Source: Acidobacteriota bacterium
GTDB lineage: Bacteria; Acidobacteriota; Terriglobia; Terriglobales; Acidobacteriaceae
DNA: 64,000 nt
Direction: 5' to 3'
NCBI GenBank assembly: GCA_003010405.1
Contig: PJLO01000007.1
Span: 1 to 64,000 of the forward strand
Shown here piece after piece: positions 1-64,000 of the stretch. The notes under the pieces were generated by a model. That model worked only from the letters and a program-made list of their open reading frames with translations, did not search any database and was not told where the DNA came from. Position 1 is the first letter of the stretch; each line of letters opens with the position of its first letter. The translations under genes were made by a program, and so were the position numbers.

Positions 1-49
1 CGATCAGTTCCCATTGCGCATCCGTCATCAGCTTCTGCCGATTCTTCAT
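1..49 (-). mobile_element. Transposase N-terminus, cut by window edge
   Basis: Read on the minus strand from the ATG at 49, the first 16 codons give MKNRQKLMTDAQWELI. The phrase MTDAQWELI is typical of the extreme N-terminus of IS5-group transposases (DUF4096-type helix-turn-helix). The rest lies outside the window, so intactness cannot be judged. It sits next to other debris of mobile DNA and a tRNA gene. The assignment rests on a short motif only. Confidence 0.5.
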
Positions 50-175
50 GACAGAAGCTCACCAGCTAAGCTGCCTCAGACGTAAGTACCTGACTTGAGG
101 CCTTACCTATTTTTGAAACACGCTCTAGGGAAGGTCTGCACAAGTTGCGAATGTAGCGTTGATTTGGGGCTATAG

Positions 176-370
176 GTTGTACGCTCACGCGCCCTGCATG
201 GTAGACCCACGCCACGCAACCGAAGCGAAATCCGGCAAGACGCCGCACACAAGGCCGCCGACGGAAAGCGGTATGACCTGAGGGAAGGCTTGCTGGTGGA
301 TGGTAAGCGGATACGGCCCGGAGTTGAGGAGGGCTGCAAGTGTTCCTCAAGAAGTGTGCTGCCAGAATAG
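176..370 (+). pseudogene. Phage head-morphogenesis (Mu gpF/SPP1 gp7-like) C-terminal remnant
   Basis: An open frame without a credible start, bounded upstream by a stop at 173, ends at TAG 368-370. Its last 40 residues contain DGKRYDLREGLLVDGKR, then RPGVEEGCKC and a terminal SVLPE. This resembles the C-terminus of phage Mu F-like/SPP1 gp7 minor head proteins, which end in a glycine-proline turn followed by a CxC motif and a short valine-leucine-proline tail. Only about 64 codons survive, so this would be a decayed prophage fragment. The resemblance is by eye and could be fortuitous. The opposite-strand reading frame over the same bases has no recognisable features. Confidence 0.38.
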
Positions 371-462
371 GGCTAGAAACCCGGTAAACCTACATGGCAC
401 CTACATGACAACAGCAGATTGTAGTCAATCAGGATAATTTGTTCGTATGCTATTGATTTGTA

Positions 463-538
463 TGGTGGGCCTGCAGGGATTTGAACCCCGAACCAAAGGA
501 TTATGAGTCCTCTGCTCTAACCGTTGAGCTACAGGCCC
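463..538 (-). tRNA. tRNA-Ile (CAU anticodon, lysidine type)
   Basis: The minus strand folds as a full cloverleaf of 76 nt. It has acceptor stem GGGCCTG/CAGGCCC, anticodon loop CTCATAA (anticodon CAU), a T-arm with GTTCAAATC, and an encoded 3' CCA. A CAU anticodon could mean initiator Met, elongator Met or Ile2. The acceptor stem has C4-G69 and C5-G68, the pairs known as positive determinants for the lysidine synthetase TilS, where elongator tRNA-Met usually has U-A and A-U. tRNA-Ile2 is therefore preferred. Remnants of mobile DNA lie on both sides, in keeping with tRNA genes as integration sites. Confidence 0.88.
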
Positions 539-802
539 GTTCCAGACTTACAACCTCACCTCTTCCGAGTGTAGCAGATTTATTTTCAACGCTACGTTTC
601 CAACCTCGCTCGGCATCGCATGGCTTTACGGTGGAGTTCAGAATATCGGCTAAGGGAAGGGCATTAATACCGTGCCGCGCTTTTACGCGACCGGACGCAG
701 AAACCCGGGCGTGAGTGTCGACCGCGCTGGCAACCGGAGTGTGCAGTGTTCGCCTCTAATTAATAGAGCGTGGGCGCGGGAATTGCCTTAAACAGGCGAT
801 GA

Positions 803-1153
803 CCAGCGCAACATAACTCGGCAGGAGAGAGAAGCCGGAATAGTGAGACCGCCGACGCAAGGTCGCGGCATAAAGACGCTTTGCGCACAGCGAGGAAAGA
901 AGGTTGCGAAGCGTTTATGGTTTTCGACGAAGTTTTCAGCGTGCATGAGATCGCGCAAATGATGAACCGGCCTCAGGGCGAGATTCATAGAGGCGTGCAG
1001 CGCGCGCCGAAAAATCTTATTTCTTCTTGCACCGGCTTTGAAACAAAAGCCAGCCTTATTGTTTTTCCACTCGAGCAGCAGAGCAGAAACAAGCGCGTAA
1101 TCTTTGGGCGGCCTGCCTGCTCTCAAAATGCAAATCTCAGGAGTGACGCATGA
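803..1153 (+). pseudogene. Sigma-70 region-4-like HTH remnant
   Basis: The 611-base stretch 539-1149 holds no convincing intact gene. One frame, open from 803 and possibly started by TTG 881, encodes EAFMVFDEVFSVHEIAQMMN followed by RPQGEIHRGVQRA. This matches the rhythm of a sigma-70 region 4 helix-turn-helix (EAF-x6-FSVxEIAxxxxRPxGE). The flanking sequence has no recognisable sigma domain. The frame ends at TGA 1151-1153, overlapping the ATG of the next gene by four bases, so a short translated leader cannot be excluded. The part 539-802 holds only the upstream side of the tRNA gene. The call rests on a single motif. Confidence 0.3.
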
Positions 1154-2307
1154 TCAATCGAGAAGATATCCGCGAATTGGCAGAATACGAATCACCAAGT
1201 GGATGCGCGCTCAGTTTCTACTATCAACCAGAGAAACCAAAGGATCAATCGCATCGCGAAGACGCCATCCGCCTGAAGGATCTGGTGCGAGGCGCAATGC
1301 GCGAAGCGGAGAAGAATGGCCAAAAAGATTTTGTGCAAAAAGACCTTGAACACATTCTGGCCATAGCAGACGACCTCCAATGGATCGGGGGAAAAGCGAA
1401 AGCTATTTTTGCCGATCAGGAAAAAGGCTTGTGGCGCGAGTTCGACATGCCACCTTTGTTAGGTGGAACAAAAATAGTTGTGGATCGTCGTTTTCATTTA
1501 CGGCCGATGTTGACATTGATGAGGTGGCGTCCCCAAGTCTGTGCCTGTCTCATCGATCGCCAGCGCGCACGGATTTTTCAATACGATGGTCAGGATTGTA
1601 ATGAGGTGGCGTGCTTCTTCGACAAAGTGCCGCGCGTGGTTGACAGCAACGGTTTTTCCGGATTCGACGCGGGACACAGGGAGCGCCATGCCGCAGAGCT
1701 CGCCAAGCGACACTACAAGATGGTGGCCGACACGCTAATGGCAATGCAGCAGCGCGATGAGTGGGAGCTATTGGTGATTGGTTGTCGCGACGATCAGTGG
1801 AGCGACATCCGCGAGGCGCTATACCCATACCTGCAAAAGAAGCTGGCTGGACGATTCACCTTGGAGAGCAGCGTGCGCTCAGAGCAGGACCTGAAGCAGG
1901 AGATCGAGCGACTCTTAGGTTCATTGGAGAAGACCACGCGGGAAGATTCCCTGCGAGAAGCCATTGGCCAGGCCCAGCGCAGTAGTCGAGGCTCGGTCGG
2001 ACTGCGGCATGTGTTGTCGTCGTTGCAAAAAGGTGAAGTACAGAAGTTGCTGATTGGTGAGCGATTCACGGCTCAGGGCATCGAGTGCTCGAACTGTGGA
2101 CACATCGCAATGAGAAAGGCAGGGGAATGCGGCGTCTGCGGACACAGACTTGATGAGGTAAAAGAGATTTCTGAGGCTATTCTCAACAGTGCTCTGCGAC
2201 AGGGCGTGGAGGTTATCTACGTTAAGGACAACGACGAAATCGAACGCGTAGGAAACATCGCGGCATTGCTGCGTTTCCGCGCAGAGCCGATGAGTGCGGT
2301 AGGTTGA
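1150..2307 (+). CDS. Bacterial eRF1-like (baeRF) protein with zinc ribbon
   Basis: A 385-residue soluble protein with the layout of bacterial archaeo-eukaryotic release factor homologues. It has an alpha/beta N-terminal region (1-120), an eRF1 domain-2-like module (about 128-260) with VCACLIDRQRARIF and later WELLVIGCRD, and a C-terminal eRF1 domain-3/L7Ae-like region (about 285-378). The last carries a zinc ribbon with C313, C316, C327 and C330. In eRF1, domain 2 carries the GGQ loop that triggers peptidyl-tRNA hydrolysis. Here the equivalent loop reads NGFSGFDAGHRERH (168-180), so the Gln is absent. A role on stalled ribosomes or in stress is proposed for the family but unproven. AGGAG lies seven bases before the ATG. 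The phosphoribosyltransferase downstream is probably cotranscribed. Confidence 0.75.
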   Translation: MINREDIRELAEYESPSGCALSFYYQPEKPKDQSHREDAIRLKDLVRGAMREAEKNGQKDFVQKDLEHILAIADDLQWIGGKAKAIFADQEKGLWREFDMPPLLGGTKIVVDRRFHLRPMLTLMRWRPQVCACLIDRQRARIFQYDGQDCNEVACFFDKVPRVVDSNGFSGFDAGHRERHAAELAKRHYKMVADTLMAMQQRDEWELLVIGCRDDQWSDIREALYPYLQKKLAGRFTLESSVRSEQDLKQEIERLLGSLEKTTREDSLREAIGQAQRSSRGSVGLRHVLSSLQKGEVQKLLIGERFTAQGIECSNCGHIAMRKAGECGVCGHRLDEVKEISEAILNSALRQGVEVIYVKDNDEIERVGNIAALLRFRAEPMSAVG

Positions 2308-2335
2308 AAATTAGACGGAAGGAGATGCTCAGATT

Positions 2336-2536
2336 ATGGCAGACAAAGGCGAAAAACGGCAGATAGTCGCGCGCGCAAACGCGAATGAAACAGAGAAAGT
2401 CCGGGCATCGAAGAAAATTGTTTCAGAAGAGAGGTCAACGGAAAAAGCGAGCACGGTCGTCGGCCCTGGAAAGGGGTTTCGAAAACGCCAGAGAGAGCGC
2501 GAGCAACGAAACTTGTTTAGCAAAAACGTGGCGTGA
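2336..2536 (+). CDS. Small basic hypothetical protein
   Basis: A 66-residue, very Lys/Arg/Glu-rich polypeptide with no hydrophobic stretch and no recognised domain. It starts at an ATG 11 bases after an AAGGAG sequence, 28 bases downstream of the eRF1-like gene, so it could be translated from the same message. Its low complexity (repeated KKIVSEER, KRQREREQR) is compatible with a disordered nucleic-acid- or ribosome-binding peptide, but also with a chance open frame. No homologue is recognised. From 2537 to 2668 nothing else is visible. Confidence 0.35.
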   Translation: MADKGEKRQIVARANANETEKVRASKKIVSEERSTEKASTVVGPGKGFRKRQREREQRNLFSKNVA

Positions 2537-2668
2537 GTGGGCCGATACCGCTGAGCAGCTACTTCATCTGCAAAGAACAGAGGGGTGAAAAGCTGAGCAA
2601 GCAGGTGACGGTCTTCTGACGAGGCTCAGCGCGCCCGCGATTGTGCTTACCAGATCGAGGAGTGGGAG

Positions 2669-3328
2669 ATGCGATTTCGCGATCGAATTCATGCGGGGCA
2701 GTTATTAGCAGCTCAGCTCTCGAAGTATATAGCTGCCCCGGATGTTCTCGTGTGTGCTCTGCCGCGCGGCGGAGTTGTGGTTGGTTTTCAGGTAGCTGAG
2801 GTTCTAAGGAGCGCCCTCGATATTGTGGTTGTTCGCAAGCTGGGTGTGCCAGGTCAAAAAGAGCTTGCGATGGGAGCCATCGCGTCCGGCGGAATCCGTG
2901 TCCTGCGGCATGACCTGATAGAAGAGCTGGAAATTTCAGATCGGGTCCTGGAGACGATCGTTGCCGAGGAAGAGCGAGAACTGGAACGGCGCGAGGCAAT
3001 TTATCGCGGCGGTGCTCCTCCTCCAGAGATTAGCGGACGCACAATCATTCTGGTGGACGATGGCCTTGCGACGGGAGCAACGATGTGGGCTGCTGCTGTG
3101 GCTGTGCGGCAGCAACAACCCAAGCGGCTTGTGATTGCAGTTCCAGTGGCTCCCCCCTCGACCTGTACTGAACTGTCGGCTCAGGCTGATGAAATTGTCT
3201 GTATTTCGCGGCCAGCCTTGTTCGCTGCGATCGGCGAGTTCTATGAGGATTTCCACCAAGTCTCTGACGAAGAAGTAAAAGACCTGTTGCGCCGCGCCGC
3301 GAGTCGAACCTCCCGCAAGCTCGCCTGA
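2669..3328 (+). CDS. Phosphoribosyltransferase-domain protein
   Basis: A 219-residue type I phosphoribosyltransferase fold. The PRPP-binding loop is VDDGLATGAT (about residues 129-138), preceded by the hydrophobic strand TIIL. The N-terminal half has ALPRGGVVVGFQVAEVL, typical of a COG1926-like group of uncharacterised PRTases, and RKLGVPGQKELAMGAIASGG, the region that normally contacts the base or substrate. The substrate is unknown. Relatives often sit in stress-response islands, which fits the upstream eRF1-like gene. GGAGTGGGAG directly before the ATG is a plausible ribosome-binding site. Not a recognisable apt, hpt, upp or pyrE. Confidence 0.85.
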   Translation: MRFRDRIHAGQLLAAQLSKYIAAPDVLVCALPRGGVVVGFQVAEVLRSALDIVVVRKLGVPGQKELAMGAIASGGIRVLRHDLIEELEISDRVLETIVAEEERELERREAIYRGGAPPPEISGRTIILVDDGLATGATMWAAAVAVRQQQPKRLVIAVPVAPPSTCTELSAQADEIVCISRPALFAAIGEFYEDFHQVSDEEVKDLLRRAASRTSRKLA

Positions 3329-3374
3329 CAAGGCCTGTCATCGTAGCTTCGAGGAGAAAAGAAACTTGGACCGC

Positions 3375-3928
3375 ATGTTGAGCGCTGTGAGCCCACATTC
3401 CGGGGAAACGAGTACTGCATGTGTTGGCACTGTTACGATTTTTGTGGTTTTCGGCGCAGCCGTTTCGAAGGACGGAGGTCCAAGCTGTGCGATGCAACGA
3501 CGGTTGAAGGAGCTTTGCTCGGATCGAAAACAGTTCGCGACCCTCTATTCTTGGTGTGCGGTGCTATTTGTAAGAATCCTCCATCCGAAGCAGCAGTAAT
3601 GTCGAGGCTGTTGCAACAAGCTGGAATCCAAAAACAGAACATCCTGATCGAGGATGAATCGCACAATACATTGCAATCCGTACGAAACTGCGTACGCATT
3701 CTTCGGTCTTTGTCAGGACCCAGAGAGATCGTGATCTGCTCCGACACTTACCACATTCCTCGCTGCCGCTGGCTGTTCAGACTGTACGGCATTCGCACAC
3801 GCCCTGGTAAAGTTCGCAGAGGACGGGAAAGCAACACGTCGTGGCGCTGGGGGTACTACTATCTGCGCGAAGTCGCCGCCTTGCCGTGGAACACACTCAT
3901 CGCGCTCATGACGCGAAGCCCGCGCTAA
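3375..3928 (+). pseudogene. YdcF/DUF218-family protein, frameshifted
   Basis: Two frames together spell one DUF218 (YdcF/SanA/ElyC-like) domain. The first, from ATG 3375, gives IFVVFGAAVSKDGGPSCAMQRR (first strand and Ser-containing loop). The second picks up at about 3503 with VEGALLGSK, PSEAAVMSRLLQQAGI, EDESHNTLQSV and CSDTYHIPRCRWLFRLYG, the family's conserved C-terminal motifs. The switch needs one missing base at about 3500-3504 (cgacggttgaa), next to a G run. The product would be truncated, so this is either a real pseudogene or an error in a homopolymer. Intact family members are usually membrane-anchored with envelope-related roles. No typical N-terminal membrane anchor is seen here. 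Confidence 0.65.
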
Positions 3929-3948
3929 GTGAGGACTTTGTTTCCTTG

Positions 3949-4923
3949 TTACTCATCGTTTGACGGGAAACCCTGAACATCCACGTTCGTAAGTCCGGCA
4001 GCTTTAGCCCAGAGTATCGCTTCAATGTATTCGGAGTTTCTGATTCTGCGAGCTATATCTGGATAGCTCCACGCCTCATACATGGGCGTGTACTGAGACA
4101 TGATGTTCAGGTAACTATCCTTGGGAAGATTCCGCGCAATCCACTCCACAACGCGTTTGGTGCCACTGACACCGTTGGGCATGACCAGATGGCGGATCAT
4201 GAGTCCCCGGTACATGAGGCCATCTGGCGCGGGCCGCGCAACCCCCACCTGACGATGCATTTCAAGCAAAGCAGCTTCCGTGATCTCAGGATAAGTCTCG
4301 GCACCTGAGGAGTACTTGGCAGCCATCCTCCCGTCCGAATACTTGAAGTCAGGCAAGTAGATATCGACGACGCCGTCGAGCATCTTCAGTATCTCTACCC
4401 GTTCCCAACCACAGGTGTTGTAAACCAGCGGCAATCGAAGCCCCTGAGCTGCCGCCACATCGAGAGCCAGCAGGATGTGTGGAGAGTAGTGGGTTGGTGT
4501 GACAAGGTTGATATTATGACATCCCTGCTCTTGAAGGTGGAGCATTACCGCTGCGAGTTCTTCGACAGTTCGGGGCGGCTCGCCTTTTCCCTGGCTGATT
4601 TGCCAGTTGAGGCAGAACACACACCGGAGGCTACAGTGGGTCAGGAAAATGGTTCCAGAACCTCCCCTGCCCACCAGCGATTTCTCCTCGCCAAAATGCG
4701 GGTGATAGGCGGACATCTCGAGCCGGGAAGACGCGTTACAGAAGCCCCTCTCGCCATTCAACCGGTTTGCTCTACATTGCCTGGGACAGAGCTGACAACT
4801 CTTCATGACGTCCCATAGTTTCAGCCCTCTCGTCTTGAGATCACCCCGCCGGTGGAGGCTAAGGTAGGCAGGTTCGAAGTCAGGATCGATATTTGCCGTG
4901 GAGAAATACACCATGATGGCCAT
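3949..4923 (-). CDS. pflX: PflX-like radical SAM protein
   Basis: A 324-residue radical SAM enzyme of the COG1313/PflX type, related to pyruvate formate-lyase activating enzymes. The cluster motif is HCSLRCVFCLNW (CxxxCxxC, about residues 96-103), which would bind a 4Fe-4S cluster and SAM. An N-terminal cysteine set CQLCPRQC ... GFC (about 43-62) precedes it, as is normal for this family. The later HYSPHILLALD and YLPDFKYSD motifs also match. The protein substrate is unknown; no glycyl-radical enzyme gene is in the window. An alternative ATG lies nine bases inside the chosen start. It is transcribed against the gene before it, and 4924-5078 is an ordinary intergenic gap. Confidence 0.8.
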   Translation of the reverse strand: MAIMVYFSTANIDPDFEPAYLSLHRRGDLKTRGLKLWDVMKSCQLCPRQCRANRLNGERGFCNASSRLEMSAYHPHFGEEKSLVGRGGSGTIFLTHCSLRCVFCLNWQISQGKGEPPRTVEELAAVMLHLQEQGCHNINLVTPTHYSPHILLALDVAAAQGLRLPLVYNTCGWERVEILKMLDGVVDIYLPDFKYSDGRMAAKYSSGAETYPEITEAALLEMHRQVGVARPAPDGLMYRGLMIRHLVMPNGVSGTKRVVEWIARNLPKDSYLNIMSQYTPMYEAWSYPDIARRIRNSEYIEAILWAKAAGLTNVDVQGFPSNDE

Positions 4924-5078
4924 CCCGCTGCAAGGGCAAAGGGCCGAGAACGGCGTTATTCGGATTATTGCCGGGCATCATGTTAGGTCCGGCACACCAT
5001 TTTTTCAAGCGAATCTTCGGGTTGTGCTCTGCAGGTGAATCCATACCACTGTCGCTCGTTCAGATTTCCAGAGCGCCG

Positions 5079-5933
5079 TCACAGCGCAGGGGAGAGGGCA
5101 AACAGTCCTTCGCTCACGGCCCGCCCGATGTTGGCCATCAGGTCCACCTTCGCGTTCACCGCGTACAGGTGGGGCGTTAGCGCCCAAAGCTCACGTACGA
5201 CGCGGCGAGGAGTGACTGTGGCTCCGCCCCGGCGCTGTTCGAGTTCCGCTACGAGCATGGGAAGAACCTTGTCACTGAGGCGCAGCGCGGTGTCCACCAC
5301 AAAAAGGGTTACATCAGGCCGAAGCATGGTTACGCGGTCGAAAAAGGCAGCAACTTCGCCGTCTGCAAGGTGCTTGGGTGGGGACGATTTCAGCTCGAGA
5401 TAGATAAGCTTACCTTCTGCTGCTGCGACCACATCGAGGTCTCCTCCTACACCTGGGGCGTGGAACCCTACGCCAGCTAAAGCATCAAAGCCAAACCTTT
5501 GGCCCAATTCGCGCGCAACATACCACTCAAGGATTCCACCAAAATTCCGCGCGCTGCCCAATAACCGGTAATGGCACTGCGAGATCCGTTCGGCAAGACC
5601 AAGCTCGACTAACGATTCCGCGTAGGCTCTCGACTGAGCAGGCTTCAGATATCTTGATGCTTGCTCCGGCGCAAATCCTTCACGAAGCAAGATAGCTCCG
5701 CGCAGAAACAGACGAAAGCCATAGTGGCCGAGCAATTCTGAAAGGAGCGAAGCTCTCTCTTCTTCGAAATTTTCCGGGAAGGGCAAATCTAATCGTGACT
5801 TGCTCGGTTGCAAGCCCCGGCGCACCAGCATGCGCATTGCTTCGCCGCTGGGCAGGGGCAGTTTCTCTGGGCGAGGCGGCCGCACTGCCGCTGCTTCAGT
5901 CTCGAGTTCGCGAGCTGTGGAGTCTTTCTTCAC
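5079..5933 (-). CDS. Hypothetical protein with PD-(D/E)XK nuclease-like core
   Basis: A 284-residue protein starting with GTG. The N-terminal half (about 55-135) is helical with a winged-helix feel. The C-terminal part has a core typical of restriction-endonuclease-like folds: E136 in a helix, then GVGGDLDVVAAAEGKLIYLELKSS, where D167 and the E180-x-K182 pair lie on adjacent strands. That D...ExK arrangement is the metal-binding catalytic signature of the PD-(D/E)XK superfamily. No partner methyltransferase, helicase or Argonaute lies nearby, so a defence role is not indicated. It could be a repair or RNA-processing nuclease, or a degenerate fold. It precedes the unrelated guaB-like gene on the same strand with a 45-base gap. 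Confidence 0.6.
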   Translation of the reverse strand: MKKDSTARELETEAAAVRPPRPEKLPLPSGEAMRMLVRRGLQPSKSRLDLPFPENFEEERASLLSELLGHYGFRLFLRGAILLREGFAPEQASRYLKPAQSRAYAESLVELGLAERISQCHYRLLGSARNFGGILEWYVARELGQRFGFDALAGVGFHAPGVGGDLDVVAAAEGKLIYLELKSSPPKHLADGEVAAFFDRVTMLRPDVTLFVVDTALRLSDKVLPMLVAELEQRRGGATVTPRRVVRELWALTPHLYAVNAKVDLMANIGRAVSEGLFALSPAL

Positions 5934-5978
5934 AAAACAATTACGTCCCGCCCCGTTCCGTTATTCAACAGCGTCCAC

Positions 5979-7460
5979 TCACCGCTGAAACGACTCAACT
6001 CTGGAGGCCGCCGTGAGCTTCACGATATATCGCTCTGGATGAGCCCAGAATTTTTCGCGCAGCTCCTGCAGACTCTCCGCCCCACCGTAGCTGATGGCGG
6101 AACACAGATGCTTGATCATGTTATGGATTATGGTACGGGCCGAACCCTGCGCCGGTACGCTCACCTCGATACCTTCGGCTCCGAAGGCTTCCACTTCACG
6201 AGTTTCGGCTTCTTCCAGATCGAGCCGATCACGAATTGCGCCAACAGATGCCATTCCGCGGAAGACTTTGAACGGGACTTTTACGATCTTCTGCAAATCC
6301 GGTTCGAGCACGGACTTGAGTACAACTTCACCGGGCGTCTCCTCTGTTCCCGCGAACACTGAACCGAGCATCACCGAATCGCCGCCAAACATGAGCGCCT
6401 GCGCTATGCTGCCGTCGCGTTTAACGCCGCCATCAGCAATCAACGGTACTCGATCTCCGACGGCTATACGGCAACGAACGATCGCCTCGACCTGGGGAAT
6501 CCCGAAATTAGTATTCAGTCGCGTCGTGCACCCACCGCCCGGTCCAATGCCAACCTTTATTCCGTTTGCGCCGCGTTCGAGGAGGAACCGGGCACCTTCT
6601 TCGGTGGCCACGTTGCCAGCGATGAGTTCGATATTCCCGTGGCGTTTCCGCAGCTCTTCAAGCGCGCGTTCCATCACACGTGAATGGCCGTGAGCAATAT
6701 CCACGACAAGCACATCCGCACCAACACGAACTAGTTCAGCGGCGCGTTCCAGATAATCGCCAGTCGCTCCAACTGCCGCGCCAACACGCAACCGGCCCTG
6801 ATCGTCACGGGTGGCAAAAGGGTGTCGCTTGTGCTTCAGTAAATCTTTTGCGGTAATGATGCCTAACAGCGTCCCGTCAGGATTGATGAGCGGCAGCTTC
6901 TTGATCTTTTGTGCCGTCATTACGCTCTCCGCCTCGTCAAGCGAAATAAGGCCGGTATGCACTACCAAACGGTCGCGAGGAGTCATGCGCTCAGAGACCG
7001 GAATCTTAGGACCGACGAAACGCACATCGCGCTCGGTCAGAAGGCCCGCCAATCGGCCTTCTCCGTCGACCACCGCCAACGTTCCCACATGCGTACGCTC
7101 CATCTCGTGAATCGCTTCGCTCACGCTCCGATTCACTGAGATCGTGTGGGGGGCCGTGATAATGCCATGTTGGGTGCGTTTGACCGTCTCGACTTCGGTC
7201 ACCTGGGGCTGAACGTCACCTGCACGGAAACCGCGATCGATGACTCCGATTCCGCCCTCTTCGGCCAGCACAACTGCCATTGCGGCTCGGGTAATCGTGT
7301 CCATGTTTGCCGAAACCAGAGGACGCTTAATCGTTATGTGCTCGGAGAAACGTGCTGATAAATCGATACGGCCAGGGTCACGGCGTGCAACGATGCCACA
7401 CTGAGGGGTGAACAGAAAATCTTCAAATGTGCAACCACGTACGAACTCTAATAAATCCAT
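5979..7460 (-). CDS. guaB: IMP dehydrogenase-family protein (GuaB-like) with CBS pair
   Basis: A 493-residue (beta/alpha)8 protein with an inserted CBS pair (about 97-215), as in IMP dehydrogenases, which oxidise IMP to XMP with NAD in GMP synthesis. The N-terminus FVRGCTFEDFLFTPQ and the motifs ADGGVKRDG, MLGSVFAGTEETPGE and FRGMASVGAI are family hallmarks. The catalytic Cys311 and Thr313 are present. However, the active-site loop reads GPGGGCTTR instead of the usual GPGSICTTR, and the flap has R412-L413 where IMP dehydrogenases carry Arg-Tyr. These changes leave the true activity (IMP dehydrogenase, GMP reductase-like or other) open. GAAGGGGGCCGAA precedes the ATG as a ribosome-binding site. 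Confidence 0.85.
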   Translation of the reverse strand: MDLLEFVRGCTFEDFLFTPQCGIVARRDPGRIDLSARFSEHITIKRPLVSANMDTITRAAMAVVLAEEGGIGVIDRGFRAGDVQPQVTEVETVKRTQHGIITAPHTISVNRSVSEAIHEMERTHVGTLAVVDGEGRLAGLLTERDVRFVGPKIPVSERMTPRDRLVVHTGLISLDEAESVMTAQKIKKLPLINPDGTLLGIITAKDLLKHKRHPFATRDDQGRLRVGAAVGATGDYLERAAELVRVGADVLVVDIAHGHSRVMERALEELRKRHGNIELIAGNVATEEGARFLLERGANGIKVGIGPGGGCTTRLNTNFGIPQVEAIVRCRIAVGDRVPLIADGGVKRDGSIAQALMFGGDSVMLGSVFAGTEETPGEVVLKSVLEPDLQKIVKVPFKVFRGMASVGAIRDRLDLEEAETREVEAFGAEGIEVSVPAQGSARTIIHNMIKHLCSAISYGGAESLQELREKFWAHPERYIVKLTAASRVESFQR

Positions 7461-7580
7461 TTCGGCCCCCTTCGTCTGAAAGTCTACCGAAGACCAACTA
7501 CATTACAAGATGGCTCGTGACACCCAGGATGCCTGCGGAATTGCACCTCGCTTGTTACCGGGCAGGGAAGTTGGCTTCCG

Positions 7581-7808
7581 TCATTCCGATGGCCGCACCT
7601 TGCGGACTTGCCACCACGCATAGCTGAAGAGCAACGCGAATACCCAGGAAAGACCAATGAACAATTTTCGAACCCAGCCTGCCTGCAATCCTTCTAACAG
7701 GCCGATCGTTCCAGTCACAGCCGCAATCCACCACAGCAGCGCCACGAATCCTACACGTCGGCGGGTGCCTGCGACAGAGTGTAGGTCCGTTTCTCTGCCC
7801 TGTTCCAT
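7581..7808 (-). CDS. Small two-helix membrane protein, hypothetical
   Basis: A 75-residue protein with two hydrophobic segments, about VGFVALLWWIAAVTGTIGLL (19-38) and LFIGLSWVFALLFSYAWW (49-66), and a basic C-terminal tail KVRPSE. Positively charged residues lie before the first helix and after the second, suggesting both ends are cytoplasmic. An AGGAG sits about ten bases before the ATG, which supports translation. No family is recognised. It lies between guaB and the sirtuin gene on the same strand, without close spacing to either. Confidence 0.55.
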   Translation of the reverse strand: MEQGRETDLHSVAGTRRRVGFVALLWWIAAVTGTIGLLEGLQAGWVRKLFIGLSWVFALLFSYAWWQVRKVRPSE

Positions 7809-7916
7809 CCTGTCCTACTCCTAGCTGAGATTCGGGGGATGTGGCCACACAATAGATACGTAGGGCCGGAATTCCCGGGGTGATTCTCTCACAAATCACC
7901 CATCTGTCAGTGACGA

Positions 7917-8660
7917 CTAGAGCACCGCAAACAAATGCGGCAACACCTCGCCGGCCTTGCCCTGGAACACTCGGGTGAAGGCCTCGGCATTGGCCGGGTG
8001 CTCCGGCCCAACATAATAGGTGCGCACCACAGCGGAACCTCCCGTATAGCGCTCGTTAGCCCAATGCACGAAACTTGCCGCGGGTTGTACCACGCCGGAG
8101 GTTCCAACCACCAGCATCACGGTACAGCGGTGGAGTTCTTCGATGATGCGATCCATGTGAAAAGGCACTTCACCAAACCACACGATATTCGGACGGATGT
8201 GCCCTCCACATTCGCAGCGAAGCTGCTCGGCTTTGGTTTGACAGAAAATGCGTTTATCGGTGAAGGGCTCGCGGGTGCAACTGTCGCAGCACGATTGGAA
8301 GAGTTCCCCGTGCATGTGCACAAGGTTGCGCGATCCCGCCCGCTCATGCAGGTCATCCACGTTTTGCGTACACAGAAAATAGCGCTCACCGAGTTTGTGC
8401 TCCAGCTTCGCCAGGGCGGCGTGTGCGGGATTGGGCTCAGCGAGCAAAGCAGCTTTGCGGCGCATTGAATAAAAACGCCATACGCGTTCGGGATCGCGCT
8501 TCCAGCCGCCCGGGGAAGCTACATCTTCTACGCGCTCTCCTTCCCAGAGGCCACCTGCTCCACGGAATGTTGCCAATCCGCTCTCGGCGCTCACGCCAGC
8601 ACCGGTCAGCACGAAAACGTGGTCGTTCTCGCAAATTTCGATCTGCTTGGAATTACTCAT
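7917..8660 (-). CDS. cobB: NAD-dependent protein deacylase, sirtuin (CobB/SIRT5-like)
   Basis: A 247-residue sirtuin that removes acyl groups from lysine using NAD. The NAD-binding motif VLTGAGVSAESGLATFR lies at about 13-29, the TQNVDDLHERAG catalytic region with QNVD at about 99-102, and the catalytic His in HMHGEL. Four zinc cysteines are visible: two in CCDSC and two in the later CECGG, with further cysteines nearby. The Y-x-x-R motif in FYSMRRKA corresponds to the Tyr/Arg pair that reads negatively charged acyl groups in class III sirtuins, so desuccinylase/demalonylase activity is plausible. It starts at ATG 8660, divergent from the his operon leader. Confidence 0.93.
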   Translation of the reverse strand: MSNSKQIEICENDHVFVLTGAGVSAESGLATFRGAGGLWEGERVEDVASPGGWKRDPERVWRFYSMRRKAALLAEPNPAHAALAKLEHKLGERYFLCTQNVDDLHERAGSRNLVHMHGELFQSCCDSCTREPFTDKRIFCQTKAEQLRCECGGHIRPNIVWFGEVPFHMDRIIEELHRCTVMLVVGTSGVVQPAASFVHWANERYTGGSAVVRTYYVGPEHPANAEAFTRVFQGKAGEVLPHLFAVL

Positions 8661-8830
8661 TTTGCCCTCGCATTTTGGACTGTGCCTGGAGCAACACGGT
8701 TGCTATGGCAAAATTGAAGCCGGAGCAGCCTCATATCGTCAAGTCTGGCGGAACGCGACCTTACAGCGATTGCCAGCACCGAGCAAGGCGGAAAAGACCT
8801 AACGCCAGTGATGATTCCTGCTTTTTGCCG

Positions 8831-8860
8831 TTGACCGCAGCGCTACTCTCTATTTAGGAT
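8831..8860 (+). promoter_or_regulatory. Possible his operon promoter
   Basis: TTGACC (8831-8836) and TAGGAT (8855-8860) are separated by 18 bases and resemble -35 and -10 elements of a housekeeping sigma factor. If used, transcription would begin almost at the ATG of the leader peptide (8869), giving a nearly leaderless message. The same AGGA could instead act as a Shine-Dalgarno sequence nine bases before that ATG, which would place the promoter further upstream. The two readings exclude each other and sequence alone does not settle it. Confidence 0.3.
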
Positions 8861-8868
8861 TATCCCTA

Positions 8869-8946
8869 ATGATCACTCTGCTGCATCACCGCCATCACCA
8901 TCATCACCATACGGTGTGTCGGCGGAGGTGCGTGGATAATTTGTAA
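8869..8946 (+). CDS. hisL: his operon leader peptide (eight His codons)
   Basis: A 25-codon frame, ATG 8869 to TAA 8944-8946, reads [20 protein letters not shown] followed by CVDNL. Eight of nine consecutive codons (8884-8910) are histidine, mixing CAT and CAC. It is followed by an intrinsic terminator and then hisI, exactly as in enteric histidine attenuators, where ribosome stalling at His codons reports charged tRNA-His. Possible pairings support switching: CCGCC inside the His tract (8889-8893) with GGCGG (8921-8925), against GTCGGCGG (8918-8925) with CCGCTGGC (8970-8977). The peptide itself has no other known role. Confidence 0.88.
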
Positions 8947-8967
8947 ACGGTAATCATCCAAGCACTG

Positions 8968-9005
8968 GCCCGCTGGCGCAAACCTACCCAGCGGGCTTTC
9001 TTTTT
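8968..9005 (+). terminator. his attenuator terminator
   Basis: GCCCGCTGG (8968-8976) and CCAGCGGGC (8988-8996) form a perfect nine-base-pair stem with an 11-base loop, followed by TTTCTTTTT. The left arm overlaps the segment 8970-8977 that could pair with 8918-8925 (eight pairs, two of them G-U), so terminator and antiterminator are mutually exclusive. An extra stem TGCGTGGAT (8929-8937) with ATCCAAGCA (8956-8964), one mismatch, lies between and may act as a pause structure. hisI starts 58 bases downstream. Confidence 0.88.
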
Positions 9006-9062
9006 GCTGCTGAGGCGGGTGAGTGCTCCAGAGAGACCAGTCAAGACAGGAGTAGGACAATA

Positions 9063-9410
9063 ATGCAGATCGATTTCGAGAAAATGGGAGGACTCGCTCC
9101 AGCCATCGTTCAGGATGCTGACAATGGCGAGGTTCTCATGGTGGGGTTCATGAACCAGGAAGCGCTCGATAAAACGCTTCAAACCGGCTACGTGACTTTT
9201 TACAGCCGAACCCGCAATAAGTTGTGGACCAAGGGCGAGACCAGCGGCAATCGGCTGCGGCTTACCTATGCCGCGACCGACTGCGATACGGACACAGTTC
9301 TGTGCAAAGTTCGCGTTGAAGGCGACGGCCTGGTCTGCCACGAAGGTACGCGCTCCTGCTTCACAAAACCTATGCCCTTTGCGGCAGTCTCGGAGGTCTC
9401 AAATGCCTAA
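9063..9410 (+). CDS. hisI: Phosphoribosyl-AMP cyclohydrolase
   Basis: A 115-residue stand-alone HisI that opens the adenine ring of phosphoribosyl-AMP in histidine synthesis. Family motifs are [18 protein letters not shown] (about 39-56), the Mg/Zn-binding DCDTDTVL (about 75-82) and CHEGTRSCF (about 97-105). The C-terminal HisE pyrophosphohydrolase domain seen in fused HisIE proteins is missing, and no hisE is in the operon, so that step must be encoded elsewhere. It is first in the operon rather than last, the more usual place, and overlaps hisG by eight bases. Confidence 0.95.
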
Positions 9411-10275
9411 AATCCGCCTCGGAATACCCAAGGGTTCGCTGCAGGACGCAACCATCGCACTATTTGCGGCCGCTGGATTCAAGATTTACGCTAATGGCCG
9501 CTCCTACTTTCCTTCCACGGACGATCCCGATCTGGAGTGCATGTTGATCCGCGCACAAGAAATGGCGCGCTATGTCGAGCAGGGCGTGTTGGACGCCGGA
9601 CTTACCGGTCTTGACTGGGTGCTTGAAAGCGGGCGCAAGGTCGAAGCCGTTTGCGACCTGATCTACTCCAAGCAAAGCCGCGCAGGCGTACGCTGGGTTC
9701 TGGCGGTGCCGGAAGATTCACCTGTGCGATGCGCTGAAGATCTTTCGGGCAAGATTATTGCGACCGAACTGGTAGAGGTAACAAAGAACTACTTCGCTTC
9801 CAAGAATGTTCCCGTGCAGGTGGACTTCAGCTGGGGCGCTACCGAAGTAAAGCCACCAATGCTGGCCGACGCCATCGTCGAAGTCACCGAAACAGGAAGT
9901 TCGCTTCGGGCCAATCGCCTGCGCATTGTGGAGACCGTACTGGAATCCAATACTCAGGTTATTGCCAACAAGAAGGCCTATGCCGATGAATGGAAGCGCC
10001 AGAAGATCGACAACATTGCCTTGATGTTGCAGGGCGCCATCGCCGCCCAGGGTCGCGTCGGACTGATGCTCAACGTTCAGCAGAGCGACCTGCAGTCAGT
10101 AATCGCTGTGCTGCCCGCACTCAACTCACCCACGATCTCCGCACTCAGCAACTCCGATTGGGTCGCCGTCAACACCATCCTGGAAGAAAGGATTGTTCGT
10201 GACGTCATTCCGCGCCTGAAAGCCGCTGGCGCTACCGGAATCGTCGAGTATCCGCTGAACAAGGTGGTGATGTAA
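9403..10275 (+). CDS. hisG: ATP phosphoribosyltransferase, long form
   Basis: A 290-residue HisG that joins ATP and PRPP in the first, feedback-controlled step of histidine synthesis. The ATG at 9403 is chosen because [14 protein letters not shown] is the normal family N-terminus and GGAGG lies six bases before it. An upstream in-frame start would only extend into hisI. Motifs include GLDWVLE and the PRPP-site region [20 protein letters not shown]. The C-terminal 75 residues correspond to the ACT-like histidine-binding domain of long-form HisG, so HisZ is not required. The stop codon TAA overlaps the ATG of hisD. Confidence 0.95.
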
Positions 10276-11519
10276 TGAAGCTGCTCAGTGGCGAGGAGGC
10301 GGCGAAAGCCGTCCTCTCACTCGCTCATCGCTATGAGTCGTTTGATCCCGCCCTGGAAAGCACCGTCGCCGGGATCGTGAAGCACGTTCGCACCGGCGGC
10401 GACGCCGCACTGCTCGACTACGCACATAAGTTCGACGGACTTGCACAGGGTGCGTCCATGCGTGTCTCCGAACAGGAACTGCAGGCGGCAATTGGCATGG
10501 TGAGCGCCGATTTCATTCGGGCCATTGAGACAGCGGCAAAAAACATCCGCAACTTTGCCGAGTGGCAGCTTCCGCGACCCTGGTTTCGATCCATCCATCC
10601 GGGGTTGCGCGTTGGTCAGGCGATCCGCCCGCTGGAATCGGTAGGCTGCTACGCTCCCGGCGGACGTTATCCTCTACCCTCGACCGTGCTCATGACTGTT
10701 ATCCCCGCGCAGGTTGCGGGCGTACCTCGCATTGCCGTGGCCTCACCGCGTCCCGCGCCGGAGACATTGGCCGCAGCGGCCCTTATCGGAGTCACAGAGT
10801 TTTACCGCATAGGCGGCTCTCAGGCAATTGCCGCATTCGCCTACGGCACGGAAAGCATTCCGCGGGTCAATAAGATCGTTGGCCCCGGCAACATCTATGT
10901 CACCCTGGCCAAAAAGCAGGTCGCCTTTGATTGCGGTATCGACTTTCTTGCCGGGCCGACCGAGATTGTTTACTGCGCAACCGAAGGCAATGCGGAGTTC
11001 ATCGCCAGCGACCTGGTGGCGCAGGCGGAGCACGATCCGGAGGCGCTCTGCATCTTTGTGACTGCCAGCACTCGCCTTGCAAAGGCCGTGGTAAAACACG
11101 CTACGGACATGGCAAAGGACAACCCAATAGCAAAACAGTCGCTGGCCGCACGCGGGGTGGTCCTGGTTGCCAAGAGCCGGAAGCAGGCACTCGAATGGAC
11201 CAATGAACTCGGCGGAGAACACGTCAGCGTGCCTTCGGAAGACGTGTACGCGGTGAAGTGCGCAGGCTCGATTTTCCTGGGCGACTACACTGCACAGTCA
11301 CTGGGAGATTACGCCAGCGGTCCCAACCACACGCTGCCCACGGGCAATGTGGCGCGTTACCGTGGTGGACTTAATGTTATGGATTTCGTTCGCATCATCA
11401 CCATTCAGGAAGCGAACCGCAAGGGCCTGGAAAAGATTGCACCAACGGTCACGCTGCTGGCCGAAGCGGAGGGTTTGAAGGGCCACGCTGCGAGCGTGCG
11501 TGTGAGGTTGAAGAAATGA
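10275..11519 (+). CDS. hisD: Histidinol dehydrogenase
   Basis: A 414-residue HisD that catalyses the last two oxidations, histidinol to histidine, with NAD and a bound zinc. Visible signatures are YAPGGRYPLPSTVLMTVIPA, the family-specific KIVGPGNIYVTLAKKQV, QAEHDPEALCI and the zinc/substrate region SGPNHTLPTGNVARYRGGL. Length is close to that of other bacterial HisD proteins. Start and stop overlap the neighbours (TAATG with hisG, ATGA with hisC), which suggests translational coupling along the operon. Confidence 0.97.
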   Translation: MKLLSGEEAAKAVLSLAHRYESFDPALESTVAGIVKHVRTGGDAALLDYAHKFDGLAQGASMRVSEQELQAAIGMVSADFIRAIETAAKNIRNFAEWQLPRPWFRSIHPGLRVGQAIRPLESVGCYAPGGRYPLPSTVLMTVIPAQVAGVPRIAVASPRPAPETLAAAALIGVTEFYRIGGSQAIAAFAYGTESIPRVNKIVGPGNIYVTLAKKQVAFDCGIDFLAGPTEIVYCATEGNAEFIASDLVAQAEHDPEALCIFVTASTRLAKAVVKHATDMAKDNPIAKQSLAARGVVLVAKSRKQALEWTNELGGEHVSVPSEDVYAVKCAGSIFLGDYTAQSLGDYASGPNHTLPTGNVARYRGGLNVMDFVRIITIQEANRKGLEKIAPTVTLLAEAEGLKGHAASVRVRLKK

Positions 11520-12625
11520 GCACCAAATTGCGCGCCCGCCGCGCCGTAGAAACCATGAAGGAGTATCACCCGCCATTAGCAGGTCGTGACGGATTGCGCC
11601 TCGATTTCAATGAGAACGTCGATGGCTGCTCGCCTTGCGTTCTCAAAGTCCTGCACTCCCTCACCGCTGACACGCTCAATAAATATCCTGAGCGGGAACC
11701 CGGTGAGTGGGCCGTGGCTCAAAATCTCGGAGTAGAGCCCAGCCAGGTGCTGTTGACCAATGGCATGGATGAGGCGATTCACCTGCTTGCGGAAACCTAT
11801 CTGGAGCCGGGGGACGAGGCTCTAGTCGCCGTGCCCACGTTCAGCATGTATGAAATCTATGCACTGGCCACCGGAGCGACGGTTCGAACCGTGCAAGTAG
11901 GAGAAGCAATGCAATTTCCTGCGACTGAATTGCTGAACGCAATTACGCCGCAGACTCGGCTCATCTGCATTGCCAATCCCAATAATCCGACGGGAGCGAT
12001 CGCCTCTCGTGAGCAATTGCTTGCCATTCTGAATGCCGCGCCAGAGGCCGCCGTGTTGATCGACGAAGCCTACATTCACTTTGGCGGTGAAAGCCTCCTC
12101 GATCTGGTTGGCAGTATTGACAATCTGTTCGTTGGCCGCACTTTTTCCAAAGCGCACGGACTCGCAGGCTTCCGCCTTGGCGCACTGCTTGGCTCGGCTG
12201 CGCAACTCAAAATGGTGCGCCGCGTCGCTTCGCCTTACAACGTAAACGGTATTGCGCTCACTTGCCTTGCAGCCGCGCTCGATGACCGCGACTACATCGC
12301 CAGCTACATCGCCCAGGTACTCGAAGGCCGCAGCAGGCTGGAACGCTTCTACCGCGAGCAAGGCATTCCGTACTGGCCCTCGCAGGCGAACTTTGTCCTT
12401 GCCTACTTCGGTGATTTTCACCAGCAACTTGTTCAGGAGATGCGGCAGCGCGGCATACTCGTACGCAACCGCAATAGCGATCCCGGTTGCCAGGGCTGCG
12501 TACGAATTACGCTGGGCAATCGTTTGCAAACTCAACGCCTGTTGCGCGAACTTCCAGAGGCGCTCGCCGCTATCGGTTTCACGCCGCAACCCCGCCCCAC
12601 GCTCGTCGCCAAGGAGGCCAAATGA
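11516..12625 (+). CDS. hisC: Histidinol-phosphate aminotransferase
   Basis: A 369-residue class I/II PLP aminotransferase that converts imidazole acetol phosphate to histidinol phosphate. The N-terminal [14 protein letters not shown], the [10 protein letters not shown] motif, [12 protein letters not shown] and the PLP-lysine segment [13 protein letters not shown] are all present. Position in the operon supports HisC rather than another aminotransferase. It starts four bases inside hisD (ATGA) and ends in the same way at hisB. Confidence 0.96.
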
Positions 12626-13233
12626 GCAAAACCGAGAAGACTCAGCCAAGAGGCACCGAGCTTGAACGCATCACAACGGAAACCCAAATCGCGATTGCGC
12701 TCAACATCGACGGAACCGGAATTTATAAAGTAGAGACGGGCATACGCTTCTTTGACCACATGCTGGAACTGTTTACCCGGCATGGCGGATTCGACCTGGC
12801 GCTGGCCTGTCGCGGCGATCTCGACGTCGATCAGCATCACACCGTGGAAGACGTAGGCATTGCCCTGGGAGAAGCGTTCGATCGCGCTCTCGGCGATAAA
12901 AAAGGAATTCTTCGCGCGGGATATTTCCTGATGCCAATGGATGAGACTCTCGGCATTGCCGCCGTAGATCTCTCCGGACGCGCCGCCTGCGTGGTTGATG
13001 CAAAAGTTCGCGTGCGTCTGGTGGGCGATCTTCAGAGCGAGTTGGTTTTCGATTTCTTTGAGGGGTTTGCGCGTGGAGCGCGCGCCAACGTTCACCTTAA
13101 GACCATGTATGGCCGCTCCAATCATCACAAGATTGAAGCGCTCTTCAAGGCTTTCGCGCGCGCTTTGCGTGTGGCCTGCAGCAAGGATCAACGGTTGGCA
13201 GAGATGCTGCCTTCGACTAAAGGGCTTTTGTAG
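12622..13233 (+). CDS. hisB: Imidazoleglycerol-phosphate dehydratase
   Basis: A 203-residue monofunctional HisB dehydratase without the histidinol-phosphatase domain of enteric HisB; a phosphatase must come from elsewhere. Metal-binding motifs are [12 protein letters not shown] (about 43-54) and [13 protein letters not shown] (about 72-84), plus [14 protein letters not shown] near the C-terminus. ATG 12622 is chosen because it overlaps the hisC stop (ATGA), follows AAGGAGG, and gives the normal family length. The acidic/basic first 15 residues are slightly long but not unusual. Confidence 0.96.
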
Positions 13234-13854
13234 ATGATCACTCTTATAGATTACAAAGCGGGCAACCTGACCAGCGTGCGCAAGGCTTTCACTCATCTCG
13301 GACAGGAGTCTGTGATCACCGACGATCCTGAGGTCGTGCGGAACGCGAAGGTTCTCGTGCTGCCGGGAGTCGGCCACTTCTGCACCACGGAGCGGCTTGC
13401 GGCAAGCGGCGTGCGCGATGCCGTGCTGGATGCAATTTCACGCGGCACTCCGTTCCTCGGCATCTGCGTCGGAATGCAATGGCAGTACGCGGGGTCAACG
13501 GAAGCACCGGAAACAAAAGGTCTGGGACTGTTCGAAGGTTCGTGTGAGCGTTTTCAGACCAAACTCAAGGTACCGCATGTCGGATGGAACCAAATTCAAC
13601 GCACTGTGGAGGGACAGAACTCTCGGCTGCTCGAAGGCGTGCCCGATGAGAGTTTCGTCTATTTCACGCACTCGTATCGCGCACCTGTCGTAGCCGGCGT
13701 CTGTGCCGTGACCGTCTACGATGAAATTTTTGCGTCCTGTGTTGAGCGGGACAATGTTTTCGGCGTTCAGTTTCATCCGGAAAAGTCCGGCGACACCGGT
13801 TTGCGCATTCTCAAGAATTTCTGTAACTACGCTGCCGAAAGGAGCGCGCGATGA
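13234..13854 (+). CDS. hisH: Imidazole glycerol phosphate synthase, glutaminase subunit
   Basis: A 206-residue class I glutamine amidotransferase that supplies ammonia to HisF. The N-terminus [18 protein letters not shown] and the nucleophile elbow FLGICVGMQ with the catalytic Cys are present, as is the His-Glu end of the triad in VQFHPEKSG. The start codon follows the hisB stop directly with no gap. The complex with HisF makes imidazole glycerol phosphate and AICAR, which feeds purine synthesis. Confidence 0.96.
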
Positions 13855-14648
13855 GCATCGGAATTACCAAGCGGATCATCGCCTGTCTCGACGTGACCAA
13901 AGGCCGCGTCGTTAAGGGCGTGCAGTTTGTCGACCTCATCGACGCCGGAGATCCGGCTGAACTCGCGCATCTCCACGCAACCAGCGGCGCAGATGAAATC
14001 GTGCTTCTCGATATCACTGCCACAAGTGACGCCCGCCCCATCCTCATCGACGTGGTGCGGCGCACCGCTCGCCAGATTTTTGTCCCATTCACAGTGGGCG
14101 GCGGCGTACGATCTCTCGACGATGCTTCCGCGCTCTTCGACGCGGGTGCAGACAAGATCAGCATCAACTCCGCTGCCATCAAGAATCCCGGGCTTATCAC
14201 CGAAATCGCTGAGCGTTTTGGCTCGCAGGCGGTCATCGTCGCAATTGATGCCAAGCGCAAGACGGGTGCCGCGGTTTCGGCTGAAGGCACCATTCAGGCC
14301 GAGGCCTATCTCGCCGGGGGGCGCATTGCCACCGGACTCGATGCAGTCGAGTGGGCGCGTGAGGCCGAGTCGCGAGGCGCGGGAGAGATTTTGCTCACTT
14401 CGATGGACTGCGACGGAACCCGCGCGGGTTTCGACTGCCCGTTAACCGCAGCCGTGGCAAAAGCCGTAAATATCCCGGTCATTGCCAGTGGTGGCGCGGG
14501 TTCGGGTAATCATTTTGTGGACGTATTCAAGGCCGGATGCGCCGATGCCGCCCTTGCGGCTTCCATCTTCCATTTCGGCATTCACGATGTACGCGAACTG
14601 AAGTCGCAACTCCAGCGCGAAGGCATCCCGGTCAGGCTGCCTTGCTAG
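13851..14648 (+). CDS. hisF: Imidazole glycerol phosphate synthase, cyclase subunit
   Basis: A 265-residue (beta/alpha)8 barrel. The first strand [19 protein letters not shown] carries the catalytic Asp, the phosphate loops VGGGVRS and ASGGAGS are visible, and [12 protein letters not shown] carries the second catalytic Asp. The barrel is slightly longer than the 250-258 residues common in the family. It overlaps hisH by four bases. A 30-base gap separates it from hisA. Confidence 0.96.
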
Positions 14649-14678
14649 ACGCTGCACGATTATTTCAGGAAGTGAAAA

Positions 14679-15353
14679 ATGCTTATTCCCTCAATTGATC
14701 TCATGGGCGGCAAAGTCGTCCAGCTTGTGCAGGGTGAAAAGAAAGCACTCGAATTCGACGACCTTCAGTACTGGATCGACCGCTTTCTACCCTACCCAAT
14801 GGTGCAGCTTATCGACCTCGATGCAGCCATGGGAAAGGGCGAAAACACTGCGCTCATTCATCATATTTGCCAGCATCTTCCGGTCCAGGTAGGCGGCGGA
14901 ATTCGTTCCGTTGAAGCCGCTTCGAAAATTCTGCAAGCCGGGGCCAAGAAGGTCATCATTGGCTCGGCTCTTCTGAAGAACGGTGCGGTGGATATCGAGA
15001 TGGCGAAGGCCTTTGCTCACTACGCCGCACCCGCGCGCCTGCTCTTCGCCGTCGATTCCCGCGGGGGCAAGGTCTCGATTAAGGGCTGGAAGGAGAGCAC
15101 CACGCTCACGCCGGAAGAAATGATGCGGCAGACCGGTGAATACTGCTCTGGATACCTCTACACCCACATTGATACCGAAGGCACGATGAGCGGCTTCCCC
15201 ATGCACGTGATTCCCGGGCTCAAGGCCGCTACGACTCGCAGGCTCATCGTAGCTGGGGGGATAAAGTCCATGGACGAAGTGAACCGGCTAGATGCCGAGG
15301 GCGTGGACGCCGTGGTAGGCATGGCTGTCTATACCGGCGCGCTAAAGGCATAG
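14679..15353 (+). CDS. hisA: ProFAR isomerase (HisA)
   Basis: A 224-residue (beta/alpha)8 isomerase converting ProFAR to PRFAR. Strand 1, MLIPSIDLMGGKVVQLVQG, holds the catalytic Asp, LPVQVGGGIRS is the phosphate site, and HIDTEGTMSGF holds the second catalytic Asp. It is somewhat shorter than the usual 240 residues. The divergent segment FDDLQYWIDRFLPYP replaces the common YGDDPVEVA-type loop. Position after hisF, where hisA often precedes hisF, fits the substrate order. A strong terminator follows. Confidence 0.93.
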   Translation: MLIPSIDLMGGKVVQLVQGEKKALEFDDLQYWIDRFLPYPMVQLIDLDAAMGKGENTALIHHICQHLPVQVGGGIRSVEAASKILQAGAKKVIIGSALLKNGAVDIEMAKAFAHYAAPARLLFAVDSRGGKVSIKGWKESTTLTPEEMMRQTGEYCSGYLYTHIDTEGTMSGFPMHVIPGLKAATTRRLIVAGGIKSMDEVNRLDAEGVDAVVGMAVYTGALKA

Positions 15354-15367
15354 CAATTAACCGATCC

Positions 15368-15401
15368 AGCCGCTGGGCAGAGCCCGGCGGCTCTTCATTT
15401 T
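15368..15401 (+). terminator. his operon terminator
   Basis: AGCCGCTGGGC (15368-15378) pairs with GCCCGGCGGCT (15382-15392) over 11 positions, one of them G-U, with a three-base AGA loop, followed by CTTCATTTT. It closes the histidine operon before sucA. Confidence 0.8.
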
Positions 15402-15549
15402 GCAAAATTCCAATTCCTGCGCTCAGCGTTGCGAATCCAATGGTAGAGCAGACCGCGTAGCGTGCGCCTTGCTTTTGGTACTCTATGCAGTGCTGCCAAG
15501 TGGTTTACCTCGGCAAAGTCCCGGAATTTTTCGCTGGGCGAGGAGAAAA

Positions 15550-18030
15550 GTGTCACAGGCTCAAGTTATTTCATCCGGTGAATCCAGCACTGAAACCCAG
15601 TTGCGAGAGCGCATTTTTGAACTTTTCCGCCGCTGGGGATACTTGCAGGCAGATCTCGATCCGCTCGGCCATTTTCCCCGCTTCGACTACTCCGAGCTAA
15701 GAATCAGCGGCGCGGATGCTGACCGTGCCCGCGAAATCTACTGTGGCACAGTCGGCGCTGAGTTCATGCACATTCCCGATCCTGAGCGCCGCCAGTGGAT
15801 CATCGACCGTCTCGAAGGCCCGCAGCCCGAGGTTGATCGCGAAGCGATTCTCAAGCAGCTTGTCGAAGCCGACATTTTCGAACAAATGCTTCAGACGCTC
15901 TACGTTGGCACTAAGCGCTTTTCGCTTGAAGGGAACACGGCTCTGATTCCGATGCTGGAGGAGATACTTTCCCGCGCCGCAGCGCACGGCGCCGTGGAAT
16001 GTGTCATGGCCATGAGCCATCGCGGGCGCCTTACCGCGGCCTGCAACATTGTTGGCCGCTCAGCGGCAGATATTTACGCCGGGTTTGAAGATGTCGACCC
16101 GCGATCGACTCTTGGCGGCGGGGATGTGAAATATCACCTCGGTGCCACCGGCTATCGCGAATTCAACGGCCAGCGCATGAGGCTTCATCTAGTCAGCAAT
16201 CCAAGCCACCTGGAAGCAGTGGACCCCGTTGCCCTCGGGCGTGTGAGAGCCAAGCAGACCCGGCGTGGTGCAGAGGGCAAACATCAGACGCTGCCGATCC
16301 TGATTCATGGCGATTCCGCCTTTGCGGGACAAGGTATCTGGGCCGAGACCTTGAACATGAGTTACCTGAAGGCTTATGGAGTCGGGGGCACCGTCAACAT
16401 CATCGTCAATAACCTGCTCGGCTTCACCACGAAGCCAAGCGAATATGCCAGCGGACGCTTCGCCAGTGATCTCGCCAAGCGCCTGCCCATACCCATCTTC
16501 CACGTCAACGCGGAAGACCCCGAGGCTGTTGTCCGAATCGCAAGGCTCGCGCTCGAGTATCGCTACGAGTTCGGCTCTGACGTGCTCATCGACCTCATTG
16601 GGTATCGGCGTCATGGCCACTCGGAGATTGACGACCCCACGATCACGCAGCCCATCGTGTACGCCAAAATTAAGGCGCACCCGCCGTTCTATCAAATTTA
16701 CGCAGAACGGCTGGGCATAGACGTTGCAAGCCAGGTCGCGGAATCAAAAGCCCGATACCAGCAGGCCAAGGCCGAAGCTAAGGCAATGACAAAGAAGCCG
16801 CTGCTCTATACTTTGCCCGACTACTGGAACGGCTTCATAGGCGGCAGATGGTCACCTGATTATGAGATCGATACTGGAGTCGCGCCAGAAGAACTGACCC
16901 GACTCGGGATCAAGCTGACCGAATACCCCGAGGACTTTCACATTCATCCCAAGGTCGCCTCTCTGCTCAAACAGCGGAAGGAAATGGCACAGGGCAGGCA
17001 CCCCATCGACTACGGGATGGCCGAGGCACTGGCCTTTGCAACTCTTGTCACCAGCGGTGTTCCCGTTCGCATGAGCGGACAGGATAGTCGCCGCGGCACT
17101 TTCAATCATCGCCACTCGTATCTCATTGACACTGAAGACGAGAGCGACTACATGCCATTGCAACACCTTTCGCCCAATCAGGCATTCATCGAGATACACA
17201 ACTCGGAGCTCTCGGAAGCCGCCGTTCTGGGTTTTGAGTACGGATTCAGCCGCGATTACCCCGAAGCGCTCACGCTCTGGGAAGCACAATTCGGAGACTT
17301 TGCTAACGGAGCGCAGATCGTCATCGATCAATTCATCAGCGCTGGAGAAGAAAAATGGGGACTGCTCTCGGGCGTTGTCCTGTTGCTGCCGCATGGATAC
17401 GAGGGGCAGGGACCGGAGCACTCAAGTGCCCGCCTGGAGCGCTATCTGCAGCTGTGTGCGCGAGACAATATGCAGGTCTGCCAGCCATCCTCGGCCGCGC
17501 AGTTCTTCCACCTGTTGCGCCGTCAAGCCCTGCGTAAGTGGCGCAAGCCGCTGATCTGCCTCACGCCGAAGAGCATGCTGCGCCACCCTGATGCTGCCAG
17601 CGAACTGGCAGCATTCAACGCCCCACGATTCCTGACCATCGTTCCCGACACTCACGTCGTTCCGTCGAAAGTCGAGCACATCCTGCTCTGCACGGGCAAA
17701 ATCGGCCACGACCTCGCGGCCGAGCGCAAACGTTTGAAAAACACGAGTACGGCAATCCTGTTTTTGGACCAGCTCTATCCGTTCCCCGAGAAGGAAATTC
17801 TGAATGCACTCTCCCTGTATAAGAACGCGCGCGAACTCGTGTGGGTTCAGGAAGAACCTTCCAATATGGGCGCTCACAGTTTCGTGAAGCCGCGATTGCG
17901 CCGTTTGGCAGGGAATAAGCTTCCCGTGCGCTCGATCGAACGTCAGGCTGCTGCCAGCCCCGCGACCGGTTCCGCCAAGGCTCACCAAATGGAGCAGCAC
18001 ACGCTCGTCTCACTGGCGTTTAGCAGTTAA
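15550..18030 (+). CDS. sucA: 2-oxoglutarate dehydrogenase E1 component
   Basis: An 826-residue thiamine-diphosphate enzyme that decarboxylates 2-oxoglutarate in the citric acid cycle. GTG 15550 is chosen because GAGGAGAAAA precedes it and upstream codons are not family-like. Hallmarks are MAMSHRGRLTAACNI, ILIHGDSAFAGQGIWAETL, the TPP-site IVNNLLGFTTKP, SGQDSRRGTFNHRHS and LLPHGYEGQGPEHSSARLER. The first conserved element (LFRRWGYLQADLDPLG) appears at about residue 25 instead of about 80, so the N-terminal arm that binds E2 in Escherichia coli is missing. No sucB or lpd lies nearby. Confidence 0.93.
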   Translation: MSQAQVISSGESSTETQLRERIFELFRRWGYLQADLDPLGHFPRFDYSELRISGADADRAREIYCGTVGAEFMHIPDPERRQWIIDRLEGPQPEVDREAILKQLVEADIFEQMLQTLYVGTKRFSLEGNTALIPMLEEILSRAAAHGAVECVMAMSHRGRLTAACNIVGRSAADIYAGFEDVDPRSTLGGGDVKYHLGATGYREFNGQRMRLHLVSNPSHLEAVDPVALGRVRAKQTRRGAEGKHQTLPILIHGDSAFAGQGIWAETLNMSYLKAYGVGGTVNIIVNNLLGFTTKPSEYASGRFASDLAKRLPIPIFHVNAEDPEAVVRIARLALEYRYEFGSDVLIDLIGYRRHGHSEIDDPTITQPIVYAKIKAHPPFYQIYAERLGIDVASQVAESKARYQQAKAEAKAMTKKPLLYTLPDYWNGFIGGRWSPDYEIDTGVAPEELTRLGIKLTEYPEDFHIHPKVASLLKQRKEMAQGRHPIDYGMAEALAFATLVTSGVPVRMSGQDSRRGTFNHRHSYLIDTEDESDYMPLQHLSPNQAFIEIHNSELSEAAVLGFEYGFSRDYPEALTLWEAQFGDFANGAQIVIDQFISAGEEKWGLLSGVVLLLPHGYEGQGPEHSSARLERYLQLCARDNMQVCQPSSAAQFFHLLRRQALRKWRKPLICLTPKSMLRHPDAASELAAFNAPRFLTIVPDTHVVPSKVEHILLCTGKIGHDLAAERKRLKNTSTAILFLDQLYPFPEKEILNALSLYKNARELVWVQEEPSNMGAHSFVKPRLRRLAGNKLPVRSIERQAAASPATGSAKAHQMEQHTLVSLAFSS

Positions 18031-18052
18031 CACTATCTTTCGCAGTCTCGCG

Positions 18053-18074
18053 AGGGCCGCTTGCGAGCGGCCTC
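18053..18074 (+). terminator. Terminator after sucA
   Basis: GGCCGCT (18055-18061) and AGCGGCC (18066-18072) form a perfect seven-base stem with a TGCG loop, extended weakly on both sides. It is followed by a moderately T-rich CCGGTTTCTT. The placement 25 bases after the sucA stop supports termination. Confidence 0.6.
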
Positions 18075-18182
18075 CGGTTTCTTGCCTGCGGCGCCTTTAT
18101 TTTGATGGCTCGCTATAGCCACTGTCGCTTGTATTTTCCGGAGGCAGTGCTAAAGTTCATTTCCGAAAGTCGAGTCGCCCTT

Positions 18183-19160
18183 ATGCGAAAACTTTCTTTT
18201 TCTCTGGTGGCCATTGCAGCAATTGTCTTGCTGCCGACATTTGCTAGAAGCTGGGGCGACCAGGGACACACGGCAATTAATCGCGTGGCTGCCGAAAAGA
18301 TTCCGGCCGATATGCCCCAGTTTCTTAAGAACGCGACGAGTCGCATCGCGTGGGAAGGCCCTGAACCGGACCGTTGGCGCTCCGTTCTGGAAAAAACGCT
18401 GAATGCCGCGCAAGCTCCGGAACATTTCATCAACCTCGAGCAAGTGGACTGGCTAAAGCCTCTGCCGCCAGACCGCTACCGGTTCATTCAGGCTATTTAC
18501 GAATATCGCGCACAGCATCCGAACGCCGATGTTCCACAGCCCGAAAGAATTGGCTTTCAGCCCTACGTGACAATCGAAGTCTTTGATCGTTTGAAAGTTG
18601 CATTCCGCGAATTTCGCCGCGCCCAAGCCGGGGGCCGCTCGACGGCTGATGCCGAAGCAAACGCCATTTTCTATGCCGGCTGGCTCGGTCACTATGTCGG
18701 CGATGGCGCCAACCCGATGCATACCTCTATCCAATACAACGGCTGGGTGGGGGCAAATCCCAAGGGGTACACCACGGCGCATGATGTTCATACGAAGATG
18801 GAATCGGTATTCGTCGGCGCTAATCCAGAGGTCACGCGCTTCGCCGATAGCGTAGGCGCGCCAAAGCATCTCGATCATCCGTTTGAGGACTACATCGTTT
18901 ACCTGCGCGAGTCCCAGTCCCAAATCGAGCGGGCATACGAGTTAGAGAAGGCCCGCGGTTTTGACGGTAAAGGCACGCGGGAGTCACGTGAGTTTATCCG
19001 CCAGCAGCTCGGGCGCGGCTCGCAGATGCTGCTGAATATGTGGTACACCGCATGGTTGGATTCAGCGAAGGAGCCCGAGCCCTGGCGCGGAGGGAAGCAA
19101 GAGCAGCGCTACTGGAAAGCGCCAAAGGAAGACAGGTCGGCTCAGGCCTTCAAGGAGTGA
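18183..19160 (+). CDS. Secreted zinc phospholipase C / S1-P1 nuclease superfamily protein
   Basis: A 325-residue exported protein. ATG 18183 gives a clear signal peptide (MRKLSFSLVAIAAIVLLPTF) that would be cleaved just before a Trp, giving mature SWGDQGH or WGDQGH. In this superfamily the N-terminal Trp itself binds zinc. Other likely ligands are the His of GDQGH, the Asp of GPEPDRW, the His of PEHFIN, HYVGDGANPMH (His, Asp, His) and HDVHTKME. The last has Glu four residues after His, as in phospholipase C; S1/P1 nucleases have Asp there. Substrate (phospholipid or nucleic acid) is therefore unsettled. It is convergent with the adenosine deaminase gene. Confidence 0.75.
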   Translation: MRKLSFSLVAIAAIVLLPTFARSWGDQGHTAINRVAAEKIPADMPQFLKNATSRIAWEGPEPDRWRSVLEKTLNAAQAPEHFINLEQVDWLKPLPPDRYRFIQAIYEYRAQHPNADVPQPERIGFQPYVTIEVFDRLKVAFREFRRAQAGGRSTADAEANAIFYAGWLGHYVGDGANPMHTSIQYNGWVGANPKGYTTAHDVHTKMESVFVGANPEVTRFADSVGAPKHLDHPFEDYIVYLRESQSQIERAYELEKARGFDGKGTRESREFIRQQLGRGSQMLLNMWYTAWLDSAKEPEPWRGGKQEQRYWKAPKEDRSAQAFKE

Positions 19161-19216
19161 CCGTGGCCAGTTGCCGGATGCGGCGCAAGGGGCAACGCTC
19201 ATGTGTTTTTTTCAAC

Positions 19217-19250
19217 ACGAAGGCCGCTCGATGATTCGAGCGGCCTTCGT
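19217..19250. terminator. 14-bp perfect hairpin between convergent genes
   Basis: ACGAAGGCCGCTCG (19217-19230) and CGAGCGGCCTTCGT (19237-19250) are perfect inverted repeats around a six-base loop. It lies between the 3' ends of two convergent genes, so a bidirectional terminator is likely. Neither side has a good downstream T-run; the T7 tract at 19206-19212 lies upstream on the plus strand and reads as A on the minus strand. Confidence 0.5.
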
Positions 19251-19368
19251 ATTGACACCGACTTGTGGAGCGTTTTTCGAGTTAGAGTATCCTGCTCCTC
19301 CACAAACCCACATCTGCCAACTACGGCAGATATGGGGCACCCTCGGGATACACTTTTTGCGGAACCGC

Positions 19369-21018
19369 TCAGAACCTGCTTTCGAATTCAGCGAAACTAC
19401 GCTCCAGGCGCCACTCTTCGCGCGCCTTTTCGCTGCCATTCAGAAATTTCGTGCAGGCAGGACCGGGGACATTCGTGGACCGCTCACCGGCGCACTCGCG
19501 CACGGGAGTGAACTTGCGAGCATCGGTCCACAGGCTCGCGCCCGGAAGGAAAGAGTGCTCAAGGCTGTTTCGTGCCATTTTCTTCAGCGCCAGATAATCG
19601 AGTCCCTGATCGCTGACAGCTCGTTCGAATTCGTGCGTCATCTCCGAGCGTAAAACGCCTTCGTCATCCGTGGCGAGTGCCACGGGAACGCCCGCCTTCA
19701 AATACATTGACAGGGGATGCTGCTTCCCCCGGACACCAAGAATACTGTCATTCGAAGTCAGGCAGATCTCGACCATCACGTTGCGGCGCGCCATCATGGT
19801 CAGCAGCTCGTTTGGATTCTCTTCGTACATCACGTCCACGCCGTGACCGATTCGCTCTGCTTTCGCAACTTCAACGGATTCGCGGATGTGAAAGCGAAGT
19901 CCCTCGGGCGGCACGATGCCAGGCCTGAGTTCGCCGGCGTGCAGAGTGATATGCACATTCGGGTACACGCTCTTGAGGTAATGAATCATCTGCATGTGCA
20001 GGCGGAAGTCGTGCATGGGGATGTAACCGTCTTCGGACTGCACGAGGTTGAGGGAGACCACGCGCGGATCACGGCTGGCCAATTCAAAGCCCATCAGAAG
20101 CTGAACAAAAACCCGCATCGGGTTCAATCCACGGTGCACCGGGTAAATGTAGCGGACATTTACGGAGCAGCCGCTGCCGCGCGTTTCGGGGCCGCTGGCA
20201 CACTTGAGCTGCTGATCCTTTTCCCGCTCCATGGTGTCGAGATTACTGCGCGCGGCTGTAACGATCTTAATCAAGCCAGCATCCAGAACCTTCTGTCGCA
20301 TTGCGCCAAAATCAGAACCGTAGTCGACTCGAGCGCCCAGAGCTGATGCTTCCCCGTGGTCTGGGGAGATCATGAGCTCCATGTATTGCACGTGTCCGTC
20401 TGCCGCGCGCTGGGTTACTTCGGCAAGAAGTTGCGATAGGTGGGAATCCGCCACGAGGCTGAACTTGGAGAAGGTTTCAAAAAAATGGTCGTGGCCGCTT
20501 GTCCCAGTCTTGAGGTTGCGCAGCGACCAGGCATCAATCACGTCGCGGTACAATTCCGGGGAGTTCAATATCTTGAGCGCTTCAATTTGATTACTGAGGC
20601 AGGGTGGGCGAACGATCGCCAGCGATTGCCGGTCAATGCACAGTCCGGAATCAGCCGCAAGCTGAATCAAGTCTTCTGCATAAGCAGCACCCGTGATATG
20701 CACGTGCAGATCGCCGCCCTTTGGCATTTGCTTGAGCAAAGCATAGAGCGCGCCACTGTTACCGCGCGCCTCATTCAGAGCTTTTTCTGTACGCACTTCG
20801 GCGGAATCAGCTGCTGAGCGAGCTTCGGCCTGCTGCTGTTGCTGTTGTTCCTTGGCGATCTGATGAGCAGCCGTGGCCGGTCGAGCCGGAGCATTCCTGA
20901 AAGTTTGGATTTGCGTTCCAGAGGCCGTGATAGTAAAAGCTGCAACGAGAAGAACGCACAGTCTCGCCGCGCCGCGCTGACGCATAATTTTTTCCAAAGA
21001 CAACTTTGCCCCATTCAT
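19369..21018 (-). CDS. Exported adenosine deaminase
   Basis: A 549-residue adenosine deaminase-family metallo-hydrolase with a signal peptide (hydrophobic LCVLLVAAFTITASG after a basic start; a second ATG at 20985 would also serve). A Gln-rich linker (KEQQQQQQAEAR) follows, then the barrel. Metal and catalytic motifs are GDLHVHITGA (zinc His pair), ITLHAGEL (zinc His and catalytic Glu), AERIGHGVDV and VALATDDEGV (Asp pair). The size and export resemble the ADGF/CECR1-like secreted deaminases rather than cytoplasmic Add. It would turn extracytoplasmic adenosine into inosine. The gene diverges from the hpt-deoC-nupC-punA group, which would use the product. Confidence 0.88.
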   Translation of the reverse strand: MNGAKLSLEKIMRQRGAARLCVLLVAAFTITASGTQIQTFRNAPARPATAAHQIAKEQQQQQQAEARSAADSAEVRTEKALNEARGNSGALYALLKQMPKGGDLHVHITGAAYAEDLIQLAADSGLCIDRQSLAIVRPPCLSNQIEALKILNSPELYRDVIDAWSLRNLKTGTSGHDHFFETFSKFSLVADSHLSQLLAEVTQRAADGHVQYMELMISPDHGEASALGARVDYGSDFGAMRQKVLDAGLIKIVTAARSNLDTMEREKDQQLKCASGPETRGSGCSVNVRYIYPVHRGLNPMRVFVQLLMGFELASRDPRVVSLNLVQSEDGYIPMHDFRLHMQMIHYLKSVYPNVHITLHAGELRPGIVPPEGLRFHIRESVEVAKAERIGHGVDVMYEENPNELLTMMARRNVMVEICLTSNDSILGVRGKQHPLSMYLKAGVPVALATDDEGVLRSEMTHEFERAVSDQGLDYLALKKMARNSLEHSFLPGASLWTDARKFTPVRECAGERSTNVPGPACTKFLNGSEKAREEWRLERSFAEFESRF

Positions 21019-21157
21019 GTAGTCTGTTTAATTCTATCGCGAAAGCTCAACTGGGCGCTGTGCGGAGAGGCGGGAACAGCGGTAAGTCGTTGGCAGCTTG
21101 CAACTTCGTCTAATTCCTTCTACCATCCAGTTTCCCCTACTTGCGGAGCAACTGATC

Positions 21158-21673
21158 GTGTCAGAACTGAAAGTACTCTTCTCGCGTGAACAAATCGCTG
21201 CCCGTGTGGCCGAAATGGGGCGTCAGATCACTGAGGACTTTACCGGTGAATCTGTGGTTCTGGTGGGCGTGCTCAAAGGCGCGGCAATATTCTTGAGCGA
21301 CCTCTCGCGCCAGATCGAACTGGACGCAACTTTCGACTTCATTTCCGTTTCCAGCTACGGTAATCAGAAACAGAACAGTGGTGAAGTCAAATTGCTGAAG
21401 GATGTGGATCAGTCGATGGAGGGCAGGAATGTGATTCTTGTCGAAGATATCCTCGACACCGGATTGACGATGTCCTACCTGAAACAAATGATTCTGGCGC
21501 ACCATCCCAAGACCTTCAAAATTGCAGCTCTGCTCGACAAGAAGTGCTGCCGTCTGCAACCGATCTTCGCCGACTACACGGGGTTTGAAATCCCCAACGA
21601 GTTTGTAGTGGGATATGGCATGGATTACGCCGAACGTTACCGGAATCTTGCGGACATTTGCATAGTCCCCTAA
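21158..21673 (+). CDS. hpt: Hypoxanthine phosphoribosyltransferase
   Basis: A 171-residue purine salvage enzyme making IMP (and possibly GMP) from free base and PRPP. The PRPP loop is NVILVEDILDTGLT, the flexible-loop SSYGN follows strand DFISV, and VGVLKGAAIFLSDL and DFVVGYGMDYAERYRNL are diagnostic of HPRT. GTG 21158 is chosen because GCGGAGC precedes it by about ten bases and the family normally starts close to this point; upstream codons are atypical. It is first of a four-gene salvage operon. Confidence 0.93.
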   Translation: MSELKVLFSREQIAARVAEMGRQITEDFTGESVVLVGVLKGAAIFLSDLSRQIELDATFDFISVSSYGNQKQNSGEVKLLKDVDQSMEGRNVILVEDILDTGLTMSYLKQMILAHHPKTFKIAALLDKKCCRLQPIFADYTGFEIPNEFVVGYGMDYAERYRNLADICIVP

Positions 21674-21736
21674 TCAGCCGTGTGCTCACCCAGGCCTTTG
21701 GATGAAAGGCACCACGAGGTCAAAGCAGGAATCTGC

Positions 21737-22450
21737 ATGTCGCAAAATATCAGTCTGGTCCCCTCAGCCGAAGCCATTCGCAAGGATTGGCGCTTGGCCG
21801 CAAAACTTATTGACCACACCCTTCTAAGACCCGAGGCCACTCGCGAACAGGTGGCCAGGCTTTGCCGTGAAGCAGCAGAGTACGGTTTCTACTCGGTAAT
21901 GGTAAATCCGTCCAATCTTGCGCAATGCCGCGATGAATTGCGAAGCACGGGCGTTGTGGTTGGGACCGTTATTGGCTTCCCCCTGGGAGCCACAACGTCT
22001 ACGGCAAAATTGGCCGAAGCCACTGATTCGTTGCGACTCGGTGCTACCGAACTCGACATGGTCATTAACATAGGTGCTCTCAAGAGCGGACAACCCGATC
22101 TGGTGCAAATGGAGATGCGATCTCTTGTGCAGCTATGTCATGGCTTCGGGGCGCTGGTTAAGGTCATCATCGAAACCGCGCTGTTGAACACCGAAGAAAA
22201 AAATCTTGCCTGCCAGCTTGCCGCAGCAGTCGAGGTGGATTTTGTAAAGACCTCCACTGGTTTTTCCAGCGCAGGAGCCACCGCCGCTGACGTTGCGCTA
22301 ATGCGTGGCGTGGTGGGCAACAGGATTGGAGTAAAAGCTGCGGGCGGAATCCGCACGGCTGCCGATCTGCTCGCGATGGTCGATGCCGGAGCCAGCCGCA
22401 TCGGCGCTAGCTCAAGTGTTGCCATCGTCAAGGAGCTTGGCGCAAGTTAA
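21737..22450 (+). CDS. deoC: Deoxyribose-phosphate aldolase
   Basis: A 237-residue DERA barrel that splits deoxyribose-5-phosphate to glyceraldehyde-3-phosphate and acetaldehyde. Key parts are LIDHTLLRPEATREQ, ELDMVINIGALKSG (catalytic Asp), VKVIIETALL (Lys) and VDFVKTSTGFSSAGAT, whose Lys forms the Schiff base, then IGVKAAGGIRT. ATG 21737 follows CAGGA and starts just upstream of the conserved core. It follows hpt by about 60 bases and precedes the transporter by about 20. Confidence 0.94.
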   Translation: MSQNISLVPSAEAIRKDWRLAAKLIDHTLLRPEATREQVARLCREAAEYGFYSVMVNPSNLAQCRDELRSTGVVVGTVIGFPLGATTSTAKLAEATDSLRLGATELDMVINIGALKSGQPDLVQMEMRSLVQLCHGFGALVKVIIETALLNTEEKNLACQLAAAVEVDFVKTSTGFSSAGATAADVALMRGVVGNRIGVKAAGGIRTAADLLAMVDAGASRIGASSSVAIVKELGAS

Positions 22451-22471
22451 GCCTTGTCTGAGAGGGAAGCG

Positions 22472-23704
22472 ATGGGACGATTCACTGGAGTGCTTGGATT
22501 GGTTTTGATACTGGCATTCGCCTGGCTTTTTTCCAACAATCGCAAAGCCATTCGTTGGCGCATCGTGGCGACGGGAATCGCGCTGCAAGTACTTTTCGCC
22601 ATTCTCGTGATCAAAGTACGGTGGGGACAACTGGCCATCGCAAAGGCGGGGGAAGGCGCAAAGCAATTACTCGCCTGCTCTTTTGCCGGTTCACGGTTCG
22701 TCTTTGGAGAGGCGGGAGCGCAACACTCCAACCTTGGTTTCATTTTCGCGTTTCAGGTATTGCCGGGGATTATTTTCGTCGCTGCATTCTTCTCCATTCT
22801 TTACTACTTCGGGATTATGCAGGTTATGATTCGCATGGTTGCCGTCGTGATGGAGAAGTTCATGGGGGCAAGCGGTGCAGAGTCTCTTAATGTTGCGGCC
22901 TCTATCGTGATGGGCCAGACCGAAGCGCCACTGACGATTCGCCCATTTCTTCCGCGCCTCACGCAATCGGAACTCATGGTAGTGATGACCGCGGGCATGG
23001 CACACGTTTCAGCCAGTATTCTGGCCGCCTATATCGCCACGGGCGTTGCGCCGCAACACTTGTTGGCAGCGATAATTATGACTGCGCCTGGAACACTCAC
23101 CGTAGCCAAAATGCTGGTGCCAGAGACCGAGATTCCGGAGACCGCCAGCGGAGCCGAACTGCCCAGGGAAGAACGAGCCAGCAATGTGCTGGAAGCGGCG
23201 GCTAAAGGAACGAGCGACGGTTTGAGCTTGGCACTGAATGTGGCGGCCATGCTGATCTCTTTTCTGGCTATCATTTTCCTGGTCAACTCCATTTTGGGCA
23301 GCACGCACAGTTTTCTCGCCGCACACGGATTCGCCTGGTTCCCGGCAAGCCTGGAAAAGATTTTCGGCGTTCTTTTCGCTCCCATTGCCTTTATTATCGG
23401 AGTACCCTGGCGCGATTGCATTGCCGTCGGTAATCTTCTGGGCACGCGCATGGTGCTGAACGAACTCGTTGCCTTCACCATGCTGGGAGCTCAGAAAGCG
23501 GTTTTAGACGCGCGTTCGTTCACGCTTGCCACATTCGCGCTTTGCGGTTTCGCCAATTTCGGCTCGATTGGTATTCAGATCGGCGGCCTCGGAGCGCTGG
23601 CGCCATCACGTCGCGGCGATCTAGCACGTCTTGGCTTTAAAGCAATGATCGCCGGAACCCTGGCGAACCTTATGTCGGCTTGCATTGTGGGAGTTTTCTT
23701 ATGA
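22472..23704 (+). CDS. nupC: Concentrative nucleoside transporter (NupC/CNT family)
   Basis: A 410-residue inner-membrane permease with about ten hydrophobic segments. CNT signatures are GSRFVFGE, FQVLPGIIFVAAFFSILYY, SIVMGQTEAPLTIRPFLP and the late CGFANFGSIGIQIGGLGALAP. These proteins import nucleosides with sodium or protons. ATG 22472 is preferred over a TTG 18 bases upstream because GAGAGGGAAGC lies before it. The stop codon overlaps the next start (ATGA), tying the importer to purine nucleoside phosphorylase. Confidence 0.93.
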   Translation: MGRFTGVLGLVLILAFAWLFSNNRKAIRWRIVATGIALQVLFAILVIKVRWGQLAIAKAGEGAKQLLACSFAGSRFVFGEAGAQHSNLGFIFAFQVLPGIIFVAAFFSILYYFGIMQVMIRMVAVVMEKFMGASGAESLNVAASIVMGQTEAPLTIRPFLPRLTQSELMVVMTAGMAHVSASILAAYIATGVAPQHLLAAIIMTAPGTLTVAKMLVPETEIPETASGAELPREERASNVLEAAAKGTSDGLSLALNVAAMLISFLAIIFLVNSILGSTHSFLAAHGFAWFPASLEKIFGVLFAPIAFIIGVPWRDCIAVGNLLGTRMVLNELVAFTMLGAQKAVLDARSFTLATFALCGFANFGSIGIQIGGLGALAPSRRGDLARLGFKAMIAGTLANLMSACIVGVFL

Positions 23705-24582
23705 ATTCGTACGCAGACGCAAAGCATCTCGCGCTGGATGAGTTCACCCGCGCTGAATCCGCAGCACTGGTCATTCGTATGCAGCTTTCTCAAAAACCGC
23801 AACTCGGAGCGCCCGAAATTGCAGTCGTGCTGGGCAGCGGCCTGGGAGCGTTCGCAGAGGAACTGAAGGATTCAGTTGTCATTCCGTATGGAGATATTCC
23901 GAATTTTCCCCGCCCTACTGCTATCGGCCATGCCGGGCGAATGGTCATTGGAAAACTTGGAGATCTCACGGTTGCGGCAATGCAGGGACGCGCGCATCAG
24001 TACGAGGGTTACAGCAGTCGCGAAACTGCCTTTCCAGTGCGCGTGCTGGGCCAGCTTGGCGTGAAGACTCTGGTTATCACCAATGCAGCCGGAGGCATTA
24101 ATCCGGACTACAAAAAAGGCGCGCTGGTTCTGCTCAGCGACCATATCAATCTGCAGGGCAGCAATCCGCTTAACGGACCGAACGATGACCGCTTCGGGGT
24201 GCGATTCCCAGATATGAGCGAAGCATATTGCCGCAACTACCGCCGTATTGCACTGAACGCCGCGCGCCAACTTGGCATTGAGTTGCAGGAGGGCATCTAC
24301 GCTGCGCTGCCCGGTCCCAGTTATGAAACCCCTGCGGAAATCCGTTATCTGCGCACGATTGGCGCCGATATGGTCGGTATGTCGACCGTGCCGGAAGTCA
24401 TTGTGGCACGGCACATGGGGATCAATGTTCTGGCGATTTCATGTGTAACCAACATGGCTGCGGGATTATTCGAAGGCCATATCAACCATGATGAAGTGTT
24501 GGAGACAGGAGCGCGAGTGCGCGATACCATATGTTCTCTGCTTACCTCAGTTCTTCCTGCGCTTGTGTCGGAAAGCAAGTAA
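23701..24582 (+). CDS. punA: Purine nucleoside phosphorylase (PNP-I, trimeric type)
   Basis: A 293-residue enzyme that phosphorolyses inosine or guanosine (and deoxy forms) to base and (deoxy)ribose-1-phosphate. Motifs are VVLGSGLGAF, MQGRAHQYEGYS, TNAAGGINPDYKKGALVLLSDHIN and YAALPGPSYETPAEIRYL, with VGMSTVPEVIVARH and SCVTNMAAG. It starts on the transporter stop codon. The hypoxanthine product would go to hpt in the same operon. A phosphopentomutase to link it to deoC is not in the window. Confidence 0.94.
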   Translation: MNSYADAKHLALDEFTRAESAALVIRMQLSQKPQLGAPEIAVVLGSGLGAFAEELKDSVVIPYGDIPNFPRPTAIGHAGRMVIGKLGDLTVAAMQGRAHQYEGYSSRETAFPVRVLGQLGVKTLVITNAAGGINPDYKKGALVLLSDHINLQGSNPLNGPNDDRFGVRFPDMSEAYCRNYRRIALNAARQLGIELQEGIYAALPGPSYETPAEIRYLRTIGADMVGMSTVPEVIVARHMGINVLAISCVTNMAAGLFEGHINHDEVLETGARVRDTICSLLTSVLPALVSESK

Positions 24583-24918
24583 CCGGCGAGCTTCGGGACC
24601 GTCTTAGCTTTTTCCAGAATGGCAGATTCGTGAGCCCCGTTTATCCGAGCTGCAGGACCTCCCTGACTTAACAAAATTCATTCGGAAATTTTCGAGCTTG
24701 CTCCGAAGCCTTGTGTCGGAGTCGGGGGGCTGTTCGCCCGGCCTTGGTCAACTGTAAATGTCTGTTATTACTGGTCTTAAATAGTGACCGCAGTCACGGC
24801 GCAGGGTGACGTGGGTCACGGCTGGACTCCTAAGAAGCGAGCAAACTGTTCCGTCCTCGGGAGTGTGCCGCAATACTCCGGGGCGCTTTGGCGGTATCCA
24901 GATGGAGTGGAGGCAGAT
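24583..24918. other. Intergenic region upstream of the sensor/VOR operon
   Basis: 336 bases without a convincing gene. The first 170 bases show no strong terminator after punA. The region 24783-24820 carries two GTGA-N6-TCAC palindromes, described separately. An in-frame GTG at 24784 could extend the next gene upstream, but it would lie inside these palindromes and lacks a ribosome-binding site. AATACT (24872-24877) is a possible -10 element, without a clear -35 partner, as would fit activator dependence. Confidence 0.6.
24783..24820. promoter_or_regulatory. Tandem CRP/FNR-like operator palindromes
   Basis: Two sites, AGTGACCGCAGTCACG (24783-24798) and GGTGACGTGGGTCACG (24805-24820), each read GTGA-N6-TCAC, the core recognised by CRP/FNR-superfamily regulators. 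Each also has the stricter form GTGAC-N4-GTCAC. Their centres are 22 bp apart, two helical turns, so two dimers would lie on the same DNA face. They lie about 100 bases upstream of the first gene of the sensor/CoA-transferase/VOR cluster. No CRP/FNR gene is in the window, so the regulator is unknown. Confidence 0.65.
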
Positions 24919-25389
24919 ATGACCATACTTGCTCCGAGGTTGATGCAGCTGATTGAAACGCATGCCGATGCGCTGGCGGAAGCACTAAAAACAAAGATCA
25001 AGAATTCAGAGCGCTGCGCGGATTACTGCCGCGTTCCGCCCGACGAGCTGACGACGCTGGTCGGCGGAATTTACGGGCACCTGGGCGAATGGCTGGTGAC
25101 GAAAACGGAACATGATCTGGAGCGCCGCTACGTGGTGATCGGAAGGCGGCGTGCCGAGCAAGGCATTCCGCCAACCCAGATGCTCTGGTGCATCGTGCTG
25201 GTAAAAGAGAATCTCTGGGATTACTTGAGGGAGAACGACATTCTCCAAGATACAACGCAGGTGTTTGGCGAATTGGAGTTAGTGCGGATGGTGGACGAAT
25301 TCTTCGATCGCGCCATGTATTACGCCTTATGTGGATATGAGTCTGCTCGCCACGAGCGGGAACTGATGGCGCGAGCCGCGAGGAGGTAG
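24919..25389 (+). CDS. Stand-alone RsbRD N-terminal-like sensor domain
   Basis: A 156-residue all-helical protein. The run IYGHLGEWLVTKTEHDLERR, then YVVIGRRRAEQGIPPTQMLW and LVKENLWDYLREN, resembles the N-terminal sensor domain of RsbRD co-antagonists and similar modules fused to kinases. The end, FDRAMYYALCGYESARHERE, is also in keeping. No output domain (STAS, kinase, HTH) is attached, so it would signal through partners or simply bind a ligand. ATG 24919 follows GTGGAGG. It sits 60 bases ahead of the CoA-transferase gene and could sense the metabolic state for that operon. The family assignment is from memory of its motifs. Confidence 0.55.
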   Translation: MTILAPRLMQLIETHADALAEALKTKIKNSERCADYCRVPPDELTTLVGGIYGHLGEWLVTKTEHDLERRYVVIGRRRAEQGIPPTQMLWCIVLVKENLWDYLRENDILQDTTQVFGELELVRMVDEFFDRAMYYALCGYESARHERELMARAARR

Positions 25390-25449
25390 GATTCCTATCC
25401 GCTATCAATTTCCAAGAAGTCATTAAAAGCGAGGAGTACGTATTCAGGT

Positions 25450-26769
25450 ATGGAGTGGCAAACCGAGTACAAGCGGAAGTTGATGTCGGCAGATGAGGCA
25501 GTGCGAGCCGTGGAAAGCGATATGCGCGTCTACGCACACGCCAATGCAGCGTTTCCACTCGTTCTGTTGGAAGCGCTTACCCGTCGCGCGGGGCAGGTGC
25601 GGAACGTTGAGATTATGCACCTGCTGGGATTCGGAGAAGCCTTCTACAATCACCCGGAATTCGCCGACAGTTTTCGCCACAACGCCCTGTTCATTGGTCC
25701 CAATATGCGCACGGCCATTGCGGAAGGACGGGCGGATTACGTTCCAATACATCTGGGAGAAATCGAAAATTTATTCCTCGACCGGAGTGTGGAAATCGAT
25801 GTCGCTCTGATGCATGTTTCCGCTCCAGACCGTCACGGATACTGCAGCCTGGGTGTTTCGGTGGAGACGTCCCTGACGGCGGCTCGTTGCGCGCGCATCC
25901 GGATTGCGCAGGTAAACAACAAGATGCCGCGCACCTTCGGCAACACGTTTATGCATGTCAGCGAATTTAATGCGATTGTAGAGTGCTCGCAAGACCTGCC
26001 CGAACTCATCCCGGAGCGGGCCACCGAAGAGCAAAAATTGATCGCATGTAACGCGGCGACTCTAATTGAGGACGGAGCGTGCCTGCAAATTGGCATCGGC
26101 GGAATTCCGAACGCGATCCTCCCCTATTTGGCCAACCGCAAAGACCTTGGAATCCACACTGAGACGCTGACAGACAGCTCGATTCCGCTCATCGAAAAAG
26201 GTGTTATCACGGGAACAAAGAAGCAGATCAACCCGCATAAGATCTTGCTTGGCTTTGCGATGGGGACTCGCGAATGGTACGACTACGTGGACGATAATCC
26301 GCTGTTTGAGTTCCAGCCGAACAGTTACACGAACAACCCCTTCGTGATTGCGCAGAACGATAACGTCGTTGCCATTAACTCGGCGGTCGAGATCGATCTT
26401 ACTGGACAGGTAGTGTCGGACTCGGTGGGCGGCAGGTTTATCAGCGGATTTGGCGGACAGGTCGATTTTATACGGGGAGCGGCGCGCAGTCGCGGTGGCA
26501 GGCCGGTCATCACACTTTGCTCCACGGCAAAGAATGGAACGGTATCGCGAATTGTTCCGCAGATCAAAGAGGGCGCCGGTGTGGTTACAACGCGAGCTGA
26601 TGTTCATTACGTGGTGACCGAATACGGCGTAGTCAATCTGCACGGAAAGAATGTGCGGCAGCGCGCGGAAGCACTGATACAGATAGCGCATCCCAAGTTT
26701 CGCGAAGAACTGAGCGAGCAAATGCGCCGAATGGGTTGGACTCAGAGGAGTGTTGCCGATGTAACGTGA
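25450..26769 (+). CDS. Acetyl-CoA hydrolase / CoA-transferase family protein
   Basis: A 439-residue family I-type CoA transferase related to acetyl-CoA hydrolase and 4-hydroxybutyrate CoA-transferase. The N-terminal half has MHLLGFGEAFYNHPEFADSF and DVALMHVSAPDRHGYCSLGV. The C-terminal half has LQIGIGGIPNAILPYL, then GIHTETLTDSSI, whose Glu is the likely covalent CoA-carrier, and FISGFGGQVDFIRGA. The exact acyl donor and acceptor cannot be told. It is followed after eight bases by the ferredoxin of the 2-oxoacid oxidoreductase, so it may release or exchange the acyl-CoA made by that complex. Confidence 0.85.
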   Translation: MEWQTEYKRKLMSADEAVRAVESDMRVYAHANAAFPLVLLEALTRRAGQVRNVEIMHLLGFGEAFYNHPEFADSFRHNALFIGPNMRTAIAEGRADYVPIHLGEIENLFLDRSVEIDVALMHVSAPDRHGYCSLGVSVETSLTAARCARIRIAQVNNKMPRTFGNTFMHVSEFNAIVECSQDLPELIPERATEEQKLIACNAATLIEDGACLQIGIGGIPNAILPYLANRKDLGIHTETLTDSSIPLIEKGVITGTKKQINPHKILLGFAMGTREWYDYVDDNPLFEFQPNSYTNNPFVIAQNDNVVAINSAVEIDLTGQVVSDSVGGRFISGFGGQVDFIRGAARSRGGRPVITLCSTAKNGTVSRIVPQIKEGAGVVTTRADVHYVVTEYGVVNLHGKNVRQRAEALIQIAHPKFREELSEQMRRMGWTQRSVADVT

Positions 26770-26777
26770 GGTGAAAC

Positions 26778-27038
26778 ATGGCCGGACCGGCGAGAGGCAA
26801 AGTTGAGGTGGACCAGGACGAGTGCAAAGGCTGCGGCCTGTGTGCGGAATCTTGTCCGGCGAAAGTGCTGGAATTGAGCACAGAGCTGAATCGTTACGGA
26901 GTACATCCGATGCGGTATGTGGGAGAAGGCTGCTCGGGGTGTGGCGTGTGCTATATGGTTTGTCCCGAGCCGGGAGCGATTACGGTTTACCGGCTGACGG
27001 CGCAAGAGAGCGAGGCCCGTGATGCGACAACTCTGTAA
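26778..27038 (+). CDS. vorD: 2-oxoacid:ferredoxin oxidoreductase, delta (ferredoxin) subunit
   Basis: An 86-residue bacterial-type ferredoxin with two 4Fe-4S motifs, [12 protein letters not shown] (about 17-28) and [12 protein letters not shown] (about 52-63). It would pass electrons from the TPP/Fe-S core to soluble ferredoxin. It ends 17 bases inside the alpha-subunit gene, indicating coupled translation. A general ferredoxin is possible, but the context makes the delta subunit far more likely. Confidence 0.85.
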
Positions 27039-28074
27039 GGGAAACGTGGCAGTGGTGAAGGCGGCAATCATGGCAGGTTGCCGTTTTTTTTTCGGCTACC
27101 CGATCACCCCTGCAAGTGAAATTGCCGAATACGCGGCACTTCTAATTCCGCAGGTCGGGGGAACTTTCGTGCAGGCGGAGTCAGAAGTTTCAGCGATCAA
27201 CATGGTCTACGGCGCATCGTCGGCGGGCAAGCGCGTGATGACCGCATCGAGCGGGCCTGGTATCAGTCTGATGCAGGAAGGGATCAGCTATCTGGCAGGC
27301 GCGGAACTGCCGTGCGTGATTGCTGAGGTAATGCGCTCGGGCCCAGGATTGGGCAACATTGCACCGGAGCAGAGCGACTACTTTGCCATGACCAAGGGGG
27401 GCGGGCATGGTTGCTATCGCAACATCGTGCTGGCTCCATCGAGCGTGCAGGAGATGGCTTCATTGACGCTGCTGGCTTTTGAACTGGCCGACAAGTATCG
27501 CAATCCCGCAGTGCTGCTGGCGGATGGATTTGTCGGGCAGATGATGGAGCCACTGGAACTTGAGCTGGTCGAAGCGGCTCTGCCGGAAAAGCCCTGGGCC
27601 GTGAAAGGTAACCTCGAAACACGCCCGAACCTGATTTGCTCCATCCACCTGACACCCGATGCGATGGAGGCTCATGTACGACATCTGGAGGAAAAATATA
27701 AACAGTGCGAGCGTGACGAAGCTCGCTGGGAAACATACCTGACAGAAGATGCCGAGGTTCTGCTCGTGGGCTACGGAATTGTATCGCGGGTGCTACGGTC
27801 CACGGTGGATCTGGCGCGGCAGCAAGGCGTGAAAGTTGGACTGTTCCGTCCGATATCGCTTTGGCCATTTCCCTCGAAGGCGCTCGTGGAAACGGCTCGC
27901 CGCACCGCGAAGGTGATGGTGTTTGAGCTGTCGACCGGACAGATGGTGGAAGACGTCAGGCTGGCTCTTGGCGGTAGCAAACCTGTTGAGTTTTACAGTC
28001 GTGTGGGCGGCAACGTACCTTCCGCGGAAGAGTGCAAGGCGGAGCTGTTTGCGCGCATGGAAGTGTCTGTATAG
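27022..28074 (+). CDS. vorB: 2-oxoacid:ferredoxin oxidoreductase, alpha subunit (VorB-like)
   Basis: A 350-residue alpha subunit. It contains [15 protein letters not shown] and [26 protein letters not shown], the PYR-domain signatures of 2-oxoacid:ferredoxin oxidoreductases, and later [14 protein letters not shown] and [13 protein letters not shown]. The sequence style is that of VorB (2-oxoisovalerate), though substrate cannot be fixed by eye. ATG 27022 follows an in-frame GTG by three bases; either is possible. A run of eight T (27083-27090) encodes part of CRFFFGY. The gene for the partner subunit begins ten bases downstream. Confidence 0.88.
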
Positions 28075-28083
28075 GGGGCGGCG

Positions 28084-29541
28084 ATGAGTGAATACAAACT
28101 TGTGCACGGAAGGTCCCCGGTTTTCTATAAACGCTTTGAGCGCAAGGAAGAAAACCAGCACCAGACGCACTACTGCCCTGGGTGCGGGCATGGCGTGACT
28201 CACAAGATGATTGCCGAGGCGCTGGACGAGTTGGGCTTGCAGGACCGCACGATCATGGTGAGTCCGGTGGGCTGCTCGGTATTCGCATACTACTACTTTG
28301 ATACTGGAAACGTGCAGGCCGCACACGGCCGCGCATCTGCGGTGGCGACCGGGCTCAAGCGCGCCAACCCGGGAGCGATCGTCATCAGCTACCAGGGAGA
28401 TGGCGACCTTGCCGCGATTGGCACTGCAGAAATCATCCATGCGGCAAATCGCGGGGAGAACATTACCGTGTTCTTCCTGAACAATGCGACTTACGGCATG
28501 ACCGGGGGGCAGATGGCTCCGACGACGCTCGTGGGACAGGTGAGCACCACGACTCCCTGGGGGCGCCGCCCGAATAATGAAGGCGGCCCGATCAAAATGG
28601 CCGAGTTGATCTCCACGCTTGATGCGCCGGTTTATGTCGAGCGCGTGGCGCTCAGCGACAGCAAGCACATTATTCAGGCGCGCAGGGCAGTGAAGAAGGC
28701 TTTGGAGCTTCAGAAACAGGGCGCCGGGTTCACGATGGTCGAGATTCTTTCGCCCTGTCCGACGACCTTGAAGATGGAGCCAAAGATGGCCCGGCGCTGG
28801 GTTGGTGAGACGCTGGCAAAGGAATTCCCGCTTGGGGTTTTCCGTGATCGCAAACGTGTGTTCGAGCCCATCTCCGTGCCGCAGGCAAGCTTGGCGGAGG
28901 TGCTGGGTATCGACGGCAAATCGGTTACAAAAGAGGAAGGTCACGTCCGGCGGAAACATACCCGCGCAACTACTCTTAAGATCGCCGGATTTGGCGGCCA
29001 GGGTATATTGCTGCTTGGTCAGTTGATCGCCGAGACGGGCATGCGCGAGCACATGGAAGTGAGTTGGCTCCCGAGCTACGGGCCGGAGATGCGGTCGGGG
29101 AGTGCGCACTGCCACGTGACTCTTTCACCTGAACGTATTGGTTCGCCGATGGTTTCACATCCCGACATTCTGGTGGCCATGAACGAGCCCTCTTTGCGCA
29201 AGTTCGGAGCACAGGTCAAGCCCGGTGGAACGATTTTGTACAACGGCCGGAGTTTGCCGGAGGACCTGCACTTCGATGGGGTGACCGTGGCGTGTGTCCC
29301 GGCGAGCGCGATTGCCGATCAGATAGGCTCCACTAAAGTGGCCAATATCGTGATGCTGGGAGCCTTGCTTGAGGCGACCGACTGTCTGCCATTTACCACC
29401 GCGCAGGAGGTATTGAGCAGCCTGGCAAAGAATCCGGAGCTGACGGAAAAGGACGAAAGGGCACTGGAGGAAGGACGGAACTATCTGGACACGGAAGTTA
29501 TGGTCGGGGCCCAGGCTGGGCCGGATGGTTGCGGAGAGTAG
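28084..29541 (+). CDS. 2-oxoacid:ferredoxin oxidoreductase, fused beta-gamma subunit
   Basis: A 485-residue fusion. Residues 1 to about 285 are the TPP-binding beta subunit, with HYCPGCGHGVTHKMIAEAL, VSPVGCSVFAYYYFDTGN, the TPP motif YQGDGDLAAIGTAEIIHA through NNATYGMTGGQMAPTT, and EILSPCPT. A linker of about 15 residues follows. Residues about 300-480 are the gamma subunit, starting KIAGFGGQGILLLGQLIAETG and including SYGPEMRSGSAHCHV. The two are often separate genes. Together with vorD and vorB this forms a complete oxidoreductase that turns branched-chain or related 2-oxoacids plus CoA into acyl-CoA, CO2 and reduced ferredoxin. Confidence 0.9.
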   Translation: MSEYKLVHGRSPVFYKRFERKEENQHQTHYCPGCGHGVTHKMIAEALDELGLQDRTIMVSPVGCSVFAYYYFDTGNVQAAHGRASAVATGLKRANPGAIVISYQGDGDLAAIGTAEIIHAANRGENITVFFLNNATYGMTGGQMAPTTLVGQVSTTTPWGRRPNNEGGPIKMAELISTLDAPVYVERVALSDSKHIIQARRAVKKALELQKQGAGFTMVEILSPCPTTLKMEPKMARRWVGETLAKEFPLGVFRDRKRVFEPISVPQASLAEVLGIDGKSVTKEEGHVRRKHTRATTLKIAGFGGQGILLLGQLIAETGMREHMEVSWLPSYGPEMRSGSAHCHVTLSPERIGSPMVSHPDILVAMNEPSLRKFGAQVKPGGTILYNGRSLPEDLHFDGVTVACVPASAIADQIGSTKVANIVMLGALLEATDCLPFTTAQEVLSSLAKNPELTEKDERALEEGRNYLDTEVMVGAQAGPDGCGE

Positions 29542-29576
29542 TACAGCGGCGGTGGGTTTACTCCCTGGATAAAGCA

Positions 29577-29611
29577 GAGCTCAGGCTCAGAGTAGCCTGA
29601 GCTCCATTTTT
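29577..29611 (+). terminator. Terminator after VOR operon
   Basis: GAGCTCAGGCT (29577-29587) pairs perfectly with AGCCTGAGCTC (29594-29604) over 11 bp with a six-base loop, followed by CATTTTT. It may also serve the convergent SCO-like gene, whose stop is 16 bases further. Confidence 0.88.
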
Positions 29612-29619
29612 CAGCAGCT

Positions 29620-30480
29620 TTATTTTTGTAGTTCGGTTATCTGCGATGCAAGCTCGGATAGATTCCACTGGTTGCCACGATAGTACTCAGCGATTTTGCC
29701 ATCTGCGTCCAGCAGGGCACTACGAAGATTGTGAATGATTTGGCCGTTCTGCTTCTCATAAGAGAGGCCAAAGTATTCAGCAGCTTTGCGGATTGCGGCG
29801 GGCTCCCCGGTCGCAAAGGTCCAGTGCTTAAGGCTAGGGTCCACGGTTCCAGCGTAGTTTCTTCCATAGGTTCGGAGAATCTTTGGATCGTCGAAGTCGG
29901 GGTCAATGCTGATAGAGAGCAACTGAAGTTTGGCGAAAGCTGCGGGATTGCTCTGCTGTAATGTCTGCGCGATTGCCGCAAAGTTGTTGCTCGTCCGAAT
30001 GCAGTAATCCGGGAGCGGACAGCGCGTATAGATGAATGTGATCAGCAGCGGCTGACCCCGAAACTGAGCCAGATGAATCGGCCGGTTCTCCTGGTTGATG
30101 AAGGCGAAGTCGGGGACCTGTTCACCCTTGGCTGGAATATGCATCGGGGACGTACTGGAAAGATCCGCCGTAGTGCTGGCCTGGGTAACGGAGATGTTTT
30201 CGAGATACGCGTTATCGGAGACTACGAGGGTTGCCTGGATCGTGTCCCCCGGATGCACGGCATTGAAGACCCACCCGTCGCGCACAGCGAATCCCATGGT
30301 CATGGCCTTCATGTATCCGGCCACTTCGCGATGATTGAGTGTGATGGTGTGGCTGGCAGGATCGACGGCCACGACACGCCCCTCGATCGGAAACCGGCGC
30401 TCGGCAACAGGGGGCTTCGCAGACTTGCAACCAAAGACGCATAGCAGCAACAGAGCAGCAAAGAAAATGCGTACGCGCAA
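29620..30480 (-). CDS. CusF-SCO1/SenC fusion lipoprotein
   Basis: A 286-residue exported copper protein. TTG 30480 is chosen as start because GGAGGTG lies four bases before it and it yields a signal peptide with a lipobox, FFAALLLLCVFGC (Cys18). A frame open further upstream has no leader. Residues about 30-100 form a CusF-like domain with HREVAGYMKAMTMGF. Residues about 115-286 form a thioredoxin-fold SCO domain. Its metal/redox motif is RCPLPDYC (CxxxxxC) with a distal His in IIHNLRS; classical SCO1 has CxxxC. A role in copper delivery to cytochrome oxidase is likely. No oxidase genes lie here. Confidence 0.85.
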   Translation of the reverse strand: MRVRIFFAALLLLCVFGCKSAKPPVAERRFPIEGRVVAVDPASHTITLNHREVAGYMKAMTMGFAVRDGWVFNAVHPGDTIQATLVVSDNAYLENISVTQASTTADLSSTSPMHIPAKGEQVPDFAFINQENRPIHLAQFRGQPLLITFIYTRCPLPDYCIRTSNNFAAIAQTLQQSNPAAFAKLQLLSISIDPDFDDPKILRTYGRNYAGTVDPSLKHWTFATGEPAAIRKAAEYFGLSYEKQNGQIIHNLRSALLDADGKIAEYYRGNQWNLSELASQITELQK

Positions 30481-30584
30481 GGCGCACCTCCGGAAATAGA
30501 TTCGCCGGACAGTGTACTCCGGATGCGGTAGGTCCGCTTGCCGCGCTGACAAAAAATGGCCAGAATGGCCGTTTTGAGAAAGGC

Positions 30585-31103
30585 TCAGTGTTTCACTGTG
30601 GCCATGCAGGCTGGCGGGCGACTGAGACCGGGCTGTTTCGCGGTGTAGAGGATAGCGGCAAAGTCGTAACCGTTCTGGTCCGGCCAAAGGACAATTCCGC
30701 GTGACGGATACAGCGTGAGTTCGATAACCCCGCGCGGATTGCGGTACAGAGCATCGGATGCGCACTTTGCCCTCGAAAAGTGCGCGGTCAGCGCATCCTT
30801 GCCGAACTCTTTGTAGATTTGCGTGCGGGGGATGGCGATGGGGAACGCTTCCTGGACTTCAACTACAATGCCCGAAGGATCAAGACGGACAGTGAGATCC
30901 CCTTTGTGATCTCCGCGGGCGCGGTAGGTCAGTTCCTCTCCGCTTCGAGTGCGTTGGAAGGCGTCGGGAGTGCCCAGCAGCCGCACGGCATCTTGACGGC
31001 GTCCCTGACCAATGATCAGTCCGCTAAAACTGGCTGGCTTCCAGGTGGGCGGCGCGGCGAAGAGGGTGGTTGCAAGCAAGAGCAGAACGGCGGATAGTCG
31101 CAT
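30585..31103 (-). CDS. Exported hypothetical protein
   Basis: A 172-residue protein with a signal peptide MRLSAVLLLLATTLFAAPP, probably cleaved after AA or AAP. The mature part starts WKPASFSGLIIGQGRRQDAV, reminiscent of small SmpA/OmlA-type lipoprotein folds (a glycine-rich G-x3-D-x2-xLLG repeat: GQGRRQDAVRLLGTPD). The rest is beta-rich with one late Cys pair. No lipobox is present. ATG 31103 is chosen over an upstream frame because it starts the signal peptide. It lies behind the phosphatidyltransferase terminator, so it is its own unit. Confidence 0.55.
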   Translation of the reverse strand: MRLSAVLLLLATTLFAAPPTWKPASFSGLIIGQGRRQDAVRLLGTPDAFQRTRSGEELTYRARGDHKGDLTVRLDPSGIVVEVQEAFPIAIPRTQIYKEFGKDALTAHFSRAKCASDALYRNPRGVIELTLYPSRGIVLWPDQNGYDFAAILYTAKQPGLSRPPACMATVKH

Positions 31104-31169
31104 GGTTTTCACGCTACTGGGGTTTGGTGCGTGGCGCAACATGAGAGTCTTCCCGGACTCTCTTGGTTC

Positions 31170-31200
31170 TTTAAAAAGAAAGTCCGGCCGGAGCCGGACT
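31170..31200 (-). terminator. Terminator after CDP-alcohol phosphatidyltransferase
   Basis: AGTCCGGC (31181-31188) and GCCGGACT (31193-31200) form a perfect eight-base-pair stem with a four-base loop. On the minus strand it is followed by TTTCTTTTTAA, a good U-tract, so it terminates the greA-phosphatidyltransferase transcript. Confidence 0.8.
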
Positions 31201-31219
31201 GAACTTTCCTAAAACACGG

Positions 31220-31861
31220 TTACGAGGCGGATGCGATCCTGCGCGCCTCGGCTTCACACGCGGTGCTCTGCACGTAGGTGAAACGAATGCGGTGGATCAC
31301 CGTTACGGTCGAGAGCACGGCGAGAACCCAGAGCACCGGAGCCATGCGGTTGAAAAGAGCACCGATGATCACCAGGACGATTCGCTCGGGGCGCTCCATG
31401 AAGCCCACCTTGCAGGTCGGGATGAGAGATTCGGCTCGCGCCCGCGTGTAGCTGACCATTACCGATGTCGTCATCACGAAAGCGACCAGCACGACATAGA
31501 AGAAGCGATTGGCACGAGCGTAGTAAACGAGCAATCCGAAAAAGATCGCTACGTCCGAGTAGCGGTCAATTACGGAGTCAAAGAAAGCGCCGAAGAGTGT
31601 GACCTGGTTAGTGGCACGCGCCACTCGGCCATCGACCATGTCGAAAATGCCGGCACCGATAATGACTAGCCCGGCATAGACGAAGCGGCGCGCCTGGTTG
31701 TTATCGGAGCTGGCGAAGCCGAAGAAAAGCGCCGCCGCAATGTTGATGAGCAGCCCGATAAAGGTCAACATGTTGGGCGATATGCGGGTCAGTGCGAGAC
31801 TGTCCACAATCTTGTAAAGTACTATTCCGCAATACTTCCCGACGGCGCTGGTCCAGGTCAT
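31220..31861 (-). CDS. CDP-alcohol phosphatidyltransferase
   Basis: A 213-residue membrane enzyme with about six hydrophobic helices. The signature DGRVARATNQVTLFGAFFD followed by SVIDR (D-G-x2-A-R-x8-G-x3-D-x3-D) is complete. It transfers a phosphatidyl group from CDP-diacylglycerol to an alcohol. SYTRARAESLIPTCKVGFME and RPERIV recall inositol-phosphate-type enzymes more than PgsA, but the acceptor cannot be assigned. The start codon overlaps the greA stop by four bases, indicating cotranscription. Confidence 0.85.
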   Translation of the reverse strand: MTWTSAVGKYCGIVLYKIVDSLALTRISPNMLTFIGLLINIAAALFFGFASSDNNQARRFVYAGLVIIGAGIFDMVDGRVARATNQVTLFGAFFDSVIDRYSDVAIFFGLLVYYARANRFFYVVLVAFVMTTSVMVSYTRARAESLIPTCKVGFMERPERIVLVIIGALFNRMAPVLWVLAVLSTVTVIHRIRFTYVQSTACEAEARRIASAS

Positions 31862-32349
31862 GCTTGTGAGTCCGATGCTTGGCTGGCATCATGCAAGGTG
31901 ATCAGTTTCAGAATCTCCAACTCCCGGGTGCCGCCGGGGGTGACGACCGTCGTCACGTCACCGACCTTCTTACCCATCAGTGAGCGGCCAATCGGTGAGG
32001 TGGTTGAAACCATGCCCTTGGTGACATCGCTTTCTTCGCTAGTTACCAGTTTGTAGCTGATTTCTTCGTCCTTGGTGGAATCAAAGACCACAAGGGTGGA
32101 ACCCAGAGCCGCCCTGTCGCGGGGAATATTGGCCAGATTCATGAGCGACAGCTCAGCCATGCGTTTCTTCATCATGCCCAAGCGGGCACGGACGAACTCC
32201 TGACGCTGTTTTGCCATGTGGTACTCGGCATTTTCGGACAAATCGCCGAGTGCTACAGCCTTCTTGAGTTCGGCTGGAAGTTCATGATTCAGCTCATGTT
32301 CGAGCAGATCGATCTCTTCCTGGAGCTTCTTCTTCACGTTTTCAGGCAT
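31858..32349 (-). CDS. greA: Transcription elongation factor GreA
   Basis: A 163-residue GreA/GreB-family factor that rescues backtracked RNA polymerase by stimulating transcript cleavage. The N-terminal coiled coil carries the tip motif GDLSENAEYHMAKQRQ (about 35-50), with the acidic D/E pair needed for cleavage. The C-terminal FKBP-like domain contains TTSPIGRSLMGKKVGD. Length is normal. It is divergent from carD, whose product also binds RNA polymerase. Confidence 0.93.
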   Translation of the reverse strand: MPENVKKKLQEEIDLLEHELNHELPAELKKAVALGDLSENAEYHMAKQRQEFVRARLGMMKKRMAELSLMNLANIPRDRAALGSTLVVFDSTKDEEISYKLVTSEESDVTKGMVSTTSPIGRSLMGKKVGDVTTVVTPGGTRELEILKLITLHDASQASDSQA

Positions 32350-32405
32350 TTCCTAAAACCTTTGTGCATGGCAAGCCACGCACGGTGATGAGGTGGTATC
32401 CAACC

Positions 32406-32411
32406 ATTATA
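32406..32411 (-). promoter_or_regulatory. -10 element upstream of greA
   Basis: The minus strand reads CGCTATAATGG, a perfect TATAAT at 32411-32406, about 57 bases before the greA start. A convincing -35 hexamer is not seen at 17 bases (GTCGTC-like), so strength is uncertain. Confidence 0.5.
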
Positions 32412-32450
32412 GCGCGGTGATCGCTTGACGACATCGTTCCGGAGCCGTCA

Positions 32451-32480
32451 TTGACCGTTGTCGCATATGTGACGTAGAAT
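32451..32480 (+). promoter_or_regulatory. carD promoter
   Basis: TTGACC (32451-32456) and TAGAAT (32475-32480) are 18 bases apart, each close to the housekeeping consensus. The expected start site is about 35 bases upstream of the carD ATG. Confidence 0.6.
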
Positions 32481-32520
32481 AAAAGTAAGGTGTTTCCCCA
32501 AAACCTGCCGGGGATCATGA

Positions 32521-33048
32521 ATGAGCACAACACCATTTAGCATCGGCGAAAAGGTCGTCTACCCTAACCACGGGGTAGGTGTGATCGAGCAGATTTCGAG
32601 TCGCACGATCGGCACCTCTGTCGAGCGCTTTTACCTACTTCGTATCCGTTCCAGCAGCCTTAAAGTCATGGTTCCGTTTCACAATGCCGACGCAGTAGGA
32701 CTGCGCCGCATTGTGAAAAATTCGGAAGCTCAGAAAATCCTTGAGTTTCTGGCGGACGGCAAATGTGAAAGCAGCTCGGATTGGAAGAACCGTTTCAAAG
32801 AGAATTCCGACAAAATGCGGACTGGTTCTTTGCTGGAAGTGGCGATCGTATTGAAAGGCTTGCTGATTTTAGCCGCTCAAAAACCGCTAAGCTTCCGCGA
32901 AAAGAAAATGCTTGAACGCGCGCGTTTTCTTCTTGTCAGTGAGATGGCGATGGCGCGGGACCGCGAAGAAGGAGAGGTCGAAGAGGAACTTCGCAATGCG
33001 TTGTCCAAGTGCAACCTGCGCTGGCCGGAAGTTTCAGCTATCGAATAA
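32521..33048 (+). CDS. carD: CarD/CdnL-family RNA polymerase-binding regulator
   Basis: A 175-residue protein. The N-terminal Tudor-like RNAP-interaction domain (about 1-65) begins FSIGEKVVYPNHGVGVIEQI and runs to a beta strand with VMVPFHNADAVGLRRIV. The C-terminal helical DNA-binding region (about 75-165) has SSDWKNRFKENSDKMRTGSL and SFREKKMLERARFLLVSE. CarD-type proteins bind the beta subunit of RNA polymerase and stabilise open complexes at rRNA and other promoters. It is divergent from greA with a 170-base intergenic region that carries promoters on both strands. Confidence 0.92.
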   Translation: MSTTPFSIGEKVVYPNHGVGVIEQISSRTIGTSVERFYLLRIRSSSLKVMVPFHNADAVGLRRIVKNSEAQKILEFLADGKCESSSDWKNRFKENSDKMRTGSLLEVAIVLKGLLILAAQKPLSFREKKMLERARFLLVSEMAMARDREEGEVEEELRNALSKCNLRWPEVSAIE

Positions 33049-33096
33049 AGCCAGCCGCGCAGCCGTAGGCAGGCCGCACTATCGGCGTCCTCCAAA

Positions 33097-34194
33097 CTAC
33101 TCTCCAAGCCAGTCGCCCCAAGACCGCAGGCTATCGACATGGTCGAAAACGATCTTGATGGCCCCGGTCAAGGGAACCGCCAGCAACAGTCCCATGGCCC
33201 CCCAAAGCCAGCCCCAAAACAGCAGCGCCAGAGTTACCGCCAACGGGTTCAACCTCAGGCGGCTTCCGATGATCTTTGGGTAGAGCACATTCAACGCGAT
33301 CACGTGACTGGTTGCGACCACGGCCACGATCTCAATCAATATCTTGACGGTCAGCGAGTTAATGCTGACCAATATGGGCGGTATGGCCGCGAGGACAATG
33401 CCGAGATAGGGCAGCAGACTGACGGTGCCGCTAATGATCCCAATTACGTAAAAATAGGGCATCCCCATGATCCAGAATGCAATCGTGCTGGTGACGCTCA
33501 GGATCAGGCCAATGATTACATTGCCCACAATAAATCCGCGAATCATTTGCGAAATCAGGCCGAGCGTCACGTAAACGGTATCGCGGTTCTCGACATTGAA
33601 CAGCATCACTGTCGACGACCGTACGTGATCTTTCCAGCTCAGCATGAAGAAGACCAGGAACGGAACGAAGGCGATCATTAATACGGCTTGCGTGGCTCCC
33701 GCTGCACCGGTCGTCAGGTTTTCTAACCAGTCGCTGGTCTGACGAACTTTCAGTGTTCCCTTTTCACTTTTCTCTTCTGGCAAGACGTTCTGCGTGGTCT
33801 GACGGAAACGCTCGGCACGCAGTTTCACCTGATCCAGCATCTCGCGAATTCGTCCTGAGTACTTCGGCAGCGCGGACATAAATTCATTGGCCTGGTTGTA
33901 GGACACATAAAACGTTCCATACAGGACGGCGCACATAACCAGGACGGCAATCAGCGAACCGATGGATCGGGGTAGGCGCAAACGCTGGCAGAGCTCCACG
34001 ATGGGCGCGAGCATAAAGGCAATCAGGATGGAGACGAACGTAAGCACAAATACGGATTTGGCCACGTACATCAGCGTGAGCACGCCTCCGGTTGCGATCA
34101 CCGCCAAAGAGCCGCTCTGAATGCGAGCGTGGCGGCGCCGTTCGGCCTCGGTCAGCATGACGGGTTTGGCCGTGGCTCCCTGTAAGCTGTCCAT
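33097..34194 (-). CDS. AI-2E family transporter (PerM/YdiK-like)
   Basis: A 365-residue polytopic membrane protein with eight predicted hydrophobic segments in the AI-2E layout: two helices near the N-terminus (GSLAVIATGGVLTLMYVA, VFVLTFVSILIAFML), a central soluble loop about 110-185, and four to six C-terminal helices including FVPFLVFFMLSW and GTVSLLPYLGIVLAAIPPIL. Family members export diverse small molecules or ions; the substrate is unknown. ATG 34194 is chosen because upstream codons lack family character and run into the divergent ruvX gene. No strong Shine-Dalgarno is seen. Confidence 0.85.
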   Translation of the reverse strand: MDSLQGATAKPVMLTEAERRRHARIQSGSLAVIATGGVLTLMYVAKSVFVLTFVSILIAFMLAPIVELCQRLRLPRSIGSLIAVLVMCAVLYGTFYVSYNQANEFMSALPKYSGRIREMLDQVKLRAERFRQTTQNVLPEEKSEKGTLKVRQTSDWLENLTTGAAGATQAVLMIAFVPFLVFFMLSWKDHVRSSTVMLFNVENRDTVYVTLGLISQMIRGFIVGNVIIGLILSVTSTIAFWIMGMPYFYVIGIISGTVSLLPYLGIVLAAIPPILVSINSLTVKILIEIVAVVATSHVIALNVLYPKIIGSRLRLNPLAVTLALLFWGWLWGAMGLLLAVPLTGAIKIVFDHVDSLRSWGDWLGE

Positions 34195-34311
34195 TTCACC
34201 GGTCTTTTTGTCTAGGCCTTCCGTAACTGGCTCCTTTTTGTGTCTACTCTCGATCCTGTGCGGTGTAGATCTGCTCGCGTGAATCGCCGCAAACCGCACT
34301 ATACTTGCGTT

Positions 34312-34767
34312 GTGCCACACAATGAAAATGAAAAAAAGCCAGGACGCGTGATGGCTCTTGACGTTGGTTCCCGCACTATCGGTCTGGCGGTTACAGACCC
34401 GCTGGGGTACACCGCCCAAGGTCTTGTCACGATCCGCCGCAAGAACAAACGCGCAGACCTTGCCGCGCTCAAAGAAGTTATCGAGAAATACGGGGTTGTA
34501 GAACTCGTGGTGGGACTGCCTCTCCGCATGAGCGGCGCAGAGGGGCGGCAATCCGAAAAGATGCGCGACTTTGTTGCTGTTCTGGAGCAGCACTTCGACC
34601 TTCCGATCCATCTTTGGGATGAGCGGCTGACCTCAGTAGAGGCCAATCGGGTTTTGCGCGAAACCGAGATGTCGATCAAAAAGCGTGCCGCCGTGGTCGA
34701 CCAATTGGCCGCGGTGCTCATCCTCCAGAACTGGATGGAGGCGCGCCATCATGCACTGGAGCCCTGA
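34312..34767 (+). CDS. ruvX: RuvX/YqgF Holliday junction resolvase-like (pre-16S rRNA nuclease)
   Basis: A roughly 151-residue RNase H-fold nuclease. The first strand RVMALDVGSRTIGLAVTDPLG has the catalytic Asp, VVGLPLRMSGAEG and LWDERLTSVEANRVL (Asp/Glu) follow, and the end VVDQLAAVLILQNWM has the final Asp. Family members mature the 5' end of 16S rRNA. The start is uncertain: GTG 34312 is used because the GRVM segment corresponds to the normal RILG near the N-terminus. ATG 34351 and GTG 34348 lie just inside it, and the frame is open further upstream. Confidence 0.85.
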   Translation: MPHNENEKKPGRVMALDVGSRTIGLAVTDPLGYTAQGLVTIRRKNKRADLAALKEVIEKYGVVELVVGLPLRMSGAEGRQSEKMRDFVAVLEQHFDLPIHLWDERLTSVEANRVLRETEMSIKKRAAVVDQLAAVLILQNWMEARHHALEP

Positions 34768-34853
34768 GGTGAAGCTTTTGTTCGTGCCTTTCGTAATACT
34801 CCTGTCATCGCGGGTTGGGAGAGGTGTTATGCTTGCGCTGACCATCAGCTAAA

Positions 34854-37091
34854 ATGACGACCCTTCTCGACAAACAGGCGACGCCTATATTTCACAAGGA
34901 ACGCATGCGCAAGGTCCGTCGTGGAATCTTCGCCCTTGCGGTTCTCGCCGCCGCATTGTTCGGCGTGTTGGCGGGGCTTCTGTTTGTCTATTCCACGGAC
35001 CTGCCTGAGGTCACCGAGCTTGAGCGTTACCGTCCCAGTTCCATTACCGAGTTGTTTGACAACAAAGGCCATGTCGTAGGCTCTTTCGCCTTGCAGCGCC
35101 GGGTGATTGCCAAGTACGAGGACTATCCCAAGGTTCTGCGCGATGCTGTCATTTCCATCGAAGACAAAGATTTTGAGCGGCACTGGGGAGTTGATTTTTC
35201 GCGCATTTTGGGCGCGGCTTACCGCGACATTGTCAGCGGATCGCGAGCCCAAGGCGCTTCTACTCTCACCATGCAACTGTCGCGCAACCTGTTCCTTACC
35301 TCAGACCGAAAATTTGGGCGGAAGGTGCAGGAGATCCTGCTGGCCATTCAGATCGAACGCCGCTTTACGAAGGAACAGATTTTTACCCTGTACGCCAATC
35401 AAATATTTCTTGGTCACGGTGTTTATGGATTTGAAGCGGGATCACAGTTTTACTTCAGTAAGCACGCGAAAGATCTGACCATTGAGGAAGCGGCTTTGCT
35501 TGCGGGGTTGCCCAAGGGGCCGAGCGCCTATTCGCCTGTCAACAATCCAGACAGAGCCTTGCGCCGCCGCAACCTTGTTATTAACAACATGATGGAGGAC
35601 GGCCGCATCACTGCGCAGCAGGCTCAAGAGGCAAAGGCGCAACCACTGAATCTGCATCTTCAGTCCGATCCCAACAGCGTAGCTCCATATTTCGTGGAGG
35701 AGACCCGCCGCTACCTTGAGAAGAAGTTCGGGACCGATCAGGTGCACGAGGGCGGCTTGCGGGTTTACACCTCGCTCGACATGGAGTTGCAAAAAGTGGC
35801 GACCCGCGCCCTGCTGGACGGCCTCGCCACGTATGAGCGGCGGCATGGCTGGAAGGGCAATGTACCAAACGTGATTGCCGGCGGAGATGATCCTTCTCTC
35901 TACCTGCACCCGGATTGGAACCACGCGCCGGAACCCGGCAGTTACTTTCATGCTCTGGTCACCGGAGTTGACCAAATGGAGGCCGAGATCAAGATCGGAA
36001 AGTATCACGGCCAGATTCGCCCTGCCGACATGGTCTGGACCGGCCATCACTCGCCGAACGAGATTCTGGCCCTGGGCGATATCGTCTATGTTCGCGTTAC
36101 CGGGGTGGAACCTGAAAACAAACTGCAACTGGCACTCGAACAGGATTCGGGAGCTCAGGCCGCGCTGGTTGCCATAGACAACAGTACAGGCGAAATCCGC
36201 GCGATGGTTGGAGGCCGCGACTTTGATGAATCGAAATTCAATCGTGCCACGCAGGCTCTCCGGCAGACCGGATCATCTTTCAAACCATACGTTTACGCGG
36301 CGGCGGTCGAGAAGGGCGCGATGCCGGACGACATCATAGTTGACGCTCCCATCAGTTTCCCCAGTCTTTCCGGAACCTGGGCTCCGCACAATTACGACGG
36401 CAAGTACGAGGGTACGATCTCGCTGCGCCGTGCCCTTGCGGATTCGCGCAACATTCCGGCCATAAAACTGGCGCAGCGAGTCGGAATCAAGACGGTCATA
36501 GCGTACGCTCACAAATTCGGTATCACTTCGGAGATACAGCCTTACCTGCCGGTTGCGCTGGGATCGGCTGAAGTCACTTTGGTTGAGCACACTGCGGCTT
36601 ACTCCACTTTTCCAAATGACGGCGTCAGGGTCAGCCCGCATTCCATACGCAAGGTCACGGACTATGACGGGCATACCATGGAAGAGAATTTCCCGAACGT
36701 GCGCGAGGTGATCAGTGCTCATTCGGCTCGGGTCATGGTGGAGTTGCTGCGTGGCGTTGTGCTGCATGGAACCGGCTTTGCCGCGAGCAAACTGAATCAT
36801 CCGCTGGCGGGCAAGACAGGGACAACCAACGACTTTACTGATGCGTGGTTTGTGGGCTTCTCGCCTACAATCACCTGCGGCGTATGGGTGGGCTTCGATG
36901 AAAAGAAGACCTTGGGCAATAAGGAAACCGGAGCCCAGGCGGCACTTCCTATCTGGATTGATTTTATGAAGGTCGCCATTGCAGATAAGAAAGACGAGCA
37001 GTTCCTGGAGCTTCAGCAGCAAGTTTTGACTGCCCGCAAAGACAAAGTTGAAAGAGCCAGTACGAAAGCTTCCGATAGCGAGGCTCACTGA
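34854..37091 (+). CDS. mrcA: Penicillin-binding protein 1A, bifunctional
   Basis: A 745-residue class A PBP. One membrane anchor (IFALAVLAAALFGVLAGLLF, about 25-44) is followed by the GT51 transglycosylase with SIEDKDFERHWGVD (catalytic Glu103) and SRAQGASTLTMQLSRNLF. The transpeptidase follows with TGSSFKPYVY (SxxK, about residue 474), DSRNIPAIKLA (SxN, about 530) and GKTGTTNDFTDAW (KTG, about 652). It polymerises and crosslinks peptidoglycan in the periplasm. There is an unusual insert between domains (HGWKGNVPNVIAGGDDPSLY), an OB-like region common in PBP1A. No good Shine-Dalgarno precedes the ATG. Confidence 0.93.
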   Translation: MTTLLDKQATPIFHKERMRKVRRGIFALAVLAAALFGVLAGLLFVYSTDLPEVTELERYRPSSITELFDNKGHVVGSFALQRRVIAKYEDYPKVLRDAVISIEDKDFERHWGVDFSRILGAAYRDIVSGSRAQGASTLTMQLSRNLFLTSDRKFGRKVQEILLAIQIERRFTKEQIFTLYANQIFLGHGVYGFEAGSQFYFSKHAKDLTIEEAALLAGLPKGPSAYSPVNNPDRALRRRNLVINNMMEDGRITAQQAQEAKAQPLNLHLQSDPNSVAPYFVEETRRYLEKKFGTDQVHEGGLRVYTSLDMELQKVATRALLDGLATYERRHGWKGNVPNVIAGGDDPSLYLHPDWNHAPEPGSYFHALVTGVDQMEAEIKIGKYHGQIRPADMVWTGHHSPNEILALGDIVYVRVTGVEPENKLQLALEQDSGAQAALVAIDNSTGEIRAMVGGRDFDESKFNRATQALRQTGSSFKPYVYAAAVEKGAMPDDIIVDAPISFPSLSGTWAPHNYDGKYEGTISLRRALADSRNIPAIKLAQRVGIKTVIAYAHKFGITSEIQPYLPVALGSAEVTLVEHTAAYSTFPNDGVRVSPHSIRKVTDYDGHTMEENFPNVREVISAHSARVMVELLRGVVLHGTGFAASKLNHPLAGKTGTTNDFTDAWFVGFSPTITCGVWVGFDEKKTLGNKETGAQAALPIWIDFMKVAIADKKDEQFLELQQQVLTARKDKVERASTKASDSEAH

Positions 37092-37203
37092 TTTAAAAAT
37101 GCTCAAAAGCATCCAATTGCGGTGCGGAGAGCCTGCGTTGTGCTGACTTGGCCCTCTGGCCTATATACTTAAATTTCTTAATCGAAAGCAGATTTCGCCC
37201 GCA

Positions 37204-38085
37204 ATGAAACGAGTTCAACTCACAATTGCTCTTCTGGTTTGTATGCTTGGCACCACAGGCTGCCTCTTCCGCTCTCACCGAGTGCAGGCGCGACGGTCTA
37301 ATGCGCCTCTGAAAGTCGCCACGCGCGAAGAATTGGTCGCAAGAATAAACCAATTGGCCGCAAGCGTCCGCACCATGAACGCGACGGTTGACATTGACAC
37401 AACGGTGGGGGGCGAGAAAACAGGGCGAGTTGTCGAGTATCAGCAGATTCGAGGCTACATCTTCGCACAGAAACCGGCTATGCTTCGCATGATCGGGTTG
37501 ATGCCAATCGTACGCAATCGCGCATTTGATATGGTGAGCGACGGCGACCGATTCAAACTGTCGATTCCGCCAAGAAACCGCTTTATTACCGGCAGCAACC
37601 AAGTCAGAAAAATCAGCAACAATGCGCTGGAGAATCTTCGGCCCAACGTGATCTACCAGGCCCTACTTCTGCCGGAAATTGACCTGAAGAGCGAAATCGT
37701 CGTGCTCGAACAGGGCGTGCAGCAAGTTGTGGACGAGAAGACCAATAGATCCGTGACACAGGCAAATTATTGTCTTTTGATAATTACCCATACTGCGGAG
37801 AACTCCTGGCATCTTGATCGGAAGATATATTTCAATCGCGCTGATCTTCTGCCTTATCACCAGGTGATGTACAACGACAAGGGCGCGGTCACGACCGATA
37901 TTACCTATTCCGGCATTCGGAAATATAACGGGATTCTTTATCCTTCTCTCATTGAAATTGTCCGGCCCGAGGAAGAGTACAGCATTGTGCTCAAGATGGT
38001 TAAGCTGGTTCTGAACGAGCCTCTGAAACCGGAGCAATTTCAATTGGAAATGCCGCTGGGAGCAACGCTCACAGAATTAAAGTAG
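37204..38085 (+). CDS. Outer-membrane-type lipoprotein, LolA/LolB-fold like (DUF4292-like)
   Basis: A 293-residue lipoprotein with signal peptide and lipobox MKRVQLTIALLVCMLGTTGC (Cys20). The mature part has a conserved-looking beta sandwich: MNATVDIDTTVGG, the strand pair QQIRGYIFAQKPAMLRMIGL, FDMVSDGDRFKLSIP and, near the end, EYSIVLKMVKLVLNEPL with FQLEMPLGATL. This resembles lipoprotein-localisation-type folds that bind acyl chains (LolA/LolB/DUF4292). The function is not known. It follows the PBP1A gene by 112 bases on the same strand. Confidence 0.65.
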   Translation: MKRVQLTIALLVCMLGTTGCLFRSHRVQARRSNAPLKVATREELVARINQLAASVRTMNATVDIDTTVGGEKTGRVVEYQQIRGYIFAQKPAMLRMIGLMPIVRNRAFDMVSDGDRFKLSIPPRNRFITGSNQVRKISNNALENLRPNVIYQALLLPEIDLKSEIVVLEQGVQQVVDEKTNRSVTQANYCLLIITHTAENSWHLDRKIYFNRADLLPYHQVMYNDKGAVTTDITYSGIRKYNGILYPSLIEIVRPEEEYSIVLKMVKLVLNEPLKPEQFQLEMPLGATLTELK

Positions 38086-38197
38086 CTTGTGAGTTGTCAC
38101 CTGAGATTGTTAAATGCCGCGGAGGCGCGACTGCGATACACGTTTTGACTTGCATTGAAACCATAATTCCGCCTATGGGCTTCTCCGGGAAGGTGGT

Positions 38198-39313
38198 ATG
38201 ACTCGGGACACAGCCGAAGCACGCCGTTATCATCGCCTCCTGCGACGCATCGGGTTTGCTGACTTGACCTTGGGATTGCTCGTGATGAGCGTTCTGCTGG
38301 CCACCAACTGGACGAGCGATTTCCGTAATTTTGCATTTAAGCTGGGCGGCGATCATTACTCAGTGGCGCTTTTTATCTACACCACAATCGTGCTACTGCT
38401 TACCAAGTTCCTCAGCCTTGGTCTGGATTATTACGGTTTTCTCATCGAGCATCGATTCCACCTCAGCAATCAGCGTCTGCGCGGCTGGGCCTGGGATCAA
38501 ATCAAGGGCTTTGCCTTGGTCTTCGTATTCGGTCAGGTTTTGGCGCAGGTGGTCTACTTCCTGATTCGCTTTCAGCCGCAGTGGTGGTGGGTGATTGGTT
38601 GGGTGTTGTTCCTGGTCTTCAGCATGCTTTTGACGCACATTGCGCCAGTGCTGCTGTTTCCGCTGTTCTTCCGCTTTCGTGCCCTGACCGATGAAGATTT
38701 GACGGCGCGCCTCACGCGATTGAGCGAAAAAGCGGGGGCAAAGGTGCGCGGAGTCTATGAGTGGATGCTGTCGGAAAAAACAAAGAAAGCCAACGCAGCG
38801 CTGATGGGGCTCGGACGTACGCGCCGCATTGTGATTTCAGATACGCTGCTTTCCTCCTGCAATCACGACGAGGTCGAGGCCGTCCTGGCGCATGAACTCG
38901 GCCATCACGTCCATAACCACATGTTAAAAGGGGTTGCGGTTGAGAGCATCATTACCTTCTTTGGATTCTGGTGCTTGAAGATTGCGATTCGCTGGGCTGC
39001 CTTGGATTGGAAGCGCTACGACCAGATCGACTTTGCCAACCTTCCCTTGATGGTTCTGGTATCTACGGCGATCTCTGTTGCGCTGTTTCCGCTAATGAAC
39101 GCCTACTCTCGTTTCAACGAGCGTCAGGCCGATCTGTATTCCTGGAAATCATTGGGTTCGGTACAGCCGTTCTGCTCGGCAATGGACAAACTGGCCGATC
39201 AGAACCTCTCCGAACGCGAACCCTCGCCCTGGGTAGAGGTTCTGTTTCACTCGCATCCGGCGGCAGGACCTCGCGTGAGAGCCGCGCAGAACTGGGCGGA
39301 TTCTCACAAATAG
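38198..39313 (+). CDS. M48 (Ste24-like) zinc metalloprotease
   Basis: A 371-residue integral membrane protease. Several hydrophobic helices in the first 180 residues (for example ADLTLGLLVMSVLLAT, VALFIYTTIVLLLTKFLSLG, WWWVIGWVLFLVFSMLLTH) precede the zinc motif VLAHELGHHVHNH (HExxH), and the third ligand is likely the Glu of SRFNERQADLYS. The segment LSEKAGAKVRGVYEWM with GLGRTRRIVISDTLL is typical of CAAX protease Ste24 rather than HtpX. Bacterial versions degrade misfolded membrane proteins. GGAAGGTGGT precedes the ATG. Confidence 0.88.
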   Translation: MTRDTAEARRYHRLLRRIGFADLTLGLLVMSVLLATNWTSDFRNFAFKLGGDHYSVALFIYTTIVLLLTKFLSLGLDYYGFLIEHRFHLSNQRLRGWAWDQIKGFALVFVFGQVLAQVVYFLIRFQPQWWWVIGWVLFLVFSMLLTHIAPVLLFPLFFRFRALTDEDLTARLTRLSEKAGAKVRGVYEWMLSEKTKKANAALMGLGRTRRIVISDTLLSSCNHDEVEAVLAHELGHHVHNHMLKGVAVESIITFFGFWCLKIAIRWAALDWKRYDQIDFANLPLMVLVSTAISVALFPLMNAYSRFNERQADLYSWKSLGSVQPFCSAMDKLADQNLSEREPSPWVEVLFHSHPAAGPRVRAAQNWADSHK

Positions 39314-39390
39314 AGAGTCATTCGGAAAGCTTGTCCGGGCCGCATGGCCTTTTGACCAGACCGGCTCTTCGCACAGGGTAAAATCTCAAG

Positions 39391-40104
39391 GTGAGCACCA
39401 CGGCACAATCTCAAGAATCACGCGCCGAAGCACGATTTACGCTTCGACAGCGGTTTGCCTTGTGGTGCATATCCCGGCTCGGCTCTCTGCTGATCTCGGT
39501 TATCGGCCGCACTCTTCGCTTCGAGTCTTCATCGGAGCCTGGCGGGGTGCAGGAGGGCAAGGAGCCTCCGCAAGTTGTGATTGGCTCGTTCTGGCATCGC
39601 TGCGTGATCCCCGCAACCTGGTTCTTCCGAGATCGTGGTGTGGCGGTCATGACCAGCCGCAGCTATGACGGTGAATATATCGCGCGCATTATCGAGCACT
39701 TTGGTTTTGTGGCGGTGCGTGGTTCCAGTTCTCGTGGTGGCTCAATAGCCCTGCTGGGGATGCAGCGCGTACTTGCCAGCGGGCACACTGCGGCTTTTAC
39801 CATCGATGGTCCGAGAGGGCCGCGCTTCGTGGCCAAGCCAGGACCGGTCATGCTGGCGCGAATGAGCGGAGCGCCGATCCTCTGTTTCTATCTTGCGGCG
39901 GAGCGCCCATGGATTCTAAACTCCTGGGACGCACTGATGATCCCGCGCCCCTTCTCGCGGGTGCATGTGCGCTGGACTACGCTGATTCATGTTCCCAAAG
40001 ACGCGAACGATGAACAGATGAGCGACTTCCATCGCCGAATACAGGATGCCCTCGAACGCGCTCGCCGCGATGCCGTGAACGCGATTGGGCCGGGGGCGAG
40101 TTAA
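39391..40104 (+). CDS. DUF374 lysophospholipid acyltransferase-like protein
   Basis: A 237-residue protein starting with GTG. It contains VIGSFWHRCVIPATWFFRD, VMTSRSYDGEYIARIIEHFG and FVAVRGSSSRGGSIALLGM, the hallmarks of the DUF374 branch of glycerol-phosphate/lipid A acyltransferases, then AFTIDGPRGPR, the equivalent of the acceptor-binding FPEG/DGPRG motif. It probably transfers an acyl chain to a lipid at the inner membrane face. An N-terminal hydrophobic stretch of about 15 residues may anchor it. It is the last gene before the ribosomal operon. Confidence 0.85.
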   Translation: MSTTAQSQESRAEARFTLRQRFALWCISRLGSLLISVIGRTLRFESSSEPGGVQEGKEPPQVVIGSFWHRCVIPATWFFRDRGVAVMTSRSYDGEYIARIIEHFGFVAVRGSSSRGGSIALLGMQRVLASGHTAAFTIDGPRGPRFVAKPGPVMLARMSGAPILCFYLAAERPWILNSWDALMIPRPFSRVHVRWTTLIHVPKDANDEQMSDFHRRIQDALERARRDAVNAIGPGAS

Positions 40105-40169
40105 CGGTTTAGGCAGCTAGACCGGGCATCGGCGCCCAAAATAGTCTGGCTCCTTTCATTTCGGACTGG

Positions 40170-40199
40170 TTGACCTATTGCTCGGCATATTGATATAGT
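40170..40199 (+). promoter_or_regulatory. Promoter of the rpsL macro-operon
   Basis: TTGACC (40170-40175) and TATAGT (40194-40199), spacing 18 bases, are the best promoter-like pair in the 528 bases ahead of rpsL. Transcription from here would give a leader of about 425 bases. Confidence 0.6.
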
Positions 40200-40632
40200 T
40201 TGAAGGTTCTGCGAGTTTGTGTAGCTTGTCTGTGTAAGTTCGGTCGAGCTGTTAATTGCAATCAGCCTTGGGGCGCTTCATAGCGCTTGAAGTCAGGGCT
40301 TCCTCGCTGAAACGGGCCTGCGCTGCCCGCTAGCAGCTTTGCTGCGGGGTATGCAGGTTCAGGTTGCGAAACGGAATGCTCCCGGCCGGAAACTGAAGCG
40401 TGCAACCGCTTCGGCGATTAACCGGGAATCAAGCATCACCGTCGCAATCTCTATCCAGGAAACGTAAAGTTCCCCGCAGTCGTGATTGCGGAGGGTATGG
40501 TTGAGTGCCGTGCGAGCGGAGTTAGCTCAGCCAGCCCTGAGTGAAAAAGGGTTTAGAGCGGCATGTGCCTGTGCTTGCGCCGGTATGGCCGCCAGTGGCG
40601 CCAGAGTGCGTCCGAATAAAGGAGCTGCAAGA
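40200..40632 (+). other. Long untranslated leader of rpsL
   Basis: About 430 bases between the promoter-like element and the rpsL start. No convincing gene is present: an open frame continuing upstream of rpsL to 40486 encodes no conserved sequence. Hairpins can be drawn (for example around 40329-40352, GCCCGCTAGCAGC and GCTGCGGGG). A feedback site for a ribosomal protein is possible, but no sequence match to a known one is seen. Confidence 0.45.
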
Positions 40633-41007
40633 GTGCCTACGTTTAATCAGTTGGTGCGTAAGGGACGCAAGTCGCCCCGCTACAAGACGGCCAGCCCTGC
40701 TCTTCAGGCTTGCCCACAGAAGCGTGGAGTTTGCACCCGCGTCTATACACAGACGCCAAAGAAACCGAACTCGGCTCTTCGTAAGGTCGCCCGTGTGCGC
40801 CTGACGAATGGGATTGAAGTAACGACCTACATTCCTGGCGTTGGCCACAACCTGCAGGAGCACTCGATTGTGCTCATTCGCGGCGGCCGCGTGAAGGATC
40901 TCCCGGGTGTTCGCTACCATGTGATTCGTGGAACGCTGGACTCGGTGGGCGTTGCGAACCGCAGACAGAGCCGCTCCAAGTACGGAGCGAAGCGGCCGAA
41001 GTCCTAA
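40633..41007 (+). CDS. rpsL: 30S ribosomal protein S12
   Basis: A 124-residue S12 in the small-subunit decoding centre. GTG 40633 is chosen: [12 protein letters not shown] is the universal N-terminus, and AAAGGAGCTGCAAGA precedes it. The decoding-site residues [15 protein letters not shown] and [14 protein letters not shown] are wild type, including the Lys positions whose change gives streptomycin resistance and the Asp that is methylthiolated in many bacteria. It is the first gene of the macro-operon. Confidence 0.98.
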
Positions 41008-41128
41008 CGATCCAGCGTGGCAACGGAAGGGGCAAGCCCTCCGGTTGCTGACGCTGCTAACCGCCCGGCGTCTCGAATGGGAAACGTCCGGGAGTACCGC
41101 CGAACTGGCAGGGAAGAGGAGTTTCTGA

Positions 41129-41599
41129 ATGCCTAGAAAAGGCCATATTGCAAAGCGCGAGCCAATGCCGGATCCAATTTACGGCTCAACGCTGGCCAAC
41201 AAATTTGTCAACAACCTGATGTGGGACGGCAAGAAGAGCACGGCGCAGGGCATTTTCTATAAAGCCATGACGCAGCTTGAAACCAAGGGCGGAGATGAGG
41301 CCCTGAAGTTGTTCAAGAAGGCGGTCGAGAATTGCAAGCCGTTGCTCGAAGTGAAGACTCGGCGCGTTGGTGGCGCCAACTATCAGGTTCCCGTCGAAGT
41401 CAATCCGGATCGGCGCACATCATTGGCCATTCGGTGGCTGATCACGTATTCGCGCAGCCGTCCTGAGAAGGGCATGGTCGACAAGCTCGCCAACGAACTG
41501 CTCGATGCCGCCAATGGCAAGGGCGCGGCAATCAAGAAGAAGGAAGACGTACACCGCATGGCCGAGGCTAACAAGGCCTTTGCGCACTATCGCTGGTAA
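41129..41599 (+). CDS. rpsG: 30S ribosomal protein S7
   Basis: A 156-residue S7, the primary 16S rRNA 3'-domain assembly protein. [40 protein letters not shown] and [20 protein letters not shown] are diagnostic, ending in [22 protein letters not shown] precedes the ATG. Confidence 0.98.
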
Positions 41600-41718
41600 G
41601 AGACGGTCCCCGGGTGGAAACACCCGCGGGGCTCCAGCGAACGCGATGCAATCAACAAGAAACCAGCGTTGGTAACCCCAAAGCCAATGCGTTGACGTAA
41701 AGGGAATAGGTAGAAGCT

Positions 41719-43815
41719 TTGGTACGAAAAGTTCCATTAGAACGCTGCAGGAATATCGGAATCATGGCGCACATTGACGCCGGGAAGACGACGACGACCG
41801 AACGCGTTCTTTTTTATACCGGACGGTTGCACCGCATCGGCGAAGTGCATGAAGGTACAGCGACGATGGACTGGATGGCACAGGAACAGGAGCGCGGCAT
41901 CACGATCACGTCTGCTGCGACCACCTGTGCCTGGAAAGACATCACGATTAACATTATTGACACGCCTGGTCACGTAGATTTTACGGCTGAAGTTGAGCGC
42001 TCTTTGCGTGTACTCGACGGGGCTGTGGCAGTTTTCGACGCGGTACATGGCGTGGAGCCGCAGTCTGAGACCGTATGGCGTCAAGCTGACAAGTACAGTG
42101 TTCCGCGCATTTGCTTCATTAACAAAATGGATAAGATGGGCGCTGATTTCGATCACGCCGTCGATACCATCCGCAAGCGTCTCGCCGCCAAGCCGGTTGC
42201 GATTCAGATGCCAATCGGGCAGGCCGAGAAATTTAAGGGCTGCATCGACCTGATGACCATGAAAGCCATTTACTGGCACGACGAAACCATGGGCGCCGAT
42301 TATTCGGTGGAAGAAATTCCAGCCGAATTGATGAAGAAAGCCCAGGCGATGCGCCAGCGAATGGTGGAAACCATCGTGGAAAACGACGATGGCGACGAGC
42401 TGATGTCGAAGTACATTGAAGGCGATGAGATTTCCGCCGAGGAGCTGAAGGCTTCGCTGCGTAAGTCGGTTATCGCTATCAAGATTTTCCCAGTGATTTT
42501 GGGCACGGCATTCAAGAACAAAGGCGTGCAGCCGCTGCTGGATGCGGTTGTTGATTTTCTGCCTTCGCCACTGGATGTTCCACCGGTGACAGGCAAGAAT
42601 CCCGATAACGGCAAAGAAGAGCAGCGTCAGGCAAACGACACCGAGCCGTTCTCGGCGCTTGCTTTCAAAATTATGACTGACCCGTTCGTCGGGCAGCTGA
42701 CCTTCATCCGTGTGTACTCGGGCATTCTGAAAACTGGCGATACGGCTTACAACGCCAACCGTCTGAAGCACGAACGTATAGGTCGCTTGCTGCGCATGCA
42801 CGCCAACAAGCGCGAGGAAATCACCGAGGTTCGAGCAGGCGACATCTGCGCCTGTGTGGGACTGAGGAACATCACCACCGGCGATACGATCTGCGATGAA
42901 GATAAGCCGATTCTGCTTGAAACGATCGAATTCCCTGATCCGGTGATTCACGTTGCGGTAGAGCCGAAGACCAAGAGCGATCAAGAGAAGATGGGCGTCG
43001 CGCTGAACAAGCTTGCCCAGGAAGATCCGACGTTCCGCGTGCATACCGATGCGGAGAGCGGACAGACGATCATCAGTGGTATGGGTGAACTTCACCTGGA
43101 AATCATTGTTGACCGCATGATGCGCGAATTCAATGTTCAGGCTAACGTCGGCAAACCGCAGGTGGCCTATCGTGAGACGCTGCGCAAGAACTCGGAAGCT
43201 GAAGGCAAGTACATCCGGCAGACGGGTGGTAGCGGTCAGTATGGCCACGTAAAAATCCGGATCGCGCCGAATGAGCCTGGCAAAGGCTTTGAGTTCGAAA
43301 ATGCAGTAATTGGCGGCGCGGTTCCAAGGGAATACATTAAGCCCATCGAGGCTGGTATTAAGGAAGCTATGGAAGGCGGCGTGCTAGCCGGCTATCCGAT
43401 GGTGGACATCAAAGCCACGCTCTATGATGGCAGCTACCACGAAGTCGATTCGAACGAAATGGCCTTTAAGATTGCCGCGTCAATGGCTTTCAAGGAAGCG
43501 GCGCGCAAGGCCAGCCCGGTTCTGCTGGAGCCGGTAATGGCGGTCGAAGTTGTTGTTCCGGAAGAGTACATGGGCACCATCATTGGCGATTTGAACAGCC
43601 GTCGCGGACGCATCGAGGGAATCGAGCACCGCGCAGGTTCGCAGGTCATCAAGTCGATGGTTCCTCTGGCTGAGATGTTCGGATACGCGACCAACATGCG
43701 TTCCAATACCCAGGGCCGTGCGACCTTCTCTATGCACTTTGCGCACTATGAGGAAGCTCCTCGTTCTGTAGCGGAAGAGATTGTGGCGAAGACGCAGGGA
43801 AAGACGGTTAGGTAG
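41719..43815 (+). CDS. fusA: Elongation factor G
   Basis: A 698-residue translational GTPase that drives translocation. The P-loop [13 protein letters not shown] lies at about 16-28, followed by DTPGHVDF and NKMDKMG, and later GEGRGRTEH-like and domain IV/V signatures such as [19 protein letters not shown]. The only suitable start is TTG 41719, which gives [20 protein letters not shown], one residue off the usual MARKVPLERYRN. A TTG start is notable for such an abundant protein. Shine-Dalgarno is weak (AGGTAGAAG). Confidence 0.97.
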
Positions 43816-43925
43816 AGTTCAACCGCGCCGCGCGGATGCATTGCGCGGCGCACAGCGCCCGATGTGATGGGCCAAGGCGGGCCGGGCAGCGGTTCGCAGC
43901 GATAATAAGACGGAGCTCGAGAGCA

Positions 43926-45110
<1,185 letters not shown>

Positions 45111-45131
45111 GTTTACTGAGAAGATGTACCT

Positions 45132-45159
45132 CGGTCAGCGGCCCTATAACCGCTGACCG
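45132..45159. other. 10-bp hairpin between tuf and rpmG
   Basis: CGGTCAGCGG (45132-45141) and CCGCTGACCG (45150-45159) are perfect inverted repeats around an eight-base loop CCCTATAA. No T-run follows, so it is more likely a processing or partial-termination element, or an mRNA 3' stabiliser for tuf, than a full terminator. Confidence 0.5.
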
Positions 45160-45225
45160 ATATCCGAGCCATGACTCGGACAAGGCTCGGCAGGGAAGCT
45201 GTCGAGTATGTGAAAAGGACGCTAA

Positions 45226-45378
45226 ATGCCTCGTGAAATTTGTCAGCTCCAGTGCACAGTATGCAAGAATAAGAATTACTCGACGACTAAGAATCGCAAG
45301 ACGACGACTGAACGTCTCGAGTTTAGCAAGTTTTGCCGTAAGTGCCGCAAGCACACGGCGCATCGCGAAGTAAAGTAA
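45226..45378 (+). CDS. rpmG: 50S ribosomal protein L33
   Basis: A 50-residue L33 starting [19 protein letters not shown]. It is of the zinc-binding (C+) type with C10-x-x-C13 and C37-x-x-C40, the latter in [23 protein letters not shown] precedes the ATG. Its position between tuf and tRNA-Trp is conserved in many bacteria. It is short and easily missed in annotation. Confidence 0.93.
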
Positions 45379-45460
45379 GCGTTCCGAAGCGGAACTTTGC
45401 GTCTGCCCGCGATAGATGTCGCGGGTTATGTCGGGTTTCGCTGGATAGCTGCGGTAGTTT

Positions 45461-45535
45461 AGGGGCGTAGGCTCAATGGTAAACCGACGGTCTCCAAAAC
45501 CGTTTTTGGGGGTTCGAATCCCTCCGCCCCTGCCA
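45461..45535 (+). tRNA. tRNA-Trp (CCA anticodon)
   Basis: A cloverleaf with acceptor stem AGGGGCG/CGCCCCT, anticodon loop CTCCAAA (CCA at 45494-45496), a T-arm with GGTTCGAATCC and encoded GCCA end. It lies directly upstream of secE, the common bacterial arrangement. Confidence 0.97.
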
Positions 45536-45609
45536 TTAATGCTGAGGACGACGTTAGTTTCAAGTGAGTGCTCAGATAATGTGGGCTCAGTAGGTGAAGG
45601 CAGGATTCA

Positions 45610-45867
45610 ATGGCTAAGACAGCGGTGGTAAAAACGCAGCCCAATTTTCTGGAGCAAGTTAAGGCTTCCCCTGAGCGCATTAAATTGTTTTGTGGAGATG
45701 TCCGCAACGAATTGCGCAAGGTCACTACGCCTTCGCGCAAGGAAGTAAAAGCCACAACGCTAGTCGTCATTGTGACGGTGTTCATCTTTGGCGTTTACTT
45801 CTGGATGGTGGACGGCGTGATTGGAAAATCGCTGGACTCGATTTTCAAGTACTTCAGCACACATTAG
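45610..45867 (+). CDS. secE: Preprotein translocase subunit SecE
   Basis: An 85-residue single-helix SecE of the SecYEG channel. RNELRKVTTPSRKEVKATT (amphipathic helix) precedes the transmembrane segment LVVIVTVFIFGVYFWMVDGV. Short bacterial SecE forms have just this helix. It follows the tRNA-Trp gene and precedes nusG by 12 bases. Confidence 0.95.
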   Translation: MAKTAVVKTQPNFLEQVKASPERIKLFCGDVRNELRKVTTPSRKEVKATTLVVIVTVFIFGVYFWMVDGVIGKSLDSIFKYFSTH

Positions 45868-45879
45868 CGGGGTCCTGCC

Positions 45880-46554
45880 GTGTCAACGGGATTGCCGGCG
45901 CGCAGGGAGGATATGGAAGACATTCTGAAGAACGAGGGCGGCGAACCGGAAGATACACCGGAGATTGGCGCTCCGACAACACCGGCGGCTTCTGAGCCGC
46001 AGCCACCTCCTGGAAACCCGAGGATGAAGTGGTACATTATTCACGCCTACTCGGGATTCGAACGGAAAGTCCGGGAATCGTTGGAGTCGCGTATCCGTGC
46101 GTTTGGACTTGAAGGCCGCATGGGCCGGGTTCTAATTCCAACAGAGTCCGTGACTGAGATACGCAACGGAAAGAAATACACGCGCGAGAGCATGTTCTAT
46201 CCAGGCTATGTTCTAGTCGAGATGGACATGGATGACGAAGTCTGGCATATGGTGAAGTCCACTCCGCGTGTTACGGGTTTCGTTGGCACGGGGCAGCAAC
46301 CGACCCCTCTCTCGGATGAAGAAGTGCGGCAGATCGTCTATCGCGTCGCTGACAGCAAAGAGAAGCCAAAACTCAAGATCAAGTACGAAAAGAACGAGTC
46401 GGTGCGCATTACGGAAGGTCCGTTTGCAACCTTTACTGGAGTAGTGGATGAGGTAAACGAGGACCGCGAGACTTTGAAGGTAATGGTCACCATCTTTGGC
46501 CGCTCGACCCCGGTGGAACTGGAGTTTGGCCAAGTTGAAAAAGTGTTGGGTTAA
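45880..46554 (+). CDS. nusG: Transcription termination/antitermination factor NusG
   Basis: A NusG with the NGN domain beginning [20 protein letters not shown] (from about residue 50), [20 protein letters not shown] and TPRVTGFVG, and a C-terminal KOW domain [19 protein letters not shown]. The 45-residue Pro/Glu-rich N-terminal extension is unusual in size. The start is unclear: GTG 45880 has a GGGG seven bases upstream, while ATG 45913 is only two bases after GGGAGG. Either keeps most of the extension. Confidence 0.95.
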
Positions 46555-46639
46555 GTAATTATTCTGGCTGTACCACATTAGCGTCGGGCCAAAAATCCTA
46601 GACCCGGGGTGGTGCAAGCACAAGGAAAGGTTCTACAGA

Positions 46640-47071
46640 ATGGCAAAGAAAGTTACAGGTTCGGTTAAGCTGCAGATTGAAGCGGGAAAAGCGACTCCCG
46701 CCCCCCCGGTTGGTCCCGCACTGGGTCAGGCGCAAGTCAATATTATGGAGTTCTGCAAACAGTTCAACGCGCGTACGCAGAACAAGGAACTGGCTGGACT
46801 GATCGTTCCGGTCGTCATCACCGTCTATAGCGATCGAACTTTTACGTTCATTACCAAGACTCCGCCAGTCGCGGTGTTGTTGAAGAAGATCGCGGGCATT
46901 GCCAAGGGCTCCGGTACGCCGAACAAGGATAAGGTCGGCAAGGTGACTGAGGCACAGGTGCTGGAGATTGCCAAGCAGAAGATGCCTGACCTGAACGCTG
47001 CATCTCTGGAATCCGCCGTGAAGAGTGTCAAAGGAACGGCCCGCTCCATGGGCTTGGAAGTTATCGCATAA
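46640..47071 (+). CDS. rplK: 50S ribosomal protein L11
   Basis: A 143-residue L11 of the GTPase-associated centre. [35 protein letters not shown] and [20 protein letters not shown] are family hallmarks. The Pro-rich N-terminal domain (thiostrepton-contact region) is intact. It precedes rplA after a 200-base gap. Confidence 0.97.
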
Positions 47072-47274
47072 GAGTTTGGTTCAAATTCGTAGTCGTCTAG
47101 TTGGCGAGTGCGACCTATTAGCAAAACCTTCTGTGGGTCACTTGGATCACAGTCGTTGACACCACGGTCGTCGCCCCGCCCGGTTTAATCCGGCCCCGGG
47201 GACTCGAGGAACGTCAGGATTTTATCTGTGGCGGGAGAGTCGGTAAGCTGCGGCGGTGGGAGACAGGAGCAGGA

Positions 47275-47985
47275 ATGGCAAGGAAATCTGGAAAGAATAT
47301 TGAGAAGGCACGTGCGCAGGTAGAGGCGCGCCCGTACTCGCTCGCAGATGCAGTGACTCTGCTGCAGCAGGTCAAGTTCGCCAAGTTTGACGAGACGGTG
47401 GATGTGACACTGCGTCTGGGTGTTGACCCTAGGCATGCCGATCAGATGGTTCGCGGCACCGTGGTTTTGCCGCATGGGTTGGGCAAGAGTAAGAAGGTTC
47501 TTGTGCTCGCGACTGGCGAGAAGCTGCGTGAAGCCGAGGCAGCCGGTGCCGATATCGTCGGCGGCGAAGAACTGGTGGAAAAGATTCAGAAGGAAAGCTG
47601 GACGGACTACGACGCTGTTATCGCTACTCCGGATATGATGCGGTCGGTAGGACGTCTTGGTAAAGTACTCGGTCCACGTGGGCTGATGCCAAACCCGAAG
47701 ACCGGCACGGTTACTTTGGACATCGCCAAGGCCGTTGCGGAAGTGAAGGCTGGCAAAGTTGAGTTTCGTACGGACAAAACTGCTCTGGTTCACGTTCCAG
47801 TCGGCAAAATCTCCTTTACCGCTGACAAACTGGTGGACAACGCCAAGTCGGTGATCGGCGCAGTGGTCAAGGCGAAGCCGGTTGCCGCCAAGGGAAAGTA
47901 CATCAAGGGCTGCTACATCAGCTCCACGATGGGTCCCGGTGTTGCGATCGACACGGTGGCTCTGGAAGCGTCGTTAAAGGCGTAA
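47275..47985 (+). CDS. rplA: 50S ribosomal protein L1
   Basis: A 236-residue L1 of the ribosomal L1 stalk. [47 protein letters not shown] and [12 protein letters not shown] are diagnostic. In other bacteria L1 represses its own L11 operon; a matching binding site upstream of rplK cannot be verified here. GACAGGAGCAGGA precedes the ATG. Confidence 0.97.
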
Positions 47986-48062
47986 GCCGCAGGAATGTTT
48001 GAGTGGCCGCGAGGCTGCCGGTGGGTGTTCCCCGCCCCAGACAAGATTGAGAAGGAACCAGC

Positions 48063-48608
48063 ATGGCTGTTACAAAGACAAAAAAGATTTCGCAGGTTGA
48101 AACGCTCGCCATCGAACTGAAGGACGTGAGCAACGGTTTTGTTGCTGAATATGGCAAGCTGACCGTGGCGCAGGACGACCAACTTCGTAAGTCGATTCGC
48201 GAGGCAGGCGCCAAGTACCGCGTGGTTAAGAATACTCTTGCCAAGCGCGCGACGGTTGGAACGGCATTTGAAGAGGTGGCGAAGAATCTGAAGGGTCGCA
48301 CCTCGATTGCTTATACCCAGGGAGATGTTGTTGCACTGGCTAAGGCCCTGACGAAATACGCGAAGGATAACCCGGAGCTGAGCTTTAAGGCCGGCGTCGT
48401 CGAGGGCAATGCTGTCGACGTGAAGCAGATTGAAGTTTTAGCTAGCCTGCCGTCGAAGGACGAGCTGTACAGCAAGCTTCTGTTTCTGCTCAACGCTCCT
48501 GCGACGCGGTTGGCAACGGCATTGGCCGGAGTGGGGCGGAAGATGGCCGTTGTTATCGACCAGGGCGTCAAGGAAAACAAGTTCCAGGGCGAGCAGGTTT
48601 CGGCCTAG
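48063..48608 (+). CDS. rplJ: 50S ribosomal protein L10
   Basis: A 181-residue L10, the base of the L7/L12 stalk. KDVSNGFVAEYGKLTVAQDD, LRKSIREAGAKYRVVKNTL and SIAYTQGDVVALAKAL are typical. The C-terminal helix that carries L7/L12 dimers is present. GAGAAGGAACCAGC precedes the ATG. Confidence 0.95.
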   Translation: MAVTKTKKISQVETLAIELKDVSNGFVAEYGKLTVAQDDQLRKSIREAGAKYRVVKNTLAKRATVGTAFEEVAKNLKGRTSIAYTQGDVVALAKALTKYAKDNPELSFKAGVVEGNAVDVKQIEVLASLPSKDELYSKLLFLLNAPATRLATALAGVGRKMAVVIDQGVKENKFQGEQVSA

Positions 48609-48923
48609 CTTTGCTCTACCCGGCGAGCGCCGGGAAGTGGAGAAGTATTCGGTACTGGGGAGATTTTGTTTTCGCCAGCGCCACGCCGGGAGGTTGCCCG
48701 TTGTCGGCCTCAGGTGAACAAATGGATTGAGTTATTTGCTGTGCGAAGCAGGTTCTGTCCGCCGCCTTGTCTGGGGCTGCGGCAGGGGAGTCCCGGGATT
48801 TGTGGGACGCGAGTTTAAGTAACGCAGTGATTGCGTGACGGCCGCTCGGCAACTCCAGAACTGTGCTTCCTGCCGGAAATAACCTAACCACAACGAAATT
48901 TGAACTTAATTGGAGATATCACC
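48609..48923 (+). other. Long rplJ-rplL spacer
   Basis: 315 bases between the L10 and L12 genes, where many bacteria have fewer than 100. It holds a six-base-pair hairpin CCCGGC/GCCGGG (48619-48634) just after rplJ, which lacks a U-tract. A Pro/Cys-rich short frame within it (starting near 48722) has no support as a gene. An internal promoter that boosts L7/L12 would make sense, but no good -35/-10 pair is seen. Confidence 0.5.
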
Positions 48924-49301
48924 ATGGCGGATTTGGCTGCATTGAAGGAACAGATTGTTGGATTGTCGCTGCTGGAAGCTGCGCAGCTCGTGAAAGAACT
49001 CGAAGAGACTCTTGGCGTATCCGCTGCTGCGGCTGCCCCGGTTGTCGTTGCTGGTGGAGCTGCTGCGGCTGCTCCGGTTGCCGAAGCTCAGACAGAGTTC
49101 AACGTAATCTTGACGGCAGTTGGCGCGAACAAAATCAACGTGATTAAGGCTGTTCGCGAAGTCACTAGCTTGGGCTTGAAGGAAGCAAAGGACTTGGTTG
49201 ACGGCGCACCGAAGCCGATCAAAGAAGGTGTTACGAAGGAAGAAGCCGAGACGATCAAAAAGAAGTTCGACGAGGCTGGTGCGACGGTCGAAATTAAGTA
49301 G
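48924..49301 (+). CDS. rplL: 50S ribosomal protein L7/L12
   Basis: A 125-residue stalk protein. The N-terminal dimerisation helices ([20 protein letters not shown]), an Ala-rich hinge ([19 protein letters not shown]) and the globular domain with [20 protein letters not shown] and [14 protein letters not shown] are all present. ATG 48924 is taken as the start: [12 protein letters not shown] fits, and AATTGGAGATATCACC precedes it. Confidence 0.97.
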
Positions 49302-50106
49302 TTTTCCGGCAGCATTGTCGAATGCTGTTGCAAGGGAGAGCCGGGGCGGAAATCGCCCCGGCTTCATGACTCGCCCGAAGTTTGAACAATTCGGATATCT
49401 GTTCTTGTCCCCGAAAGTACCTTTCTGATGTAAAATAAGTTGATGTGGGATCCTGCCGGGTTTTCCGTCCTCGTGCGTCGATCCTGTATGTTGTGCGTTG
49501 GAGCGGGCGCGCTGATTTTAAGATAGCCCGGAAAGCGGAGCGGGTTTGGTGTGGACCGCGGAATTTCTGGGCGTGGAACTGTGCGGCCTCAGTTGGAGGT
49601 TGTACGAGTGAGAGAGACGGACGACACAGCAATCCGCATCCTCCGGCTCGGATGTGGTGAGTTGAAGAACAGGCTCAGGAACTGGCGCGGGAAGCTTTCA
49701 ATTTGTGTACCGGTGTAGCCCAAAGGAAGTTTCAGAAGATGGGGCAACCGTGGCGGACGTTATCATCGGCGCCTAGGGAGTTGTTTGCTTCCGGGCGTGG
49801 CTTTTTTTTCGTGTTGTTTGTTTTGAGTCATAGCGCATCAGCCGTGGCGGCATCTGCCGCAAAAGGCGGCGCCCATCTGCAGATTCCGTTGATTCACGAT
49901 TTCGTAGCTTCACGATTGCAGTCAAGTTCTGTCTAGACGAAGCCTTTGCTGTCCGGTTCGCGGCTGGACGGCGAAATGTCTTGCGTGAGTTGCCGCCTGT
50001 TGTCTGGCAGCTCCGATAGCGGCTAGCGAGCCGCACGTTATGTCTTCCGGCGAGCGCGGCGCCGGAGCCCGCAAGCAGGCGGGTATGGCAACCCTGAGGA
50101 GTTCAA
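49302..50106 (+). other. 805-base rplL-rpoB spacer
   Basis: An unusually long spacer for a coupled ribosomal-protein/RNA-polymerase operon. It contains the hairpin 49339-49363 (listed separately), a TAAAAT -10-like element (49432-49437) without a clear -35, and a 65-codon frame at 49739-49936 with a hydrophobic run FFFVLFVLSHSASAVAASA and a T8 tract, which is not recognised. Two tandem hairpins lie immediately before rpoB: TCCGGCG/CGCCGGA (50046-50066) and CCCGC/GCGGG (50068-50083). Attenuation or mRNA processing controlling rpoBC is a reasonable guess. Confidence 0.6.
49339..49363 (+). terminator. Attenuator-like hairpin after rplL
   Basis: AGCCGGGGCG (49339-49348) and CGCCCCGGCT (49354-49363) form a ten-base-pair GC-rich stem with a five-base loop, followed by TCATGACTC with almost no U-tract. 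It lies in the position of the rplL-rpoB attenuator known from Escherichia coli, where most transcripts end before rpoBC. Confidence 0.6.
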
Positions 50107-54585
<4,479 letters not shown>

Positions 54586-54810
54586 CGATTTAGACGGTGG
54601 CCGCTGGTCGTCAGTCGGCGTCCACCGCTCTCTCGCTCTCATGAGTTGAACCTGCAGGTTGCGCTTCCGGCAGCAGGCAGGGAGAAATTACGGCTCCCAC
54701 ATAATTAGCTCTGACGGCTAATGGAGGGGAGCCGACGACCGGAAGCCGAAGGCGGCCGCGCAAGGCCGCAAGTCCTGGACGCTTACCGAACGTCCAGGTG
54801 AGGAGGCAAT

Positions 54811-59022
<4,212 letters not shown>

Positions 59023-59043
59023 CCCTTTTCACCCAATCACATC

Positions 59044-59078
59044 GGGCCGCATCTCCGGATGCGGCCCTTCTCTCTTCC
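59044..59078 (+). terminator. Terminator of the rpsL-rpoC macro-operon
   Basis: GGGCCGCATC (59044-59053) and GATGCGGCCC (59058-59067) are perfect ten-base-pair arms closed by a TCCG tetraloop, followed by TTCTCTCTTCC. It lies 22 bases after the rpoC stop. Confidence 0.88.
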
Positions 59079-59089
59079 AGGGAAACGCT

Positions 59090-59596
59090 ATGACCCACAA
59101 AGCACCGATCCTCGCATCGTCCGCCGCATTTACGGTCCGCCAGGCAACAGAGGATGATATTGCCGAGATGGTGGAAGTGATAAATGCCGCATTCGACGAG
59201 GAAAACTTTTTCGCCAACCGCCCTCGTACCAACCGGGAGCAACTCGTCGAGCACTTCCGTAGTGGGTACTTTCTTCTCGCTTATAAGGCTTCGCGGTTGA
59301 TTTCTTCGGTGTATTACGAATTAAAGGGCGAACGCGGCTACGTAGGTATGTTGGCCGTGCATCCTAATAATCAGGGCTGCGGAATTGGGCGCACTATGAT
59401 GCAGGCCGCCGAGAATATGTTGCGGGACCATGGGTGCAAGGTTGCCGAAATCTACGTGGTCAGCGTTCGAACTGCGCTGCTGCCCATTTACCGCAAGATG
59501 GGGTATCAGGAAGCTGGAACGGTTCAGCTTCCCGAGGAACTTAGAGAGAAGCTTACGATGCCGATTGAGCTGATCCGAATGGAGAAGCAGCTTTAG
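59090..59596 (+). CDS. GNAT-family N-acetyltransferase
   Basis: A 168-residue acyl-CoA N-acyltransferase. The beta4 strand and pyrophosphate-binding loop are GYVGMLAVHPNNQGCGIGRT (the Q/R-x-x-G-x-G motif is QGCGIG, about 100-105), with the N-terminal FTVRQATEDDIAEMVEVINA. The substrate is unknown. It immediately follows the rpoC terminator and is transcribed in the same direction; the next gene begins about 45 bases later. Confidence 0.88.
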   Translation: MTHKAPILASSAAFTVRQATEDDIAEMVEVINAAFDEENFFANRPRTNREQLVEHFRSGYFLLAYKASRLISSVYYELKGERGYVGMLAVHPNNQGCGIGRTMMQAAENMLRDHGCKVAEIYVVSVRTALLPIYRKMGYQEAGTVQLPEELREKLTMPIELIRMEKQL

Positions 59597-59641
59597 TCCG
59601 GCAGTAGGGAAGTATCGAAATCTATATGCGAGGTAAAGAGC

Positions 59642-60847
59642 ATGAGTACCAGATTCGCGCGCAGGATGAGTGGTGTTCGTGCTTCGAGCATACGTGAGAT
59701 GCTCAAGGCCACCGAGCAGCCAGGCATTATCTCGTTTGCAGGCGGGCTTCCCGCACCAGAGCTTTTTCCGGTGGACGACATTCGTTCGGCCACCGAGCGT
59801 GTCTTCCGTGAAACGGCTGCCTCGGCCCTCCAGTATGGTCCAACCGAGGGCTGTTCCTTGCTTCGGGAACTGCTCGCGGAGAGAATGCTGAAACGTGCGG
59901 TTGTGTGTTCAACGGACGATCTCCTCGTCACGACCGGATCTCAACAATCTCTCGATCTGATCGGAAAGATTTTTCTGGACGCAGGAGATTGTGTCCTCAC
60001 AGAGAGTCCCACGTATCTGGCAGCCATCCAGGCGTTCCAGGCCTACGAGCCTCGTTTTATCACAGTTCCTACCGATGAAGAGGGGCTCATCCCCGAAGCG
60101 CTGCCCGAGCTGATTGAACGCGAACAGCCGAAGCTCCTTTATACGATTCCAAATTTCCAAAACCCTACGGGCGTCACACTTACCGCGGAGCGACGCCGCA
60201 TTCTTTACTCCATCGCAGCGCGTTATGGGCTCATCGTGGTGGAGGATGATCCGTACGGGATGCTGCGTTACTCAGGTACAGCCATTCCGTCTATCAAGTC
60301 GCTGGACACCGACGGGATTGTGATTTACCTCAGCACAGTTTCAAAGACGATCGCGCCCGGTCTTAGAGTTGGTTGGGCGGTCGCAAAGCCGGAGATACGT
60401 CGCGCCCTGACAATAGTGAAGCAGGCGGTTGATCTTCATACCTCAAGTCTGGATCAGCGCATTGTTTACCGGTACCTATCAGACTTCGACATTGACGTTC
60501 ATATCGAGCGAATCCGCCGATCGTACGGGGAGCGCTACTCCGTCATGAACTCCAGACTGGAAGAATGCATGCCGGCTGGATTCACCTGGACTCATCCAGA
60601 GGGAGGAATGTTCCTCTGGGTCACTTGCCCTGAAGAATTGAATACCTGTGAGCTAATGCCTGGAGCACTTGAGCGCAAGGTGCTCTTCGTGCCTGGGCAG
60701 GACTTTTTCCCCGATGGTGCAAGCCGTCGATTCATGCGCCTGAATTTCTCTAATGCGTCTCTGGCGCAAATTGGGGAAGGTATTGGTCGTCTGGCGGACG
60801 TTTGTGCCGCCGCGGTTCGCAACCTGCCGGTTGCGCAGCGTTGCTGA
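59642..60847 (+). CDS. PLP-dependent aminotransferase (LysN/2-aminoadipate-like)
   Basis: A 401-residue class I/II aminotransferase with FAGGLPAPELFPVDDIR, QYGPTEGCSLLRELLAERM, the PNFQNPTGVTLTAERR motif, VVEDDPYGMLRY and PLP-lysine VSKTIAPGLRVGW. This layout fits the 2-aminoadipate/LysN and MocR-derived stand-alone group, with broad specificity for aromatic, branched or aminoadipate substrates. The GntR-type N-terminal HTH of MocR regulators is absent. The substrate cannot be fixed from sequence. AGGTAAAGAGC precedes the ATG. Confidence 0.88.
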   Translation: MSTRFARRMSGVRASSIREMLKATEQPGIISFAGGLPAPELFPVDDIRSATERVFRETAASALQYGPTEGCSLLRELLAERMLKRAVVCSTDDLLVTTGSQQSLDLIGKIFLDAGDCVLTESPTYLAAIQAFQAYEPRFITVPTDEEGLIPEALPELIEREQPKLLYTIPNFQNPTGVTLTAERRRILYSIAARYGLIVVEDDPYGMLRYSGTAIPSIKSLDTDGIVIYLSTVSKTIAPGLRVGWAVAKPEIRRALTIVKQAVDLHTSSLDQRIVYRYLSDFDIDVHIERIRRSYGERYSVMNSRLEECMPAGFTWTHPEGGMFLWVTCPEELNTCELMPGALERKVLFVPGQDFFPDGASRRFMRLNFSNASLAQIGEGIGRLADVCAAAVRNLPVAQRC

Positions 60848-60916
60848 AACATGGGATATCGAGGGGTTGCCTGTTCCTAAGGCGCATCTGGTCAATTACA
60901 ATCAGCGTGCACCTCT

Positions 60917-61807
60917 ATGCTGCGATTCCTTAAGCACGTTCAAGTCGCTGTCTGGATGACGCTGGAGCATGACCAGTTTTCCGTGGCGAAGGCTGCGGCG
61001 TACTCGGCTATCATTACGCTTTTTCCGGCTGTACTTTTGATTTCGTCGATCCTTACCGCATCTCACAGCACGCTTAATTTTATTCGCGAGATTTCCTTTG
61101 CCATCGGCGGAATCATGCCGGCTGGCACCGCGCCTGCGATCCTTACATTTTTTCAGGGCCACAAACCTGCGCCTGGACGCATGATCGTGACCACATCGGT
61201 GATTACGCTGTGGACCGGCTCCGGCGTCATGATCTCCTGGATGGAAGGCTTCCGGCGCGCCTATCAGATGCCGAAAATTTGGAACCTCACGAAAGAGCGG
61301 CTCATCTCTTTTCAGCTGGTATTCCTGGCCGGGATTCCAATGGCGTTTGCCAGCTTCCTGCTGGCCTTCGGAAATCAGATTGAACACTGGGTGGCCTTTC
61401 ACACCAACCATGAGCTTGACGTGTACTTTCTGGCATTGTGGACGGTGATACGCTGGCTTATCGCGCTGGGAACATCGGTAGCGGTCATTGTACTCATCTA
61501 CCATCATGGATTACCGCGTACTCAGCCTTGGCACAGAGTCCTGCCGGGATCGGTGCTGGCAACTGTCCTGTGGTTTGCCTCCACTACTGTTTTTGGTTGG
61601 TATCTCCGTCACTATGCGGACTACAGAGTCATTTACGGCTCGGTCGGCACCGCCATCGCTTTACTTATCTGGCTTTACATTGTGTCACTCGTGATTCTGA
61701 TCGGGGCAGAGTTTAACGCCTTGCGTTATCCGCGTTATCTGTTCGGAAGTTTTTCCGAACTTAAGGTTGTTGCCACTGCCGAAGAGCGGCGTCCAGAGGG
61801 GAAATGA
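60917..61807 (+). CDS. YihY/BrkB-family membrane protein
   Basis: A 296-residue inner-membrane protein with about six hydrophobic helices. The family signatures are KAAAYSAIITLFPAVLLISS near the N-terminus, ITLWTGSGVMISWMEGFRRA (equivalent of the WsaS...AL region) and TAIALLIWLYIVSLVILIGAEFN at the end. The function is uncertain: the former RNase BN annotation is incorrect for this family, and a transport role is suggested. The stop overlaps the pyk start (ATGA), so both are likely cotranscribed. Confidence 0.88.
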   Translation: MLRFLKHVQVAVWMTLEHDQFSVAKAAAYSAIITLFPAVLLISSILTASHSTLNFIREISFAIGGIMPAGTAPAILTFFQGHKPAPGRMIVTTSVITLWTGSGVMISWMEGFRRAYQMPKIWNLTKERLISFQLVFLAGIPMAFASFLLAFGNQIEHWVAFHTNHELDVYFLALWTVIRWLIALGTSVAVIVLIYHHGLPRTQPWHRVLPGSVLATVLWFASTTVFGWYLRHYADYRVIYGSVGTAIALLIWLYIVSLVILIGAEFNALRYPRYLFGSFSELKVVATAEERRPEGK

Positions 61808-63300
61808 CTGAAGCTCTGAAAACAGCAGTCGCCGGAGAAAATCAACCGGAGCCAGCGGCCCGACGCCGCGCAAAGATCGTATGCACACTTGGCCCCTCTT
61901 CGGACACAGAGGACAAGATTCGCCAGCTTCTGTTGCTTGGAATGGACGTTGCGCGCCTGAATTTTTCTCACGGCAGCCAGGAAGAACACGTGCAACGCAT
62001 TCGCAGGCTGCGCGAAGCGGCCGCGGAATTAGGACGTACCGTTTGTATTCTGCAGGATTTGCAAGGCCCCAAGATCCGCACGGGCTCGCTGCGCAACCAT
62101 GCTGCGGTGAATCTGGTGCCCGGCTCGAAGGTTACGGTCACGAACAAGGAAATCGAAGGCACGGCCGAGGTGTTGGGTACCACCTTCAAGACCCTGGCGC
62201 GTGAGGTCGAAGTCGGCTCGCGCATTTTGCTCTCCGATGGGCGCCTGTCACTGAAAGTTCTTGAGATTCAGGGTGACGACGTGCTCTGTGAAGTGGTCGA
62301 AGGCGGAATGTTGGGAGAGCATCAGGGCATGAATCTTCCCGGCGCTGTCCTGAGCTTGCCGTCGCTGACCAGCAAAGACAAGGAAGATCTTGCATTTGGA
62401 CTTTCGGCAGGGGTAGATGCGGTCGCGATTTCGTTTGTGCGCAGCGCCGCCGATATTCGCGCAGTGAAGACGATCATCGATGCCGCGGGTTGCGATACTC
62501 CGGTAATCGCCAAGCTGGAGAAGCCTCAAGCGATTGAAAATCTCGATGGGATTCTGGAGATTGCCGATGGCGTCATGGTGGCTCGCGGCGACCTTGGCGT
62601 GGAAGTCGCACTCGAAAAAGTTCCGATCATTCAAAAGCACATCATTCGGCGTGCTTTGTTCTGGCGCAAGCCGGTCATTACCGCTACGCAGATGTTGGAA
62701 TCCATGATTCAGAACCCGCGTCCTACCCGTGCCGAGGCCAGCGACGTTGCCAATGCGATTTATGATGGAACAGACGCAGTTATGCTCTCCGGCGAAACCG
62801 CCGTTGGCAAATACCCATGTGAGGCTGCGAGCATAATGGCGCGAATTATAGTCGAGGCCGAATCGGATATCCAGAAAATGAGCGCATCACGGCACCGCTG
62901 CGCTAAAGAGTTGACGATACCAGAGGCAATCTGCGAAAGTGTGGCTCATGTAGCGGAAGAATTCAAAATGCATGGCATCGCTGTTTTCACGGCAACGGGA
63001 AACACGGTGCGATTGGTTTCCAAGTATCGGCCACGTGCTGAGGTCTATGCCTTTTCGAGTGCGCCAGCCGTGTGCAACCGGATGAATTTATACTGGGGAG
63101 TGCATCCCGTTCTAATCAAGGCACCGGGCACCGTGGAGTCCATGATTGACGCGACAGAAATCGAACTGCGGCGTGCCAAGGTAGCAAATACCGACGACGT
63201 TGTGGCCATTGTCGCTGGAACCAGTCTGGGGACAGCCGGCTCGACAAATTTTGTCCTACTGCATCGAATTCGCTCCCTAAGCGAGACGGGCAGGCGGTAA
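61804..63300 (+). CDS. pyk: Pyruvate kinase
   Basis: A 498-residue pyruvate kinase making pyruvate and ATP from phosphoenolpyruvate in glycolysis. KIVCTLGPSSDTEDKIRQLL, ARLNFSHGSQEEH, the ligand-rich DLQGPKIRTGSL, VIAKLEKPQAIENLDGILE, MVARGDLGVEV and TATQMLESMIQNPRPTRAEA are present. The C-terminal regulatory domain (about 365-495) is complete, suggesting an allosteric tetramer. The 15-residue N-terminal extension is ordinary. ATG 61804 overlaps the stop of the membrane protein. Confidence 0.97.
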   Translation: MTEALKTAVAGENQPEPAARRRAKIVCTLGPSSDTEDKIRQLLLLGMDVARLNFSHGSQEEHVQRIRRLREAAAELGRTVCILQDLQGPKIRTGSLRNHAAVNLVPGSKVTVTNKEIEGTAEVLGTTFKTLAREVEVGSRILLSDGRLSLKVLEIQGDDVLCEVVEGGMLGEHQGMNLPGAVLSLPSLTSKDKEDLAFGLSAGVDAVAISFVRSAADIRAVKTIIDAAGCDTPVIAKLEKPQAIENLDGILEIADGVMVARGDLGVEVALEKVPIIQKHIIRRALFWRKPVITATQMLESMIQNPRPTRAEASDVANAIYDGTDAVMLSGETAVGKYPCEAASIMARIIVEAESDIQKMSASRHRCAKELTIPEAICESVAHVAEEFKMHGIAVFTATGNTVRLVSKYRPRAEVYAFSSAPAVCNRMNLYWGVHPVLIKAPGTVESMIDATEIELRRAKVANTDDVVAIVAGTSLGTAGSTNFVLLHRIRSLSETGRR

Positions 63301-63333
63301 TATCGAAGAAGACTACCAAAAAGGTTCCAAACC

Positions 63334-63690
63334 ATGAGATTTCCAATCCGTTCAATGGCGATTATGAAACCGCATCCGGGTAAGCGGCCGGACCTCATCG
63401 CGTTTCTTCGCGAGTTTTATACCATGATGTGCACCAAGCAGTACTCGCGCGACCTGCTGCTTCAGGACTTGAAGCATCCGGACGATTTGGTACACATCCG
63501 GTACTGGCTCTCGGACGAGGCCCGCGATGCCGCCATGAATGACCCGGATGTACATCATTACTGGAAGGATCTGGGTGCGTTCGGGAACATAACCACGATC
63601 TACGAAGAGCTGGAGCCGATCTTCTCCACCCGGGAGGGTATCCCCGGCGATGACATCATTCAAGCCGCAACTAAATCGGACTCTGCGTAG
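63334..63690 (+). CDS. Small ABM-like (dimeric alpha-beta barrel) protein
   Basis: A 118-residue soluble protein. Its layout (a strand with SMAIMKPHPGKRPDLIAFL, helix, DLLLQDLKHPDDLVHIRYWL and DEARDAAMNDPDVHHYWKDL) resembles the ferredoxin-like barrels of antibiotic-biosynthesis-monooxygenase/Dabb-type proteins, where DP-x-HHYW-like residues follow the second strand. No active-site residues can be identified with confidence. It follows pyk by 33 bases. The function is unknown. Confidence 0.55.
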   Translation: MRFPIRSMAIMKPHPGKRPDLIAFLREFYTMMCTKQYSRDLLLQDLKHPDDLVHIRYWLSDEARDAAMNDPDVHHYWKDLGAFGNITTIYEELEPIFSTREGIPGDDIIQAATKSDSA

Positions 63691-63777
63691 CCGAAACGCC
63701 TCAGCTCGCCCGCGCGAGTTTGTAGCTTTGGGCAGTACCACGCAAAATCGCATCGCGCATACGTTTGGAGCGCGACC

Positions 63778-64000
63778 TCAATTCACCCAGCCGGAGTCGT
63801 CGTCCTTCTTGTCCAGCGGAGATCTGCGGAAATTTCCGTGCTCGTCGAAGCTTCCAACATTCTTGTTTTTGCGCATGTACACCTCGAATTTCTTGGCGGC
63901 CCGTCTGCGCTTCCATTTGTAATAGCGATTGCGAATTCCGAAGACGCCTTCCGAAGCAGCAGTCTTCAAGCCGTAGCGTGGAATGAAGCGCAGGTATATC
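63778..64000 (-). CDS. Rhomboid-family protease C-terminus (5' end outside window)
   Basis: Read on the minus strand, the frame continues past the window edge and ends at TGA 63780-63778. Its 73 residues begin IYLRFIPRYGLKTAASEGV, then FGIRNRYYKWKRRRAAKKFE, and finish SPLDKKDDDSGWVN. A final hydrophobic residue run into a basic RNRYYKWKRRR stretch and a charged tail is how several acidobacterial rhomboid proteases end, after their last membrane helix. The catalytic Ser-His dyad would be outside the window. 63691-63777 is an ordinary intergenic stretch. Confidence 0.5.
   Translation of the reverse strand, partial: IYLRFIPRYGLKTAASEGVFGIRNRYYKWKRRRAAKKFEVYMRKNKNVGSFDEHGNFRRSPLDKKDDDSGWVN

Follow-up and report, generated by a model that had tools for sequence, protein, structure and literature searches.

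The histidine biosynthesis operon (hisIGDCBHFA) of the soil acidobacterium studied here is preceded by a leader which, with a probability of roughly 0.92, controls it as a ribosome-mediated transcription attenuator monitoring charged tRNA-His. It was analyzed in a window of 64,000 nucleotides, i.e., the whole stretch of DNA under study, which belongs to a 3.64-Mb draft genome in 98 contigs. A classical ribosome-mediated his attenuator had been proposed in a sequence-only reading of the window, and the proposal is supported by the conserved His run, the predicted upstream promoter, the covarying antiterminator and the predicted switch. The parts that such a reading can see, namely the His frame, the terminator, the alternative pairing and the his operon, were all borne out. 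The features by which the attenuator class is recognized were found as follows: a short frame rich in codons of the regulated amino acid (8 His in 9 codons), its location directly before the operon of this amino acid (hisI-G-D-C-B-H-F-A), an intrinsic terminator between the leader and the first gene (8967–9005), and a conserved antiterminator which is mutually exclusive with it (B:E versus E:F). The positions of all features are given in Table 1.

Table 1. Features of the his leader region and the downstream operon in the window.
Feature	Position	Strand	Basis
Sigma-70-like promoter, TTGACC-18 nt-TAGGAT (predicted)	8831–8860	+	Consensus scan
hisL-like leader peptide gene	8869–8946	+	25 codons, stop TAA (8944–8946); sequence reading, kept in relatives
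Arm A, pairs with arm B if ribosome-free (protector or pause hairpin)	8876–8891	+	Folding and partner swap; column counts weak
Sensor, His codons 6–7 and 9–14 (8 of 9 codons)	8884–8910	+	Sequence, chance control
Arm B, contains TGTCGGCGGAGG; 5′ arm of the antiterminator	8912–8927	+	Conserved columns, pairing with arm E
C:D hairpin, 8928–8941 with 8952–8965	8928–8965	+	Folding
Arm E, 5′ arm of the terminator and antiterminator partner	8967–8979	+	Folding, alignment
Arm F, 3′ arm of the terminator	8987–8997	+	Alignment pairing
T-rich tract of the intrinsic terminator	8997–9005	+	Sequence
Shine-Dalgarno-like AGGAG of hisI	9048–9052	+	
hisI, first structural gene	9063–9410	+	PF01502, E 2e-30; phosphoribosyl-AMP cyclohydrolase model above cut-off
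Operon after hisI	9403–15353	+	hisG, hisD, hisC, hisB, hisH, hisF, hisA in order
hisG	9403–10275	+	NCBIfam match above cut-off
hisD	10275–11519	+	NCBIfam match above cut-off
hisC	11516–12625	+	NCBIfam match above cut-off
hisB	ends 13233	+	NCBIfam match above cut-off
hisH	13234–13854	+	NCBIfam match above cut-off
hisF	13851–14648	+	NCBIfam match above cut-off
hisA	14679–15353	+	Best NCBIfam match below cut-off (172.8 versus 229 bits)

The suggestion that the host is an acidobacterium agrees with the nearest named relatives of hisI, which are MAGs titled Acidobacteriota, Acidobacteriaceae, and Terriglobia. Neither hisE nor a histidinol-phosphatase gene was seen adjacent to the his operon (9063–15353). 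Divergent to the leader, a gene encoding a Sir2-family NAD-dependent deacylase is located on the minus strand (7917–8660).

The 25-codon frame with eight histidines in nine codons is present as the sequence-only reading had claimed. No other ORF of the 64-kb window exceeds 4 His per 9 codons. In a chance control of 40 third-order Markov sequences of 64 kb, the top His count was 4–5 per 9 codons, and the His run of the window is far beyond chance. The frame is highly unlikely to code for a small metal-binding peptide with a function of its own, lying before hisI by chance and followed by a plain terminator. Small His-rich proteins do exist in the same genome, such as the 39-residue one at locus L176, but the leader peptide carries neither a signal peptide nor a Pfam match, and further evidence against a functional peptide comes from the pairing, the distribution and the reading frame of the leader, as described below.

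The computational analysis established the parts of the attenuator, their conservation and covariation, and a predicted switch. Folding of the 137 nt from 8869 to 9005, which had been suggested as a check, gave -51.9 kcal/mol (z = -3.9, with none of 200 shuffles as good); the structure is far more stable than the shuffles, and both an antiterminator and a terminator form are predicted. The nine-base-pair terminator with a U-tract described earlier was found as a terminator, but its stem is longer and comprises 10–11 pairs (8967–8978 with 8987–8997). It was detected by folding and missed by a simple terminator scan (loop of up to 8 nt), most likely because its loop is longer than 8 nt. The pairing of 8918–8925 with 8970–8977 was read correctly and extends further, to 8916–8925 with 8970–8979. 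The other proposed pairing, 8889–8893 with 8921–8925, is compatible with an early fold when the RNA polymerase is at 8945, but from 8966 onward the stable protector consists of 8876–8891 paired with 8912–8927. A small C:D hairpin is nested inside the antiterminator and, by folding, fits both states in the window genome.

In an alignment of 32 leader sequences (A1), the antiterminator (8916–8925 with 8970–8979) shows standard pairs in 94% of the cells, compared to 26–58% when the partner is slid by 1–3 columns. The terminator E:F is paired in 88% of the cells, with six pairs showing compensatory changes on both sides, and the protector A:B in 56%, which is weak by column counts. The covariation score of the antiterminator is 0.236 versus 0.181 ± 0.014 for the shuffles, none of 500 reaching the native value, and in an alignment-free duplex-energy test with 64 leaders the native A:B, B:E, and E:F pairings each beat all 5000 partner permutations; both sets of counts overstate the significance, since the relatives are not independent. 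That arm B pairs and covaries with the terminator argues against a metal-binding peptide followed by a plain terminator. These data also bear on translation-coupled or Rho-dependent control, in which translation of the leader would act via translation of hisI, RNA stability or Rho. The gene hisI has its own Shine-Dalgarno sequence, 58–110 nt behind the terminator, and other outputs of leader peptides are known from the actinobacterial leu and ilv genes (PMC1262725). However, 64 of 65 leaders have a strong hairpin with a T-rich tract behind it, and arm E is common to the terminator and the antiterminator, which makes this kind of control very unlikely compared to transcription attenuation.

The switch was modeled by folding with the ribosome at different positions. 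In the nascent window RNA, in which arm F is not yet made, the antiterminator has a predicted probability of about 1.0 when the A site of the ribosome is at 8884–8902. With the ribosome at the stop codon E:F alone forms, and in the finished RNA without a ribosome A:B, C:D, and E:F are formed. Over 64 leaders, the mean probability of arm E being paired with arm B is 0.79 in the stalled state, 0.45 without a ribosome and 0.02 with the ribosome at the stop codon; when arm B is shuffled, the stalled value is still 0.55 versus the native 0.79, as GC-rich arms pair readily. The stalled and stop states are thus clear in the folding model, the stall favoring the antiterminator and the stop the terminator. 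In the full-length window RNA, the terminator is favored at equilibrium for stalls at 8884–8887 and from 8902 onward, so that kinetics must be invoked for the earliest and the latest stalls. The protector hairpin that would give termination without translation is strong in the window; in the alignment it is paired in 56% of the cells, and by folding it is seen in about half of 64 leaders. In 30 of the 64 leaders, arm B is already on arm E at equilibrium without a ribosome, and by this measure default termination in the absence of translation is therefore not general.

Based on the model, we infer the start site, the stalling of the ribosome, the termination and the response to histidine as follows. 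Transcription would begin at the leader ATG or a few bases before it, and this would allow a ribosome to load at the extreme 5′ end once the RNA emerges. When histidine is ample, the ribosome would pass the His codons, reach the stop codon and cover arm B, leaving arm E free to pair with arm F, so that the RNA polymerase would terminate at about 9005. A shortage of charged tRNA-His would make the ribosome stall on the His codons and cover arm A. Arm B would then be free to capture arm E, by which the terminator would be blocked and the operon transcribed. Without any translation arm A could hold arm B, and termination would be the default in the window genome.

The promoter is predicted upstream of the leader at a conserved place, and not downstream of 8996, where a start of transcription had been named as speaking against the attenuator. 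The end of its -10 box lies 8 nt before the leader ATG, and the transcription start in the window is expected at about 8866–8869. A promoter of the TTGACA/TATAAT type, matching at 9 or more of 12 positions, was found for 73 of 101 unique leaders, compared to 1.9% of shuffled upstream regions. In 69 of these 73 leaders the -10 box ends 6–12 nt upstream of the start codon, with a mode of 8–9. By the usual promoter spacing, the transcript presumably starts 0–5 nt before the leader ATG. No Shine-Dalgarno sequence was found at the leader ATG, the energy of pairing with the anti-Shine-Dalgarno (median -1.8 kcal/mol) being like that of shuffles, whereas the starts of hisI show strong complementarity (median -6.4 kcal/mol). 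By these criteria, i.e., the spacing of the -10 box and the missing Shine-Dalgarno sequence, the leader mRNA is predicted to be near-leaderless. In an independent survey, leaderless starts were assigned to a mean of 13.3% of the genes of three Acidobacteria genomes (PMC3160421).

The earlier reading had called for a comparison with relatives, in which a conserved His run followed by a terminator should be seen, and both were found, in the genomes of the window's own family as well as in further families and classes. The gene hisI could be located in 48 of 61 kin genomes, and its flanks were scanned on both strands for short His-rich frames. In the window's family, a leader with 5–8 His in 9 codons lies just before hisI in all 28 genomes in which this gene could be located; in one of these (G001), the contig with the leader breaks off within hisI. 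The sister family, which belongs to the same order, is represented by ten hisI-bearing genomes, all of them with a leader. Eight of these leaders reach 5 or more His in 9 codons, while the remaining two are weaker and of the same shape (L012, MTFIRHAHAHGHPAHRLDG; L036, MTRCSHRHAPHSHAHGARGSGLL). In other families of the class, five of ten genomes have a leader, and a sixth, weaker candidate is located in L005. The set of named records adds leaders from Acidobacteriaceae, Terriglobia, Bryobacteraceae, Candidatus Sulfopaludibacter, gp6, and other Acidobacteria.

When 396 genomes of the phylum were searched at E 0.01 with an RNA model (R1) built from 32 leaders, 148 gave a match, including 42 of the 44 of the window's family. 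As some of the matches above about E 1e-5 are false, 148 is not the count of true leaders. Twenty matches, nearly all outside the window's family, were inspected together with their neighbors. The strong ones lie upstream of hisI-hisG, and others precede operons which start with hisG (L183, L186, and L202). On the minus strand of L190 (212–386, genome G139), a candidate His-rich leader (MCRDLLNHRHHVHHPRGAEVAAEVLL) lies before a gene that is hisZ-like as judged from its sequence. With leaders before hisI, hisG or a hisZ-like gene, the leader appears to go with whichever gene heads the operon rather than with a particular one. This tracking of the operon start, whatever the first gene, is a further point against a metal-binding peptide.

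Some matches and frames were rejected. L196–L199 (E 2e-5 to 2e-4) show no leader before a his gene, and R1 matches weaker than about E 1e-5 therefore need a check of their neighbors. The His-rich frame of L181 is antisense to a GspE-like gene and is regarded as a chance occurrence. L176, the second R1 match in the window's own genome (E 7e-5), encodes a His-rich protein with a start resembling a signal peptide and is not a leader. Its 39-codon frame (MIALLAGVLLLSAALPAFARKHHHKHHHHRSHHAVQTAE; L176:1441–1560, contig C10 of genome G000, approximately 23678–23801) has a His-rich tail, KHHHKHHHH, is followed by a terminator-like hairpin and probably encodes a small exported metal-binding peptide. 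Furthermore, a His leader (MLITHVAHHHVHHVTQRANL) similar to the acidobacterial ones and a terminator lie before hisI in a record titled Acidimicrobiales (Actinomycetota; L119:1325–1387); transfer, convergence and mis-binning are all possible origins.

In the window's own genome, the regions upstream of trpE-, leuA-, and ilvB-like genes (L203–L213) showed no convincing Trp, Leu/Ile/Val, Phe, Thr or Cys leader. In this genome, codon-sensing attenuation may therefore be confined to his.

The reading frame downstream of the His run differs between the window and its congeners. Relative to the ATG, the arm-B motif TGTCGGCGGAGG of three congeners has an offset of 1 modulo 3, and it lies 26 nt ahead of the TAA; the window keeps the same sequence at offset 0 and at a distance of 27 nt. 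The -1/+1 shifts in the window alter the frame of the antiterminator arm and not the RNA, and reading ends at the aligned TAA. The window peptide has TVCRRRC where the congeners have VSAEA, because the motif is read in another frame. Unless the draft sequence is wrong at this place, which is possible for a genome in 98 contigs, the changed frame with a kept motif points to selection on the pairing. It is a natural experiment that splits the conservation of the RNA from that of the peptide, and a change of frame after the His run with the RNA kept again speaks against a functional peptide.

Searches with known RNA families were also performed. The Rfam family RF00514 (His_leader, gathering score 49 bits) did not match the window, even with the threshold relaxed to E 10, and was above its cut-off in none of 41 kin genomes, while Escherichia coli was positive in the same search; the acidobacterial leader is not a member of RF00514. 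The Rfam matches at the region (MIR2950, Thr_leader, Trp_leader, and fluoride) are chance matches. Thr_leader (RF00506) resembles the leader in a weak alignment of a codon run and a terminator, but with 16.9 bits versus a gathering score of 55 and with the wrong codons and operon, this is a chance likeness of ACC and CAC runs. A T-box or another riboswitch binding tRNA or a metabolite is a negligible alternative. The his genes of Firmicutes and Actinobacteria are indeed subject to T-box control (PMC9413887), but no T-box or riboswitch match at the gathering score was found in the window, the sole riboswitch among the weak matches near the leader is a fluoride riboswitch located upstream (13.9 versus 34 bits), and instead of an aptamer there is a His run that appears to be translated.

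No report of an acidobacterial his attenuator was found in the openly accessible literature, and its novelty is provisional. The mechanism itself is known, and the his attenuator is apparently common in Acidobacteriota and undescribed there. A wider reading is tentative and rather doubtful: near-leaderless His attenuators could be a phylum-wide class that goes back to the ancestor of several acidobacterial classes and arose separately from the enteric attenuator, with ribosomes loading at the 5′ end and the coupling of ribosome and polymerase set by leaderless initiation and not by a Shine-Dalgarno sequence and a pause hairpin. The near-leaderless layout makes it testable how the leader ribosome synchronizes with the polymerase without a 5′-UTR. 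In addition, an Rfam family could be made from the RNA model and the roughly 100 leaders, to the benefit of annotation.

Like the enteric hisL, the acidobacterial leader combines a His-codon run in a short frame, alternative RNA pairings and an intrinsic terminator before the his operon. Unlike in the enteric system, hisI is the first gene of the operon, no Shine-Dalgarno sequence precedes the leader frame and the switch is a single B:E antiterminator. The enteric his leader follows the A–F hairpin scheme, from which the acidobacterial hairpin layout differs. That such leaders are best known from enteric bacteria and that this one lies outside the Proteobacteria was stated correctly before; it is, however, not the first such case, as His-codon attenuators were predicted in Firmicutes, i.e., in the Bacillus cereus group, Peptostreptococcaceae, and Erysipelotrichales as well as for hisS and hisZ of bacilli (PMC9413887; PMC2965389). 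These share with the acidobacterial leader a His-rich leader peptide and a terminator and antiterminator before his genes outside the Proteobacteria (PMC9413887; PMC2965389). They belong to another phylum and have 3–5 His in a row, compared to 5–8 in 9 codons in Acidobacteriota, and are set apart here by their descriptions. For the trpL attenuator RNA of Sinorhizobium meliloti, a measured 5′ end lies at the ATG of the leader peptide (PMC7298713). A start at or near the ATG is also predicted for the acidobacterial leader from the promoter spacing, whereas the S. meliloti attenuator differs in its Trp codons, its trpE(G) operon and its origin in the Alphaproteobacteria. The traits which distinguish the acidobacterial his leader are its wide distribution and its predicted near-leaderless start.
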